In this document: one piece after another, positions 1 through 57,693 of the stretch
Numbering within the stretch: position 1 is the first letter of the stretch
Layout: every line of letters begins with the position of its first letter
NCBI GenBank assembly: GCA_014381465.1
Contig: JACNLP010000054.1
Coordinates: forward strand, 1 to 57,693
DNA length: 57,693 nt
Source: Flavobacteriales bacterium
Lineage (GTDB): Bacteria; Bacteroidota; Bacteroidia; Flavobacteriales; BACL11
Direction of reading: 5' to 3'
Made by a program: the position numbers and the translations under genes
Notes under the pieces: model-generated
The model's database searches: none
What the model was told of the DNA's origin: nothing
What the model saw: the letters and a program-made list of their open reading frames with translations, nothing else

Positions 1-205
1 CTAAAATAATTGCATCTAAATCAGAAGTAATTTTAGACACAAACCAGCCCATTTCTTTTGGGAGAAGTCCATACTTTTTTAACCTCTCTTTACTTGGACT
101 AAAAACTGCATCATCACTTCCTGTAACTTCAAATCCTTTATGGTGCAAAGCCAATGCCATGTTGTGCATAGCACTTCCGCCAATAGCAATTAAATGTATC
201 TTCAT
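1..205 (-). CDS. Mur ligase family protein (Mpl-like), 3' part missing
   Basis: The ATG lies at 203-205 on the minus strand and the frame stays open to the window edge, giving about 68 N-terminal residues. The protein starts MKIHLIAIGGSAMHNMALAL, a Rossmann-type nucleotide-binding loop, followed by a GSDD motif as in MurC/Mpl N-terminal domains. In Bacteroidota this form with GGSAMHN belongs to the group called peptidoglycan synthetase or Mpl-like ligase, which joins UDP-MurNAc to an amino acid or recycled peptide in the cytoplasm. The ATP-binding central domain and the C-terminal domain lie outside the window, so MurC and Mpl cannot be separated with certainty. The gene is divergent from the MBL-fold gene at 280. 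Confidence 0.7.
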   Translation of the reverse strand, partial: MKIHLIAIGGSAMHNMALALHHKGFEVTGSDDAVFSPSKERLKKYGLLPKEMGWFVSKITSDLDAIIL

Positions 206-279
206 CTGATAAATATTATGTAAAATAAAAGTAGGTATTAATAGCAATTGTTATTTTTGACAAACCAAAATTTACTAAC

Positions 280-1122
280 ATGCAATTGTACACAATAGAT
301 ACAGGATTTTTTAAATTAGATGGAGGCGGAATGTTTGGAGTTGTACCCAAAGTATTGTGGAGTAGAACAAATCCTGCTGATGAGAACAACCTTTGTCCTT
401 GGGCTATGCGTTCCCTTTTAATTGAGGATGGAAACCGTTTAATTCTTATTGATAATGGTATAGGCGATAAGCAAGATGATAAATTCTTAAAACATTATTA
501 CTTGCATGGAGATGTAAATTTACATTCTTCATTGGCTAAGCATGGTTTTTCTGCTGATGATATAACAGATGTTTTTCTTACTCATCTTCATTTTGATCAT
601 TGTGGAGGAAGTGTAAAATGGAATAAGGATAGAAGTGGATTTGAAATGGCTTTTAAGAATGCGAAATATTGGAGTAATAAAGAGCATTGGCAGTGGGCTA
701 CAGTTCCAAATAATAGAGAAAAAGCATCATTTTTAAAGGAGAATATTATCCCTATACAAGAAGCAGGTCATCTTAATTTTGTTGAGAGAGAAAATGAGAT
801 TTTTAATAACTTTAATGCTCTTTTTGTAAATGGACATACTGAGGCGCAAATGATTCCTCATATCAATTATAAAGAGAAAACGATAGTTTTTGCTGCTGAT
901 TTATTACCAAGTACTGGGCATATTCCTTTGCCTTATATAATGGGATATGATACAAAGCCATTAGTTACTCTTTCTGAAAAGGAAAAATTTCTAAATGAAG
1001 CTGCTGAAAAAGAGTATATAATTTACCTACAGCATGATAATTATAGCGAATGTTGCACGGTTGAAAAAACAGAAAAAGGAGTGAGATTAAAAGAAACTTT
1101 TAAATTGTTTGACATCTTATAA
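280..1122 (+). CDS. MBL-fold metallo-hydrolase
   Basis: The 280-residue protein has the metallo-beta-lactamase HxHxDH signature at residues 102-107 (in THLHFDHCGG). Further metal ligands are the His of the NGHTEAQM stretch and the Asp of FAADLLP, so the di-metal site looks complete. There is no signal peptide, so it should be cytoplasmic. The fold covers lactonases, glyoxalase II-like and other hydrolases, and the substrate cannot be read from the sequence. A TATTTTTG element about 20 bases upstream could be the -7 promoter box. Its stop codon directly abuts the stop of the small convergent gene that ends at 1123. Confidence 0.85.
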   Translation: MQLYTIDTGFFKLDGGGMFGVVPKVLWSRTNPADENNLCPWAMRSLLIEDGNRLILIDNGIGDKQDDKFLKHYYLHGDVNLHSSLAKHGFSADDITDVFLTHLHFDHCGGSVKWNKDRSGFEMAFKNAKYWSNKEHWQWATVPNNREKASFLKENIIPIQEAGHLNFVERENEIFNNFNALFVNGHTEAQMIPHINYKEKTIVFAADLLPSTGHIPLPYIMGYDTKPLVTLSEKEKFLNEAAEKEYIIYLQHDNYSECCTVEKTEKGVRLKETFKLFDIL

Positions 1123-1332
1123 TTAACTCAAATTATGCTGAAAAGTAGTCCAGCTAATTGTAAAGTCTTCTAATTCTTCTTTGTCAATTTGTTCCTTTTT
1201 TCTCCTATACATTTTTATCTTTTCTCCTGATTTATTACTAATGGTAATTACCTCAAAATCATCAATATTAGAGTTATCAGGAAGTTGATGAAAAAATCCT
1301 GCCTTTTGAAGTCGAGAATTAGTTTTACACAT
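1123..1332 (-). CDS. Small hypothetical protein
   Basis: An open frame of 69 residues starts at the ATG at 1330-1332; a TTG start at 1359 would add nine residues. The product is soluble and charged (run IKMYRRKKEQIDKEELEDF) with one Cys near the N-terminus and no recognisable domain. It fills the gap between two plus-strand genes, and its stop codon touches the stop of the MBL-fold gene. The composition looks protein-like rather than a shadow, because no gene lies on the other strand here. I do not recognise the family. Confidence 0.5.
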   Translation of the reverse strand: MCKTNSRLQKAGFFHQLPDNSNIDDFEVITISNKSGEKIKMYRRKKEQIDKEELEDFTISWTTFQHNLS

Positions 1333-1437
1333 TATAATGTTTTCTAGTTTTGTTTTCAAAATTAATGAATTCCTTTTAAAAATACGAATAATTTACATTA
1401 TTGTTGTATTTTAATTATTCATTTTTTCAAAAAACTC

Positions 1438-2376
1438 ATGTTAAATAAAAAAAGAAGATATACCGACTACTCCACTTATATAAAAAATAAATTTGGTTTT
1501 AGAGTTCAGAAAATCTCGATAAATGCTGGTTTTACTTGTCCCAATATTGATGGAAGCAAAGGAAAAGGTGGATGTACTTATTGCAATAACAATACTTTCA
1601 ATCCTGACTATTGTAAACCAATAAAACCTATAAAAAAACAGATTGAGGAAGGGATTGCATTCTTTTCAAAGATGTATAAATCACAAAAATATCTGGCATA
1701 TTTTCAGGCATTTACCAATACCTACGCACCACTTAATGAATTAAAACAAAAATATGAACAGGCATTAAAACATAAAGATGTAATTGGATTGGTTATTGCT
1801 ACTCGCCCTGATTGTATCACTACTGAGATATTGAATTATTTAGAGCAACTAGTTAAAGATGGGTATTTTATAAAATTAGAATTTGGGCTAGAATCAACAA
1901 ATAATAAAACGCTTGACCTTATCAACAGATGCCAAAGCCATGAAGATGCGATTAAAGCATTTGATATGGCTAAAAATAGAGAAATTTTATTGGGAGCTCA
2001 TATTATTTTAGGACTTCCCGGTGAAAGCAAAAAAGACATGCTTTCTAATGCAATTGCAATGAATCAACTACCTATTGACACACTAAAAATTCATCATTTA
2101 CAAATAGTAAAACATACTATGATGGCATTTGAATATAAAACAGATGCTTCAGGATTTCACTTTTTTACTTTGGAACAATACTTAGATTTAATAATTGAAT
2201 TCCTAGAAATATTAAACCCAAAAATAATAGTGGAAAGATTTTTTAGTGAATCGCCAGAACATTTACTTATTGCTCCAAAATACGGATTAAAAAACTTTGA
2301 GCTAGTGCATAAAATAGAAAAACGACTAAAAGAAAAAGATTCTTGGCAAGGTAGGTTATTTAAAAAAATAATGTAG
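1438..2376 (+). CDS. Radical SAM protein, TIGR01212/YhcC family
   Basis: The 312-residue protein carries the iron-sulphur cluster cysteines in the spacing typical of the YhcC/YtqA family: C34, C46 and C49, within CPNIDGSKGKGGCTYC. Later family landmarks are visible: ATRPDC, FGLES near residue 150 and HIILGLPGES near residue 190. The fold is the radical SAM partial TIM barrel and the length matches the family. Members are common in bacteria, but the reaction is not firmly established. It is a lone gene with its own upstream region. Confidence 0.88.
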   Translation: MLNKKRRYTDYSTYIKNKFGFRVQKISINAGFTCPNIDGSKGKGGCTYCNNNTFNPDYCKPIKPIKKQIEEGIAFFSKMYKSQKYLAYFQAFTNTYAPLNELKQKYEQALKHKDVIGLVIATRPDCITTEILNYLEQLVKDGYFIKLEFGLESTNNKTLDLINRCQSHEDAIKAFDMAKNREILLGAHIILGLPGESKKDMLSNAIAMNQLPIDTLKIHHLQIVKHTMMAFEYKTDASGFHFFTLEQYLDLIIEFLEILNPKIIVERFFSESPEHLLIAPKYGLKNFELVHKIEKRLKEKDSWQGRLFKKIM

Positions 2377-2502
2377 CTATTTACTGATAAAACAATGAGA
2401 ATAATTTGATAATATGCTAATTTGGTGATTAATTAATGGCACAATAAAAAATCGAATATCTAATAAGCAGTAATCAATAACGAAACAGCACCAGCAACTC
2501 TT
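2377..2502. other. Intergenic stretch, no feature seen
   Basis: AT-rich spacer between the radical SAM gene and the small membrane protein gene. The two genes converge here. I see no strong terminator hairpin with a T-run and no open frame of note. Confidence 0.5.
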
Positions 2503-2670
2503 TTATTTAAAATCCCTAGCTAATTTTTCTATGCCCATCCAAATAAGGATTACTGGCCAATAAGTTTTTATAAGCTCTGCAATTGAAATATGTATATACC
2601 CTAAGTTGTCTAATAGAAAAACAACACCTATAACAATTAATAATACGGAAATACCTATGCTTTTTTTCAT
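2503..2670 (-). CDS. Small LiaI/LiaF-like transmembrane protein
   Basis: An ATG at 2668-2670 opens a 55-residue frame ending in TAA at 2503-2505. The product begins MKKSIGISVLLIVIGVVFLL, a single hydrophobic helix ending in LLDNLG, then has a second hydrophobic stretch with WPVILIWMGIEKL. The pattern G-hydrophobic-LLDNLG followed by a short helix and WPxIL is that of the LiaI-LiaF-like TM region (DUF5668 type), found alone or at the N-terminus of envelope-stress proteins. It should span the inner membrane. The function of stand-alone copies is not known; the assignment rests on the motif pattern only. Confidence 0.7.
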   Translation of the reverse strand: MKKSIGISVLLIVIGVVFLLDNLGYIHISIAELIKTYWPVILIWMGIEKLARDFK

Positions 2671-2737
2671 TTTATTGTTTTATAAATTTAGTTATTAAGT
2701 TTTATAATATAAATCCCTTTTAGATACTTTTGTAAAA

Positions 2738-4237
2738 TTAAAGCAATTCCTTATCAACAGCTAAGTTTTGCAAGAAAATAATTGATTTTTCAATATCATC
2801 ATGCAATAATCTATCCGTACTTAGGAACTCAACTTCATCTCTATAAACATCCAAAATTCCTTCAATAAATTCAGAAGATTTTGCATTTCTAAAAGCAATT
2901 CCTTGAGTAGCATTTAAGAGTTCAATTGCTAAAATACGCTCAGTATTTTCTACTACTCTGTATAATTTTGTAGCTGCATTTGCCCCCATACTTACATGGT
3001 CTTCTTGTCCGTTTGATGACACTATAGAATCCACAGAAGCGGGTGAACACAATTGTTTATTTTGGCTCGCAATACTTGCTGCTGTATATTGTGGAATCAT
3101 CATTCCAGAATTTAAACCTGGTTCAGCAACTAAAAATGCTGGCAAACCTCTTAATCCTGAGATTAACTGATAAGTTCTTCTTTCGGAAATAGAACCTAAT
3201 TCTGAAAGGCCGATTGCTAAATAATCCATTGCCATTGCCAAAGGTTGCCCATGAAAATTACCACCAGAAATTATTTTATCCTCACCAATAAAAATAATTG
3301 GGTTATCCGTTACTGAATTAATTTCGGTAGTAAAAACCTCTTTTACATGAGAAATTACTCCTTTACTAGCACCATGGACTTGCGGCATACACCTAAAAGA
3401 ATAAGGATCTTGCACATGCTCCTTCTCCCCTTCTTGAATTTCACTTCCTTCTAAAAACTCACGAATATTTTCAGCAGTTTTTAATTGTCCTTTATGCGGA
3501 CGAACTAAATGTATCAATTCATCAAAGCACTCATTTCTACCATCAAAAGCTTCTAAAGAAATTGCTCCAATCATATCAGCCATATAGGATAATTTCTGAG
3601 CTTTTAACAAACTCCAAATCCCATAAGCACCCATAAATTGAGTTCCGTTAAGCAAAGCTAAACCTTCTTTGGATTGTAAAGAAATTGCTTCCCAATTATT
3701 TGCTTTCATAATGGATTTTGTTTCTACTTCCTCTCCATCTACTACTACTTTTCCTTCACCCAAAAGCGGTAAGGATAAATGTGCCAATGGTGCTAAATCA
3801 CCACTTGCCCCTAAACTTCCTTGCTGAAACACTACTGGAAGAATATTTTTATTGAACATTTCAATAAGGCGCTCCACTGTTTTTAATTGTACTCCTGAAT
3901 GCCCATAAGACAATGATTGTACCTTTAACAACAACATAATTTTCACTACTTCAGCAGGGACTTTATCGCCTGTACCACAAGCATGAGAAAGCACTAAATT
4001 AGTTTGTAATTGCCCTAAATCAGTACTGGAAATTTTATGATTACAAAGAGAGCCAAACCCAGTATTTATCCCATAAATTGGTTCATCTGACTGCTCCATT
4101 TTATTATCCAAATAATCACGGCAATCTTGTATTTTTTGTTTTGCTTTTTCTCCTAATGCTAACTGTTTATTTTCATTAATAATTTCAGCAATAACTGAAA
4201 GGCTTAACATTTGTTCTCCTACTATATACATACTCAT
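2738..4237 (-). CDS. hutH: Histidine ammonia-lyase
   Basis: The enzyme turns L-histidine into urocanate and ammonia, the first step of histidine breakdown, in the cytoplasm. The 499-residue protein has the Ala-Ser-Gly triad that cyclises to the MIO cofactor at residues 144-146 (GSLGASGDLAPLAHL), the YGINTGFG motif near residue 55, and the conserved EDHVSMG and SVTDNP regions, so it looks intact. The start ATG at 4237 follows the hisS stop without a gap (TAAATGAG), which implies co-transcription and translational coupling. A second in-frame ATG two codons later is a possible start. No other hut genes are in the window. Confidence 0.95.
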   Translation of the reverse strand: MSMYIVGEQMLSLSVIAEIINENKQLALGEKAKQKIQDCRDYLDNKMEQSDEPIYGINTGFGSLCNHKISSTDLGQLQTNLVLSHACGTGDKVPAEVVKIMLLLKVQSLSYGHSGVQLKTVERLIEMFNKNILPVVFQQGSLGASGDLAPLAHLSLPLLGEGKVVVDGEEVETKSIMKANNWEAISLQSKEGLALLNGTQFMGAYGIWSLLKAQKLSYMADMIGAISLEAFDGRNECFDELIHLVRPHKGQLKTAENIREFLEGSEIQEGEKEHVQDPYSFRCMPQVHGASKGVISHVKEVFTTEINSVTDNPIIFIGEDKIISGGNFHGQPLAMAMDYLAIGLSELGSISERRTYQLISGLRGLPAFLVAEPGLNSGMMIPQYTAASIASQNKQLCSPASVDSIVSSNGQEDHVSMGANAATKLYRVVENTERILAIELLNATQGIAFRNAKSSEFIEGILDVYRDEVEFLSTDRLLHDDIEKSIIFLQNLAVDKELL

Positions 4238-5587
4238 TTATGATAATTCTTTTATTAAATCAGTAATGTTCAAATTGCTTTGCTCACCACTTTCCATATT
4301 TTTAACTGACAATATTCCTGATTCCATTTCATCTTCTCCAACCAAAATAACAAATTGTACTCCTTTGTTATTTGCATAAGTCATTTGCTTTTTCATTTTT
4401 GCTTTCTTTGGGTATAGCTCAGAACTAATTCCTACTGCACGCAATTGTTTTAACAATGGCATACAAAAAGCAGCCTCATCTGCACCAAAGTTAGCGAACA
4501 TAACTTTTGTACTTACATCAATATTTTTTGGAAATAAACCAAGCTCTTCCATTACAATATAGATCCTATCAATCCCAAAAGAAACTCCCACTCCCGACAC
4601 ATCCTTTAACCCAAAAATAGAAGTTAAATCATCATACCTTCCACCACCACCAATTGAGCCAATATTAACATCATTAGCTTTAACTTCCAAAATACAACCA
4701 GTATAATAATTAAGCCCTCTTGCTAGAGTAATATCAAAAACTAAACTTGCCGATTGCAAACCTAGATTATTTATATTTTCAATTACAAATTGCAATTCCT
4801 CCAACCCTTTTTTACCCGTTTCTGATTGCTCTAATAGTGGTGCTATATCATTTACATTTTTAGCGTTTAAGAAAGTATCCAAAATAGAAAGAGATTCTTT
4901 TTTTACACCCTTACTTTCCATTTCTTCTTTTACCTTTTCAATACCAATTTTATCCAGTTTATCTAAGGCAATTACTACATCATCAAACAAATCAATAGCT
5001 CCCATTAGTTCAACCATACCAGATAAAACCTTACGATTATTAATACAGATATCTACATTAGGGACTTTTAGTTTTGTAAATACATCATCATACAATTGCA
5101 CTAACTCTACCTCACAAAGCAAGGAATTTGTTCCAATTACATCTGCATCACATTGGTAAAACTCACGGTATCTTCCTTTTTGAGGCCTATCAGCACGCCA
5201 TACATTTTGCATTTGGTAACGCTTAAACGGAAAGGTGATGTCATTTCTATTTTGCACTACAAAACGAGCAAAAGGTACGGTTAAATCATAACGCAAAGCT
5301 TTTTCAGAAATCTGCTTTGTTAAGGATTTTGAAGTTGTATTCTCCTCCAAATTTGCTTTGGAAAGATAATCTCCTGAATTCAATACTTTAAAAATTAATC
5401 GATCGCCTTCATCACCATATTTACCAGTAAGAGTTTGAATGTTCTCCATAGTTGGTGTTTCAATTGGTGCAAAGCCATAGCATTCGAAAGCCGTTTTAAC
5501 AGTTTCAAAAATGTAATTTCTTCTCTGCATTACTTCAGAAGTAAAATCACGCATTCCTTTTGGTATTGATGGTTTTGTATTGCTCAT
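4238..5587 (-). CDS. hisS: Histidine--tRNA ligase
   Basis: The 449-residue class II aminoacyl-tRNA synthetase charges tRNA-His. Motif 2 is seen around YREFYQCDADVIG and motif 3 around GVSFGIDRI; the histidine-binding loops are represented by GLNYYTG and GGGGRYDDL. A C-terminal anticodon-binding domain follows (from about residue 350, VMFANFG onward). It starts MSNTKPSIPKGMRDF, with the PKGMRDF N-terminus normal for HisS. It is the upstream gene of a two-gene unit with hutH. Confidence 0.96.
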   Translation of the reverse strand: MSNTKPSIPKGMRDFTSEVMQRRNYIFETVKTAFECYGFAPIETPTMENIQTLTGKYGDEGDRLIFKVLNSGDYLSKANLEENTTSKSLTKQISEKALRYDLTVPFARFVVQNRNDITFPFKRYQMQNVWRADRPQKGRYREFYQCDADVIGTNSLLCEVELVQLYDDVFTKLKVPNVDICINNRKVLSGMVELMGAIDLFDDVVIALDKLDKIGIEKVKEEMESKGVKKESLSILDTFLNAKNVNDIAPLLEQSETGKKGLEELQFVIENINNLGLQSASLVFDITLARGLNYYTGCILEVKANDVNIGSIGGGGRYDDLTSIFGLKDVSGVGVSFGIDRIYIVMEELGLFPKNIDVSTKVMFANFGADEAAFCMPLLKQLRAVGISSELYPKKAKMKKQMTYANNKGVQFVILVGEDEMESGILSVKNMESGEQSNLNITDLIKELS

Positions 5588-5820
5588 AATGTTTGCAAAT
5601 ATCGTAAATTATTATTGATAGCGTATCCCTTATTTTTATTAGATTTGGAGCCAATTATGAAACGAATTATTTACCTTTTACTATATGATTGTTACAATTG
5701 TAAAAATGAAACAGCTATACAATAAGTCTTGAATAAGTAATAAATCGCATGGTGACAATGACCAATAAAGGGGTCTTTGTCTTTTTTGAAAATGAAAAAG
5801 CTAAATATTAGATTCTAGCT
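5588..5820. other. Intergenic region with a possible orphan plus-strand transcript
   Basis: This gap lies between hisS and the pseudouridine synthase gene, both on the minus strand. On the plus strand it holds a promoter-like pair (TTG at 5615-5617, TAGATTTG at 5640-5647) and a hairpin with a T-run at 5754-5787. A 22-codon frame begins at ATG 5657, but nothing supports its translation. Confidence 0.4.
5754..5787 (+). terminator. Candidate rho-independent terminator (plus strand)
   Basis: GACAATGACC (5754-5763) pairs with GGTCTTTGTC (5772-5781) with one mismatch, and six T follow. The T-run is on the plus strand although both flanking genes are on the minus strand. Confidence 0.5.
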
Positions 5821-6483
5821 TTATTTACAAGCCTCCCAAACACTGCCCTTTGGGGTAGTGGCAACAATCGTTATGGGTTCTTTTTTTACAGGATGTATAA
5901 ACTCTAATTTTTGAGCCAATAAATGGATAGATGCATCTTTGTTGGAACGCTTTGCACCATACTTTAAATCCCCTTTAATAATGCAACCTATATTAGCTAA
6001 TTGTACTCTTATTTGGTGGTGCCTTCCCGTTTTTGGTTTTACTTCTAAAAGAAAAAAGTTATCAAGTTTTTTAAGGAGTTTGTAATCTAAAATAGCGTGT
6101 TTCCCATTTTCTCCTTTTCTAACATAAGATTTATTTTGCTTTTGGTTTTTTTGCAAATAATTATCCAAAGTTTCACTGGTATTGGGTGGGGCATTATTCA
6201 CTACTGCCCAATAGGTTTTTTGTACTTTTTTTTCTCGGAATTGCTCATTCATTCTGCTTAGTGCCTTGCTTGTTCTTGCATATAATACTATTCCTGAAGT
6301 TGGTCGGTCTAACCTATGAATAGTCCCTAAAAAAACTTCTCCTGGCTTGTTGTATTTTTTTTTGATATATGTTTTTACAAAGTCGGATAGAGGAGTGTCT
6401 CCTGTTTTATCTCCTTGTACAATATCCCCTGATTTTTTGTTAATGGCAATCAGGTGATTATCCTCATACAAAACATCAAGCAT
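5821..6483 (-). CDS. RluA-family pseudouridine synthase
   Basis: The 220-residue protein has the family's catalytic motif HRLDRPTSGIVLY near residue 57, including the Asp that attacks the uridine, plus the downstream GRHHQIRVQL region. It has no N-terminal S4 RNA-binding domain and is as short as the RluA/TruC/YqcB-like members. It isomerises uridine to pseudouridine in rRNA or tRNA; the target position cannot be told from the sequence. Its start overlaps the panB stop by one base (TAATG), so it is the last gene of the unit SPOR protein - panB - pseudouridine synthase. Confidence 0.9.
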   Translation of the reverse strand: MLDVLYEDNHLIAINKKSGDIVQGDKTGDTPLSDFVKTYIKKKYNKPGEVFLGTIHRLDRPTSGIVLYARTSKALSRMNEQFREKKVQKTYWAVVNNAPPNTSETLDNYLQKNQKQNKSYVRKGENGKHAILDYKLLKKLDNFFLLEVKPKTGRHHQIRVQLANIGCIIKGDLKYGAKRSNKDASIHLLAQKLEFIHPVKKEPITIVATTPKGSVWEACK

Positions 6484-7301
6484 TAATATTGCTCTTTTTC
6501 GTTAGGGAAATCTTTGGTTTTTACATCTGCCACATAATTTTGAACTGCTGATGTAATACTATCAGAAAGGTTGAGGTATCTTCTTAAAAATCTCGGATTA
6601 AACTCTTGTGTCATGCCTAACATATCATGGAGTACTAATACTTGTCCGTCAACTCCATTTCCTGCACCAATCCCAATAACTGGGATGTTGATGCTCTTAG
6701 CAACTTTTTGAGCTAATTTTGCTGGTACTTTTTCTAAAACTAATGCAAAGCAACCTGCAACTTCTAAAAGTTTAGCATCTTCTAGTAATTTAGCCGCTTC
6801 TTCCTCTTTTTTGGCTCTTAATGTGTAGGTTCCAAATTTGTAAATGGATTGAGGTGTTAATCCTAAATGTCCCATTACTGGAATTCCAGCAGTAAGTATT
6901 CTTTCAATAGATTCAAGAATTTCCCTTCCACCTTCTAATTTTACTGAGTGTCCACCACTTTCTTTCATAATTCTAATAGCAGAACTTAAGGCTTCTTTGG
7001 AATTTCCTTGATAAGAGCCAAAAGGCATATCTACTACTACCAAAGCTCTATCTACAGCTCTAACTACTGAGCTGGCATGATATATCATTTCATTAAGTGT
7101 AATTGGTAAAGTAGTTTCGTGCCCAGCCATTACATTAGATGCTGAATCTCCAACAAGTATCACATCAATTCCTCCTCCATCAATAATTTTAGCTAGTGTA
7201 TAATCATAAGCTGTAAGCATAGAGATTTTCTCTCCATTTTGCTTCATTTCTCCAAGAGAATTGGTAGTTACTTTTTTATATTTTTTTTTTGTGGCTGTCA
7301 T
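6483..7301 (-). CDS. panB: 3-methyl-2-oxobutanoate hydroxymethyltransferase
   Basis: The 272-residue cytoplasmic enzyme adds a hydroxymethyl group from methylene-tetrahydrofolate to 2-oxoisovalerate to form ketopantoate for pantothenate and CoA. Visible family motifs are [27 protein letters not shown] (Mg-binding Asp) and [16 protein letters not shown]. Length is standard. Its start overlaps the stop of the upstream coiled-coil SPOR gene by one base, and its stop overlaps the next start by one base, so three functionally unrelated genes share one tight operon. Confidence 0.96.
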
Positions 7302-9394
7302 TATTCTACTATTATTACTTTTCTTCTATCAATTACTTTTACTACATATAGGCTACTTCCCCCCTTATTGATTAGTTTGTTTTTCTCATTTATTGCATCA
7401 TTGAGATTTTTATATTCTCCTGATAAATAAATAAAAATGTCATCTTCATTTTTTACATTGTAGATATCATTGGCATTAGGGAATTTTGAGTTAGGAACAG
7501 GAGACATGAATGCTCCTAATTGTACGCTATAAAACTCTTTTCCTTCTAGGTTTTCTTCTACTTTGGTTTTAATTGGATTTATATTTTTTATGCCACCATT
7601 TTTTATAATTCCTTGAGATACCATAAAAGATTTTAACTTCTCATACCTATTATTAACAGCAATTACCGAATCAGTGAAAGCAATCATTTTTTGGTTATTT
7701 TTTGCTAATTCCTGATTAAGTGCATTATTTTTCTTTACAAGCTCTTCTTCTTTTTGTTTAGCTTCATTCTTGAAATTATTAATATTCGCTATTTCTGACT
7801 GTAATTTATTTTTTTGCTTGCTTAAAACTTTCAATTCAACTATTTGTTGAGTTAATGTTTTTTTCAAGTCTTTTATCTCTATTTGTAAATCTTGAACTTC
7901 CTTTGCTCCTGTCTTTTTCTCAGATTTTAACCCATTGCTTAATTTATTATTATCTTTCTCTAAATTAGTAACTTTATTATTAAGTAAACTAATTTTTGCA
8001 TTTAAAGAGTTTATCTCCTTCTGATTAACTCTACTTATATCACTTAAATTTTTAGTAGATGTTGATACTTTTGACTTTTCGTTATTTAAATTGTCTTTAA
8101 GAGTTTTAATTTCAGAATTTAAACCCTTTATAGTAGCCGTCAATTCATTTTTAGTTTTCTTATTCGTGCTTTTTTCTAAGGAAAGAGCATTATTAAGTTT
8201 ACTCTTCTCATTTTCTAATACAGTTATTTTACTATTTAGTAATTTTATTTTTTCTGCATTTATTGTTGTAACATCCTCAACATCTCTTTTTGCATTATTT
8301 AACTTACTTTCCTGCAGAGTTATTTTGTTTTTCAAATCAGAAATTACAGTTAGTTTTTCTTTTAAAAGTGTAATTTCTAAATTTAGAGCAGAGATATTAC
8401 TATTAGCTAACTCAAGCTGACTATTTTTTGCGTTTAATTCTGCTTGTATAGTATTTATTGAGGCAGTATTACTACTATTTATATTAGCTAACTTATTTTC
8501 CAGTGTTTTTTTCGTTTCTAATAAGGTATTATTATGCTCTTTTACAACCTTTAGATTTTCTTTAACTATTTCCAAATTGGAATTTAGAGTATTTATTTTC
8601 TTTTCATTTTCTTCTTTTTCTCTTTCAAGCAGAGTATTTTTTTCTGTTAATTCTATTTTTAATTCTGCTATTTCTTTCTCTAACTTTTCAGAATTAAGAT
8701 TATTGATTTTTATATTGTTTTTCTCTGCTTCTGAGATGTTTTCCGTGAGAGTATTTAAATAAAAATATTCAATACGAGCTTTGGTTTCTGGGCCAATAAT
8801 AATTCCTACCGAACCACTTAAATAGTCATTCAGAAAAAATGTAGTTTCATATTTACTATTAATATAAAGTTCATAAATATTATTTTGAGTTCTTATTTCA
8901 ATAGTATTTGCATCATCACCAGATTTTAGTTTAGAGGATTTTACCCAGCCATCTTCAGCTTCTTTTCCAGTAATAGAGTTGTAGTAATAGCCAGAAAGTT
9001 GTTTTATTCTGTATTTTTTATCACGATTAAATTCAATTATTACCGCTCCTTTGCCATCTTTTTGAGCTTTTAGTATTAGCCCTAAATTTGATGAAGGATT
9101 ATCGGAAGGACCAATTCTTATACTTGTTTTAATTGCAAAATCCTGAAAGGCATCTCCATTAGCAGTAAGTATTGCGTATTCGCTTTCTGTATTTGTTCTA
9201 CTTAGAAGATAATCCCCTTTATCAAAAATAAAATAATTGTCGGTACTTGTTATTGTAGGCCAATTATCACTATTAATATTAAAATCTTCATGAATTCTAC
9301 TATTAGGAAACATATCAGTAGAAAGCTTTTGAGCAGTTACATTTGTAATTGTAAGAAATGTGCTTACAAAAATAAAATAGATATTCTTTTTCAT
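7301..9394 (-). CDS. Exported coiled-coil protein with C-terminal SPOR domain
   Basis: The 697-residue protein starts with a signal peptide (cleavage likely near NVTAQ, residue 22). Residues about 35-215 form a beta-rich region ([20 protein letters not shown], then [20 protein letters not shown]) like the LamG/DUF1080 concanavalin-type fold. Residues about 220-600 are an almost unbroken heptad-rich coiled coil of K, E, L and N. The last 80 residues ([15 protein letters not shown] onward) resemble a SPOR domain, which binds denuded septal glycan. A periplasmic or envelope role connected with cell-wall binding is inference. A divergent promoter region separates it from the lipoprotein gene at 9478. 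Low-complexity composition produces several open shadow frames on the other strand. Confidence 0.75.
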
Positions 9395-9404
9395 AATGTT
9401 TTGG

Positions 9405-9472
9405 TACTTTAAATATATTTGGGCAAATTTACAAAATATGACTTTACTATCTCATTTAAAGTAATAACTTTG
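9405..9472. promoter_or_regulatory. Divergent promoter region with inverted repeat
   Basis: CAAATTTA at 9424-9431 is a TAAATTTG -7 box for the minus-strand gene, and TAACTTTG at 9465-9472 is one for the plus-strand gene whose ATG is only five bases further on. A 10-base inverted repeat (TACTTTAAAT 9405-9414, ATTTAAAGTA 9454-9463) brackets the region. A shared regulator is possible but unproven. Confidence 0.45.
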
Positions 9473-9477
9473 CCGAC

Positions 9478-10506
9478 ATGAAAAAAATAGCAGTTTTCCT
9501 TATATTATTTAGTACACTTTTTACCGCTTGCGAAACCGATTTTGATGTAAATGCTTCTTGGAAGGAAGTTACGGTTGTATATGGCCTTCTAGATCAAAGT
9601 CAAGAGCAACAATACATAAAGATAAATAAAGCATTTTTAGGAGAAGGAAATGCCTTGCAAATGGCTTCTATTTCTGATTCGGTTAACTATAATCCAGCTG
9701 ATTTGGAAGTAAAAATAATAAAAGTGAAAGATGGCTCTTTTGGAAGTGTTATAGCACTCGATACTATTGATTTAGATACTACATTAATTATTAAAGATGA
9801 TGGACTTTTTGCTACTGATGAAAATATAATTTACACTACTCCAAGTAATTTCTTTCTTACAAATAATGCTGATGAAAAGGATTATATCCTATCAATAGTA
9901 AATAAAAAATCAGGACAAAAGGTGTGGGCAAAAACTAACTTAATTCACGAACTAATGCTTGATATTCCAGGAAATAAACCAATGGGATTTTATGCAGAGG
10001 TTCCAAATCCTCCTGTTTCTCCACTTGAAAAAACTTCAACTACAGTAAAATGGTATCATTCTAAAAATGGAAAAATTTACCAAATTATTGCACGAATTCA
10101 TTACAAAGATTATTTTAATGATGGTACAGTTTCTTCTATGTATTTAGATTGGCTACAACCACAAATTATTTTTGAGAATACTAATGAAATGCATTATACT
10201 TTCAAGGGAGATGCTTTTGTAAATACATTGGCAAATAACCTTACAGTTCCAGCTAATCTTAAGGAGAGGCGATTGATAGAAATGGAGTTGCTGTTTACTG
10301 TAGGAAGTGAAGATTTACAAACATATATTAGTGTAAATGAGCCATTTGAAGGTATTGTACAAGAACGACCAGTTTTTACTAATATTAATAATGGAATAGG
10401 GCTTTTCACTAGCCGATATAACAAATCACATATAATGGAATTCTCCAGTACTACTAAGGAAGGTATCGAATTCGATTTAGATTCCTTAGGTTTTGTAGAT
10501 CCGTAA
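9478..10506 (+). CDS. DUF4249-type lipoprotein
   Basis: The 342-residue protein has a lipoprotein signal peptide with lipobox FTAC (Cys18), so it should be anchored in the outer membrane. The following VTVVYGLLDQSQEQQYIKIN stretch is typical of DUF4249 proteins of Bacteroidota, often found near TonB-dependent receptors; no receptor gene is adjacent here. No catalytic motif is visible. Function unknown. The family call is from sequence memory, not a search. Confidence 0.7.
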   Translation: MKKIAVFLILFSTLFTACETDFDVNASWKEVTVVYGLLDQSQEQQYIKINKAFLGEGNALQMASISDSVNYNPADLEVKIIKVKDGSFGSVIALDTIDLDTTLIIKDDGLFATDENIIYTTPSNFFLTNNADEKDYILSIVNKKSGQKVWAKTNLIHELMLDIPGNKPMGFYAEVPNPPVSPLEKTSTTVKWYHSKNGKIYQIIARIHYKDYFNDGTVSSMYLDWLQPQIIFENTNEMHYTFKGDAFVNTLANNLTVPANLKERRLIEMELLFTVGSEDLQTYISVNEPFEGIVQERPVFTNINNGIGLFTSRYNKSHIMEFSSTTKEGIEFDLDSLGFVDP

Positions 10507-10516
10507 ACTGACTATC

Positions 10517-10570
10517 TGTCAGTAATTTTGTCACTGTTTTTCTTTTTTCTGCTTTTGGCACACTAATTGC
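10517..10570 (+). promoter_or_regulatory. Candidate sigma-54 promoter and upstream TGTCA repeats of dnaK
   Basis: TGGCACACTAATTGC at 10556-10570 matches the sigma-54 -24/-12 pattern exactly in its invariant part: GG, ten bases, GC. Two direct TGTCA repeats (10517-10521 and 10529-10533, 12 bases apart) lie just upstream and could bind an activator. The expected start of transcription, about 12 bases after the GC, leaves a leader of about 45 bases before the dnaK ATG. Confidence 0.55.
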
Positions 10571-10627
10571 CATTTAATAAAAGCGAACAACAAACACAAT
10601 TATTTATTAACTATAAAAATTAAAAAA

Positions 10628-12532
10628 ATGAGTAAAATTATTGGAATCGATTTAGGAACAACCAACTCTTGCGTATCTGTAATGGAAGGTAATGAGGCGG
10701 TTATTATTCCTAACAGTGAAGGGAACAGAACAACCCCTTCAGTTGTAGCCTTTATTGATGGAGGCGAAAGAAAAATTGGCGATCCTGCCAAACGACAAGC
10801 AATTACTAACCCTGAAAAAACCATCTTTTCTATTAAAAGATTTATGGGAGAAAGTTTTGCAAAAGTGAAAAAGGAAATTGCAAGAGTGCCTTATAAAGTG
10901 GTGAAAGGAGATAATAATACTCCAAGAGTTGAAATTGAAGACAGAAAATATACACCACAAGAAATTTCTGCAATGATTTTGCAGAAAATGAAAAAAACTG
11001 CTGAGGACTATTTAGGAACAACAGTCACAGAAGCAGTTGTAACTGTGCCAGCATATTTTAATGATGCACAAAGGCAAGCAACCAAAGAAGCAGGGGAAAT
11101 TGCTGGACTTACAGTGAAGAGAATCATCAATGAGCCAACAGCAGCAGCACTTGCTTACGGACTTGATAAATCGGACAAGGACAGAACCATTGCAGTATTT
11201 GATTTGGGAGGAGGTACTTTTGATATTTCTATTCTGGAACTTGGTGATGGAGTGTTTGAAGTAAAATCAACAAATGGAGATACGCATCTTGGTGGTGATG
11301 ATTTTGACCAAGTAATTATTGATTGGTTGGTAGAGGAATTCAAAAAGGATGAGAACATGGATTTGAGAGAGGATCCTATGGCATTACAAAGATTAAAAGA
11401 AGCAGCCGAAAAAGCAAAGATTGAGCTTTCTTCTTCTTCAAAAACAGAAATCAACTTGCCTTATGTTACTGCTACCTCATCAGGACCAAAGCACCTTGTA
11501 AGAAACCTTACAAAAGCACAATTTGAGCAACTAGCAGATAAGTTAATTCAAGCAACTCTTACACCATGTAAAATGGCAATGAAGGATGCAGGATTGAAGC
11601 CATCTGATATTGATGAGGTGATTTTAGTTGGAGGTTCAACCAGAATTCCAGCAATCCAAAAAATAGTAAAAGATTATTTTGGAAAAGAGCCATCAAAAGG
11701 AGTAAACCCAGATGAGGTAGTTGCACTTGGTGCTGCTATTCAAGGTGGTGTTTTAACTGGTGATGTGAAAGATGTTCTTTTATTAGATGTTACACCACTT
11801 TCCTTAGGAATTGAAACTATGGGAAATGTAATGACAAAACTAATTGAGTCCAACACTACTATTCCAACCAAAAAATCAGAGGTTTTCTCTACTGCTGCTG
11901 ATAATCAGCCAGCTGTTGATATCCATGTTTTACAAGGGGAAAGACCAATGTCTGCTGATAATAAATCAATTGGAAGATTTCAACTTTCTGATATTCCACC
12001 AGCACAAAGAGGTGTACCGCAAATTGAAGTAACTTTTGATATAGATGCTAATGGTATTTTGAATGTTACAGCTAAAGATAAAGCAACAGGAAAAGAGCAA
12101 AACATTAAGATTGAAGCATCATCAGGATTGTCGGATGAGGAAATCGAAAAGATGAAAAAAGAAGCAGAAGCCAATGCAGATGCTGATAGCAAAGTAAAAG
12201 AAACAGCTGATAAAATTAATGCTGCTGATGGTATGATTTTCCAAACAGAAAAGCAATTGAAAGAATTTGGTGAGAAATTATCAGATGATAAAAAGAAGCC
12301 AATTGAAGATGCTTTAGCGGAACTTAAAAAAGCCCACGAAAGCAAAGATTTAGATGCAATTGATACTGCAATGGAGCAGATAAATACAGCTTGGACGGCT
12401 GCTTCTGAGGAAATGTATAAAGATTCTCAAGAAGCTGGTGCAAACCCTACCAATGGAGCAGAAACTTCTGAAAATACTGCTGATGATGTAACAGATGTTG
12501 AATTTGAAGAAGTAAATGATGACGACAAATAA
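10628..12532 (+). CDS. dnaK: Chaperone DnaK (Hsp70)
   Basis: The 634-residue ATP-dependent chaperone binds exposed hydrophobic segments of client proteins in the cytoplasm with DnaJ and GrpE. All nucleotide-binding signatures are present: [17 protein letters not shown] at the start, [15 protein letters not shown] near residue 195, and [14 protein letters not shown] near residue 335. The substrate-binding domain and lid follow, with a linker [16 protein letters not shown] near residue 385. The C-terminal tail is acidic ([12 protein letters not shown]), as usual. No dnaJ or grpE is adjacent. A candidate sigma-54 promoter lies upstream and a terminator follows. Confidence 0.98.
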
Positions 12533-12558
12533 TATTTGTTTCTCATAATACAATGTTA

Positions 12559-12592
12559 AAGAAGCCTCACATTTTGTGGGGTTTCTTTTTTA
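12559..12592 (+). terminator. Terminator after dnaK
   Basis: AAGAAGCCTCACA (12559-12571) pairs with TGTGGGGTTTCTT (12575-12587) with two G-T wobbles, followed by a T-run. Confidence 0.8.
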
Positions 12593-12613
12593 TATTTGCA
12601 GAAAAAATAAAAG

Positions 12614-13825
12614 ATGGTAACCTCACAAGATTATATTGCATTAGAAGATAAGTATGGAGCGCACAACTATCACCCACTTCCAGTAGTATTAGCGAAAGGA
12701 GAAGGAGTATTTGTGTGGGATGTAGAAGGAAAAAGATATTACGATTTTTTATCTTCTTATTCTGCAGTAAATCAAGGGCATTGTCATCCTAAAATTGTGG
12801 ATGCGCTTAAGCAACAAGCTGATGTTTTAACCTTAACTTCTCGTGCTTTTTATAACGATACTTTAGGAGAGTATGAAAAATACATTACCGATTATTTTGG
12901 TTTTGATAAGGTATTGCCAATGAATACTGGTGCTGAGGCAGTAGAAACAGCACTTAAGTTATGTAGAAAATGGGCTTATCAAAAGAAAGGACTTACTCCT
13001 GATTCTGCAAAAATTATTGTTTGTGATGGAAATTTCCATGGGCGTACAACTACCATTATTTCTTTTAGTAACGACCCAGATGCAAGAAAAGAATTCGGAC
13101 CATATACTCCAGGATTTATTAATATTCCTTATAACGATTTGGATGCACTTAAAGAAGCTTTAAAAGACCCAAATATTGCAGGGTTTATGGTAGAGCCAAT
13201 ACAAGGGGAAGCAGGTGTTTTTGTTCCAGATGAAGGGTATTTGAAAGGTGCGCAAGCTTTGTGTAAAGAAGCAGGAGTTTTATTTATTGCTGATGAAGTG
13301 CAAACAGGAATTGCTAGAACGGGTCAGTTGTTAGCGGTAGATCATGAAGATGTAAAGCCGGATATTTTAATTTTAGGTAAAGCAATTTCAGGTGGAGTAT
13401 TTCCAGTTTCTGCAGTATTAGCGGATGACCAGGTGATGATGTGTATCAAGCCTGGTGAGCATGGTTCTACTTTTGGAGGAAATCCTTTGGCAAACAAAGT
13501 TGCAATTGCAGCTTTAGAGGTGGTAAAAGAGGAAAAATTAGCTGAAAATGCAGAGCGTTTAGGAAAAATATTGAGAGATGAATTAGCTAATTTTGATAAC
13601 GATATGATTACTTTGGTAAGAGGGAAAGGATTACTAAATGCCATTGTTATAAAACCTAAAAACGGAAAAGAAGCTTGGGATGTTTGTTTGAAGTTAAGAG
13701 ATAACGGATTGTTAGCCAAGCCAACTCATGGAGATATTATTCGTTTTGCGCCTCCTTTGGTAATTACAAAGGAGCAATTAATGGACTGTATTGCAATTAT
13801 TCAGAACACAATTCTTTCATTTTAA
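12614..13825 (+). CDS. rocD: Ornithine--oxo-acid transaminase
   Basis: The 403-residue PLP enzyme converts L-ornithine and 2-oxoglutarate to glutamate semialdehyde and glutamate, linking arginine breakdown to proline. Sequence landmarks are [19 protein letters not shown], the diagnostic [10 protein letters not shown]-like stretch ([15 protein letters not shown]), [21 protein letters not shown] and the PLP lysine in [15 protein letters not shown]. These fit RocD better than ArgD or GabT. A TATATTTG -7 box at 12591-12598 gives it its own promoter behind the dnaK terminator. Confidence 0.94.
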
Positions 13826-13838
13826 TATTCTATAAAAC

Positions 13839-14036
13839 ATGTCTCTAAGAAGCTTTTTTAAAATAAAATTTATAAGCCATTATGTTACTGTATTTAAAAA
13901 AGATGGTTTAAAGGGTATTTTAAAGGAAGGTGGATGGAAAGTGTTATTTTATTTTTTTATGTTTTATTTGATAAGAGATACTATTCTTTATATTGTAATT
14001 CCATACTTTTTTGTAAAAGGAGTGCTTCCTAAATAA
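13839..14036 (+). CDS. Small membrane protein of unknown function
   Basis: The 65-residue product has a basic N-terminus and one long hydrophobic stretch (about residues 36-60, VLFYFFMFYLIRDTILYIV) that should cross the inner membrane. The segment GLKGILKEGGWKVLFYFFM looks amphipathic before the helix. It starts 13 bases after the rocD stop and may be co-transcribed with it. I do not recognise the family. Confidence 0.6.
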   Translation: MSLRSFFKIKFISHYVTVFKKDGLKGILKEGGWKVLFYFFMFYLIRDTILYIVIPYFFVKGVLPK

Positions 14037-14083
14037 ACTATGAATTAATTTTAAATTAATGCTAATTATTCTATCTTTCTAAA

Positions 14084-14692
14084 GTGAGAAAAAAACACTG
14101 GGAAAATATTTATGCTACTAAAGGAATGCAAGAAGTTAGTTGGTATCAGCAGTCACCAAAAACTTCTTTGGAGTTAATTACTAAAGTTGCTCCAAACAGG
14201 AAAGCTTCTATAATTGATGTAGGCGGAGGAGATGGTTTTTTGGTAGATGAATTATTGAAATTAGGATATACCAATATTACGGTTTTAGATATTTCAGAAA
14301 ATGCGATAAATAAAGCTAAAAAACGCCTTGGAAAAATAGCTGAACAGATAAGATGGGTTATTTCTGACATCACAGAATTTTCTCCTAATCAGCAATATGA
14401 TGTTTGGCATGATAGGGCAGTTTTTCATTTTTTAACAAACAAAAAGGATGTTGAAAAATATAAAGATTTAGTAGCTGAAAATATTAGTAAAAAAGAACAT
14501 TTTATTTTAGCAACCTTTTCTGATAGCGGACCTAACAAATGTAGTGGCTTAGATATTTGTAAATATTCTGAAAAACAGTTGAAAGATACTTTTGCTGAAA
14601 AATTTAAGGTTTTAGATTCTTTTACAAAGAATCATAATACCCCATTTGGAACAAAACAGAACTTTACTTTTATGCTGTTTAGTAAAATATGA
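14084..14692 (+). CDS. Class I SAM-dependent methyltransferase
   Basis: The 202-residue protein begins with GTG and reads MRKKHWENIYATKGMQEVSW. Motif I for SAM binding is IIDVGGGDGFLVDELL near residue 40, with the acidic motif II residue in ITVLDIS and the post-motif WHDRAVFHFLT near residue 108. This HDRAVFHFL signature marks a widespread bacterial group of small methyltransferases whose substrates are unknown. No signal peptide; cytoplasmic. Confidence 0.85.
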   Translation: MRKKHWENIYATKGMQEVSWYQQSPKTSLELITKVAPNRKASIIDVGGGDGFLVDELLKLGYTNITVLDISENAINKAKKRLGKIAEQIRWVISDITEFSPNQQYDVWHDRAVFHFLTNKKDVEKYKDLVAENISKKEHFILATFSDSGPNKCSGLDICKYSEKQLKDTFAEKFKVLDSFTKNHNTPFGTKQNFTFMLFSKI

Positions 14693-14741
14693 ATGCGTAA
14701 GATTTTTGAATATCTGTTTTTTTTAGTTTCAATTAGTTTTG

Positions 14742-14749
14742 TATGTTTG
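14742..14749 (+). promoter_or_regulatory. -7 promoter element of the copper/redox cluster
   Basis: TATGTTTG matches the Bacteroidota TAnnTTTG box. Its position just before ATG 14761 argues that the upstream in-frame ATG at 14743 is inside the promoter and is not the start. No clear -33 TTTG was found at the standard distance. Confidence 0.5.
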
Positions 14750-14760
14750 CACCATCAAAA

Positions 14761-15210
14761 ATGAATAAAAGATTCAAATATATAATTGTATTATGTTTTA
14801 CTGCCTTCACATTGTTTGTTTCGGTAGGAATTAATGTTAATAAAATGCAGTGCGAAAAAGGTGCTAGGATCTTTGTGGGAATAGAATCACCTGATTGTAA
14901 GACAGAAAAACAAATCATTTGTCCTAAACAAATTACTAAAGAAAAGTGCTGTAAGAAAAAGCAAGAAACCGAAAAAAAACCAAAAGGAGATTGTAAAAAA
15001 AGATCTACACTTTTACAATTTGATTTTATCACTCAAGAATGTAAATGCAGTGAGGTTTTGGATTTTTCTGTTTCTCAACCGTTTTTAACAATATTATACG
15101 ATTATTATCAGAATTTTGAATCTGATATATATTATACCCTCCATTATGCTGATGCACCGCCTCTGGTGAAAAAGCCCATATTGTCCCAATTACAGTCCTT
15201 TCTTTTATAG
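14761..15210 (+). CDS. Cys-rich HYC_CC_PP-like exported protein (first copy)
   Basis: The product is 149 residues from ATG 14761. It has an N-terminal hydrophobic signal or anchor (IIVLCFTAFTLFVSVGINV) followed by NKMQCEKG, a double-Cys site KCCKKK, a Lys-rich run, a KCS site and a DAPPLVKK motif. The spacing of a first Cys, a CC pair and a PP motif matches the HYC_CC_PP family of Bacteroidota, here with KMQC instead of HYC. Such small Cys-rich proteins often sit before TonB receptors and are suspected metal handlers. It ends in QSFLL exactly like its paralogue at 20943. It opens the co-directional cluster and lies before the multicopper oxidase. Confidence 0.65.
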   Translation: MNKRFKYIIVLCFTAFTLFVSVGINVNKMQCEKGARIFVGIESPDCKTEKQIICPKQITKEKCCKKKQETEKKPKGDCKKRSTLLQFDFITQECKCSEVLDFSVSQPFLTILYDYYQNFESDIYYTLHYADAPPLVKKPILSQLQSFLL

Positions 15211-15239
15211 GATTTAGATTTTTTGTTTCTTGATTTTGC

Positions 15240-15268
15240 TTGGTAATATTTGTTACTGGCAATACCAA
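15240..15268 (+). promoter_or_regulatory. Inverted repeat upstream of the multicopper oxidase gene
   Basis: TTGGTA (15240-15245) and TACCAA (15263-15268) form inverted arms 17 bases apart, with a GTAATATTTGTTAC near-palindrome inside (15243-15256). It could be an operator, but no regulator is known from the window. Confidence 0.3.
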
Positions 15269-15308
15269 TGATTTTAACACACTAAAAAACAATCTAAAAC
15301 TTATAAAA

Positions 15309-17021
15309 ATGAAAAAAATCTTAAAAATTGCAATAGTGCTGATTGCAACAAACAGTTTAACAGCACAAAACCCATTAATTGTTCCACCAACAATGAGTGG
15401 AACAACATTTAACATTACAATTGCAGAAGATTCAATGGAATTTTTCCCTGGACATTTTACAAAAACTTGGGGCATGAGTTTTCCAATTCTTGGTCCAACC
15501 TTAATAATGCAAAAAGGAGATGTAGTAACTGTAAATTTTGATAATCAGCTCTCTAAAACTACTACTATGCATTGGCATGGGGTTCATCTTCCGTCAATAA
15601 TGGATGGCGGACCTCATACAGTTATCCCGGCAGGAGGAACATGGAGTCCTACCTGGACTGTAATGGATAAAGCGGCAACCTATTGGTATCATCCTCATTT
15701 ACATCATAAAACTTATGAACATGTAATGAAAGGATTAGCAGGATTCGTTATAGTAAAAGATGATGATGAAGCTGTGCTTGATTTGCCAAGAACTTATGGA
15801 ATAGATGACATTCCTGTTGCATTACAAACTAAAGTAATGGATGCAAATTATCAGATTGATGATAATGAAGCAAATGCTGCTATGGATACGCTTCTACTTG
15901 TGAATGCGACAAGAGATGCTTATTTTGATGCTCCTGCTCAAGTAGTAAGGTTACGACTTTTAGATGGATCCTTGGAACGCTCTTATAATATAGGGCTTAG
16001 TAATAATGCTAACTTTTTTGTAATTGCTTCTGATGGAGGCTTGTTAAATGCTCCTGTTGCTCTTAATCGATTACTAATGAGCCCTGGCGAGAGATATGAA
16101 ATATTAATTGATTTAACAAACATGCAAAACGACACCATTCAATTAATAAATTACGGAACAGGAATTCCTAGTGGTGTGTATGGAACTGATCCGGCAAATC
16201 TTGGAGGAATGGGGCAAGTTCAACCGATTCCATTTTATTCTTCTAATCCATTAAATGGAGCGGACTTCCCTTTACTTACTTTAAATATTGGAGCTCCTAC
16301 AGCTAATGCCGTTACTAGCATTCCAGCTACTTTGGTGAATGTTACACAATGGAGCCAAGCAAATGTGGATGAAAATCGACAGCTTGATTTTTCTGTAGCT
16401 GGCGGTATGGGAGGCCCTACTGGTTTAACCGGTCCTTTCCTTATCAATAATGCTCCTTTTGATATGAATGTAATTAATTATCAGATACCTATTAATAATG
16501 TAGAAATATGGACACTTAATAATCAATCTATGATATCTCATCCTTTTCATATACATGATGTGCAGTTTAATATTTTAGAGATAAATGGAGTGCCTCCACC
16601 AGCACACATGCAAGGTTGGAAAGATATGGTTTTGGTGCCTGCATTTATGGGTAGTGCAAAATTCATTACAAAGTTTGAAGATTTTACCGATCCTGTAACT
16701 CCTTGGATGTATCATTGCCATATTATTACACATGAAGATACCACAATGATGGGGCAGTTTACGGTAGTAGATGCTGTATCATCAGTTCAGCTAATAGAAA
16801 ATAATGCGTTTAGTATTTTTCCTAATCCTGCTAATTCTCACTTAAATATTGAGTTAAAAGATGTAATAAACCCGAAAGTAGAAATTAAGGACTTAACAGG
16901 TAAAATAATGTTTAAAGGAATTTTAAATAAGCAAACTTCTACAATTGATGTAAGTAAGCTTAGCAATGGAATTTATTTTATAAAAATTAATAATACTACA
17001 TCAAAATTTATTAAACAATAA
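15309..17021 (+). CDS. Multicopper oxidase with T9SS sorting domain
   Basis: The start is ATG 15309, which puts a normal signal peptide (cut after LTAQ, residue 20) at the N-terminus; an in-frame ATG at 15240 would bury it. All four copper-binding motifs are present: HWHGVHLP, WYHPHLHH, HPFHIHDVQF and HCHIITHEDTTMM, the last giving the type 1 site with Met as axial ligand. The 570-residue length fits a three-cupredoxin-domain CueO/laccase-like enzyme that oxidises substrates such as Cu(I), Fe(II) or phenols while reducing oxygen to water. The last 80 residues (FSIFPNPANSHLNI to SKFIKQ) are a type A T9SS signal, so it should be on the cell surface or outside, not periplasmic. A hairpin follows it. 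Confidence 0.93.
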   Translation: MKKILKIAIVLIATNSLTAQNPLIVPPTMSGTTFNITIAEDSMEFFPGHFTKTWGMSFPILGPTLIMQKGDVVTVNFDNQLSKTTTMHWHGVHLPSIMDGGPHTVIPAGGTWSPTWTVMDKAATYWYHPHLHHKTYEHVMKGLAGFVIVKDDDEAVLDLPRTYGIDDIPVALQTKVMDANYQIDDNEANAAMDTLLLVNATRDAYFDAPAQVVRLRLLDGSLERSYNIGLSNNANFFVIASDGGLLNAPVALNRLLMSPGERYEILIDLTNMQNDTIQLINYGTGIPSGVYGTDPANLGGMGQVQPIPFYSSNPLNGADFPLLTLNIGAPTANAVTSIPATLVNVTQWSQANVDENRQLDFSVAGGMGGPTGLTGPFLINNAPFDMNVINYQIPINNVEIWTLNNQSMISHPFHIHDVQFNILEINGVPPPAHMQGWKDMVLVPAFMGSAKFITKFEDFTDPVTPWMYHCHIITHEDTTMMGQFTVVDAVSSVQLIENNAFSIFPNPANSHLNIELKDVINPKVEIKDLTGKIMFKGILNKQTSTIDVSKLSNGIYFIKINNTTSKFIKQ

Positions 17022-17035
17022 TTTTAACTATTTTT

Positions 17036-17063
17036 ACACTCCCAAAATTTATTTTGGGAGTGT
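17036..17063 (+). terminator. Strong hairpin after the multicopper oxidase gene
   Basis: ACACTCCCAAAA (17036-17047), loop TTTA, TTTTGGGAGTGT (17052-17063): a perfect 12-base stem. The tail ATTATTTAAC is only partly T-rich, so it may act as a partial terminator or protect the 3' end of the upstream mRNA. Confidence 0.65.
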
Positions 17064-17099
17064 ATTATTTAACAAATACAAAATAAAACACGAATCAAC

Positions 17100-17729
17100 A
17101 TGAAAACAAATAAAAAATCAATTATTATGAGTAAAAAAACAATTTTAACATTAGCACTTGCTTTTGTAGGTACATTTGCAATGGCACAAAATCAATTTAT
17201 GACTTGGAGTCACAATGGAGGGCATACACCATCACAGTATTTAACTGTAGATTGTAATGAGCCATTTGAATTTCATAATGTAGGATTTCAAACTCACCCA
17301 GTTGCTGAGGGAGGGTTCGGTCCATCAACTGATCCGAATTTTTGGCCATCACAAAATTTAACATTAACTCCTGCTATGGGGGCATCTAATCCTATGATAG
17401 TAACTATTCCTACTGCAGGGACTTACAATTTTAAATGTGGATCGAATCCAACTAAACAAGCTTTATGGGGTCAAATTATGGTAACTGGTCCCGGGTGTGA
17501 AGGAGCAACTTCAGTTGAAGTAATTGAATCGGATAAATTTACTATTTACCCTAACCCTGCAACTGATGTATTAACTATTGAAGGATTGAATGGTGCTGCT
17601 GTGGTGTTTGATGTAAATGGTAAAAAAGTAATGAATGTAATGTCTGGAACTTTTGATATCTCAACTTTATCAAATGGAACTTATATTGTAAAAGCAGAGA
17701 GCTTTACAACTAACTTTATTAAAGAATAA
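17100..17729 (+). CDS. Cupredoxin-like T9SS protein
   Basis: The 209-residue protein has a signal peptide ending at AMAQ; the start may be ATG 17100 or ATG 17127 (MSKKTILTLAL), the latter giving a more usual length. Residues about 31-130 look like a plastocyanin/azurin beta-sandwich: a first ligand region with FHNVGFQTHPVAEGG and a second with TYNFKCGSNPTKQALWG. The Cys is present, but the His at +3 and Met at +8 of a classical type 1 site (C-x2-H-x4-M) are Asn and Ala. Copper binding is therefore uncertain. The C-terminal 75 residues (FTIYPNPATDVLTIEG onward) are a type A T9SS signal. It lies between the oxidase and the CPGC protein. Confidence 0.78.
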   Translation: MKTNKKSIIMSKKTILTLALAFVGTFAMAQNQFMTWSHNGGHTPSQYLTVDCNEPFEFHNVGFQTHPVAEGGFGPSTDPNFWPSQNLTLTPAMGASNPMIVTIPTAGTYNFKCGSNPTKQALWGQIMVTGPGCEGATSVEVIESDKFTIYPNPATDVLTIEGLNGAAVVFDVNGKKVMNVMSGTFDISTLSNGTYIVKAESFTTNFIKE

Positions 17730-17731
17730 TC

Positions 17732-18598
17732 ATGAAAAATATTTTAATTTTAGGTGTATTAATTGCTTCTGCAATTGCACAAATTTCGGCACAGACAATT
17801 ACAACTGAGAGTGGCTGGAAGAATGATTTTAATAGCTACCCAAACAGTTTAAGGGTGGTAATGACAAATGATCCTAGTTGCCCCGGCTGTTTGGAAATGG
17901 TAAGCAATCAGATTGCTATTTATGAGAATGTACATGGTTGTGGTTTAAACTCATCTATTCAATACTTTTTTAATTGGACAAAGGTATTTACAACTACAAC
18001 CTATTCTGATGCCCAAATAAGAGAAGGGCAATTTCAAGATCCAACATTACAAGGAAGGTATCATCATTATTATGATTCTACTCAAGTCATCTCTGATAAA
18101 ATACAAGATATGCTAGGGTTGGTTGATCCTTCTGGTGCAGGGGGTGTTTATACTGGGTGGCATACCCTACTTTTTTACGAACCAGGTATTACTTGGGGCA
18201 ATACTATTAATCCTCCTTTTCCTACTTTTTGGATGCACAAATTAGATACAATTTATAATGCCGATCCTTTGCTTTATTACGATTCGGCTACTGTTGCACT
18301 TAATTTTAATATTATTGCTTGTGCAGCAACCTCAGTAGATGAAACTTCTGCATTTGATAAATTCTCAATTTTTCCTATACCTTCTGATGGTAAAAATTTA
18401 AAGATTAGCATAAATGTAAATGGAAGAAATAATAGGCTTGTAATTGTAGATATAATGGATAGAATTATTTTTGATGAGAAGATAAATTCAGCAACTACTT
18501 TTGATTTGCCTGCAAAATTAAATTCTGGCACTTATATTGTTTCTTTTATTGAGGGTAATCATACTATTACATCACGAAAAATTGTAATCACTGAATAA
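17732..18598 (+). CDS. T9SS protein with a CPGC motif
   Basis: The 288-residue protein has a signal peptide (cut near ISAQ) and a C-terminal T9SS-type domain (FSIFPIPSDGKNLKI to KIVITE). Near residue 50 it reads MTNDPSCPGCLEMV, a CxxC site at the end of a predicted beta strand, as in thioredoxin-fold proteins, with further Cys in VHGCGL and IIACAA. The region with GVYTGWHTLLFYEPGITWG is also thioredoxin-like in character, but I do not recognise the family. It starts two bases after the cupredoxin-like gene and its stop overlaps the next ATG by one base. A thiol or metal-relay role is inference. Confidence 0.65.
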   Translation: MKNILILGVLIASAIAQISAQTITTESGWKNDFNSYPNSLRVVMTNDPSCPGCLEMVSNQIAIYENVHGCGLNSSIQYFFNWTKVFTTTTYSDAQIREGQFQDPTLQGRYHHYYDSTQVISDKIQDMLGLVDPSGAGGVYTGWHTLLFYEPGITWGNTINPPFPTFWMHKLDTIYNADPLLYYDSATVALNFNIIACAATSVDETSAFDKFSIFPIPSDGKNLKISINVNGRNNRLVIVDIMDRIIFDEKINSATTFDLPAKLNSGTYIVSFIEGNHTITSRKIVITE

Positions 18599-19041
18599 TG
18601 ATAAAGAAATTCATAATCCTATTTTTCTTAGGAACTATTTTGTTGTCATGCGAGAAAGATAAAATTCCTGTGGAACTTGTTGATTATTCTTTAATAAGGG
18701 ATATCAGTTTTCAGAATGATTTGCAACCCATTTTTGATAAGCAATGTGGTACTCAAGGTTGTCATTCGTATTTTGAAGCAGCCGGAAAGTTAGATTTACA
18801 AAAGTATGCTTATCTTGATTTAACTCAAGAAAAGTCGCATGAATTTCCTAATATGTACAGAGTTAAACCTAATAATTTAGATAGCTCAGTACTTATTCAA
18901 AAATTAAATAAAAATTCAGCATTTGGAGTAGGTATGCCAGCATCATTAGTAGGGGCTAATATCGTATCTATTCCTTTAACAGGAGACTCTTCTTTAATGA
19001 TGATTAAAGCTTGGATTATGCAAGGAGCAAAAGAGAATTAA
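18598..19041 (+). CDS. Lipoprotein with CX4CH heme-like motif
   Basis: The 147-residue protein has a lipobox (LLSC, Cys18). After the phrase NDLQPIFDKQ it has CGTQGCHS, a C-x4-C-H site like the variant heme-attachment site of some multiheme cytochromes; a GMPAS stretch further on offers a Met as possible axial ligand. Bacteroidota encode many lipoproteins of this QPIF...CH type, often near cytochromes. It should be membrane-anchored on the periplasmic side or at the outer membrane. Heme binding is likely but not shown. It overlaps its upstream neighbour by one base and lies three bases before the cytochrome c gene. Confidence 0.72.
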   Translation: MIKKFIILFFLGTILLSCEKDKIPVELVDYSLIRDISFQNDLQPIFDKQCGTQGCHSYFEAAGKLDLQKYAYLDLTQEKSHEFPNMYRVKPNNLDSSVLIQKLNKNSAFGVGMPASLVGANIVSIPLTGDSSLMMIKAWIMQGAKEN

Positions 19042-19044
19042 CAG

Positions 19045-19416
19045 ATGAAAAGTTTACTTACAATAACCTTTATAGGAACTTTGCTTTTAGGAGAGTGGGT
19101 AGCACCAGAATCGGCAAAAGAATTAAAAAATCCTTTTGCACTAGATGATGAAAAAGCAATAAAAAAAGGAGGAAAGATTTTTGGTCAACTTTGTTGGACT
19201 TGTCATGGAAAAACAGGAAAAGGAGATGGACCTGCAGGGGTAAACTTACAACCAACACCATCTGATTTTTCTTCTATTAATTTGCAAAAGCAATCAGATG
19301 GAGAATTATTTTGGAAAATAACTAACGGCAAAGGGGTAATGCTATCTTATGAAGATTTATTATCTGATAAACAAAGATGGCAATTAGTAAATTTCATCAG
19401 AACACTGAAAGAATAA
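19045..19416 (+). CDS. Small monoheme cytochrome c
   Basis: The 123-residue protein has an N-terminal signal segment and the heme site CWTCHGKTGKGDGPAG near residue 50, then LQPTPSDF and a Met in GKGVMLSYEDLLS that can be the axial ligand, ending in a last helix WQLVNFIRTLKE. This is the class I cytochrome c layout. It should work in the periplasm as an electron carrier. Its stop overlaps the ATG of the DUF5777 barrel gene by one base, so the two are translationally coupled. Confidence 0.9.
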   Translation: MKSLLTITFIGTLLLGEWVAPESAKELKNPFALDDEKAIKKGGKIFGQLCWTCHGKTGKGDGPAGVNLQPTPSDFSSINLQKQSDGELFWKITNGKGVMLSYEDLLSDKQRWQLVNFIRTLKE

Positions 19417-20300
19417 TGAAATATATAATTTTAATAATCACAATTTTTAGTAGTACAATTTTGTTCTCGCAATCTAAAGGGCTAAGCAATACATTTAATC
19501 ATACTACTTTAATTAATGGACAAACAACCGAGATGATGGCAAAAGATTCTTGGGAGTTTAGAATTCAACATAGGTTCGGACAAGTTGGTTTGGACTCTAC
19601 TCTATATGAAGAATTTTTAGGATTGGATATGCCAGCAAACATTCGTTTTGCTTTTAATTATTATATTTCTGATAGGCTGTATATTGGAATAGGAAGAACA
19701 AAGTACAATAAAACTTTTGATTTTGAAGCAAAGTATAAATTGCTTAATCAAACTAATTATGGTTCTATGCCAATATCTTTGGCTATTTACAGTAATCTAA
19801 CTTATAATTCTTCTGACCAACCAAAAGCAATTGCGCCATCTTTGTTTGCAAATATAGTGGATGGAGATACCATTCCTTTTGAGTACTCTAATGCTCATAG
19901 GATAGCTTACAATAGTCAGATAATTATTTCTCGAAAAGTAAATAGTAAATTATCGCTTCAGGTAGCTCATACTATTATTTATAAAAACTTAACAGTTGCA
20001 ACAGAGGATAACCTAACCGCTATTATGATTGCGAGTGGTAGATATAAGTTTGGCTTGAGAACTTCTGTGCTTTTTGAGTATGCATATAAACTAAACAATG
20101 TAATTGATAACCCTTATAATGAACTAGATAATCATTGGTCATTGGGTTATGAATTTGCAACCTCTGGGCATGCTTTTCAGATAGTAATGAGTACTTCTTC
20201 TCATTTGGTGGAACAAGATATTTACACCTCAAAACCTGCCGATTTTATAGCAAATAAATTTATTTTAGGATTTAATATAAGACGAACAATATGGAAATAA
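19416..20300 (+). CDS. DUF5777-family outer-membrane beta-barrel protein
   Basis: The start is ATG 19416, overlapping the cytochrome c stop; an earlier in-frame ATG at 19377 lies inside the cytochrome gene and would hide the signal peptide. The 294-residue product has a signal peptide (ILFSQ) and the family landmarks LINGQTTEMMAKDSWEFRIQHRFG, ANIRFAFNYYISDRLYIGIGR and a Phe/Lys-ended last strand (FIANKFILGFNIRRTIWK). Alternating strands indicate an outer-membrane barrel. DUF5777 proteins are commonly encoded beside c-type cytochromes and YceI-like proteins in Bacteroidota; function unknown. Confidence 0.82.
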   Translation: MKYIILIITIFSSTILFSQSKGLSNTFNHTTLINGQTTEMMAKDSWEFRIQHRFGQVGLDSTLYEEFLGLDMPANIRFAFNYYISDRLYIGIGRTKYNKTFDFEAKYKLLNQTNYGSMPISLAIYSNLTYNSSDQPKAIAPSLFANIVDGDTIPFEYSNAHRIAYNSQIIISRKVNSKLSLQVAHTIIYKNLTVATEDNLTAIMIASGRYKFGLRTSVLFEYAYKLNNVIDNPYNELDNHWSLGYEFATSGHAFQIVMSTSSHLVEQDIYTSKPADFIANKFILGFNIRRTIWK

Positions 20301-20941
20301 TAAAAAGAAATTTAATTTTAGCAATTGTATTTTTACCAGCATTTTTGCTTGCTCAGAGTTTGAGTATTAGTGGGCCAACTATAGTAAATGGTAACCCAAA
20401 TACAACAATTACTCAAAAGTACTCTATTACAAATAATACAAATGATACTCTGCATATATTATGCAAAAAAATAATTATTGATACTGCTGCTGGTACAATC
20501 AATTATTTTTGTTTGGGTGATGATTGTTATGGAGAGGATGTATATACTGCTTGGGCGGTAGCAACTTTTTTACCTTTCCAAACAAGAGATTCTGTTTTTA
20601 TTGGCTATTACGCACCTTTTGGCTTAGCTAGTCAGGCCGTAATAAAATATAAGTTTTATCCGTATAATGATTTAACAGATACTACTACAATTACTATTAC
20701 TTACAATGGAATAATTTCATCAATTAATCAGATGAAAAATAGTTTTTCAGTTTTCCCTAATCCTGTTCAAAATACTTTGTATTTATCTGAATATGTAAAT
20801 TCAGTTAAGGTTTCTGATTTGAATGGGAAATTAATAATCTCTCAGAAAAATAATGTAAATACTATTGACGTTAGTAGATTAAGTAAAGGAGTTTATTTTA
20901 TTGATGTAGATGGGGTTAAATCAAAATTTGTAAAATATTAA
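20291..20941 (+). CDS. Small T9SS secreted protein of unknown function
   Basis: The 216-residue protein has a signal peptide (FLLAQ) followed by an immunoglobulin-like beta region (ISGPTIVNGNPNTTITQKYSI) with a FCLGDDCYG pair of cysteines, and a type A T9SS domain (FSVFPNPVQNTLYLSEY to SKFVKY). The first domain resembles sandwich domains of surface proteins in which an N-terminal tract is followed by Cys pairs. Its start overlaps the barrel gene by ten bases, implying coupling. Confidence 0.75.
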   Translation: MEIIKRNLILAIVFLPAFLLAQSLSISGPTIVNGNPNTTITQKYSITNNTNDTLHILCKKIIIDTAAGTINYFCLGDDCYGEDVYTAWAVATFLPFQTRDSVFIGYYAPFGLASQAVIKYKFYPYNDLTDTTTITITYNGIISSINQMKNSFSVFPNPVQNTLYLSEYVNSVKVSDLNGKLIISQKNNVNTIDVSRLSKGVYFIDVDGVKSKFVKY

Positions 20942-20942
20942 A

Positions 20943-21398
20943 ATGAAGTTAAAAGAAATATTCAAGGTAGTTTCATCTATTGTTATGGCAGTATTTATAT
21001 TGACAATTTCAATAGGAATGGATATTTCTAAGATGCAGTGTGATAAAGGAGGTTTGTTGTATTTAGGAAGTGAGATTCCTTCCTGTAGTTTGCAAGAAGA
21101 GGTGGTTTGCGAGTCAGAACAAGAAAAAGTAAGTTGCTGTATGATAGAAATTGAAAAGTCTTGTTGCCCTGAAACAGAAGACAAATCTTGTGCAAGTGAA
21201 ACTAAAAATATTCACTTTGATTTTGAAACTACTGTAAGTATTTCGGATTTTGATTTTGACTTACAATTAGTTTCATTGCAGCTGTTTAGCATTTATAGTG
21301 TAATAGTAACAGGAAAATCAAATAAATATATCAGTGGCATACCGCCACCAAAATTACTAAAACCATTTTTACCTCAGATACAATCATTTTTATTATAG
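20943..21398 (+). CDS. Cys-rich HYC_CC_PP-like exported protein (second copy)
   Basis: The 151-residue protein has a hydrophobic N-terminus (VVSSIVMAVFILTISIGMDI), then SKMQCDKGG, a Cys-rich run with VSCCMIE and SCCPETE, and IPPPKLLK, ending in QSFLL. The layout equals the paralogue at 14761 but with more Cys (a second CC pair) and the fuller PPP motif. It begins one base after the T9SS protein and precedes the TonB-dependent receptor, which is the usual genomic place of HYC_CC_PP proteins. A metal-handling role is inferred. Confidence 0.72.
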   Translation: MKLKEIFKVVSSIVMAVFILTISIGMDISKMQCDKGGLLYLGSEIPSCSLQEEVVCESEQEKVSCCMIEIEKSCCPETEDKSCASETKNIHFDFETTVSISDFDFDLQLVSLQLFSIYSVIVTGKSNKYISGIPPPKLLKPFLPQIQSFLL

Positions 21399-21430
21399 GA
21401 TATTATTCAGAATTATAAACTGATTAATAA

Positions 21431-21471
21431 TGTCATCCTGTGTTAGATTCTGAATTAAATTCAGAATGACA
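21431..21471. repeat. Palindromic intergenic repeat (TGTCATCCTG type), copy 1
   Basis: TGTCATCCTG (21431-21440) pairs with CAGAATGACA (21462-21471), with a nested hairpin TTCTGAA/TTCAGAA (21448-21454 and 21460-21466). It sits between the second Cys-rich gene and the TonB receptor gene, and overlaps an in-frame ATG at 21466 that is therefore unlikely to be a start. Related to the element at 52734-52806. Confidence 0.6.
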
Positions 21472-21486
21472 ATAAAAAAAATAAAA

Positions 21487-23691
21487 ATGAAAAAAATAGT
21501 AATGATTGCAATGGTGCTTATTGCAACTTTAAATTCAAAAGCACAAGAAGAAAAGATAAAAGGAAGAGTAGTAGAGCAACTTCAAGATGGAAGTGAAGTA
21601 GGAATTCCTGGAGCAAATGTATATTGGGAAGGCACAACAACAGGTGTTGCTACCAATGCTGAGGGTTATTATTTAATACCTTCCCCTGAATCTTATCCAG
21701 CAACTATAATAGTTAGTTTTGTAGGTTATCAAACTTACACACAAGAAATTAAAAAGTGGAGTCATTATCATATTTACTTAAAACCATCAGTGGAACTGGA
21801 TGAGGTAAATGTAAAAGGTAAAGTAAATACCACTAAATTTTCTACTATTAACCCTATTAATATGCAAACGCTTTCTACTGGAGAGTTGGAAAAAGCGGCT
21901 TGTTGTAACCTATCAGAAAGCTTTAGTACGAATGCAACAGTTGATGTTACTTTCACTGATGCAGTTTCAGGGGCTAAGAAAATTCAGATGTTAGGTTTAG
22001 ATGGTGTTTATACTCAAATAACTCAAGAAAATATTCCTTTAATTAGAGGAATGTCATCATCTTATGGTTTAAGTTATGTTCCTGGTACTTGGATAGAATC
22101 CATTCAGATTATAAAGGGTAGTGGCTCTGTAATTAATGGATTTGAATCCTTTGCAGGGCAAATTAACTTAGAGTACTATAAGCCTGCATCTGCACCTAAA
22201 TTGTATTGGAATGTGTATACTAATTCTGAAGGGAAATTAGAAAATAATTTACTTTTTGCTAAAAAATCAGGTAAATGGCAATCTAACTTATTTACGCATG
22301 TTTCTTATTTTGATAAAGATGTGGATAATAGTAATGATGGCTTTTTAGATATGCCAAAAGTAAAGCAATTAAATGCGCTTAACAGATGGCAATATACAGG
22401 AAATAAAAACTATCATATTGCATTTACAGCAAGAGGTTTAGTTGAGGATAGAATAGGAGGAACAAAAGAAAATGTAGAGATTCCTTATGTGGTTGATATT
22501 CACAATGATTTGATAGAGTTTACTTCAAAAACTGGTGCTGTTCAACCAAGTTCTCCAGGTAAAAGTGCTGGTTTACAAACTTCATTTACAAGGCATTATC
22601 AAAAGGCTCAATTTGGAGACAATATCTATGAAGGATTGCAAGAAAGTGCATTTGCTAATTTGTTAAGACAAACCTATATTGGAAATACAGATCATAAGTT
22701 AAAATATGGTTTGAGTTCTTATGCTGATAGATTTACTGAAAAATTCACTGGAAAAATTGATGAAGAAATAGATATTGTTAGAGTTGATTTAGTTTCTGGA
22801 ATTTTTTCAGAATACTCATATAAGTGGGGTGAGAGTTTTGATTTAGTGGCCGGATTACGAGCTGATTATTACAACAAAACTGAGGAGTTTACTTATTTGC
22901 CAAGATTGAATATGAAGTACAATCCTAATGAAAATACTGCTATTAGATTTTCAGCTGGTAGAGCTTTTAGAGTGGCAAATATTTTTGTTGAAAATGCTTC
23001 ATTCTTGGCTTCATCTAGGCATATCTCAGTTGGAGCATTGAACCCTGAATTGGCTTGGAATTATGGTGTAAATCTTACTTACAGCTTTAAATTATTTAGT
23101 AGAGAAGGAACTTTTAATGCAGATATGTACAGAACAGAATTTGAGAATCAAGTGGTGGTAGATATTGAAACTCCTGGAGAATTATCCTTCTATAATTTAG
23201 ATGGAGAATCGTACGCTAATAGTATGCAATTTGATTTGGCTTATGAGGTTTTTGATAGATTTGATGTTAAGATGGCTTATAAAATAAATGATGTTCACTC
23301 TACTTTTAATGGAAAAGAGAAAATAGCACCACTTACTCCTAAAAATAGAGCATTACTTAATATGTCATACGCTACTAATTTTGATAAATGGGTATTTGAT
23401 GTAACTGCAAATTATGTAGGAGAGAGCAGAATTCCGGCACATGAAATTGAAGAAGGTTCTAGTGTTGTTAAGGGTTCATCAGATCCGTTTTACCTTATTA
23501 ATGCACAAATTACAAAGAAATTCCGTAAGTTTGATGTGTATATGGGGGGTGAGAATTTATTGAGTTATATGCAAGAAAATCCTATAATTGATGCTGCTAA
23601 CCCTAATTCTGATGTATTTGATGCATCATTAATTTACGCGCCAGTTATGGGTAGAGTAATCTATGCAGGATTTAGATATAAAATGAAATAA
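21487..23691 (+). CDS. TonB-dependent receptor, metal-related type
   Basis: The start is ATG 21487 (MKKIVMIAMVLIATLNSKAQ), giving a clean signal peptide. The 734-residue protein has an N-terminal carboxypeptidase-regulatory-like domain (IKGRVVEQLQDGSE to WSHYHIYLKP, about residues 22-110), a plug domain with a KAACCNLSESF Cys pair and LIRGMSSSYGLSYVPGTW, and then a 22-strand type barrel ending in GFRYKMK. The plug sequence is the type found next to HMA proteins and HYC_CC_PP proteins in Bacteroidota, which suggests uptake of a metal or metal complex, perhaps copper. No TonB is encoded nearby. The HMA gene follows directly. Confidence 0.9.
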   Translation: MKKIVMIAMVLIATLNSKAQEEKIKGRVVEQLQDGSEVGIPGANVYWEGTTTGVATNAEGYYLIPSPESYPATIIVSFVGYQTYTQEIKKWSHYHIYLKPSVELDEVNVKGKVNTTKFSTINPINMQTLSTGELEKAACCNLSESFSTNATVDVTFTDAVSGAKKIQMLGLDGVYTQITQENIPLIRGMSSSYGLSYVPGTWIESIQIIKGSGSVINGFESFAGQINLEYYKPASAPKLYWNVYTNSEGKLENNLLFAKKSGKWQSNLFTHVSYFDKDVDNSNDGFLDMPKVKQLNALNRWQYTGNKNYHIAFTARGLVEDRIGGTKENVEIPYVVDIHNDLIEFTSKTGAVQPSSPGKSAGLQTSFTRHYQKAQFGDNIYEGLQESAFANLLRQTYIGNTDHKLKYGLSSYADRFTEKFTGKIDEEIDIVRVDLVSGIFSEYSYKWGESFDLVAGLRADYYNKTEEFTYLPRLNMKYNPNENTAIRFSAGRAFRVANIFVENASFLASSRHISVGALNPELAWNYGVNLTYSFKLFSREGTFNADMYRTEFENQVVVDIETPGELSFYNLDGESYANSMQFDLAYEVFDRFDVKMAYKINDVHSTFNGKEKIAPLTPKNRALLNMSYATNFDKWVFDVTANYVGESRIPAHEIEEGSSVVKGSSDPFYLINAQITKKFRKFDVYMGGENLLSYMQENPIIDAANPNSDVFDASLIYAPVMGRVIYAGFRYKMK

Positions 23692-23710
23692 TAATTTAAA
23701 AAATAATAAA

Positions 23711-24073
23711 ATGAAGAAAATAATTATTGCCTTATTTAGTATTTTAACAATAAATGCTTGGGCACAAAAAGAAACTGTTCAAATAAAAACTACTGCACAA
23801 TGTGATATGTGTAAAGAAAGAATTGAAGAAGAAATGCAATTTACAAAAGGAATTACAGCTGTTAATTTAGATGTTGAAAGTCAAATATTAACAGTAACTT
23901 TTAAAACTAAAAAGAACTCAGTTGAAAATATTAGAAAGATAATTTCTAGCATTGGATATGATGCTGATGATGTGAAAGCTGATAGGAAAGCCCATGACAA
24001 CTTGCCTAACTGTTGTCAAAATCCTGAACTTACTGGTTCGGATAAAAAAGTAGTACATCCTCAGAAAGATTAA
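23711..24073 (+). CDS. Exported HMA-type metal-binding protein
   Basis: The 120-residue protein has a signal peptide (INAWAQ) and a heavy-metal-associated domain with CDMC near residue 33 (TTAQCDMCKERIEEEM), the fold of Atx1/CopZ, ended by SIGYDADDVKAD. A C-terminal tail with HDNLPNCCQN adds another possible metal site. It should bind Cu(I) or a similar soft metal in the periplasm. Last gene of the co-directional cluster, 19 bases after the receptor and 6 bases before a strong terminator. Confidence 0.88.
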   Translation: MKKIIIALFSILTINAWAQKETVQIKTTAQCDMCKERIEEEMQFTKGITAVNLDVESQILTVTFKTKKNSVENIRKIISSIGYDADDVKADRKAHDNLPNCCQNPELTGSDKKVVHPQKD

Positions 24074-24079
24074 AAAAAA

Positions 24080-24106
24080 GGAGAGCGAAACGCTCTCCTT
24101 TTTTTT
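24080..24106. terminator. Strong terminator ending the copper/redox cluster
   Basis: GGAGAGCG (24080-24087), loop AAA, CGCTCTCC (24091-24098), perfect stem, with eight T after and eight A before. It can stop transcripts from both sides, since the symporter gene converges on it. Confidence 0.9.
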
Positions 24107-24140
24107 ACATTAATTTATTTAGGATATCAATTGCTGATTC

Positions 24141-25928
24141 CTATAATACATCAACTTTAATTCTACTCCATACTTTAGATAATAAATAAGCAGAGATTAA
24201 AGCGGTTAAAGTCAGTATTGTCCCTAATTGCAAGTTGCCGTAAATAAAATATCCTGTTGCAAAAAGTAAGCAGTAAATCATAAGCAAAGCCAAAAGCATT
24301 GCCAATATTCCTGAAGGAACTGACCAATCTGACTTTTCAATTTTCTCATTACCAACTACCGCTTTCCAACCCGGCCCACCAGGAGTAGTTTTTTTATAAA
24401 AACTAAGCAGCACTTCTTTCTCCTCAGCAGGAGTTATAAAAGTAACCATAAGCCAAACCACAGTAGTAATCAGCACTACCATTGGGAATTTCATGTACTC
24501 TGGTATCAAAGCAGCCTCTCCAAATAATAAAGATGAAATAACTTTCATATTGAATAATACTGAAACAATTCCTGAAACAAAAATGGCTGAGATTTCACTC
24601 CAAGCATTTATTCTCCACCAAAACCATCTTAGGATAAATATAAGTCCTGTTCCTGCACCAAACATCAATATAAAATCAAACAATTGCAAAGCGTTTGTGA
24701 GCAATAGAGCTAAAATAGCAGAGGACACAAACAGAATAACAGTTGCTAAACGCCCTACATTTACCTTTTGTTTTTCAGTAGCAGAAGGATTAATTTGTTG
24801 GGTATAAAAATCATTCACTATATAAGATGCACCCCAATTAAGATGTGTAGAAATAGTAGACATATAAGCTGCAATTAAAGAAGCCAAAACTAAGCCCAAC
24901 AAACCAGTTGGCAATTTGGTAAGCATAGCTGAATATGCCAAATCATGCCCTAATTTATCCTCACTAACTGCAGGAAAAGCATCTTGAATACTTGCAATAT
25001 CAGGGAAAACAACCAATGATGCTAAAGCCACCAAAATCCAAGGCCAAGGGCGTAAAGCATAATGCATTATATTAAAAAAGAAAGTTGCACCAATTGCATG
25101 GTTTTCATCTTTTGCAGCTAACATTCTTTGTGCAATATAACCTCCTCCACCTGGTTCAGCTCCAGGATACCAAGCACTCCACCACTGCACAGCAAGAGGA
25201 ATAATTAAGAGCATAATTAATTGTTCTGTATTGCTAAAATCAGGCAACATAGAGATTTTACCTGCCACATTAGGATGACTAATTAATGCTTGTACTCCAC
25301 CAATTTCAGGCATATTTACTAAATAATAAGCCGCACCAATTGAGCCTGCCATAGCTACAAAAAAGAGGAGAAAATCAGTATACACCACACCTTTAAAACC
25401 TCCTAAAGTACTAAATATAACAGTGATTGTTCCTGCAATTGCAATTGTCTCAAAAGCAGTAAGTCCTAACATTACTTGTCCTATTTTTATTGCAGCTAAG
25501 GAAATTCCTCCCATAGCCAATACATTAAAAATAACTCCTAAATAAAGCGCTCTAAATCCTCTAAGAAATTTTGCAGGTTTCCCTGAGTACCTGAGCTCAT
25601 AAAATTCTATATCAGTATTTACATTGGATTTTCTCCAGAGTTTTGCATAAACAAAAACGGTTAATAATCCTGTCAACAAGAAAACCCACCATACCCAATT
25701 TCCTGCAACCCCATTATTCCTGACAATATCCGTTACTAAATTAGGAGTATCGGTTGAAAATGTAGTTGCCACCATAGAAAGTCCTAAAAGCCACCAAGGC
25801 ATATTTCTTCCAGAAAGAAAAAATTCAGAAGCGTTTTCTCCTGATTTTCTGGAAACAACAAGCCCAATTAGTAAAGTTAAAAGTAAAAAAGACATGATAA
25901 TAATCCAGTCGAGATTTGCGATATCCAT
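24141..25928 (-). CDS. Sodium:solute symporter family protein
   Basis: The start is ATG 25928 (MDIANLDWIIIMSFLLL); a TTG 21 bases earlier is less likely. The 595-residue product is almost entirely membrane helices and belongs to the SSS family: SGENASEFFLSGRNMPWWLLGLSM and the long sequence FSTDTPNLVTDIV near residue 70 are family hallmarks. It imports a solute with Na+ across the inner membrane; substrate unknown. The C-terminus continues past the core with extra helices, common in Bacteroidota members. Divergent from the methyltransferase gene at 25992. Confidence 0.88.
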   Translation of the reverse strand: MDIANLDWIIIMSFLLLTLLIGLVVSRKSGENASEFFLSGRNMPWWLLGLSMVATTFSTDTPNLVTDIVRNNGVAGNWVWWVFLLTGLLTVFVYAKLWRKSNVNTDIEFYELRYSGKPAKFLRGFRALYLGVIFNVLAMGGISLAAIKIGQVMLGLTAFETIAIAGTITVIFSTLGGFKGVVYTDFLLFFVAMAGSIGAAYYLVNMPEIGGVQALISHPNVAGKISMLPDFSNTEQLIMLLIIPLAVQWWSAWYPGAEPGGGGYIAQRMLAAKDENHAIGATFFFNIMHYALRPWPWILVALASLVVFPDIASIQDAFPAVSEDKLGHDLAYSAMLTKLPTGLLGLVLASLIAAYMSTISTHLNWGASYIVNDFYTQQINPSATEKQKVNVGRLATVILFVSSAILALLLTNALQLFDFILMFGAGTGLIFILRWFWWRINAWSEISAIFVSGIVSVLFNMKVISSLLFGEAALIPEYMKFPMVVLITTVVWLMVTFITPAEEKEVLLSFYKKTTPGGPGWKAVVGNEKIEKSDWSVPSGILAMLLALLMIYCLLFATGYFIYGNLQLGTILTLTALISAYLLSKVWSRIKVDVL

Positions 25929-25979
25929 AAGCGAAAATAATTTGAACAAATCTAAGGAAATCTTTTAGGTAATAAGCAT

Positions 25980-25987
25980 TACATTTG
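25980..25987 (+). promoter_or_regulatory. -7 promoter element of the THUMP methyltransferase gene
   Basis: TACATTTG fits TAnnTTTG and ends only four bases before the ATG at 25992, which would give a leaderless or nearly leaderless mRNA. Confidence 0.5.
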
Positions 25988-25991
25988 CCGA

Positions 25992-27152
25992 ATGAAAGAT
26001 GATAATTTTTACATGCTTGCCAAAACTATGTTTGGCTTAGAAGAAATATTGGCTGAAGAGCTTAGAAAATTAGGCGCACAGAATGTGAAACCTATGAACC
26101 GAGCCGTAAGTTTTAAAGGAGATAAAGGATTTATGTATAAAGCAAACCTTAACTTAAGGACTGCTTTAAGAATACTAAAACCTATTGCCCACTTCCAAGC
26201 ACATGATGAAAAAGAACTCTATCGTAAATTATGTGAAATAGATTGGACTGAATTTTTTGGTTTAGATGCTACTTTTGCTACTCACGCCACAACACATTCT
26301 GAGGTTTTCACCCATAGTAAATATGCCTCATTAGTAATGAAAGATGCAATTGCAGATACCTTCAGAAAGAAATTTGATAAGCGCCCAGATGTTGACCCTG
26401 AAATGCCAGATGTAAGCATTAACTTACATATTGCAAAACACACTTGTACTGTTTCACTTGATAGTTCAGGAGATTCATTACACAAAAGAGGTTATAAATC
26501 GGATGCTGTAATTGCTCCTATGAATGAAGTGTTAGCTGCAGGATTAATTTTATTAAGTGATTGGAATATGATTTCTAATTTTCATGACCCAATGTGTGGA
26601 AGTGGAACCTTATTAATTGAAGCTGCCCTTATCGCACATAATATTCCTGCTAATATTTTCCGTGAACGATTTGGGTTTGAAGGTTGGAATGATTTTGATG
26701 AGGAACTTTGGGAGAAAATAAAAGAAATATCTTTAGAAAAAGAAACGCATTATTACGGAAAAATTTCTGGAAGTGATAATTTCCAAAAAGCAGTACGCAT
26801 TAGCCGAGAAAACATTGACAATGCCTTAATGTATGACAATATAAAAGTAACAAAATCTGACTTTTTTGAAACTGAAGTAGAGCCCGGAACTTTTGTACTA
26901 TTTAACCCTCCTTATGGAGAAAGAATAGATTTAGGTGTAAATGACTTTTATGAAAAAGTAGGAACTACCTTAAAACATAAATATGAGGGGTGCAGCATAT
27001 GGATTATATCTTCAGACATTGAGAACATGAAATTTATTGGACTAAGGCCATCACGAAAAATTAGAGTAATGAACGGTAAGTTAGATTGTAGTTTCCGTAA
27101 GTTTGAAGTATATGAAGGAAGTAAAAAGGCTAAAAAGGCAAAAAAACAATAA
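25992..27152 (+). CDS. THUMP-domain RNA methyltransferase (RlmL N-terminal type)
   Basis: The 386-residue protein has an N-terminal THUMP RNA-binding domain (about residues 5-150) and a Rossmann methyltransferase domain with motif I DPMCGSGTLLIEAALIAHNI near residue 200 and the catalytic NPPYGERI near residue 305. It matches the m2G-forming N-terminal half of RlmL (guanine 2445 of 23S rRNA in E. coli), here as a stand-alone enzyme. Cytoplasmic. The Lys-rich tail (KKAKKAKKQ) probably helps RNA binding. Confidence 0.9.
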   Translation: MKDDNFYMLAKTMFGLEEILAEELRKLGAQNVKPMNRAVSFKGDKGFMYKANLNLRTALRILKPIAHFQAHDEKELYRKLCEIDWTEFFGLDATFATHATTHSEVFTHSKYASLVMKDAIADTFRKKFDKRPDVDPEMPDVSINLHIAKHTCTVSLDSSGDSLHKRGYKSDAVIAPMNEVLAAGLILLSDWNMISNFHDPMCGSGTLLIEAALIAHNIPANIFRERFGFEGWNDFDEELWEKIKEISLEKETHYYGKISGSDNFQKAVRISRENIDNALMYDNIKVTKSDFFETEVEPGTFVLFNPPYGERIDLGVNDFYEKVGTTLKHKYEGCSIWIISSDIENMKFIGLRPSRKIRVMNGKLDCSFRKFEVYEGSKKAKKAKKQ

Positions 27153-27157
27153 TAAAA

Positions 27158-27177
27158 AAGCCCGCAATTGCGGGCTT
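27158..27177. terminator. Terminator between convergent genes
   Basis: AAGCCCGCAATTGCGGGCTT is a perfect palindrome, with A6 on the left (T6 for the minus strand) and a weaker T-run on the right. It mainly serves the barrel/SPOR gene of the minus strand and may also end the plus-strand methyltransferase gene. Confidence 0.8.
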
Positions 27178-27200
27178 CTCTTTGCTATTATCTGTTATAA

Positions 27201-29249
27201 TTACTCTGTAAGAGTTTTGGCTTTTTCAATTGATATTTGCTTACCATCTAAAAGTGCCTTAACAAAAGCATCATCAATTCCTGCTTTTTGCACTTCTTGC
27301 AATCTTGTATTAGCAGCATCATAATTATTAAAAGTTCCAGCATTGTATCGGTATAATTTGGAGTCATTGATTTTCTCTTTTACAACCTCTCCAATTTTTG
27401 ACATTTTTGCTAACACATTAGCTGGTACACTTTCTTTATAAACTCCTATTTGAACTACAAATTCTACATTAGGTTTTGCTTCTTTTTTCTCCACTTTTGG
27501 AGTTGCTGCTTTAGAGGTGTTTCTTTTAGGTAATTTTCCGTTTGTTGCCCTTAATGCAGCATACAAACCAATCTTTTCCCCATCTTTAAATGCTACAACA
27601 AAAGAACCATCAAACCCTCTAAGAAGCATATCATTCTGATGCTGAACAGCATCTTTATAAGAAGTGAATGAACCAGTATAGTACCTAGTAAATCCATCAT
27701 TAGAAGTAAATGGAATCACATTTGGTACTCCCTTGAAAATGTCTTTAGAAAGGGCTACTTTATAAGCTCCAATCTGAACACGGAAAGTAATTTTCCCAAC
27801 AGTACTTTTCACTTCCTTCTTTGGCTCTTGTTTCTCTTGCTTTAAAACTACATTAGTAGTATCTTCAGTAGCAGCATTTTTCTCAACCTTTTCTTCCTCT
27901 TTTTCTACTTCTTCTTTTTTCGGAGTTTCTACTGGAACAGGAGGCGCAGGACTATAAAGAGTAACCACTCCATCTTCTACCTCTACAATCTCAGTATTAT
28001 CCATTCCTTCATTTATTTCTAATTGGGTTTGACGATTAATTGCCTCATCAAAAGTTGCATAAGAGCCAACAGAGTAAACAACCATTCCATCATTTTGTAA
28101 TAAGCTTTCCAAATCATCAAAACTTAAAAATTTATTAATCACATTTGCGGGAACATCATCTCTATACTCTCCTAACATTATTGCTAACCGTTTGCCTTGT
28201 ATTTTAGTATCTATTGAAGGAATATCATTTGCAATATTAAAAGCATTTGCTTTCGCAATTAAGTATTCATTAATTGATTTAAAATCATCTTTTGAAATTT
28301 CATTCTCGTTATACACATTAGCATATTCCCTACTTGCTGCATTGAATTTACTATACATACTTTTGGATTGATCATCAGTAAGTTGCACTCCTTTTTCATT
28401 CACAATAGCACCTCTTGGTGTGTGAGCCTCCTCATCTATATAATTTGGAATACCATCTTTATCATCATCAAGAGGGCAACCATTTGCATCTACTTTTACT
28501 CCCTCTGGAGTCTCAGGGCAATAATCATCAATATCAGGAACTAAATCGCCATCAGAATCTTCCACATCCATAGCTTTGAAATTCACCTCAGCATAAAAAC
28601 TTTGATCAGAATAAGCTTTTGGTTTTCTTGGTTTTGGTGTAAATAAATCAAAATGAACAGTAAAGGTAGTAACTAAAAATTTATCTCCTCCACCCTCTTC
28701 AACATTATCAATCAAATCAGAAAAAGAGTAATGGTAACGTAAGCCCATATCTAGACCTATTCTTTCAGAAACATCAAGCATTACTCCAATTCCCATTGGG
28801 ATAGCAATAGTAGTTTCCGTTATTTGATTTTCTGTTTTGAAATTCAAAAGCTCAGCCCCTAAGGATAAAAAAGGAGTAAGTTTTGATTGCTTAGAAATTT
28901 GATGGAAATTATATCTTAACCCTAATCCTGCTGTTTTTACATCTGATCTAAATGAAGTATTAGTTACATCATCTGTTTCATTTAAACTTCCATTTCCCAA
29001 TAGAAAAGTTAAGTCCAAATTATCGGTCATATTCATTTTTACGCCAAAATGATAACCCTGATTCCCCATTAAAAAGTTCTTTTTTGGACCTTCAATATCT
29101 CCTTTAAAAAGATAAGATCCTGTGCCAAAAGAGAGCATTGGTTGAAAGGGGGCTTTGGGTTGATCATCATAATATCCATCTTGAGCTATAACATTTACAC
29201 TGCTTAAGATAAGTGTGGCTACAAATAGCCGGAAAAGTATTTTCTTCAT
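27201..29249 (-). CDS. Outer-membrane barrel protein with TSP3 repeats and three SPOR-like modules
   Basis: The 682-residue protein has a signal peptide (NVIAQ), an N-terminal beta-barrel-like part (about residues 30-200, ending in a run of aromatic strands FLVTTFTVHFDLF), TSP3-like calcium repeats with DSDGDLVPDIDD and DDDKDGIPNYID (about residues 230-272), and three SPOR-like modules starting near residues 353, 486 and 594 (IMLGEYRDDVPANV, VQIGAYKVALSKDI, VQIGVYKESVPANV). A Pro/Glu/Lys linker separates the modules. An OmpA C-terminal peptidoglycan-binding domain is absent and SPOR modules stand in its place. The role may be to tether the outer membrane to septal or other glycan; this is inference. 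It is the last gene of the minus-strand run from rfbC. Confidence 0.78.
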   Translation of the reverse strand: MKKILFRLFVATLILSSVNVIAQDGYYDDQPKAPFQPMLSFGTGSYLFKGDIEGPKKNFLMGNQGYHFGVKMNMTDNLDLTFLLGNGSLNETDDVTNTSFRSDVKTAGLGLRYNFHQISKQSKLTPFLSLGAELLNFKTENQITETTIAIPMGIGVMLDVSERIGLDMGLRYHYSFSDLIDNVEEGGGDKFLVTTFTVHFDLFTPKPRKPKAYSDQSFYAEVNFKAMDVEDSDGDLVPDIDDYCPETPEGVKVDANGCPLDDDKDGIPNYIDEEAHTPRGAIVNEKGVQLTDDQSKSMYSKFNAASREYANVYNENEISKDDFKSINEYLIAKANAFNIANDIPSIDTKIQGKRLAIMLGEYRDDVPANVINKFLSFDDLESLLQNDGMVVYSVGSYATFDEAINRQTQLEINEGMDNTEIVEVEDGVVTLYSPAPPVPVETPKKEEVEKEEEKVEKNAATEDTTNVVLKQEKQEPKKEVKSTVGKITFRVQIGAYKVALSKDIFKGVPNVIPFTSNDGFTRYYTGSFTSYKDAVQHQNDMLLRGFDGSFVVAFKDGEKIGLYAALRATNGKLPKRNTSKAATPKVEKKEAKPNVEFVVQIGVYKESVPANVLAKMSKIGEVVKEKINDSKLYRYNAGTFNNYDAANTRLQEVQKAGIDDAFVKALLDGKQISIEKAKTLTE

Positions 29250-29307
29250 TATTCGTTTTTTTTACAGTCCGTAAAAATACTAAAAAAATCAAAAGAAATA
29301 AGGCAAA

Positions 29308-30018
29308 CTAGAAATTAGGTTTTAAAGTATATTTGTTATAAAACTTATCTATGATAGCAACTGCATCTTCAGGAGTATTAACAATACTAAACAAATCCAA
29401 ATCTTTTAGGCTAATATTTTTTTCTACACCAAGCATAGTTTCCTTTATCCAGTCCATCAGTCCTTCCCAATAAATTTCACCAACTAATACAATAGGAAAT
29501 CTACCTATTTTTCCAGTTTGTATAAGGGTAATTGCCTCAAATAATTCGTCTAAAGTACCTACACCGCCAGGCAAAACAATAAACCCTTGTGCATATTTTA
29601 CAAACATTACTTTTCTAACAAAGAAATAATCAAAATTCAAAATTTTATCATTATCAATAAATTCATTATGTGATTGTTCGAATGGGAGTTCAATATTTAA
29701 GCCAACTGATTTTCCAGATCCTCTTTTTGCTCCTTTATTAGCCGCTTCCATTATTCCTGGTCCACCGCCTGTAATTACTCCATATCCTTTTTGGGTTAAA
29801 ATGTAGGCAATTTCTTCTGCTTGTTTGTAATATTTATTATCTGATTTTGTTCTTGCCGAACCAAATACAGAAACACAAGGCCCTATTTTTGACATGGTTT
29901 CAAAGCCCTCAACAAATTCTGACATAATTTTAAAAATTTGCCAAGAATCGGATGTTTTTATAGCATTCCAATTTTTCTCTTTAAAAGCTCTTCTTATTTT
30001 TTTCTCTTGTTTATTCAT
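29308..30018 (-). CDS. LOG-family Rossmann-fold phosphoribohydrolase (TIGR00730)
   Basis: The start is ATG 30018 (MNKQEKKIRRAF). The protein has the two signatures of the LOG family: GGGPGIMEAANKGA near residue 95 and PGGVGTLDELFEAI near residue 160, the latter holding the catalytic Glu. Members cleave cytokinin or purine nucleoside 5'-monophosphates into base and ribose-5-phosphate. The 236-residue length matches the longer bacterial group. Cytoplasmic. Position after uvrA in the same direction suggests co-transcription. Confidence 0.9.
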   Translation of the reverse strand: MNKQEKKIRRAFKEKNWNAIKTSDSWQIFKIMSEFVEGFETMSKIGPCVSVFGSARTKSDNKYYKQAEEIAYILTQKGYGVITGGGPGIMEAANKGAKRGSGKSVGLNIELPFEQSHNEFIDNDKILNFDYFFVRKVMFVKYAQGFIVLPGGVGTLDELFEAITLIQTGKIGRFPIVLVGEIYWEGLMDWIKETMLGVEKNISLKDLDLFSIVNTPEDAVAIIDKFYNKYTLKPNF

Positions 30019-30051
30019 TTTATTTTTTTTCAATTATAACAAATGTTGATT

Positions 30052-32871
30052 TTATTCTAATTCTTTTTTCAAATACTCTCCTGTAAAACTCTCCTTGCAT
30101 TTTACGATTTCTTCTGGTGTTCCGTTACAAATAATCTCCCCTCCTTTTCCGCCTCCTTCTGGTCCCATATCAATGATATAATCTGCTGCTTTTAGCACAT
30201 CCATATTGTGCTCAATAATTAATACAGTATTTCCTTTATTTACCAATTTCTGAACTACATCCAAAAACACCTTTACATCATGGAAATGCAAGCCAGTAGT
30301 TGGTTCATCTAAAATATAAAAGGTTTTGCCGGTATTCTTTTTTGAAAGCTCTGCTGAGAGTTTTATCCTTTGTGCTTCCCCGCCTGAAAGTGTTGTAGAT
30401 GATTGTCCTAAGGAAATATAGCCCAAACCCACATCTTGCAGTGTTTTTATTTTTCGATAAATAGCAGGTATGGACTTAAAAAACTCTACCGATTGGTTAA
30501 TGGTCATACTCAACACATCCGCAATTGATTTTCCTTTGTATCTAACTTCCAAAGTTTCACGATTATACCGCTTTCCATTACAAAGCTCACAATGCACCAA
30601 CACATCAGGCAAGAAATTCATTTCAATGGTTTTCAGTCCTGCTCCTTCACAGTTTTCGCACCTTCCTCCTTTTACATTAAAGGAATATCGCCCCACTTTA
30701 TATCCTCTTATTTTTGATTCTGGCAAATTGGCATATAAATTTCTGATATGGGAAAATACGCCAGTATATGTTGCCGGATTCGATCTTGGCGTTCTGCCAA
30801 TTGGAGACTGGTCCACCTCAATTACTTTGTCAATATTTTCTACGCCTTTTATTTTTTTATAAGGCAAAGATTTTTTCACGCCTCTATAAAAATATTTATT
30901 CAAAATTGGATAAAGCGTTTCGTTAATAAGAGTAGATTTCCCACTTCCAGAAACACCAGTAACGCAAACAAATACGCCTAATGGAATTTCTAAATCTACT
31001 GATTTCAGATTATGTCCTTTCGCCCCAAATAATTGTAAAGTTTTTCCATTTTTTTTTCTTCTTTTTGGTACTTCAATTTTCAACTTATTTTTTAAGTATT
31101 TAGCTGTCAAATTTTTGTTTTTCAAAATCTGTTTTAGACTCCCTTTTGCTACCACCTCTCCCCCATGAATTCCAGCATTCGGACCTAAATCGACAATAAA
31201 ATCGGCAGATTCAATCATGTCTTTATCATGCTCTACTACAATTACTGAATTGCCAATATCTCGTAAGTTTTTTAAGGAATTGATTAGCTTTTGATTATCC
31301 TTTTGATGCAAGCCAATGCTTGGTTCATCTAAAATATAAAGCACATTAGTAAGTTGAGCCCCAATTTGAGTAGCAAGGCGAATGCGTTGTGCTTCCCCAC
31401 CAGAAAGAGATTTAGAACTTCTGTTTAATGAAAGGTAAGAAAGACCAACATCTAAAATAAATTGCACTCTTTTCTTTAATTCCTTAATAATGTGCTTGGT
31501 AATAATCTTTTGGTTTTTATTTAGTTGCTGTTCAATAGTATCGAGCCAAAGAGAAAAAGCGGATATATCCATTGCAGTTAGTTGATGAATTTGTTTATCT
31601 CCTATTCTAAAGTGCATAGATTCTTTATTCAAACGACTACCCTCACATTCTGTACAGCTATACTCTGACATATAATTATTAGCCCATCTTTCAATAGATT
31701 TTACATAGCTGAGTTTTGCTTGCTCTTTTATAAAATTAAAGATGCCATCAAAATGTAATTTGTAAATTTTTGATACGCCAACGCTTTTTAACTTTACACT
31801 AAAAGTGCCTGTCTCACCATAAAAAATAGCATGCATCCCAGCTTTACTTATTTTTGAGATTGGCGTATTTAAAGTAAAACTGTACTTCTTTCCTATTACT
31901 GCCAATTGCTTTGTTATCCAATCTGATTTTCTGTTGGCTATGGGTGCAATTGCACCTTGATTTATGCTTTTGGTTTTGTCTGGGATTATTTTTTGCGCAT
32001 CTACTTCTTTTAAGATTCCTATTCCGTTACAATGCTTGCATGCCCCCTTTGGCGAATTAAAAGAAAATGAATTCGGCTCAGGATTTTTATATGCTATTCC
32101 TGTTGTTGGGCACATCAAATCTCTACTAAAATATCTTGGAATATTCGCTTGCTTTTCCAAAACCATCATTACCCCATCTCCATCTTTTAGGGCTTGTATC
32201 AAGGAAGAAAGAATTCTTTTCTTGTTATCCTGATTTACTTTTACCCTGTCGATTACTATCTCAATATCATGGGTTTTGTACCTGTCTAATTTTAGTCCAG
32301 GGGTAATTTCAATCATCTGCCCATCCACCCTTATTCTAATAAATCCTTTTCGTAAAATTTGTGCAAATAACTCCCTATAATGTCCTTTTCTTGCCTTTAT
32401 AATGGGCGCTAAAATACTTATAGATTTACCTTTAAATTCTTTCAGGATAAGTTGCAAAATTTGCTTATCGGTATATTTTACCATTTTCTCCCCCGTATTA
32501 TAGGAATAAGCAATTCCTGCTCTAGCATAAAGCAAACGCATATAATCGTAAATCTCTGTAATAGTGCCCACTGTTGATCTCGGGTTTTTACTTGTCGTTT
32601 TCTGTTCAATTGATACTACTGGGCTGAGTCCTGTAATTTTATCCACATCTGGGCGTTCCATATTTCCTAAAAACTGCCGGGCATAAGCATTAAAGGTTTC
32701 CAAATACCGTCTTTGCCCTTCTGCATGAATGGTATCAAAAGCCAATGAAGATTTTCCACTTCCACTAAGTCCTGTAAAAACGACTAATTTGTTTCTTGGA
32801 ATTTTTAAATCAATATCTTTTAAATTATGAACCCTAGCACCATAAATACAAATCATTTCTTGCTTCTCCAT
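30052..32871 (-). CDS. uvrA: Excinuclease ABC subunit A
   Basis: The 939-residue DNA-damage sensor of nucleotide excision repair has two ABC ATPase cores: Walker A GLSGSGKSSLAFD near residue 35 and GVSGSGKSTLINETL near residue 645, with signature motifs LSGGEAQRIRLA and LSGGEAQRIKLS. Zinc-binding cysteines are seen in CTECEGSRLN and CENCEGAG...CELCNG. Length and order are normal, so the gene is intact. It works with UvrB and UvrC in the cytoplasm. It starts two bases after the lytic transglycosylase stop. Confidence 0.98.
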   Translation of the reverse strand: MEKQEMICIYGARVHNLKDIDLKIPRNKLVVFTGLSGSGKSSLAFDTIHAEGQRRYLETFNAYARQFLGNMERPDVDKITGLSPVVSIEQKTTSKNPRSTVGTITEIYDYMRLLYARAGIAYSYNTGEKMVKYTDKQILQLILKEFKGKSISILAPIIKARKGHYRELFAQILRKGFIRIRVDGQMIEITPGLKLDRYKTHDIEIVIDRVKVNQDNKKRILSSLIQALKDGDGVMMVLEKQANIPRYFSRDLMCPTTGIAYKNPEPNSFSFNSPKGACKHCNGIGILKEVDAQKIIPDKTKSINQGAIAPIANRKSDWITKQLAVIGKKYSFTLNTPISKISKAGMHAIFYGETGTFSVKLKSVGVSKIYKLHFDGIFNFIKEQAKLSYVKSIERWANNYMSEYSCTECEGSRLNKESMHFRIGDKQIHQLTAMDISAFSLWLDTIEQQLNKNQKIITKHIIKELKKRVQFILDVGLSYLSLNRSSKSLSGGEAQRIRLATQIGAQLTNVLYILDEPSIGLHQKDNQKLINSLKNLRDIGNSVIVVEHDKDMIESADFIVDLGPNAGIHGGEVVAKGSLKQILKNKNLTAKYLKNKLKIEVPKRRKKNGKTLQLFGAKGHNLKSVDLEIPLGVFVCVTGVSGSGKSTLINETLYPILNKYFYRGVKKSLPYKKIKGVENIDKVIEVDQSPIGRTPRSNPATYTGVFSHIRNLYANLPESKIRGYKVGRYSFNVKGGRCENCEGAGLKTIEMNFLPDVLVHCELCNGKRYNRETLEVRYKGKSIADVLSMTINQSVEFFKSIPAIYRKIKTLQDVGLGYISLGQSSTTLSGGEAQRIKLSAELSKKNTGKTFYILDEPTTGLHFHDVKVFLDVVQKLVNKGNTVLIIEHNMDVLKAADYIIDMGPEGGGKGGEIICNGTPEEIVKCKESFTGEYLKKELE

Positions 32872-32873
32872 TT

Positions 32874-33836
32874 TTATTGCTGCTGAATTTCAGGGGTTTG
32901 AAAATCATCAAAAACTAAAATAGAATCATCTATTGGGATTTTCAACTTGTATTTTCTTTTGGATTTATCAGGTAAAGAAGTGCTTCTAAGCCAAGGATTA
33001 AATTGTTTTAATAATTTATAATTTGTGCCCTGAAGTTTTGCAAACTCACTTAAATCATCAATAGTAGAACTTACTTCTACTTCTTTATATTTTGGCATAG
33101 AATACAAATCTTTTTCCCTTAGTATAAAGCCATACTTTTTGGGATTTTCCAAAATTTCTTTCACGGCAATTACTCTAAAAATATATCTTGAAGTTTCCGT
33201 ATTCAAATGCAAATTATAATAGTTATTCGTACTCTGTTTTTCTATCAATCGTTTAACCCCATTTTGCCCTTTATTATATGAGGCTGCTGCCATAGTCCAA
33301 CTGCCAAATTTATCAAAAGCTTCTTGTAAATACTCACAAGCAGCTTGGGTGGATTTCTCTAAATTATATCGCTCGTCAATAGCCAAGTTTACTTCCAAAC
33401 CATATTCTTTTGCAGTACCACTTAATATTTGCCAAAACCCTGCTGCTTTAGAAGGAGAAACTACATTTTCTAATCCACTTTCAATTACTGCTAAATACTT
33501 AAAATCATCAGGAATGTTATTGGCTTTCAAAATGGGCTCAATAATTGGAAAATATTTATTTGCCCTTTTCAAATACAAGATGGTGTTGGATTGCCAGTAA
33601 ATATTTTTCAAAAGTTCCTTATCCATTCTTTCCCAAATATCAGCAGAATTCAAATTCACTTTTTCATTACAAAATGAAAGATTTTCTGGTTTATTGATGG
33701 AAAATATATTATACTTATCGTTAAATTGTTTTTGATGTAATTTGTCCTCTGATAATTTTTTGGTAGGATAAGAAAACAACAGAAAAAAGAAAGATAAAAT
33801 AGCAAGAATGGGAAAAAAAGAATTGGAATTTTTCAT
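32874..33836 (-). CDS. Lytic transglycosylase (SLT/MltD-like)
   Basis: The 320-residue exported protein has a hydrophobic N-terminal segment (PILAILSFFFLLF) and an SLT domain with catalytic Glu119 in AVIESGLENVVSPSKAAGFWQI, followed by GVKRLIEKQ and the YNKGQNG motif. The C-terminal part (EFAKLQGTNYKLLKQFNPWL to YKLKIP) looks like a LysM-type glycan-binding module. It cleaves peptidoglycan to anhydromuropeptides in the periplasm. Two bases separate it from both rfbC and uvrA. Confidence 0.88.
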   Translation of the reverse strand: MKNSNSFFPILAILSFFFLLFSYPTKKLSEDKLHQKQFNDKYNIFSINKPENLSFCNEKVNLNSADIWERMDKELLKNIYWQSNTILYLKRANKYFPIIEPILKANNIPDDFKYLAVIESGLENVVSPSKAAGFWQILSGTAKEYGLEVNLAIDERYNLEKSTQAACEYLQEAFDKFGSWTMAAASYNKGQNGVKRLIEKQSTNNYYNLHLNTETSRYIFRVIAVKEILENPKKYGFILREKDLYSMPKYKEVEVSSTIDDLSEFAKLQGTNYKLLKQFNPWLRSTSLPDKSKRKYKLKIPIDDSILVFDDFQTPEIQQQ

Positions 33837-33838
33837 GT

Positions 33839-34381
33839 TTAAAATTTTGTATTTAATTCTAAAAAGCTTGGCGATAAGGCATCTTTTTCTGAAACTATTG
33901 GATTATCCACTGCCCAATTTATATTCAAATCTTTATCGTTCCAAACTATAGAGCCCTCTGATTGTTTATTGTAAACTCCCGTACATTTATAAGTGAAGAT
34001 AGTATCATCTTCCAAACTAACAAATCCATGAGCAAAACCTGGTGGAATCCAGAATATTGTTTTGTTTTCTTCACTTAACACAATTGAAAAATGCTTACCA
34101 TAAGTAGGAGAATTTTCTCTTATATCAACTGCCACATCCATTACTGCACCTTTTATTACGCTTACTAACTTCCCTTGAGCAAAAGGAGAATTCTGAAAAT
34201 GCAAGCCCCTTAAAACCCCTTTTGCTGAAAGCGACTGATTATCCTGCACAAAATTTAAATCCAATCCTTCATTCTCGAAAGCTATTTTGCTCCAACTTTC
34301 AAAAAAATAACCTCTATCATCTGCAAATATTTTGGGTTTTATTACTAGCAATCCTTTTATTGGCGTCTTTGTTGTTTCCAT
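33839..34381 (-). CDS. rfbC: dTDP-4-dehydrorhamnose 3,5-epimerase
   Basis: The 180-residue cupin-fold enzyme makes dTDP-4-dehydro-L-rhamnose in the dTDP-rhamnose pathway. Family landmarks: FADDRGYFFESW, VQDNQSLSAKGVLRGLHFQ (catalytic His), KLVSVIKGAVMDVAVDIRENSPTYGK and WIPPGFAHGFVSL. The other rfb genes are not in the window. It is the first gene of a minus-strand unit with the lytic transglycosylase and uvrA. Confidence 0.95.
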   Translation of the reverse strand: METTKTPIKGLLVIKPKIFADDRGYFFESWSKIAFENEGLDLNFVQDNQSLSAKGVLRGLHFQNSPFAQGKLVSVIKGAVMDVAVDIRENSPTYGKHFSIVLSEENKTIFWIPPGFAHGFVSLEDDTIFTYKCTGVYNKQSEGSIVWNDKDLNINWAVDNPIVSEKDALSPSFLELNTKF

Positions 34382-34484
34382 TTATTATTTTTTAGATTTC
34401 TAAAAAGACAAATATAAAAAAATAGATACTGTTTTTTGAATTTGGTCAACTAATATTTTTAGTTTTGCAAACAAAAAAAATATC

Positions 34485-35162
34485 ATGAGAAAAACCAATT
34501 TATTAATCGTAAGTATTGCAGTAATTTTCAGTTCGTGTACTAATAATGCATCTTACAAAACACCAGAAACAGAAATGGAAAAAGTTAGTTACAGTTTAGG
34601 AGTGAATATGGCTTCAAGCGTAAAAGCCCAAGGGTTAGATACTATTGATGCTAGTTCAGTTGCAAAAGCATTTAATGATGTATTTGAAGGAAATGATTTA
34701 GATATTTCAGAAGAAGAAAGTATGCAAATTTTGCAAGAGTTTTTCGGGAAATTAGCTGCTGAAAAAAGTACTAAACTAAATGAAGCAGGAGCTGCTTATT
34801 TAGCTGAAAATGGAGCAAAAGAAGGGGTAACAACTACTGAAAGCGGTTTACAATATGAAGTTATTACTTCAGGAGATGGAGCAACCCCTACTACTACTGA
34901 CCAAGTAAGTGTACACTACCATGGGATGCTAACTGACGGAACTGTTTTTGATAGCTCTGTTGATAGAGGGCAACCAGCAACATTTGGAGTAACACAAGTT
35001 ATTAAAGGCTGGACTGAAGCACTACAACTAATGAGTGTAGGTGACAAATGGAAATTAACTATTCCTGCTAACTTAGCTTATGGCGACCAAGGTGCTGGAG
35101 GAATGATTGGACCTGGGGCTACATTAGTTTTTGAAGTGGAACTTCTAGGAATTAACAACTAA
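34485..35162 (+). CDS. FKBP-type peptidyl-prolyl isomerase lipoprotein
   Basis: The 225-residue protein has a lipobox (FSSC, Cys18), an N-terminal dimerisation domain with the FkpA/Mip-type pattern [20 protein letters not shown], and a C-terminal FKBP domain (about residues 125-224: [41 protein letters not shown]). Conserved PPIase residues are present. It should be a periplasmic or outer-membrane folding factor. It has its own promoter (TAGTTTTG at 34459-34466) and a terminator. Confidence 0.92.
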
Positions 35163-35188
35163 TTAGTAGTAATCATATTATTAAAGAG

Positions 35189-35215
35189 AAGCCGAGTAAA
35201 TGCTCGGCTTTTTTT
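35189..35215 (+). terminator. Terminator after the FKBP gene
   Basis: AAGCCGAG (35189-35196) pairs with CTCGGCTT (35203-35210) around loop TAAATG, with a seven-T run. Confidence 0.88.
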
Positions 35216-35282
35216 ATAGTACTATTTTTAGAAAAAATTAAATCCAAAAGCTAAATACCCATATATTTCCTATCTTAGCCGA

Positions 35283-35405
35283 ATGAAAAAAACAATACTA
35301 CTACTGCTTTCCCTTAGCTTTATTCTTGTCTCTTGCACTAGCAAAAAAGGATGCCAAAAAGGCCCAAGAATAAAAACACAAATGGGAACGATAAAAAAAC
35401 ATTAA
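35283..35405 (+). CDS. Very small lipoprotein
   Basis: ATG 35283 opens a 40-residue frame. It begins MKKTILLLLSLSFILVSC, a full lipoprotein signal with lipobox LVSC, leaving a mature peptide of about 23 residues rich in Lys (CTSKKGCQKGPRIKTQ) with a second Cys. It is followed at three bases by the DUF4197 gene, and a TATCTTAG box stands 4-5 bases before the ATG, so it appears to be the first gene of a two-gene unit. Unknown function. Confidence 0.62.
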   Translation: MKKTILLLLSLSFILVSCTSKKGCQKGPRIKTQMGTIKKH

Positions 35406-35407
35406 TA

Positions 35408-36127
35408 ATGAAAAATATATTAATTCTATTACTTTGCTTACCCCTTTTTTCGCAAGCGCAAAGCTGGAAAGATTTAAAAAAAGCTGCTGAAAAAGTAAAT
35501 ACAGAGCTGATCACGAAAAGTCCTTTTTCGGAAAAAGATGCTGCTAATGCCCTAAAAGAAGTGCTAAACAAAGGAACAGAAAAAGGGGTAAAAGTACTAT
35601 CAATAAAAGATGGTTATTTTAAAAACCCTAAAGTAAAGATTCCTTTTCCAAGAAATGCAACAAAAGTTGCGGATAAATTAAAACAATTAGGAATGCAAAA
35701 GCAAGTAGATGAAGTAGTGCTAAGCATTAATAGAGCAGCAGAGGATGCAGCCAATTCTGCAAAACCAATATTTGTAGATGCCATTAAAAAAATGAGTATT
35801 AAAGATGCTATTGGTATTGTAAAAGGAAAAAATACTGCTGGAACTGATTACCTAAATAAAAATACAAATGTTGCACTTGTAAGTGCTTTCAAACCCATAA
35901 TAAAAACTTCTTTAGAAAAGGTAAACGCAACAAAACATTGGGAAAACATAATGAATACTTATAACAAAATCCCATTTGTAGAAAAAGTAAATCCTGAACT
36001 AGAGACTTATGTTACCGAGAAAGCAATAAATGGATTATTTTTTATTCTAGCCCAAGAAGAAATTGCTATTAGAGAAAATCCAAAAGAAAGAACTTCTGCA
36101 TTACTTAAAAAAGTATTTGGCAACTAA
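35408..36127 (+). CDS. DUF4197 family exported protein
   Basis: The start is ATG 35408, two bases after the small lipoprotein stop; an in-frame ATG at 35351 lies inside that gene. The 239-residue product has a signal peptide (LFSQAQ) and a helical DUF4197 domain: LKEVLNKGTEKGVKVLS, GYFKNPKVKIPFP, DEVVLSINRAAEDAA and the conserved KGLFFILAQEE-like end (NGLFFILAQEEIAIRENP). Found in many Gram-negative bacteria; function unknown. Its stop overlaps the convergent rdgB stop by three bases. Confidence 0.88.
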   Translation: MKNILILLLCLPLFSQAQSWKDLKKAAEKVNTELITKSPFSEKDAANALKEVLNKGTEKGVKVLSIKDGYFKNPKVKIPFPRNATKVADKLKQLGMQKQVDEVVLSINRAAEDAANSAKPIFVDAIKKMSIKDAIGIVKGKNTAGTDYLNKNTNVALVSAFKPIIKTSLEKVNATKHWENIMNTYNKIPFVEKVNPELETYVTEKAINGLFFILAQEEIAIRENPKERTSALLKKVFGN

Positions 36128-36699
36128 ATAGTTTGCAAAAAATTAAGCAATTTTCTTGTAGCAATTCCTCTATGACTAATTATTCCTTTCTCTTGTTTTG
36201 TCATTTGGGCAAAAGTAGTGTCAAATCCTTTTGGTAAGAAAATAGGGTCGTATCCAAAACCTTTCTCACCTATCTTTTCTTTTATTATTTCTCCTTTACA
36301 CTCTCCTTCAAAAAGGTATTTTTCTCCATCAATTATTAGTGCAATTACTGTGCGGAATTTTGCTTTTCTATTGTTTTTCCCTTCTAAATTCTGAAGAACT
36401 TTTTGCATATTTTCCTCAGAATTACAATCCTCTCCTGCATAACGAGCAGAATAAACTCCCGGCTCATTATTTAAAGCATTCACTTCCAGTCCGGTATCAT
36501 CTGCAAAGCAGTTATAGCCGTAATTATCAAAAACAAATTCTGCTTTTTGCATGGCGTTCCCCTCTAAAGTAGTTTGTGTTTCTGGAAGTTCCTTATTACA
36601 ATTAATATCTTTCAAACTCAAAATCTCAATTTTAAAGGGTATCAAGCTCTTTATTTCAGCTATTTTATTCGGATTATTGGTGGCAAAAACTAATTTCAT
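36124..36699 (-). CDS. rdgB: Non-canonical purine NTP pyrophosphatase (RdgB/HAM1)
   Basis: The 191-residue protein removes inosine and xanthosine triphosphates by hydrolysis to the monophosphate, keeping them out of DNA. Landmarks: VFATNNPNKIAEIKSL, FADDTGLEVNALNNEPGVYSARYAG (catalytic Asp) and FGYDPIFLP, then KGIISHRG. Complete and of normal length. Confidence 0.95.
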   Translation of the reverse strand: MKLVFATNNPNKIAEIKSLIPFKIEILSLKDINCNKELPETQTTLEGNAMQKAEFVFDNYGYNCFADDTGLEVNALNNEPGVYSARYAGEDCNSEENMQKVLQNLEGKNNRKAKFRTVIALIIDGEKYLFEGECKGEIIKEKIGEKGFGYDPIFLPKGFDTTFAQMTKQEKGIISHRGIATRKLLNFLQTI

Positions 36700-36759
36700 T
36701 TGTAAATCATTTAAGTGCCGAAATTAAAATTTTATTCTTTCTATTTTTAAATAAAGTAG

Positions 36760-36767
36760 TAAATTTG
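36760..36767 (+). promoter_or_regulatory. -7 promoter element of the first M43 protease gene
   Basis: TAAATTTG fits TAnnTTTG, seven bases before the ATG at 36775. Confidence 0.5.
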
Positions 36768-36774
36768 CATTTTC

Positions 36775-38619
36775 ATGAAAAAATTATTATTTATTTTCTT
36801 TATTCTGATTAGTATTTTTTCTTTTTCGCAAGAAAAAAGAAATTGTGGCACTAATGATAGATTGGAATTTTACAGAAAATCTCATCCAGAAAGTATTGCA
36901 AAATCAAATGATTTTGAGCAGAAAATTCAACAATGGATAAAAGAAAATGCTAATACAAAAACTTCTGCAATTACTATTCCTGTAGTAGTGCATGTGGTTT
37001 ATAAAAATAATTCTGAGAATATCTCAGATGCTCAAATTCAAAGTCAAATTGATGTGCTAAATGAAGATTTTAGAAGATTAAATCAAGATGCTAACAACAC
37101 ACCATTTGATTTTTTGCCTTTTGCTGCCGATATGCAAATTGAGTTTTGTTTAGCAAAAAGATATTTGGGCGTGCCAACTACTGGCATTGTTCGCAAACAA
37201 ACTAATCTACCAGAATTCCCTCTTTATTCTGATAGTATTTTCTTTACAAATTACGGAGGAAGTAGCGCTTGGAACACAAGTAGATATCTAAATATTTGGG
37301 TATGTGATATTGCTGGAAGCGTTTTGGGTTGGGCACAATTTCCTGGTAGCGGTAATTCTCAAACTGATGGAATAGTTGTTGATTATCAAAAGTTTGGAAC
37401 AATTGGAACTGTAAGTCAACCATACCATAAAGGAAGAACAACAACCCATGAAGTAGGACATTGGCTCAGCTTGTTTCATGTTTGGGGCGACAACAGTTGT
37501 GGTGATGATTTTGTTTCGGACACACCAGAGCAAGAACAAGCAAATTATGGCTGCCAAATTCATCCGCAACCATCTTGCACTAATAGTGGCGATATGTTCA
37601 TGAACTTTATGGATTACTCTGATGATGCTTGCATGAATATTTTTACGCAAGGGCAAAAACTAAGAGTAATGGCACTGTTAAACACTTCTCGTTCTGGACT
37701 TATTTCCTCTGATGGCTGCCAGCCATTTACTATACCAAATTCAGATGCTGGAATATCTTCAATTATAAATCCTAATTCTCAAGATGTAGAATGTGCAAGT
37801 CCTGTTTACCCAAAAGTAGTGATTAAAAATTATGGCATTGATACGCTTTTTGTTGCAACTATAAAATATTCTGTTGATGCTGGAGCAGAGCAATTTCAAG
37901 TATGGAATGGAGCACTTGCTCAAAACCAAACTGACACTATACAATTGGCTGGAATTCCTGCAAGTGGCAGCTCTCATACTTTTTTGGCAAGCACAATAAA
38001 TCCTAATAACTCCACTGATATCAATACGCAAAACGATCAGGAATCTGTTGGATTTTCTACTCAATACGGAAATAAAATTAACTTAAAATTAGTTACCGAT
38101 AATTATGGGTGGGAAACTTCTTGGATACTTTTAGATGATAACTTAAATATTATTTCTCAGGGAGATAGTTTGCAAAGTAATACGCTTTATCAAAAAGATT
38201 TTTGCTTGGAAGATGGATGCTATTCCTTTATAATTTATGATAGTTATGGAGATGGGTTTTGCTGTGATTTTGGCAATGGATTTTATACTCTGAAAAAAGA
38301 AATCGATAATACTATTTTAGCAAGTAGTTCGCCATTTACGTTTTCTGATACTGCACATTTTTGCTTTTATGCTCTAAGTACAAATGAAATATTAGAAGAA
38401 ATGCTTATTTTTCCAAATCCTACAACTGGAATTCTGTATATAAATTATACCGAAAGTGCCAAAATTAAAATATCAAATACATTAGGAAAAGTTGTGTTTG
38501 AGCAGAATACTGTGCAAAATATAAGTATTGATTTATCTCATTTACCCAATGGCATTTACTTTTTATCGGCCAATACGGAGACTAATTTTTATTTACAAAA
38601 ATTAATTATTAGCAAATAG
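36775..38619 (+). CDS. M43-family zinc metalloprotease with T9SS domain (first copy)
   Basis: The 614-residue secreted protease has a signal peptide (FSFSQ), a TIPVVVHVVYKN strand typical of M43 (pappalysin-like/cytophagalysin), and the zinc motif HEVGHWLSLFH starting at residue 225, with a Met-turn NFMDYSDD. A lectin-like or Ig-like region follows (about residues 320-520), and the end (MLIFPNPTTGILYINY to KLIISK) is a type A T9SS signal. It is expected on the cell surface or in the medium, degrading proteins. It shares family and export route with the protein at 39806. Confidence 0.92.
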   Translation: MKKLLFIFFILISIFSFSQEKRNCGTNDRLEFYRKSHPESIAKSNDFEQKIQQWIKENANTKTSAITIPVVVHVVYKNNSENISDAQIQSQIDVLNEDFRRLNQDANNTPFDFLPFAADMQIEFCLAKRYLGVPTTGIVRKQTNLPEFPLYSDSIFFTNYGGSSAWNTSRYLNIWVCDIAGSVLGWAQFPGSGNSQTDGIVVDYQKFGTIGTVSQPYHKGRTTTHEVGHWLSLFHVWGDNSCGDDFVSDTPEQEQANYGCQIHPQPSCTNSGDMFMNFMDYSDDACMNIFTQGQKLRVMALLNTSRSGLISSDGCQPFTIPNSDAGISSIINPNSQDVECASPVYPKVVIKNYGIDTLFVATIKYSVDAGAEQFQVWNGALAQNQTDTIQLAGIPASGSSHTFLASTINPNNSTDINTQNDQESVGFSTQYGNKINLKLVTDNYGWETSWILLDDNLNIISQGDSLQSNTLYQKDFCLEDGCYSFIIYDSYGDGFCCDFGNGFYTLKKEIDNTILASSSPFTFSDTAHFCFYALSTNEILEEMLIFPNPTTGILYINYTESAKIKISNTLGKVVFEQNTVQNISIDLSHLPNGIYFLSANTETNFYLQKLIISK

Positions 38620-38630
38620 ATGTCCTTTTC

Positions 38631-38652
38631 TAATATGATATAAATCATATTA
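38631..38652 (+). promoter_or_regulatory. FNR/CRP-type palindrome upstream of the cytochrome c peroxidase gene
   Basis: TAATATGAT (38631-38639), ATAA, ATCATATTA (38644-38652) is a perfect 9-base inverted repeat. Its core is TGAT-N4-ATCA, the FNR-site core. The -7 box TAATTTTG is at 38671-38678; with a start near 38683 the centre lies about 41-42 bases upstream, the usual class II activator position. Confidence 0.55.
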
Positions 38653-38670
38653 AAGTTTTTAATTTTAAAG

Positions 38671-38678
38671 TAATTTTG
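38671..38678 (+). promoter_or_regulatory. -7 promoter element of the cytochrome c peroxidase gene
   Basis: TAATTTTG matches TAnnTTTG, ten bases before the ATG at 38688. Confidence 0.45.
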
Positions 38679-38687
38679 CTAAAAAAA

Positions 38688-39725
38688 ATGAAAAATTTAG
38701 TTATTATTATTTTAGCAACAATCTTCATCTTTTCGTGTAAATATGAAGATGCTCTAACTCCTGAGCCATACACTCCTACCCCTTATTTTTTAGCAACACC
38801 ACAGGATTTTCCTGATATGAAATTTGAGGAAGACAATCCCCTTACAGAAGAAGGAATCGCTTTAGGTGAAAAGCTTTATTTTGATAACATCTTATCTACT
38901 AACGGAAATTCTTGTTCTTCCTGCCATTATCAAGAGTTTGCCTACTCCTCTCCTTCAATTGGGCCAACAGGAAATAATATAATGCCTCATTTTAACTTAG
39001 GATGGAAAAAACATTTCGGTTGGGCTGGTGGAGAAAAGGTTTTAGAATTGGTAGATTTAGGTGATTTGGAAGATGGAAATCCATTTTTAAATATAGCTGG
39101 TGTAATGGGTCAAAACGATTCCATTCTTTCTCGATTTAAAAAACATCCTGTTTATAAAGAAATGTTCAGAAAAGCTTTTAATGTGGATATTGTGAATGTA
39201 GATATTGACACAAGAAAAAAGCATATCAGCAATGCTCTTGCTCAGTTTATGCGAACTCTTGTTTCTGCAAATTCCAAATACGATAAATACTTGAGAAATG
39301 AATTGCAACTTACTACTTCCCAGCTAAATGGGTTTGTGATTTTCAATACCGAAAAAGGGGATTGCTTTCACTGCCATAGTACCGCAATGTTTACTGACCA
39401 TTTATTTCATAACAATGGTATTTCATCTGATTTTTTAGGAGTTGATAAAGGAAGGTATTTAGTTACTAATAATACGGAGGATATGGGAAAATTCTATACT
39501 CCAAGTTTGCGAAATATTGAATTCACCTCTCCATATATGCATGATGGTAGATTTGAAACTCTGGAAGAAGTAATTGAACATTATAATTCTGGTGGACATT
39601 ATTCTACTACTATTGACCCTCTGATGAAAAAAGTTGGCATTGGCCTGCAGCTTACCGAACAAGAAAAACAAGATCTTATTGCTTTCTTAATAACTTTATC
39701 AGATACAGAATTTCTAACTAACTAA
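38688..39725 (+). CDS. Di-heme cytochrome c peroxidase (MauG/CcpA-like) lipoprotein
   Basis: The start is ATG 38688; an upstream TTG is not needed. The 345-residue protein has a lipobox (FSC, Cys17) and two heme sites, CSSCH at residues 76-80 and CFHCH near residue 223, with the family phrases LGEKLYFDNILS, NTEKGDC and YMHDGRFETLEEVIEHYNSGG. It reduces hydrogen peroxide in the periplasm with electrons from a small cytochrome or related donor. An FNR-like site upstream fits low-oxygen control (inference). It sits between the two M43 protease genes. Confidence 0.92.
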   Translation: MKNLVIIILATIFIFSCKYEDALTPEPYTPTPYFLATPQDFPDMKFEEDNPLTEEGIALGEKLYFDNILSTNGNSCSSCHYQEFAYSSPSIGPTGNNIMPHFNLGWKKHFGWAGGEKVLELVDLGDLEDGNPFLNIAGVMGQNDSILSRFKKHPVYKEMFRKAFNVDIVNVDIDTRKKHISNALAQFMRTLVSANSKYDKYLRNELQLTTSQLNGFVIFNTEKGDCFHCHSTAMFTDHLFHNNGISSDFLGVDKGRYLVTNNTEDMGKFYTPSLRNIEFTSPYMHDGRFETLEEVIEHYNSGGHYSTTIDPLMKKVGIGLQLTEQEKQDLIAFLITLSDTEFLTN

Positions 39726-39805
39726 TTTTTTTTAATTCAAAAAAAGAAAATATTTTATTTAGATTTGCGTTCTTAAATTTTATCACTAAATAACTTCCTT
39801 TTATA

Positions 39806-41179
39806 ATGAACAAAAAAATATTTTTATCTCTAATAGTAGGTTGTGCTTTTATTAATTTAAATGCACAAGAAAATAATATTAAAAAATGTTTAACAACCCC
39901 TTTAATGGAGCAAGAATTAAAAGCAAATCCACAATACAAAAGTATAGTTGAAAATTATTTTAACGGATTGGAGGAGTGGGTAAAAAACAATCCAAAGACA
40001 AATGCTGTTATTACGATTCCTGTGGTGGTGCATGTAGTGCATAAGGCAAGTCATAATTTAGGTATTGGCACTAATATTCCACAAATACAAATTGATGATG
40101 CAATAAGAATATTGAATGAAGATTTTCGGAAAATGAATCCAGAATTTCCAAACCCGCCAAGAAATACATTTTTGAGCTATGCGGGTGATACCCAATTAGA
40201 ATTCTGCTTAGCAACTACTGATCCAAATGGGAATACTACAACTGGAGTAACTAGAACAGCAACTTCAAAAACAAGTTTTGATGCAGATGATAATACCGAT
40301 TCTAATGCCATGAAAAGAACTGCAACTGATGGAAAAGATGGTTGGGATGCCTTGAAATATTTGAATATTTGGGTATGTAATTTGACAAATTCTGGGGGCG
40401 GACAAACTCTTGGCTATGCCTATTTACCAGGGCAACAATCACAATCATGGACTGCTTGGAAAGATGGTTTGGTGGTAGATTACTCCTACTTTGGAACAGT
40501 AGGAAATGCAGCCAACTCTTCTCAAAATGATGGTAGAACAGCAACCCATGAAATTGGACATTACTTAGGACTTCTTCATACTTTCTGTGAACAAACAGAT
40601 GCACAAGGAAATACCATTTGCTGTGATAATGACAATACTTCATACGGAGGTTTTGTAGATGACACTCCTGCACAAGAAGATATTTATTGGGGATTGGTAA
40701 GTACAGGAACAAATAACAATACATGTAACGACACCCAATTTTCAAATGCATTTACTTCTAATGTGCTAGATATGGACGAAAATTTTATGGCTTATTCCTT
40801 CACAACTTGGATGTTTTCTCACAAGCAAATAAATGTAATGGACTACACCATGAACGCATCTACTGGACAAGGAGGAAGAGCCTCTTTAAAAACATCCAAT
40901 GGATGTATGATTACTGGAATAAATGAATTGTTACACAATAATTTAATAAGTGTTTATCCTAACCCTACAAGTAGTATGGTAAATTTCAAATTTGCTATGA
41001 ATATTAAAGTAAAATCTATTAGTATTCAAAATGTTTTGGGTGAAGAAATATTTACTACTACAAATATTCAAAATGACATTTTCTCTCTAGATTTATCTGA
41101 TTTTCCGAAAGGAATTTACTTTTCTATAATTGACACTGACAAAGGTAGAAGCACTGAGAAAATTCTGCTCTCCAAATGA
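39806..41179 (+). CDS. M43-family zinc metalloprotease with T9SS domain (second copy)
   Basis: The 457-residue protein has a signal peptide (FINLNAQ), TIPVVVHVVHKA, the zinc motif HEIGHYLGLLH at residue 248, a CCDNDN disulphide-type region, and a Met-turn NFMAYSFTTWMFS. The end (LISVYPNPTSSMVNFKF to EKILLSK) is a T9SS signal. It is shorter than the copy at 36775, lacking the lectin-like middle region. Its stop overlaps the mqnE start (ATGATG). Confidence 0.92.
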   Translation: MNKKIFLSLIVGCAFINLNAQENNIKKCLTTPLMEQELKANPQYKSIVENYFNGLEEWVKNNPKTNAVITIPVVVHVVHKASHNLGIGTNIPQIQIDDAIRILNEDFRKMNPEFPNPPRNTFLSYAGDTQLEFCLATTDPNGNTTTGVTRTATSKTSFDADDNTDSNAMKRTATDGKDGWDALKYLNIWVCNLTNSGGGQTLGYAYLPGQQSQSWTAWKDGLVVDYSYFGTVGNAANSSQNDGRTATHEIGHYLGLLHTFCEQTDAQGNTICCDNDNTSYGGFVDDTPAQEDIYWGLVSTGTNNNTCNDTQFSNAFTSNVLDMDENFMAYSFTTWMFSHKQINVMDYTMNASTGQGGRASLKTSNGCMITGINELLHNNLISVYPNPTSSMVNFKFAMNIKVKSISIQNVLGEEIFTTTNIQNDIFSLDLSDFPKGIYFSIIDTDKGRSTEKILLSK

Positions 41180-42291
41180 TGAAAACATCTTGTATATCTA
41201 GAGAATTACTTCCAAAAGATTTGATAAGTATTGTTAAAAAAGTAGAAAATCAGCAAAGAATCTCTGATAAAGAAGCTTTAACACTTTTTAAGAAATCCTC
41301 TCTCTCACTACTTGGAACTTTAGCCAACCAAATAAGGGAACGGCTGCACGGAAATAAAACTTATTTCAACAAAAACATACATATTGAACCGACTAATATT
41401 TGTGTTTTCGATTGTAAATTTTGTTCTTATTCTCGCCTTTTAAGTAAAAAACAAGAGGCATGGGAATACTCAGAAAAGCAAATGCTTGAAATCTTAAAAA
41501 ATGCACCAAAAGACATTACAGAAGTACATATTGTAGGTGGAGTTCATCCAAAAATGGGATTGGATTTTTTTGTGAGTCTGATTAAAAAAGCAAAAGAAAT
41601 ACGCCCAAATGTACATGTAAAAGCATTTACTGCTGTGGAACTAGAATACATTTGCCGAAAAGCAAAAGTAAGCTATAAAGAGGGATTGCAAATTTTAAAA
41701 GATGCGGGACAAGGTAGTTTACCTGGCGGTGGAGCTGAAATTTTTGATGAAAAAATCAGAAAAAATATTTGTGAAGACAAATGCACCACAGCCCAATGGC
41801 TAGCAATTCATGAGGCGGCACATTCTATTGGTATGCACTCTAACGCCACTATACTTTATGGGCATATCGAAAAAGCAGAACACATTATTGACCACATGAG
41901 TAAATTAAGAGATTTGCAGGATAAAACTGCTGGGTTCAATGCTTTTATTCCCTTAAAATTTAGAAATAAGAACAACCAAATGTCACATATTAAAGAGGTA
42001 TCTATTATAGAAGATATGCGAATGTTTGCCATTGCTAGAATTTATTTGGATAATTTTAAACACATAAAGGCCTATTGGCCAATGATTGGAAAAGAAACCA
42101 CTCAAACCCTACTTGGCTTTGGCGTAAATGATATTGATGGTACTATTGATGATACAACTAAAATTTATTCTATGGCTGGGGCTGAGGACCAAAACCCAAA
42201 AATGACTACTGAGGAAATTCTGCACTTAATAAAACAAGTAAAACGCCAACCCATTGAAAGGGATACGCTTTATGGAGTGGTGGAGAATTAA
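41176..42291 (+). CDS. mqnE: Aminofutalosine synthase
   Basis: The 371-residue radical SAM enzyme acts in the futalosine route to menaquinone, joining a carboxyvinyl-oxy-benzoate to SAM. The cluster cysteines are C76, C80 and C83 (CVFDCKFCSY), preceded by NIHIEPTN. Further MqnE landmarks are VGGVHPKMGLDFF, AGQGSLPGGGAEIF and HSNATILYGHIEK. These favour MqnE over MqnC. It overlaps the protease gene, and translation may begin at either of the two adjacent ATG codons. Confidence 0.88.
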   Translation: MMKTSCISRELLPKDLISIVKKVENQQRISDKEALTLFKKSSLSLLGTLANQIRERLHGNKTYFNKNIHIEPTNICVFDCKFCSYSRLLSKKQEAWEYSEKQMLEILKNAPKDITEVHIVGGVHPKMGLDFFVSLIKKAKEIRPNVHVKAFTAVELEYICRKAKVSYKEGLQILKDAGQGSLPGGGAEIFDEKIRKNICEDKCTTAQWLAIHEAAHSIGMHSNATILYGHIEKAEHIIDHMSKLRDLQDKTAGFNAFIPLKFRNKNNQMSHIKEVSIIEDMRMFAIARIYLDNFKHIKAYWPMIGKETTQTLLGFGVNDIDGTIDDTTKIYSMAGAEDQNPKMTTEEILHLIKQVKRQPIERDTLYGVVEN

Positions 42292-42350
42292 AAAGCATCT
42301 TATATCATAAGATTAATAAAGCAATAATAAGATTTTTTCTATAATATATC

Positions 42351-42358
42351 TACTTTTG
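42351..42358 (+). promoter_or_regulatory. -7 promoter element of the DEAD-box helicase gene
   Basis: TACTTTTG fits TAnnTTTG, four bases before the ATG at 42363. A hairpin ATCTTAT/ATAAGAT at 42297-42313 just upstream has no T-run and may mark the end of the mqnE transcript. Confidence 0.5.
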
Positions 42359-42362
42359 CAGC

Positions 42363-43484
42363 ATGGAAAATTTTAAAACATTAGGAGTAAAACCTGATTT
42401 TATTAAAGGGTTAAATGATTTAGGAATCATCAATCCTACTGATATACAAAAGCAAGTTATCCCTTTATTATTAGAAGGAAATACGGATTTGGTTGGGCAA
42501 GCCCAAACAGGGACAGGAAAAACGGCTGCTTTTGGTTTGCCACTTTTGCATAAAATTGATCCTAAAAATGATTATGTACAAGGTTTAATCTTGTGCCCTA
42601 CTCGTGAATTGGGGCAGCAAGTTGCCAAGCAGTTATTTCGTTACACTAAATATTCCGATAAAATTTTTACTGAGTCAGTGTATGGTGGAGAGAGAATTGA
42701 CAGACAAATAGCAAACTTAAAAAGAACTACACATATAGTAGTAGCAACTCCTGGTCGTTTGATTGATTTGGTAAATAGAAAAGCAGTTGATTTAAGTAAA
42801 GTAAAAACAGTTATTTTGGATGAAGCAGATGAAATGCTAAGTATGGGATTCAAAAAAGAACTAGATAAGATATTAGATTTTCTTCCAGAAGCACAAAGTA
42901 AATGGTTGTTTTCAGCAACTATGCCACAAGGAATTAAGCAAATTGTAAATAAGCATATGAGCGCTACTGTACACAGAATTACTGTGAGTGGGAGTAATGT
43001 TGTAAATGCAAAAATTGAACATAAATTTGTGCATTGTGAGGATACTGAAAAGTTTAATGTGCTTTTACAATTCTTAAATTCTGTAAAAGGACAAAGAGGA
43101 ATTGTTTTTTGTAGAACACGAAAAACAACAAGAAAAGTAGCGGCTCAACTCATAGCTAAAAATGTTGCTGCTGATGCTATTCATGGTGATTTGTTGCAAA
43201 AGGAAAGAGATAAAGTAATGCGTGCTTTTAAGAATGAAAACTTAAGTATTATTGTAGCTACTGATATTGCTGCAAGAGGAATTGATGTAGCTGATTTAAC
43301 TTTTGTGGTGCATTTTCAATTGCCTGATAAAGATGAGTACTACACACATAGAAGTGGTAGAACTGCTCGTGCTGGTAAAGAGGGAATCTCTTTGGTTTTA
43401 GCAAATGGTTATGATGTTAGGACAATTAGAGAATATGAGAAAAACTTAAAAATTTCTTTTTCAAAAGTAAAAGCTTTAAGATAG
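42363..43484 (+). CDS. DEAD-box RNA helicase
   Basis: The 373-residue ATP-dependent helicase has motif I AQTGTGKTAAF, motif II DEAD, motif III SAT, and motif VI HRSGRTARAG, plus the Q motif (GIINPTDIQKQVIP). It has only the two RecA domains, with no C-terminal RNA-binding tail, so it is near the minimum length for the RhlE/SrmB group. It unwinds RNA in ribosome assembly or cold adaptation; exact role unknown. Confidence 0.93.
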   Translation: MENFKTLGVKPDFIKGLNDLGIINPTDIQKQVIPLLLEGNTDLVGQAQTGTGKTAAFGLPLLHKIDPKNDYVQGLILCPTRELGQQVAKQLFRYTKYSDKIFTESVYGGERIDRQIANLKRTTHIVVATPGRLIDLVNRKAVDLSKVKTVILDEADEMLSMGFKKELDKILDFLPEAQSKWLFSATMPQGIKQIVNKHMSATVHRITVSGSNVVNAKIEHKFVHCEDTEKFNVLLQFLNSVKGQRGIVFCRTRKTTRKVAAQLIAKNVAADAIHGDLLQKERDKVMRAFKNENLSIIVATDIAARGIDVADLTFVVHFQLPDKDEYYTHRSGRTARAGKEGISLVLANGYDVRTIREYEKNLKISFSKVKALR

Positions 43485-43541
43485 TTGTGAGTTTAGAAGC
43501 ACCCTTTAGTATTTGCTTTTTAGAACCCAACTTTACTAATC

Positions 43542-44807
43542 CTATGTCTTTTGTTTTTTCTTTTTAGCTGCAGGAAAAAGAATATTATTTAGGATTAATC
43601 GATAGCCAGGTGAGTTAGGATGCAGATTTAAGTCAGTTGGAGGGTCGCCTACTTTGTGCTGATAATCTTCCGGATCGTGCCCACCATAAAAAGTCCAAGT
43701 GCCATTGCCAAATTTCCCATGAATATAACGGGCTTCATTGGTAGCTTTTGTTTCTCCCATAATTAGCACATTCGATTTTATATATTGATTTCTGAAAGAA
43801 GTAGTTTGCCCCATAAATCCTGCAATTACTTGCATGTGATTTTGGCAAAGCATAGTTGGTACAGGGTCCCATTTTGCTGAAAAATCAAATAATGTAAAAA
43901 AATCTATTTCTCTTTTTATCCTTCTTGTTTGTGTTGCATCAATGGATGAAAATTCATATTGATTAGGATTTTTCACTAAAGTAAAATCTTTAAAAGCAAA
44001 GGACTTATCAAAATTTAATTTTTCTTGTGCATTAGGATCTGCCGCATCCCCATCAAACATATGTGCACAAATATCAACCCCTTCAGCAGCTAATGCAATA
44101 TCGTAAGAGTCTGTAGCAGAGCACATGGCAAACAAGAAACCACCTCCAGCAGTAAATTCCTTAATTTTTTTAACTACAGCCAATTTATGCTCTGATACTT
44201 TTGAAAATCCTGCCTTATTTGCAGCTTGTTCGTACATTCTTTTTTGTTCTTTATACCAAGTGGCATTCTTGAAAGCAACATAAAATTTCCCGTATTGTCC
44301 AGTGAAATCTTCATGATGAAGATGAAGCCAATCAAAAAGAGGTAATGTTCCTGCAAGTACTTCTTCATCATATACCACCTGATAAGGAATTTCAGCATAT
44401 TTTAAAGCGAGTGTTACGGCATCATCCCAAGGTTGTTTATTTTTAGGAGAGTAAATAGCCACTTTTGGTGCTTTCTCCAATCGAACAACATCTTGGTTTA
44501 TCTCCGGACTTGCAATAGAAGTTAAAATTTGTGTGGATTGTACATCTGCAATAATTTCATAGCTAACTCCTCTTATGCTACATTCATTTTCTATTTCAGG
44601 ATAATGTTTTATTAAAAAACTCCCACCTCTATAGTTGAGTAGCCAATCTAATTTTATATCATTTTGCAGGGTATAAAAAGCAATTCCGTATGCTTTTAAG
44701 TGGTTTTTTTGTCCTGCATCCATTGGGATAAGAATATAAGCAGCCCATAATTTTGAGCAAAATAAAAAGATAATTATGAGTAAGAAATTTCTTTTACTAT
44801 TCATCAT
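43542..44807 (-). CDS. Exported protein mis-named 'asparagine synthetase B' in Bacteroidota
   Basis: The 421-residue protein has an N-terminal signal (IIIFLFCSKLWAA). The start YILIPMDAGQKNHLKAYGIAFY marks a conserved Bacteroidota family that databases often label asparagine synthetase B. It lacks the N-terminal catalytic Cys and the ATP pyrophosphatase loop (SGGxDS) of AsnB. The part with GGGFLFAMCSATDSYD and later HPNSPGYRLILNNILF is reminiscent of GATase1-like proteins. Real function unknown; likely periplasmic. It overlaps the dnaB gene by 11 bases. Confidence 0.72.
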   Translation of the reverse strand: MMNSKRNFLLIIIFLFCSKLWAAYILIPMDAGQKNHLKAYGIAFYTLQNDIKLDWLLNYRGGSFLIKHYPEIENECSIRGVSYEIIADVQSTQILTSIASPEINQDVVRLEKAPKVAIYSPKNKQPWDDAVTLALKYAEIPYQVVYDEEVLAGTLPLFDWLHLHHEDFTGQYGKFYVAFKNATWYKEQKRMYEQAANKAGFSKVSEHKLAVVKKIKEFTAGGGFLFAMCSATDSYDIALAAEGVDICAHMFDGDAADPNAQEKLNFDKSFAFKDFTLVKNPNQYEFSSIDATQTRRIKREIDFFTLFDFSAKWDPVPTMLCQNHMQVIAGFMGQTTSFRNQYIKSNVLIMGETKATNEARYIHGKFGNGTWTFYGGHDPEDYQHKVGDPPTDLNLHPNSPGYRLILNNILFPAAKKKKQKT

Positions 44808-46260
44808 TCATACTTGATGAATGCGAAATAAATGAGGGTTCATCACCTAAACTGCCATCTTCATTTGCCCCATCATAGTAATCAAGATCTGAGAATTTTG
44901 CAAGATTTCCAATAAATTTAAGTCGAATGTTTTCTAAGGAGCCATTTCTGTGTTTGGCAATAATTATTTCTGCTTGCCCTCTTGAATCATCTCCATTTTC
45001 CCATTCGTAAATTTTGTAATATTCAGGACGGTAAATAAAAGTTACAATATCAGCATCTTGCTCAATTGCTCCTGATTCTCTTAAATCGGCAAGTATTGGG
45101 CGTTTACTTGTTGAGGTTCTGGATTCCACTCCTCTATTAACTTGCGATAATGCGATAACTGGGATTTTTAATTCCTTAGCAATTCCTTTTAATGAGCGAG
45201 AAATGGTGCTAATTTCTTGCTCTCTGTTTCCGTTTTTATTTCCCCCTGCAGTCATTAGTTGTAAATAATCAACAATAATAATTTGAACGCCATGGTTTTT
45301 CACTAATCTTCTAGCTTTTGCTCTGAGTTCAAATACAGAAAGTCCTGGAGTATCATCAATATAGATTGGTGCTTCTGCTAAATCTTTAATTTTTTCGTGC
45401 AGTTGTACAAATTCATATTCTTCCAGATTTCCTTTTCTTAGTTTGTTTGATGGTATTTCAGATTCACTTGAAATCAATCTATTTACCAATTGGTCAGTTG
45501 ACATTTCCAAAGAGAAAAACCCAATAGGCATTTTATGATTTATTGCAATATTTCTGCACATAGTAAGTGCTAATGCTGTTTTTCCCATTCCAGGTCTAGC
45601 AGCAATTATTATTAAGTCCGATTTTTGCCAACCAGAAGTTACACGGTCTAGTTTTGAAAAACTAGAAGGAACCCCACTAAGTCCATCTTTTTTATTTTTC
45701 AGATCTTCAATATTCAGAATTGCACTAGAAATTAACTCACTCATCTTACTATAACTTTTCCTCAAACTTCCTTCCGTTACGCTAAAGAGTTCTTGTTCAG
45801 CATTGCTCAATAAATCAAAAACATCAATAGTTTCATCAAAAGAATCTTTTATAATATTGCTTGAAATTTGAATAAGCGACCTTTGTATAAATTTCTCTAC
45901 TATAATTCTGGCATGATATTCGGTATTGGCTGAAGAAGCCACATTATTAGTAAGTTGTGTGATATAAAAAGCTCCTCCTATGCTCTCTAAATTTCCTGAT
46001 TTTTTCAGTTGCTCAATAATGGTAAGAATATCAACCGGCTTACTTTCATTAAACAAAACAATGATAGCATCAAATATCTTTTGGTGTTCCATTTTATAAA
46101 AATATTCTGGCTTTAAAATGTCAATGGTATCTGATAACGCTTCATTGTCAAGCATTAATGCTCCTAAAACGGCTTCCTCTAATTCAATGGCCTGAGGAGG
46201 AAGTTTTCCATCTATTTTTCCATTTACACTTTTTAATTTTCTTGTAGTTTGTTTTGCCAT
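44797..46260 (-). CDS. dnaB: Replicative DNA helicase DnaB
   Basis: The 487-residue hexameric helicase opens the replication fork. The N-terminal domain (LPPQAIELEEAVLGALMLD) is followed by a RecA-like domain with Walker A AARPGMGKTALALTM near residue 220 and Walker B IIIVDYLQLM. No intein is present. It begins three bases after accA, in one minus-strand unit. Confidence 0.97.
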   Translation of the reverse strand: MAKQTTRKLKSVNGKIDGKLPPQAIELEEAVLGALMLDNEALSDTIDILKPEYFYKMEHQKIFDAIIVLFNESKPVDILTIIEQLKKSGNLESIGGAFYITQLTNNVASSANTEYHARIIVEKFIQRSLIQISSNIIKDSFDETIDVFDLLSNAEQELFSVTEGSLRKSYSKMSELISSAILNIEDLKNKKDGLSGVPSSFSKLDRVTSGWQKSDLIIIAARPGMGKTALALTMCRNIAINHKMPIGFFSLEMSTDQLVNRLISSESEIPSNKLRKGNLEEYEFVQLHEKIKDLAEAPIYIDDTPGLSVFELRAKARRLVKNHGVQIIIVDYLQLMTAGGNKNGNREQEISTISRSLKGIAKELKIPVIALSQVNRGVESRTSTSKRPILADLRESGAIEQDADIVTFIYRPEYYKIYEWENGDDSRGQAEIIIAKHRNGSLENIRLKFIGNLAKFSDLDYYDGANEDGSLGDEPSFISHSSSMNDE

Positions 46261-46263
46261 TTT

Positions 46264-47217
46264 TTATTCTTTTACAACTCCCATTGCTGAGAATTTATCC
46301 ATTCTTTTGTTTACTAACTTTTTTGTTTCTAATTTTTCTAATTCAGTTAGTTGATTAATAAGTTCTTTCTTTAAAATTCTAAACATTTTTTCAGGGAAAG
46401 AGTGTGCTCCTCCAACTGGTTCTTTAATGATCCCATCTACTAATTTATTTTTTAGCATATCGGTAGGAGTAAGCTTTAATGCATCAGCTGCTTGTTCTTT
46501 ATAATCCCAACTTCTCCACAAAATAGTGGAACAATTCTCTGGTGATATTACCGAATACCAAGTATTTTCGAGCATCAGTACTTTGTCACCAACACCAATC
46601 CCCAATGCACCACCAGAAGCGCCTTCTCCAATTATTATACAAATAATTGGCACCTTTATTTGAAGCATTTCAATAATGTTTCTTGCAATGGCTTCTCCTT
46701 GTCCTCTTTCTTCTGCCTCCAAACCTGGAAAAGCACCAGGAGTATCAATAAGACAAATTATTGGCTTGCCAAACTTTTCTGCCATTCTCATTAGTCGGAG
46801 TGCTTTTCGGTAACCCTCAGGGTTGGACATACCAAAGTTTCTTTTTTGTCTTTGTTTTGTGTTTCGTCCTTTTTGTTGACCAATAAACATCACAGATTTT
46901 TCTTCAATAGTCCCCCAACCTCCAACCATTGCTTTATCATCTTTTACTCCTCTATCTCCATGGAGTTCTACAAAATCTCCTTTTGTAATAGCATGTATAT
47001 AATCCAAAGTGTAAGGGCGAGATGGATGGCGAGATAATTGCACTCTTTGCCAAGGAGAAAGATTGGTATAGATTTCTTTACGGCATTTTTCTATTTTTTT
47101 TTCTAAATCTTTTATAGTAGCACTTACATCTACATCACCTTCTTTGCTTAATTCTACTGCTTTTTCCATCTTCAGAACAAGGTCTTCTAATGGTTTTTCA
47201 AATTCTAAATATTCCAT
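46264..47217 (-). CDS. accA: Acetyl-CoA carboxylase carboxyltransferase subunit alpha
   Basis: The 317-residue subunit transfers CO2 from carboxybiotin to acetyl-CoA, giving malonyl-CoA for fatty acid synthesis. Landmarks: [68 protein letters not shown] and [16 protein letters not shown]. Length is normal. The beta subunit (AccD) is not in the window. Confidence 0.97.
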
Positions 47218-47263
47218 AATATATTTTTAAAAAAGAGGAACAAAGTTAAATAAAATGATTTTT

Positions 47264-47296
47264 GTTGTGCTAAAAAAATGGATGTGATTACCTTTG
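47264..47296 (+). promoter_or_regulatory. Promoter of ispE
   Basis: TTG (47264-47266), 22 bases, TACCTTTG (47289-47296), in the Bacteroidota promoter pattern. It lies downstream of an in-frame ATG at 47278, which argues for ATG 47317 as the start of ispE. Confidence 0.55.
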
Positions 47297-47316
47297 TTGT
47301 TGAAAACTTAATTCGT

Positions 47317-48066
47317 ATGATATTATTTCCTAATGCAAAAATAAATATTGGCTTAGATATACTTAACAAAAGAGAGGATGGCCACCATAATATTTCTTCT
47401 GTTTTTTACCCTGTACTTTCTTGCTCAGATATTTTGGAAATAACTCAGCAGAAATATTTTTCTTTTGAAACAAGTGGAATTAAAATTCCAAAAGGGGGAA
47501 ATTTGTGCGAAAAAGCATTTCACTTATTAAGGAAGGATTTTTCTTTTCCAAATGTAGCAATTCACCTTCACAAGCAAATACCGATTGGGGCCGGTTTGGG
47601 AGGAGGTTCGGCTAATGCTGCTTTTACTTTGAAGGGTTTGAATGAGTTATTTGAATTGAATATCAGTAATAAGAAATTGGAAGAATTTGCTTTAAGATTA
47701 GGTGCTGATTGTCCATTTTTTATTGAAAACACTCCAAAATATATAGAAGGAATTGGGGAACAAATGACAAATATTGATTTGGATTTAGGCCAATTAGAAA
47801 TACGACTTGTAAACCCTAAAATACATATCTCAACAGCAGAAGCTTATGCTGGAGTTAATCCTCAAAAACCAGCAGCAGCTTTAAGCGAATTTATAAAAAC
47901 ACCGATAGAAAATTGGAAAGGAAAAATTAAAAATGATTTTGAAAAAAGCATCTTCATAAAACACCCAGAACTCCAAAGTATAAAACAGCAACTATATAAA
48001 GAGGGCGCAATTTATGCAAGTATGAGCGGTAGTGGCTCTACTATTTATGGTATTTTTAAGAAATAA
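47317..48066 (+). CDS. ispE: 4-diphosphocytidyl-2-C-methyl-D-erythritol kinase
   Basis: The start is ATG 47317 (MILFPNAKINIGLDIL), which agrees with the family N-terminus and with the promoter at 47264-47296. The 249-residue GHMP kinase phosphorylates the MEP-pathway intermediate in isoprenoid synthesis. Its GHMP motif is IPIGAGLGGGSANAAF, with the C-terminal glycine motif MSGSGSTIYGIF. Only one base separates its stop from the convergent permease gene stop. Confidence 0.93.
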   Translation: MILFPNAKINIGLDILNKREDGHHNISSVFYPVLSCSDILEITQQKYFSFETSGIKIPKGGNLCEKAFHLLRKDFSFPNVAIHLHKQIPIGAGLGGGSANAAFTLKGLNELFELNISNKKLEEFALRLGADCPFFIENTPKYIEGIGEQMTNIDLDLGQLEIRLVNPKIHISTAEAYAGVNPQKPAAALSEFIKTPIENWKGKIKNDFEKSIFIKHPELQSIKQQLYKEGAIYASMSGSGSTIYGIFKK

Positions 48067-48067
48067 A

Positions 48068-49144
48068 TTACTTTGGCGCTTTACTAACCAACAACAAACC
48101 CAAAAAAGTATAAAGAATATTTGGAATCCAAACTGCCAAAGCTGGGGAGAGATTACCATTTGTAGCATAGGTGGTGGAAATTTGCATAAACAAAATGTAG
48201 GAGAAACTAATAAGCAAACCAGCCCCTAAATGTAGTCCAATTCCTCCTCTTGATTTTCTACTTGCTACTGCCACACCAATTACTGTGAGTATAATGGATG
48301 CAAAAGGGAAAGCCATTCGTTTGTGCTTTTCAATTTTATGATAGACGATATTTGCCGTTCCTTTTAACTGTTCCACTTTTATATAGTCGTTAAGTTCAAA
48401 ATAATTCATACTTTCCACTTTACTTAGCCGTGTTTTAAAATCGGAGGGTTTCAAATTAAGAAGGGTATCCAATCGCTCCCCTTTGCTTAATTTTTCTCCA
48501 TTTTCTAAAAACTCTCTGATTTGCCATCTGTTTACTTGCCACTTCCCAGAGGTGCTATCCCACTGAATATAATTGGCATTTAGTTTGGATTGTAGTTTGC
48601 TATCTTTTATGTTTTCCAAAGAAAATTTGTAGGCAATATCCTTTGTGCTATTGTAGCTTTCCATATAGGCATATTGTCCTTCTTTTAATTGAAGATGTAT
48701 GTTTTTCCCTCTGAAACGAAACTTCTTTTTGATGTATTTGTTTTCAAAATCTATCCTAGTTTTATTGGCTGGTGGAATTATAAAATTCCCCAAAATAAAA
48801 GATGCAGAAGCCAGGAAAACAGCAACAATAAGATAAGGAAGAAGTAAACGCCAAAAACTCATTCCACTATTTAAAATGGCAATTACCTCTGTATTATTTG
48901 CCATTTTTGAGGTGAAAAAGATGACGGCAATAAAAATAAATAAGGGGCTAAAAAGATTGGCGAAAAATGGAATAAAGTTTAGATAATAATCGAAAACAAT
49001 GGCATTTAGTGGCGCTTCACTATCTAAGAAATCATCAATTTTTTCTGATATATCAAAAACAATTACAATCACCAAAATAAGGGAAATGGCAAAAAAGAAA
49101 GTGCCCAAAAACTTCTTTATAATATACCAATCTAGCTTTTTCAT
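48068..49144 (-). CDS. LptF/LptG-family lipopolysaccharide export permease
   Basis: The 358-residue inner-membrane protein begins MKKLDWYIIKKFLGTFFFAI, the conserved start of YjgP/YjgQ (LptF/LptG) permeases, with three N-terminal helices, a periplasmic beta domain (about residues 110-260), and three C-terminal helices (ASIILTVIGVAVASRKSRGG near residue 285). It forms, with its partner and LptB, the ABC motor that lifts lipopolysaccharide. LptF versus LptG cannot be told here. Overlaps the tgt stop by one base. Confidence 0.88.
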   Translation of the reverse strand: MKKLDWYIIKKFLGTFFFAISLILVIVIVFDISEKIDDFLDSEAPLNAIVFDYYLNFIPFFANLFSPLFIFIAVIFFTSKMANNTEVIAILNSGMSFWRLLLPYLIVAVFLASASFILGNFIIPPANKTRIDFENKYIKKKFRFRGKNIHLQLKEGQYAYMESYNSTKDIAYKFSLENIKDSKLQSKLNANYIQWDSTSGKWQVNRWQIREFLENGEKLSKGERLDTLLNLKPSDFKTRLSKVESMNYFELNDYIKVEQLKGTANIVYHKIEKHKRMAFPFASIILTVIGVAVASRKSRGGIGLHLGAGLLISFSYILFMQISTTYATNGNLSPALAVWIPNILYTFLGLLLVSKAPK

Positions 49145-50274
49145 TATAGGCGAATATCTAATTTTTTTACCATTTTATTTTTCCAACTACTAAAAGTATC
49201 TTTTGCTATTTGCTCACGAGCTTGCTCCATTAACCACAGATAAAAACGAATATTGTGCAAAGTAGCAATTTGCTTTCCTAAAAGTTCGCCACTTGCAAAA
49301 AGATGTCGCAAATATGCTTTACTGTATATTTTATCTACATAGGAAGTACCATTTTCATCAATAGGTGAAAAGTCATTTTCCCATTTTTTATTTTTGATAT
49401 TTATTGTTCCTTCTGAAGTAAAGAGCATGCCGTTTCTTGCGTTTCTTGTTGGCATTACGCAATCGAACATATCCACACCCAAAGCAATGCTTTCTAATAG
49501 ATTGGACGGTGTACCAACTCCCATCAAATACCTTGGTTTATCTTTTGGGAGAATATTACAAACCACATCAGTCATTTCGTAAAGCATTTCGTGTGGCTCG
49601 CCAACTGATAGTCCGCCAATGGCATTTCCTTCTCTTTCAAATGATGCAATTTTTTCAGCCGATTGCTCTCTTAAATCTTTGTAAACACTTCCCTGCACTA
49701 TTGGAAAAAAAGATTGCTCAAAGCCATAAAGTCCTGATGTTTCATCAAAACGATTGCAACACCTTTTGAGCCAACGGTGAGTCAAATGCATGGATTTTTT
49801 CGCATAGTCATATTCGCAAGGGTAAGGCGTGCACTCATCAAAAGCCATAATGATATCTGCGCCAATTTTTCTTTGGATATCAATGGCATATTCAGGAGAA
49901 AAAAATTGATAACTTCCATCAATGTGCGATTGAAATTTTACCCCTTCTTCCGTAATTTTTCTGTTTTCTGCTAAAGAGTAAACTTGATAGCCTCCACTAT
50001 CGGTAAGTAGAGGTTTTTCCCAACCAATAAATTTGTGCAAACCACCTGCCTTTTCAATGATATCCAGCTTTGGGCGTAAATATAAATGATAAGTATTTCC
50101 TAAAATAATTTGTGCTTTAGTATCTTCCATTAACTCATGCTGATGAACGCCTTTTACAGTGCCGGCAGTGCCGACTGGCATAAAAATTGGTGTTTGAATT
50201 TTACCGTGTGCTGTTTCTATTTCTCCAAGCCGAGCTTTTGATGCTTTATCTGTTTTGATTAAATCAAATTTCAT
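49144..50274 (-). CDS. tgt: Queuine tRNA-ribosyltransferase
   Basis: The 376-residue enzyme swaps guanine 34 of tRNA for preQ1 on the way to queuosine. Landmarks: GTAGTVKGVHQHEL, LLTDSGGYQVYSL, GIGGLSVGEPHEMLYE (IGGLSVGE) and DCVMPTRNARNG. In the C-terminal zinc region, where other Tgt proteins have C-x-C-x2-C before YLRHL, this one reads DENGTSYVDKIYSKAYLRHL: the three cysteine positions are G, S and D. The rest of the fold is preserved. Confidence 0.95.
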   Translation of the reverse strand: MKFDLIKTDKASKARLGEIETAHGKIQTPIFMPVGTAGTVKGVHQHELMEDTKAQIILGNTYHLYLRPKLDIIEKAGGLHKFIGWEKPLLTDSGGYQVYSLAENRKITEEGVKFQSHIDGSYQFFSPEYAIDIQRKIGADIIMAFDECTPYPCEYDYAKKSMHLTHRWLKRCCNRFDETSGLYGFEQSFFPIVQGSVYKDLREQSAEKIASFEREGNAIGGLSVGEPHEMLYEMTDVVCNILPKDKPRYLMGVGTPSNLLESIALGVDMFDCVMPTRNARNGMLFTSEGTINIKNKKWENDFSPIDENGTSYVDKIYSKAYLRHLFASGELLGKQIATLHNIRFYLWLMEQAREQIAKDTFSSWKNKMVKKLDIRL

Positions 50275-50311
50275 AAGTGTAGTTTCAGGGCGACAAATAT
50301 AAGTTTTCCTT

Positions 50312-50344
50312 TTTGCCTTTATTTCAGGAAATAAATTATTTTTG
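50312..50344 (+). promoter_or_regulatory. Promoter of the glycosyltransferase operon
   Basis: TTTG (50312-50315), 21 bases, TATTTTTG (50337-50344): the full Bacteroidota pattern. It overlaps an in-frame GTG at 50344 and points to ATG 50350 as start, five bases on. Confidence 0.6.
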
Positions 50345-50349
50345 TGCTA

Positions 50350-51459
50350 ATGGAACTTTTTCTTCAAATTCTCTTAATAATCTTTATTGTTTCTCTAATT
50401 ATCCAGCTATTTTATGTGCTGTATTTTTTTATTCGCTTTGCAGTTTATAAATCATCAAAATCAACTTTTAACAAGCCCGTTTCTATTATTGTTTGTGCTA
50501 AGAATGAAGCGGAAAATATTGCTGTTTTCTTACCAAAAATACTAGAACAAAATTATACGGATTTTCAAGTGGTACTAGTAGATGACCAATCCAAAGACAA
50601 TACAGAATATGTGCTAAAAGAGTTAGTGCAGAAATATTCAAATCTTAAAATAGTAAAGATTGAAAAGCATATAAAACATAGGGTTGGCAAAAAATTTGCT
50701 CTTACTTTGGGTATAAAAGCAGCAAAGCATGAATATTTACTTTTAACGGATGCTGATTGCATACCAAATTCAAAAAATTGGTTAAGAAAAATGGTAGCTA
50801 ATTTCAGTAATAAAAAGCAAATTGTATTGGGTTATGGTGCTTACAAAAAGGAAAAAGGGTTCTTAAATACTATGATTCGTTTTGATGCTTTTCATACTGC
50901 ATTGCAGTATTTTTCTTTTGCTTTGGCAGGGGAAACTTATATGGGAGTTGGTCGAAATTTAGCTTATAAAAAGTCTGTTTTTTTCGATAATAAAGGTTTT
51001 GCATCTCATATTCTATTACCCTCAGGTGATGATGATTTGTTTATACAGGAAGTAGCTACAAAAGATAATATTGCAATTGAGATTACAGAAGAAAGTCATA
51101 CAGTTTCTGAGACAAAACAAAGATGGAAAGAATGGATTTTCCAGAGAAGAAGGCATATTACTACTTCTGAAAAATATGCTTTTAAATTCAAAATCTTATT
51201 AGGACTTTGGCCACTTTCTCAATTTTTATTCTGGCTAAGTTTTACCATTCTACTATTCTGTAAAAGCGCATTACTGATTGTTTTTGCTCTTTTTGTTTTC
51301 AGAACTTTGATGTTTTATGCCCTTTATTATTCCTTAATGAAAAAGCTAAAATCTTTTGATTTGTTATTGTATTTTCCATTTCTTGAAATCTGCTATTTAA
51401 TAGTTCAAGGAATTTTTGTATTATTGAACTCCAAAAAAAAACCTACTAGCTGGCAATGA
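50350..51459 (+). CDS. Glycosyltransferase family 2, membrane type
   Basis: The start ATG 50350 follows the promoter. The 369-residue protein has an N-terminal transmembrane helix, a GT-A domain (PVSIIVCAKNEAENIAVFLP near residue 46, VLVDDQSKDNT, LTDADCIP as the DxD-type site) and C-terminal membrane helices. A QRWKEWIFQRRRH motif matches the Q(R/Q)xRW-like acceptor site of processive enzymes. The sugar and acceptor are unknown. Its stop overlaps the sigma-factor start by four bases (ATGA). Confidence 0.87.
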   Translation: MELFLQILLIIFIVSLIIQLFYVLYFFIRFAVYKSSKSTFNKPVSIIVCAKNEAENIAVFLPKILEQNYTDFQVVLVDDQSKDNTEYVLKELVQKYSNLKIVKIEKHIKHRVGKKFALTLGIKAAKHEYLLLTDADCIPNSKNWLRKMVANFSNKKQIVLGYGAYKKEKGFLNTMIRFDAFHTALQYFSFALAGETYMGVGRNLAYKKSVFFDNKGFASHILLPSGDDDLFIQEVATKDNIAIEITEESHTVSETKQRWKEWIFQRRRHITTSEKYAFKFKILLGLWPLSQFLFWLSFTILLFCKSALLIVFALFVFRTLMFYALYYSLMKKLKSFDLLLYFPFLEICYLIVQGIFVLLNSKKKPTSWQ

Positions 51460-52058
51460 CAAAAGAACTTTCAGAAAAAGGGAAAAGAGATTTATTACTT
51501 ATAAATAGGGCGCTTGAAACAGGAGATACTAGGGCATATAATGAACTTATGCGGCTTTACAGGAACCCTCTTTATTTTATGCTTTTCGAAAAAGTTGGAA
51601 ATGAGGAACTTGCTAAAGACTTAACTATTGAAGCACTTGGAAAGGCTTTTAAAAAATTGCATTTGTATGTGCCGAATTATGTATTTAGTACATGGCTTTT
51701 TACTATTGCTAAAAATAATTGTATAGACTATTTAAGAAAGAATAAACTTCCTACTATTTCCATAGATAAGATGATGGTGAATGATAAGGGGGAAAAGCAA
51801 TCTTTTGACCTCCCTTCTGATTCTCCAAATCCTGAACAAAAAATGATAAAAAAACAAAGAATTCAGATATTAAGACAAATTGTAGAGCAATTAAAACCAA
51901 ACTATCGAACTTTGGTAAAATTGAGGTATTTCAAGGAGTTTACTTATGAGGAAATAGCAGCAGCATTAGACATTCCACTAGGGACAGTAAAAGCACGATT
52001 GCACAGAAGCCGTGAGCAACTTTTTAAAATTATGTCTGGGCAAAAAGGTGCATTTTAA
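51456..52058 (+). CDS. RNA polymerase sigma factor, ECF type
   Basis: The 200-residue protein has region 2 (about residues 20-95: YNELMRLYRNPLYFMLF, VFSTWLFTIAKNNCIDYLRK) and region 4 with helix-turn-helix (about 145-195: LKPNYRTLVKLRYFKEFTYEEIAAALDIPLGTVKARLHR). Regions 1.1 and 3 are absent, as in extracytoplasmic-function sigma factors. No anti-sigma gene is next to it; it lies between a glycosyltransferase and rsmG. Which promoters it serves is unknown; the Bacteroidota ECF factor SigP, tied to the T9SS, is one candidate but this is not shown. Confidence 0.9.
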   Translation: MTKELSEKGKRDLLLINRALETGDTRAYNELMRLYRNPLYFMLFEKVGNEELAKDLTIEALGKAFKKLHLYVPNYVFSTWLFTIAKNNCIDYLRKNKLPTISIDKMMVNDKGEKQSFDLPSDSPNPEQKMIKKQRIQILRQIVEQLKPNYRTLVKLRYFKEFTYEEIAAALDIPLGTVKARLHRSREQLFKIMSGQKGAF

Positions 52059-52077
52059 GGATTAAAGCCTACCTTCA

Positions 52078-52692
52078 ATGCAAATTATACACAAGTATTT
52101 TCCTGATTTAACGGAAAAACAAATTAAGCAGTTTACTGATTTAAAAGAACTTTATCAGCATTGGAATGCACAGATAAATGTGATTTCCAGAAAGAATATG
52201 GATGCACTTTACACAAACCATATATTACACTCATTAGCTATTGCTAAGGTAATTCAGTTTGAAAAAGGAACAAAAGTATTGGACATTGGTACAGGAGGTG
52301 GTTTCCCAGGAATCCCTTTGGCAATATTATTTCCTGAAGTTGAGTTTTTACTAGTGGATAGTATTGGTAAAAAGATAAAAGTAGTAAATGAAGTGAGTAC
52401 TGCAATAGGATTAACAAATGTGCGTACGCTACATGAAAGAGCAGAAAACATAAATGAAACTTTTGACTTTGTAGTTAGCCGAGCTGTTACCAATATGACA
52501 GACTTTAAAAAGTGGGTAAAAGGCAAGTTTAATAAGAAGCACAACAATAGCCTAAAGAATGGAATCCTTTACTTAAAAGGAGGTGATTTATCAGAAGAGT
52601 TAAGAGGAATTTCTCACACTAAATATGACATTTCAGAATTTTTTACTGAAGAATTTTTTGAAACCAAAAAAGTGATTTATATTTCTTATTAG
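52078..52692 (+). CDS. rsmG: 16S rRNA m7G527 methyltransferase
   Basis: The 204-residue protein methylates G527 of 16S rRNA near the streptomycin site. Landmarks: FTDLKELYQHWNAQINVISRKNMDALYTNHILHSLA with a His, motif I VLDIGTGGGFPGIPLAI near residue 68, VDSIGKKIKVV and VVSRAVTNM. It is the last gene of the unit with the sigma factor, 19 bases after it, and is followed by a palindromic repeat. Confidence 0.93.
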   Translation: MQIIHKYFPDLTEKQIKQFTDLKELYQHWNAQINVISRKNMDALYTNHILHSLAIAKVIQFEKGTKVLDIGTGGGFPGIPLAILFPEVEFLLVDSIGKKIKVVNEVSTAIGLTNVRTLHERAENINETFDFVVSRAVTNMTDFKKWVKGKFNKKHNNSLKNGILYLKGGDLSEELRGISHTKYDISEFFTEEFFETKKVIYISY

Positions 52693-52733
52693 ATTTTAGA
52701 TATCAGTTACTAGACTGAATACACCCAAATAGT

Positions 52734-52806
52734 TGTCATATTGAGCTTGTCGAAATATCTCTGTTTTAAAAAGAGAAGAGATCCTTCACATCCGTTCAGG
52801 ATGACA
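52734..52806. repeat. Palindromic intergenic repeat (TGTCATCCTG type), copy 2
   Basis: The arms TGTCATATTGAGCTTGTCG (52734 on) and the reverse complement of the 3' end (ATCCTTCACATCCGTTCAGG then ATGACA to 52806) pair imperfectly over about 30 bases each side of a TTTTAAAA loop. The right end touches the stop codon of the nuclease gene. Shares its TGTCATCCTG ends with the element at 21431-21471. Confidence 0.65.
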
Positions 52807-53835
52807 TTATTCTACAACTATCCTTTTCTCCACCGTGCCATTGTCATACAGATAAAATAAAATCTGTTTTTTTCTTTTTTTACTTTCTCTCCCAAGTAAG
52901 TCAGTAATTTTGATAAGCTTATTTTTGTTGTGCTGAGTTTCAGAAATACTACTAATACTTCCATTGACTAATCTGATTCCTATCGGTCTGTGATCAGAAA
53001 TATTATTATCATATTGATTCCAAGAGCTTAAGTAGTCATCAACTTTAATTGTAGAGATATATGAGTTTTGGTTTTGAAATTCATCAAATAATTCATTTGT
53101 TATCAGAATATGATCCAAATGAGAAGGCCAAGAAGGATAGGACCAATTAGTGTTACTAGAATTTGCAATTTGCATATCTGCAAATAAGTAATTGCTTGGG
53201 TCAGTAATAAAATCTTGAAATACATTATGACTTGCAAAGTCAGTAAGTTCATCATTTAAATCTCCAACTACTATTACATTTTTGTTAGCCAGATTATTAT
53301 CAATATATTGTTTGAGATAATAGACTGCCATATATCTTCTCATTTCTTCATCAGAAGAATTATTCATATCTAAACTGCCATCTCCACAGCATTTAAGGTG
53401 ATTATTTATTACATAGTATTGCTTTCCGTTATGCGTTAAATCCAGCACTTGTGGTGATCTTGGAAAAGCATTCCAAAAAGGTTGTGAAGTGTAAATTTCA
53501 TACTTGTTATTTATCTGAACAGTATTGGTATTGTAAACATAGCCTAGTCCGCCATAATAAGTGCTTTTAAAGTAGCATTCATATCCAGGGATATTAGCAA
53601 CTACTTGTTTTAAAAGTGTAGTGTCATCTATTTCTTGAAGTGCATAAATATCAGCTTCTAGGTTAGTGAGAATAGTCTCTACATAATTAGCTGTAGTTTG
53701 TCCGTTTTTTGGAAACCACTCTATATTCCAACTTACAACTTCAAAAGTAGAATCTGTGCCAAAGCTTAGGTTGTTAAGGTTTTGTGCTGTTGCAAGTTGA
53801 TTGCAAAGTAATAGAACTAAAAGTATTTTTCTCAT
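52807..53835 (-). CDS. Secreted endonuclease/exonuclease/phosphatase family protein
   Basis: The 342-residue protein has a signal peptide (QLATAQ) and an EEP domain: VVSWNIEWFP (metal Asn/Glu), LQEIDDT, VVGDLNDELTDF and the C-terminal NISDHRPIGIRL with the catalytic Asp-His. These proteins cleave DNA, RNA or phosphate esters with Mg2+. The tail (LIKITDLLGRESKKRKKQIL to VEKRIVVE) resembles a shortened T9SS C-terminal domain, so export to the surface is likely. Its start overlaps the helical-repeat gene by four bases. Confidence 0.87.
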   Translation of the reverse strand: MRKILLVLLLCNQLATAQNLNNLSFGTDSTFEVVSWNIEWFPKNGQTTANYVETILTNLEADIYALQEIDDTTLLKQVVANIPGYECYFKSTYYGGLGYVYNTNTVQINNKYEIYTSQPFWNAFPRSPQVLDLTHNGKQYYVINNHLKCCGDGSLDMNNSSDEEMRRYMAVYYLKQYIDNNLANKNVIVVGDLNDELTDFASHNVFQDFITDPSNYLFADMQIANSSNTNWSYPSWPSHLDHILITNELFDEFQNQNSYISTIKVDDYLSSWNQYDNNISDHRPIGIRLVNGSISSISETQHNKNKLIKITDLLGRESKKRKKQILFYLYDNGTVEKRIVVE

Positions 53836-54347
53836 TGATTTATTTTAGATAATCTTCTATCAAAACTTCTTTTGATACCAGGAGAGAGTGTTTGTGTGTA
53901 ATAATAGGAAGTAAGATGTTCTAATTCATTTTTTATTTCAGGATATTTTTTTGCCATTTCGATAATGAAGAGTCCTGCATAATAGCGAGTAGCAGGTTTT
54001 TTATTGACGCTTTCCCAAATATTTATACAAACATCAAAAAACAAACCATCATTTTTTTCTGATAGTTTCATTTTGCGTACTATTTTCAATAATTCCCTTT
54101 GATGTCCATCAGCTTTACTTTCAATAGACTTAATAATTTTTGTAAGATGTTTTTTAATTTTAGGATCATCCTCTTTCATAAGATGAACCACTACCCAAGC
54201 AGAACGCCAAGAGGTGTGTTTTTCCTCCTTTTGCATATGTTTTACTAAGAAATCAAAATGTTTCCAATAAAAACCATTATGAAATAAATCAGCAACCATA
54301 TCACGGTTAAGGTTCTTTCCAAGACTTTCTAAAACCTCTTTAGACAT
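53832..54347 (-). CDS. Helical-repeat (HEAT-like) protein
   Basis: The 171-residue protein is all-helical with repeated pairs such as HTSWRSAWVVVHLMKEDD, HLTKIIKSIESK and RYYAGLFIIEMAKKYPEI, like short HEAT/ARM repeats. Similar small Bacteroidota proteins are sometimes labelled adenylosuccinate lyase in error. No signal peptide; cytoplasmic. It overlaps the nuclease gene by four bases and is seven bases downstream of the methyltransferase stop. Function unknown. Confidence 0.65.
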   Translation of the reverse strand: MSKEVLESLGKNLNRDMVADLFHNGFYWKHFDFLVKHMQKEEKHTSWRSAWVVVHLMKEDDPKIKKHLTKIIKSIESKADGHQRELLKIVRKMKLSEKNDGLFFDVCINIWESVNKKPATRYYAGLFIIEMAKKYPEIKNELEHLTSYYYTQTLSPGIKRSFDRRLSKINQ

Positions 54348-54353
54348 ATTTCT

Positions 54354-55121
54354 TTAATTTTTCTGACAGAAATAAATTATTTCATCCTTAGGAAGGGCAT
54401 ATCTTTCTACTAGTTTTGGGTCAAGTTCATTGATAAAGTTACTCTCAGTAACTTTAAATCCTGCTGCTTCCAGTCTTTTTCCATAATCAAGTCCAAACAA
54501 ACGAACATGGTCATCTTGCCAGTAAAGGCGCTCTCTTTCCTTTGGGTCAGTAATGCTTTTATCTTCCTCAGTATTTGGGTTGTTAGTATCAATAGGAACT
54601 TGAAAAATTCCCCAACCTCCAGGTTTCATTACTCTATAGAATTCAGTCATTACTTTATGTGAATCCTCAACATGTTCCAATACATGATTACAGATTACTA
54701 CATCATAAGTATTCTCATCAAAAGGAATATCATGTACATCAAATTTAACATCTGCCCAAGGAGAGATTAAATCCCCAGTTGTGTAATCCAAGTTCTTCAT
54801 CCCTTTAAACAGTTTGATAAAACAATATTCAGGAGCAATGTGTAAGAATTTTAAGTCAGCAGTAAAAAAGTTAGTTTTCTCTTTCATGAATAACCACATC
54901 AATCTGTGCCTTTCCAAGCTCATACTATCAGGTGCAATAGCGTTTTCTCTTGAGTCCAATCTTCCGTAAGGTAATAGTTTTCTGTAGGTTTTTCCGTTTA
55001 TAGGGTCTTCAAATTTGTTTCCTCTTAAAAAGAGTGAAAATATCTGTAGAAAAAAGTGAGATACATGTTGTAAATAGTGCCTAGGGATTAGGCGTGTTGC
55101 TAATGATATGATTAGTTTCAT
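54354..55121 (-). CDS. Class I SAM methyltransferase
   Basis: The 255-residue protein has a methyltransferase domain (about residues 90-200) with FLHIAPEYCFIKLF, VKFDVHDIPFDENTYDVVICNHVLEHVEDSHKVM and MKPGGWGIFQVP. The N-terminal part (ATRLIPRHYLQHVSHFFLQI) is hydrophobic and may touch a membrane. The first motif, with APE instead of a GxGxG loop, is atypical. Substrate unknown. Part of the minus-strand run with the nuclease. Confidence 0.82.
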   Translation of the reverse strand: MKLIISLATRLIPRHYLQHVSHFFLQIFSLFLRGNKFEDPINGKTYRKLLPYGRLDSRENAIAPDSMSLERHRLMWLFMKEKTNFFTADLKFLHIAPEYCFIKLFKGMKNLDYTTGDLISPWADVKFDVHDIPFDENTYDVVICNHVLEHVEDSHKVMTEFYRVMKPGGWGIFQVPIDTNNPNTEEDKSITDPKERERLYWQDDHVRLFGLDYGKRLEAAGFKVTESNFINELDPKLVERYALPKDEIIYFCQKN

Positions 55122-55247
55122 AAAATACTGTTGTTGGTTTTTAGTTGCTAGTTTTTAGTTTTTGACAAATAAACAAAAATAAAATAAACATTATTCTCTT
55201 CTCTAATTTCTTTTTGTCTCACATCTAAAAGCGTAGCGGTCTCATAT
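55122..55247. repeat. Noncoding spacer with short direct repeats
   Basis: Contains two copies of GTTTTTAGTTGCTAG-like words near 55135-55160 and two copies of GTCTCAnATCT (55216-55226 and 55239-55249) around AAAAGCGTAGCG. The second copy runs into the stop of the next gene. It looks like interspersed repeat remnants; no gene is seen. Confidence 0.4.
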
Positions 55248-55556
55248 CTATTTATTAGTTTTAAAGTGTTTAAATCCCAATCGTACTAGCATCTTCTTTT
55301 CAAACGCCCAAAAGAATTTGAATTGTCCGAATAATGCACCAATTACAACTATCATAACTTGATAAATAGGAAAGATAATTGCAATTCTAATTGGCCAAAA
55401 AATCCAAGGAGAAACAACTGACTTATCAAGTCCAATAAGTTCTAGAACTGGCTTTGCAACCCATACTGCCAAGTATCCTGTAATAGAGAATACAATTAAT
55501 ATAATTATGAATTGGAAATTTGATGTAATTCCCCACTTTTCTTTTAATCTTTTCAT
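55248..55556 (-). CDS. Small membrane protein (DUF6787-like)
   Basis: The 102-residue protein has two or three membrane helices (FQFIIILIVFSITGYLAV and IFPIYQVMIVVIGALFGQF), with the ending GQFKFFWAFEKKMLVRLGF that resembles the small membrane family DUF6787 of Bacteroidota. Its ATG overlaps the MFS gene stop by four bases (ATGA), so it is coupled to the transporter. Function unknown; family call is tentative. Confidence 0.6.
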   Translation of the reverse strand: MKRLKEKWGITSNFQFIIILIVFSITGYLAVWVAKPVLELIGLDKSVVSPWIFWPIRIAIIFPIYQVMIVVIGALFGQFKFFWAFEKKMLVRLGFKHFKTNK

Positions 55557-56740
55557 GATGCAAAGCTAGATTTATTCTCCAATCTCTTTAAATTAACAGC
55601 TGATAATATTGAGAAAATTCCAACAATTACAGCTAGAGCATAAAAAGTAATGTATAAAGAGTAGTTGTCAGCTAAATAGCCAAATATTGGTGCACATATT
55701 GCAAAGGAAATTCTTATGATAAAACTTCTTATTGAAAGTACAGTTGCTCTTTTGTTTGATGTTGTATTTTCATTTATTGCATTTCTAAGTATTGGTGTTA
55801 CTACTCCTCTTAAAAGGTAGATGAAAACAATAAATATGAGTCCGAATATACTCATGTTAAATCCTAAAAACACAAATGAAGTTGCCATTGCTAAAGCTAA
55901 ATATAACAGCATTTTTGCATTGTTTTCTTTTTTATCAAATTGATGTGCATTAAAGGATGTAAGTCCTGCTGATAAATTAAGCCCAGCCCAAAGTATTCCA
56001 AAATACGCTAAAGGAATACTTATCTCTTTAAAAAAGGGTTGGGCAAACCAAGCCATGGATAAAGTAGCTACTCCCATTGCTGAAGAATAAATAATGAGCC
56101 ACCTTAGTTTTGCGTTATCTACCATTGCAAATTTTACTACTCCAAGTATAGCAGTAAATGATCTGTCCATTTTATCTTCTTTATGCATGCTTGGTTCAAC
56201 TAAAGTTAGGGCAATAGGAATGCTTAAGAATAATATACCTGTTTGAACATAAATAGGTAAGTAAATAGAGCTTACTGCTAGTATTCCTCCTAGTATTCCT
56301 GCTGTTGCTTCCGAGAAATTTCCAATAGCGTAATTTCTTCCTTCAATTTTGGTGTAGGATTTTTTATTTTCAGTTTCTAGTAATGTATCATATATTATTG
56401 CACTATCACTCCCTGACATTAAACTACCACCAATCCCAACTAATATTTGTGCAATTGCAAAAGCATAAAATCCACCATAAAAGGAAAATACCAAATATCC
56501 TGCAAAGGAAAAAACGGTACTCAAAACTATGGTGTGCTTTCTTCCAAACAAATCAGCAATATAACCAGAGGGAATTTCAAATACTGCTACAGATAAAGAA
56601 TAGATAGCTTGCAATATCATCACCTGAGTTAAGCTCAAGCCATGTTCTTGAAAAAATAAAACAATAATTGGCATGGCTACCATAAACCACAGTACTCCTT
56701 TCAAGAGATACATCTTTAATATATTGTGCCTTAGCTCCAT
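55553..56740 (-). CDS. MFS transporter
   Basis: The start is ATG 56740 (MELRHNILKMYLLKGVLWF); the frame is open further upstream but that part overlaps the rpmH promoter on the other strand and does not look like MFS sequence. The 395-residue protein has twelve predicted helices and the MFS loop motif GYIADLFGRKHTI near residue 60. Substrate unknown; drug/sugar efflux groups are possible. The next gene is a small membrane protein overlapping its stop. Confidence 0.86.
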   Translation of the reverse strand: MELRHNILKMYLLKGVLWFMVAMPIIVLFFQEHGLSLTQVMILQAIYSLSVAVFEIPSGYIADLFGRKHTIVLSTVFSFAGYLVFSFYGGFYAFAIAQILVGIGGSLMSGSDSAIIYDTLLETENKKSYTKIEGRNYAIGNFSEATAGILGGILAVSSIYLPIYVQTGILFLSIPIALTLVEPSMHKEDKMDRSFTAILGVVKFAMVDNAKLRWLIIYSSAMGVATLSMAWFAQPFFKEISIPLAYFGILWAGLNLSAGLTSFNAHQFDKKENNAKMLLYLALAMATSFVFLGFNMSIFGLIFIVFIYLLRGVVTPILRNAINENTTSNKRATVLSIRSFIIRISFAICAPIFGYLADNYSLYITFYALAVIVGIFSILSAVNLKRLENKSSFAS

Positions 56741-56818
56741 TATAATGTTGGGTAAAATTGAAAGCAACAAAAATAGATTTAAATATAAATCATTTCTTGT
56801 TTTAAAAGAAAAAAAAAC

Positions 56819-56826
56819 TAAATTTG
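56819..56826 (+). promoter_or_regulatory. -7 promoter element of rpmH
   Basis: TAAATTTG fits TAnnTTTG, 28 bases before the rpmH ATG. Confidence 0.45.
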
Positions 56827-56854
56827 CAGCCGGAAATAATAAAGAAATAAAGTC

Positions 56855-57013
56855 ATGCCAAAAAGAACATTTCAACCATCTAACAAAAAGCGAAAGAATA
56901 AACACGGTTTTATGGATCGTATGTCAACTGCTAATGGACAGCGAGTAATTGCAAGAAGAAGAGCCAAAGGAAGAACCCGTTTAACGGTTTCTGACGAAAT
57001 TGGCCATAAATAA
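56855..57013 (+). CDS. rpmH: 50S ribosomal protein L34
   Basis: ATG 56855 opens a 52-residue frame starting [19 protein letters not shown], then [20 protein letters not shown], the classical L34 sequence with the Bacteroidota-type C-terminal extension SDEIGHK. It is a part of the large ribosomal subunit. It has its own promoter and a strong terminator. Confidence 0.97.
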
Positions 57014-57036
57014 GATTTGATATAAAATTATAATTG

Positions 57037-57065
57037 AGGTGTTGCTTTTGCAACACCTTTTTTTT
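57037..57065 (+). terminator. Terminator after rpmH
   Basis: AGGTGTTGC (57037-57045), loop TTTT, GCAACACCT (57050-57058), perfect 9-base stem with an eight-T run. Confidence 0.92.
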
Positions 57066-57137
57066 AGGTTTTTTTCAGGGTTATATCTTGTTGATATCTA
57101 TTCATAGATTTTCCCTTTTATAAAAAACAAAAAATTG

Positions 57138-57145
57138 TAAATTTG
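57138..57145 (+). promoter_or_regulatory. -7 promoter element of carB
   Basis: TAAATTTG fits TAnnTTTG, 19 bases before the ATG at 57165. Confidence 0.45.
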
Positions 57146-57164
57146 CATACTTCATAAATAAAAA

Positions 57165-57693
57165 ATGCCAAAAAATAATTCATTAAAATCAGTACTAATT
57201 ATAGGTAGTGGACCTATAGTAATTGGGCAAGCCTGTGAGTTTGATTATTCAGGTTCACAAGCAGCAAGGTCATTGCGTGAGGAAGGGATTGAGGTTTCAT
57301 TAATCAATTCCAACCCTGCAACTATTATGACTGATAAAGTAGTTGCAGATCATATTTATTTAAAACCACTTACTACTGCATCTATCATTGAAATTTTAGA
57401 AGAAAGAAATATTGATGCTGTATTACCAACAATGGGAGGGCAAACTGCTCTTAACCTTTGTATTGAGGTAGATGAAAAAGGAATTTGGGAAAAATATGGA
57501 GTAGATATTATTGGAGTTGATATTGCTGCAATTCATATTACTGAGGATAGAGAGCAGTTCCGTAAATTAATGGATAAAATTGATATTCCTGTTGCGCCTG
57601 CTCGTATTGCAACTTCATTTTTAGAAGGAAAAGAAATTGCACAAGAATTAGGTTTTCCATTAGTAATTCGCCCTTCATTTACATTGGGTGGAA
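57165..57693 (+). CDS. carB: Carbamoyl phosphate synthase large subunit, 5' part
   Basis: The frame is open from ATG 57165 to the window end, giving about 176 residues of a protein of normally about 1,070. It starts MPKNNSLKSVLIIGSGPIVI and has IGQACEFDYSGSQA, NSNPATIMTDKVVADHIYL, PTMGGQTALNL and LGFPLVIRPSFTLGG, all hallmarks of the CarB N-terminal ATP-grasp half. The enzyme makes carbamoyl phosphate for arginine and pyrimidines. carA is not in the window. Confidence 0.95.
   Translation, partial: MPKNNSLKSVLIIGSGPIVIGQACEFDYSGSQAARSLREEGIEVSLINSNPATIMTDKVVADHIYLKPLTTASIIEILEERNIDAVLPTMGGQTALNLCIEVDEKGIWEKYGVDIIGVDIAAIHITEDREQFRKLMDKIDIPVAPARIATSFLEGKEIAQELGFPLVIRPSFTLGG

Follow-up and report, generated by a model that had tools for sequence, protein, structure and literature searches.

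A putative composite operon joining a copper-receptor core, a secreted multicopper oxidase and a cytochrome-barrel unit in a small Flavobacteriales genome

Within the 57,693-nucleotide stretch of DNA analysed here (the window), a small Flavobacteriales genome carries eleven plus-strand open reading frames (14761-24073), the product of each being exported. An earlier note on this DNA had proposed that they form a single surface module for copper handling and electron transfer, which raises the question of whether the set is one conserved unit or a composite. Judged from gene order in relatives, that proposal holds only in part: the eleven genes do not constitute one conserved module, and three conserved sub-blocks can be recognised among them. 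The features concerned are as follows.

14084-14692, plus strand: SAM methyltransferase, GTG start (Methyltransf_25, 44.6 bits)
14761-15210, plus strand: HYC1, small exported protein rich in Cys, paired with the multicopper oxidase (MCO)
15309-17021, plus strand: MCO, T9SS-secreted, CueO-like (Cu-oxidase_3, Cu-oxidase_2, Por_Secre_tail)
17035-17064, plus strand: hairpin of 13 pairs between the MCO and cupredoxin-like genes
17127-17729, plus strand: T9SS protein with cupredoxin-like motifs, type-1 copper ligands incomplete (Por_Secre_tail, 42.5 bits)
17732-18598, plus strand: T9SS protein with a CPGC motif, orphan (TIGR04183, 31.2 bits)
18598-19041, plus strand: lipoprotein monoheme cytochrome c (CX4CH), starting C-EKDKIP
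19045-19416, plus strand: monoheme class I cytochrome c with CWTCH and a distal Met (Cytochrome_CBB3/Cytochrom_C, 44 bits)
19416-20300, plus strand: DUF5777 (PF19089) outer-membrane beta-barrel (233.6 bits, over the cut-off)
20291-20941, plus strand: T9SS protein of unknown fold (Por_Secre_tail, 45.2 bits)
20943-21398, plus strand: HYC2, small Cys-rich HYC_CC_PP-like protein whose gene opens the family-wide core (HYC_CC_PP, 25.7 bits)
21466-23691, plus strand: TonB-dependent receptor (Plug and TonB barrel domains)
23711-24073, plus strand: exported HMA metal-binding protein with CxxC and a C-terminal CC (HMA, 35.4 bits)
24071-24107, both strands: bidirectional intrinsic terminator with a perfect 17-pair stem, between the operon and a convergent symporter gene

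The co-directional layout, the mostly tight junctions and the closing terminator described in the earlier note were all recovered, as were its barrel, monoheme cytochrome c, receptor and HMA protein, each with a clear family score. Six successive junctions, from the cupredoxin-like gene to HYC2, measure between -10 and +3 bp; spacing is 98 bp between HYC1 and the MCO gene, 105 bp from there to the cupredoxin-like gene, 67 bp between HYC2 and the TonB gene and 19 bp between the latter and the HMA gene. The hairpin at 17035-17064 is a possible partial terminator or mRNA stabiliser. Immediately 5' of the set lies the co-directional methyltransferase gene; of 20 loci inspected in relatives, 10 have a homologue (61-70% identical) directly ahead of the HYC-TonB-HMA core, so that it may belong to the operon, possibly as its first gene. 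The GC3 of the eleven genes (0.16-0.25) is close to the mean of the rest of the window (0.23), giving no sign of recent foreign origin by composition. An assembly chimera seems unlikely, since genus-mates share the gene order upstream of the set (the gene at 9478, DnaK, aminotransferase), with the receptor set after it.

The first sub-block is the HYC-TonB-HMA core at the 3' end. The TonB receptor gene is present in 42 of 52 family genomes and, among 20 inspected relatives' loci, is immediately preceded by an HYC gene in 17 and immediately followed by an HMA gene in 14. Five residues of the receptor are invariant (C146, C147, M175, H278 and H377, the cysteines lying in the plug), and it is likely a copper receptor. 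It resembles OprC and CrtA (PMC12914433) in its copper gene setting and its invariant Cys, Met and His, but lacks the CxxxM/HxM motif of the OprC copper site (PMC11213822), which places it outside OprC, and differs from both in its carboxypeptidase-like N-terminal domain and its HYC and HMA partners. The two HYC proteins had been called HYC_CC_PP-like; they are indeed Cys-rich homologues of each other (E 8e-20), but HYC2 scores below the cut-off of 28 bits for HYC_CC_PP (NF047658), HYC1 matches no NCBIfam family, this one included, and both read KMQC at the position of the family's HYC motif.

Comparison with relatives further reveals that the remaining sub-blocks, together with the orphan CPGC gene, sit between genes that adjoin elsewhere: methyltransferase and HYC2 are 25 bp apart in L095, as against about 6.2 kb here. 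The tail of the 20291-20941 product is 54-61% identical to that of a T9SS protein of about 680 aa in relatives (L086-L089 and L093), whose gene lies upstream of HYC, in the matching slot.

HYC1, the MCO and the cupredoxin-like T9SS protein make up the second sub-block. The MCO, found in 6 of 296 genomes of the order, has the T9SS tail and all the copper motifs attributed to it earlier (HWHG, HPHLH, HPFHIH and HCHxxxHExxMM, without variation between the window protein and four homologues), which assigns it to the multicopper oxidase superfamily. Its three domains, complete copper ligands, axial Met and best PDB relatives, which are CueO entries, recall the periplasmic copper oxidase CueO; however, it is predicted to be secreted by T9SS and scores 371.8 bits against the CueO family (NCBIfam NF008205), under the curated equivalog cut-off of 525, so that its substrate is unsure. 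For the 17127-17729 product the T9SS tail stands, but the cupredoxin label finds no match in Pfam or PDB: His and Cys are conserved in this protein and two homologues, while the usual second His after the Cys is absent from all three, and with this incomplete ligand set we reject a type-1 (blue) copper function. In L135, a homologous domain forms part of a fusion with a diheme peroxidase, encoded close to an MCO gene. The sub-block recurs in one relative at an unrelated genomic place (G011, where the MCO lies with HYC, cupredoxin-like and T9SS genes); HYC1 is closer to the MCO-linked HYC of G011 (43%) than to HYC2. In two other genomes the MCO gene follows aroQ (G204) or adjoins a diheme-peroxidase-like gene (G092), and in none of the three is it next to a TonB receptor.

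Significant T9SS tails were found on four proteins: the MCO, the cupredoxin-like protein and, as proposed earlier, the CPGC and 20291-20941 proteins, the CPGC tail being significant by TIGR04183 and just below the Pfam cut-off. With these type A sorting domains and the T9SS translocon SprA encoded in the genome, all four qualify as T9SS cargo. The CPGC gene has no relative among 296 genomes of the order or 247 of the class. A weak match (27%) to a T9SS thioredoxin-like protein (L082:9688-10470) suggests that its product is possibly thioredoxin-like; the PDB match is insignificant and the AlphaFold model useless (pLDDT 32).

Because the MCO sites of relatives are unrelated, the CPGC gene is without relatives and the full set occurs in no other sampled genome, a single conserved eleven-gene module is rejected. 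Homologues scattered without shared order, the finding that the earlier note had named as refuting its proposal, describe the whole set, and not its sub-blocks. The same uniqueness, the orphan gene and the MCOs that never adjoin a receptor would also suit a chance transcript of two unrelated cassettes, in which the inserted block came to lie next to the receptor set without any functional tie to it and the MCO and cytochromes act elsewhere, for example in the oxidation of organic or sulfur substrates. We consider this unlikely. The homology of HYC1, beside the MCO, and HYC2, beside the TonB receptor, means that one family of small proteins is represented in both cassettes; L164, a distant Bacteroidetes genome, independently joins the core set to an MCO (order MCO, HMA, HYC, HMA, TonB); six tight junctions follow one another; and relatives of the MCO occupy copper loci, a small HMA protein being found in 11 and a P-type-ATPase motif in 15 of 80 MCO loci, with a CopA-like ATPase gene directly 3' of the MCO in L109. 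These neighbours, the HMA protein and the plug cysteines of the receptor support the copper handling originally proposed.

The least expected part of the operon is the third sub-block, composed of the cytochrome c, the DUF5777 barrel and the lipoprotein cytochrome. The last had been noted as a CX4CH lipoprotein, which it is; it can now be identified as a c-type cytochrome that belongs to a recognisable set, in the same family as lipocytochromes adjoining DUF5777 elsewhere (15 of 20 loci). Relatives of the 19045-19416 cytochrome occur in 85 of 395 Bacteroidia genomes, and a barrel gene, of either the DUF5777 or the Porin_O_P type, comes next in 30 of 38 Bacteroidia loci, against a background of 35 of 541 ORFs. 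Likewise, a small heme protein is encoded no more than 1.5 kb from the family's own DUF5777 copies in 23/29 cases (background 3/174). A CxKD motif marks 12 of 13 DUF5777-linked lipocytochromes and 3 of 49 other lipoproteins (p 2.6e-9); it resembles a surface-export signal, although its lysine is followed by one acidic residue, whereas the Capnocytophaga signal, as tested, needs two (PMC5080379). The window lipocytochrome has the CxKD, the GP that follows it being absent. All three members of this Bacteroidia-wide triad are adjacent in the window, in the order lipocytochrome-cytochrome-barrel rather than cytochrome-barrel-lipocytochrome as elsewhere. The family's YceI-DUF5777-lipoprotein cytochrome locus also pairs DUF5777 with a small heme protein, but the window barrel is about 33% identical to that type, lacks YceI and is of the triad type. 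The Bacteroidia-wide association of cytochrome, barrel and lipocytochrome supports the earlier suggestion of electron-transfer proteins at the outer membrane. The full text of 5.39 million open papers contains no mention of DUF5777, and nothing useful was found in the literature on a T9SS MCO together with a cupredoxin, on HMA and TonB in Flavobacteria, or on lysyl oxidase and T9SS.

Across Bacteroidia, T9SS cuproenzymes (MCO or lysyl-oxidase-like) are often found near the cytochrome-barrel unit. The unit is linked to the MCO in 8 of 80 MCO loci, with the barrel next in all, and the MCOs concerned are spread over several separate clades; among 20 loci of unit relatives, a T9SS lysyl-oxidase-like protein is present in 10 and a polyferredoxin in 11, and Fer4-NrfD genes lie beside the relatives in L228 and L268.

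The adjoining barrel and cytochrome genes, one of them for a lipoprotein, recall the Mtr/Mto/Pio porin-cytochrome conduits and Cyc2. In contrast to these, the window unit is monoheme, with neither a fusion nor a multiheme protein, and its AlphaFold barrel (pLDDT 86.7) has 12 strands; an Mtr-type conduit, with a multiheme cytochrome inside a large barrel, is rejected on the single heme motif per protein and the too few strands. Since such a barrel cannot enclose a cytochrome, electrons would pass beside it or via contact between the monoheme proteins. Foldseek matches of the model are NanC, KdgM, OmpG and FapF, and its likeness to the small diffusion porins NanC and KdgM would fit a role in copper detoxification only, in which the surface MCO and the HMA and HYC proteins keep copper off the cell, while DUF5777 acts as a plain diffusion porin and the cytochromes take part in respiration. 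The CueO-like character of the MCO, the CopA neighbour in L109 and two heme-copper oxidases of the genome, which would use cytochrome c, agree with this; yet the operon contains no efflux pump or copper sensor, and barrels adjoin heme proteins, lipocytochromes included, across Bacteroidia, which makes it quite improbable. Least probable, and very much so, is a respiratory outlet or inlet exchanging electrons with an outside substrate, the MCO amounting to an extracellular terminal oxidase at the surface: polyferredoxin and Fer4-NrfD membrane modules beside unit relatives and the joining of MCO and unit in several clades speak for it, but the operon has no membrane module, and a predicted 12-strand barrel with monoheme cytochromes only is unlike known conduits.

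We give about an even chance to the reading that we prefer, in which a composite operon serves to capture copper and to oxidise it at the cell surface, while its cytochromes relay electrons across the outer membrane. It builds on the observed gene content, conserved sub-blocks, insertion and repeated cytochrome-barrel-cuproenzyme linkage; we infer from there where the proteins reside, what their substrates are, which way electrons flow and whether any of the proteins form a complex. The core would be a copper receptor set shared across the family: the TonB receptor would admit copper, probably in chelated form, and HMA and the Cys-rich HYC proteins would bind it in the periplasm. Upstream, the lineage would have added the T9SS-secreted CueO-like oxidase, which most likely uses O2 to oxidise Cu(I) at the surface, along with its own HYC protein and cupredoxin-like partner, as well as the periplasmic monoheme cytochrome c, the 12-stranded DUF5777 barrel and the lipoprotein cytochrome, likely facing outward. 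This cytochrome unit may pass electrons between periplasm and surface on behalf of the secreted cuproproteins: it might reduce Cu(II) ahead of import, for instance, or supply the oxidase. The operon itself encodes no electron donor of the inner membrane.

More tentatively, and at a probability that we would call low, the cytochrome, the barrel (DUF5777 or Porin_O_P type) and the surface lipocytochrome may represent an undescribed outer-membrane electron-transfer system of monoheme proteins in Bacteroidota, powering or draining T9SS-secreted cuproenzymes (MCO, lysyl-oxidase-like) and, in the present operon, coupled with copper capture. In Bacteroidota, both copper uptake and the supply or removal of electrons for secreted redox enzymes are poorly known. 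The recurring cytochrome-barrel-lipocytochrome unit offers a concrete candidate, open to testing, for moving electrons across the outer membrane of these bacteria, and the operon suggests that secreted cuproenzymes may be one of its clients.

The eleven open reading frames at 14761-24073, all on the plus strand, encode HYC1, a multicopper oxidase (MCO), a cupredoxin-like T9SS protein, a CPGC T9SS protein, a lipoprotein cytochrome (lipocytochrome), a cytochrome c, a DUF5777 barrel, another T9SS protein, HYC2, a TonB receptor and an HMA protein, HYC1 and HYC2 being small Cys-rich exported proteins. Profile matches upheld, within limits, the family assignments of the earlier note. Six consecutive junctions, from 17729 to 20943, measure -10 to +3 bp; wider gaps separate HYC1 from the MCO (98 bp), the MCO from the cupredoxin-like gene (105 bp) and HYC2 from the TonB receptor (67 bp). 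The region contains two hairpin structures:

17035-17064, perfect 13-pair hairpin with a weak T run, in the 105-bp gap that follows the MCO
24071-24107, perfect-stem terminator of 17 pairs, closing the eleven-gene set and serving a convergent symporter gene too

The hairpin may determine how much upstream transcript is made relative to downstream transcript. The source genome (1.98 Mb in 85 contigs, completeness 97.45%, contamination 0.11%) encodes the T9SS translocon SprA and two heme-copper oxidase subunits I.

The operon is real and tight, yet it is chimeric and represents no conserved system. The earlier note had proposed the eleven genes as one module, and comparison of neighbourhoods in relatives revealed that the whole set is not kept. 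Of 296 genomes from the order, 6 encode the MCO (source genome counted), the CPGC protein has no relative among these 296 or among 247 genomes of the class, and the cupredoxin-like domain has none among the 247 class genomes; relatives of the latter do exist in the related genome G011 and in the Neomarinimicrobiota locus L135.

The TonB receptor was found in 42 of 52 family genomes, and in 20 loci sampled around its homologues a HYC protein lies immediately upstream (17 loci) and an HMA protein immediately downstream (14 loci). A methyltransferase gene, 61-70% identical to the one directly before HYC1 in the window, stands ahead of the receptor set in 10 of the 20; its distance to HYC2 is 25 bp in one locus (L095) and ~6.2 kb (HYC1 to the 20291 gene) in the window. 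The same interval is occupied by two rhodanese-sized genes in the genus-mates G204 and G092, which share the window's upstream order of 9478 gene, DnaK and aminotransferase; rhodanese identity was shown for locus L084. In relatives (L082:1052-6551, L016:13746-17005) the HYC-TonB-HMA set comes after a persulfide-handling operon of Crp regulator, thioredoxin, rhodaneses, TauE exporter, metallo-beta-lactamase/rhodanese (persulfide dioxygenase-like) and methyltransferase genes. The T9SS genes at 20291-20941 and L086:5142-7196 share the slot before HYC2 and have sorting domains 54-61% identical and dissimilar bodies, as if, judging from the sequences, the body had been exchanged and the sorting tail retained.

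The second block is built around the MCO. G011 carries an MCO 65% identical to that of the window, preceded by a HYC protein closer to HYC1 (43% identity) than to HYC2 (35%) and followed by a cupredoxin-like T9SS protein (50% identity to the window's) plus another T9SS protein, at a locus distant from its own HYC-TonB pair. Crp, thioredoxin and rhodanese genes also precede this locus. In G204 the MCO follows aroQ, and G092 has a different MCO, adjoining a diheme-peroxidase-like gene. Phylogenetically, the window, G011 and G204 enzymes group together, with two Marinimicrobia enzymes as sister (100/100), and the G092 enzyme falls in a separate clade; a CopA-like ATPase directly follows one Marinimicrobia MCO (L109). 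Among 80 MCO loci, a small HMA protein occurs in 11 and a P-type ATPase motif, scored as the bare DKTGT pattern, in 15. One locus (L164) reads MCO, HMA, HYC, HMA, TonB receptor (39% identical to the window's), so the MCO and the receptor set were joined more than once. In L135 a single protein (4779-6293) combines the cupredoxin-like domain, dockerin-like repeats and a diheme cytochrome c peroxidase; its gene lies two genes ahead of an MCO, with an acetolactate-decarboxylase-like gene, common to the L135 and G011 loci, in between. In a Thermoanaerobaculia genome (L156) an MCO adjoins a 49% identical relative of the methyltransferase at 14084-14692.

The third block is the cytochrome-barrel-lipocytochrome unit. 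Of 395 Bacteroidia genomes, 25 encode window-type DUF5777 (E under 1e-38, other family members reaching only ~1e-32) and 85 encode the 19045-type cytochrome. Twenty window-type DUF5777 loci contain this cytochrome in 18 cases, directly ahead of the barrel in 17 of those, and the 18598-type lipocytochrome in 15. In a second sample of 20 cytochrome loci without window-type DUF5777, 13 have a Porin_O_P-like barrel as the next gene, mostly followed by a 90-residue heme lipoprotein. L114, L115, L116, L125, L128, L144, L155 and L266-L280 show this succession of cytochrome, Porin_O_P-like barrel and heme lipoprotein. Two Pfam barrel families occupy one gene slot. Over both samples, 30 of 38 loci have a barrel as the next gene on the same strand, compared with 35 barrels in the 541 ORFs of these loci; as the first 20 were picked for DUF5777, it is the second 20 (13/20) that provide a fair test. 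The pattern is repeated by the family's own copies of DUF5777 (~33% identical to the window's): 23 of 29 lie within 1.5 kb of a small heme protein and 24 of 29 are accompanied by YceI, while in control loci 3 of 174 small ORFs have a heme motif.

The unit has recurrent partners, although related loci enter these counts, and those for MCO loci below, more than once. Of its 20 window-type loci, 10 encode a lysyl-oxidase-domain T9SS protein and 11 a Fer4_5 polyferredoxin carrying TPR. The unit is preceded by Fer4 and NrfD membrane modules in L228 and L268, and an MCO adjoins it in L225 and L230. The 19045-type cytochrome appears in 8 of 80 MCO loci, each time with a barrel next (8/8), and since these MCOs span at least three tree clades besides that of the window MCO, the association has probably arisen on several occasions. 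A conserved run across several Bacteroidia families (L213:2038-8415, L214, L216, L217, L218), comprising a T9SS heme-motif protein, a T9SS lysyl-oxidase-like protein, polyferredoxin-TPR, cytochrome c, DUF5777 and lipocytochrome, is a separate system without a name.

DUF5777-adjacent lipocytochromes start C-x-K-D-x-G-P (C-E-K-D-K-I-P in the window), with Lys+3 and Asp/Glu+4 in 12 of 13, versus 3 of 49 other lipoproteins from the same loci (p 2.6e-9). The surface-export signal tested in Capnocytophaga is C-x-K-(D/E)2-x (PMC5080379), and the sequence suggests that the lipocytochrome is on the outer face. The AlphaFold model of DUF5777 (26 sequences; mean pLDDT 86.7) has 12 strands, and Foldseek matched it to porins such as NanC, KdgM, OmpG and FapF at TM-scores of 0.3-0.5. 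An Mtr-type conduit is ruled out by this predicted size, because the window's 12-strand barrel would be too small to enclose a cytochrome.

Across the 22 TonB receptor sequences compared, the plug Cys-Cys (146, 147), M175, H278 and H377 are invariant and the OprC motif was not found; the HMA protein retains paired Cys plus a C-terminal CC. Copper import by TonB receptors has been demonstrated for OprC and CrtA (PMC12914433); the window receptor is a putative copper importer. Judging by the families to which they belong and by their context, the receptor and the HMA and HYC proteins would most likely capture copper; the MCO, by homology, would most likely oxidise Cu(I) at the cell surface; and the cytochrome unit, from its gene associations, would most likely swap electrons between periplasm and surface, assisting the cuproproteins. 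The window operon contains no quinol-linked membrane module; outward electron flow is somewhat more likely than inward, because relatives of the unit adjoin such modules. Each part of the operon either is of a known kind or is a domain whose function is unknown, and the cytochrome-barrel-lipocytochrome unit is the one most worth study.
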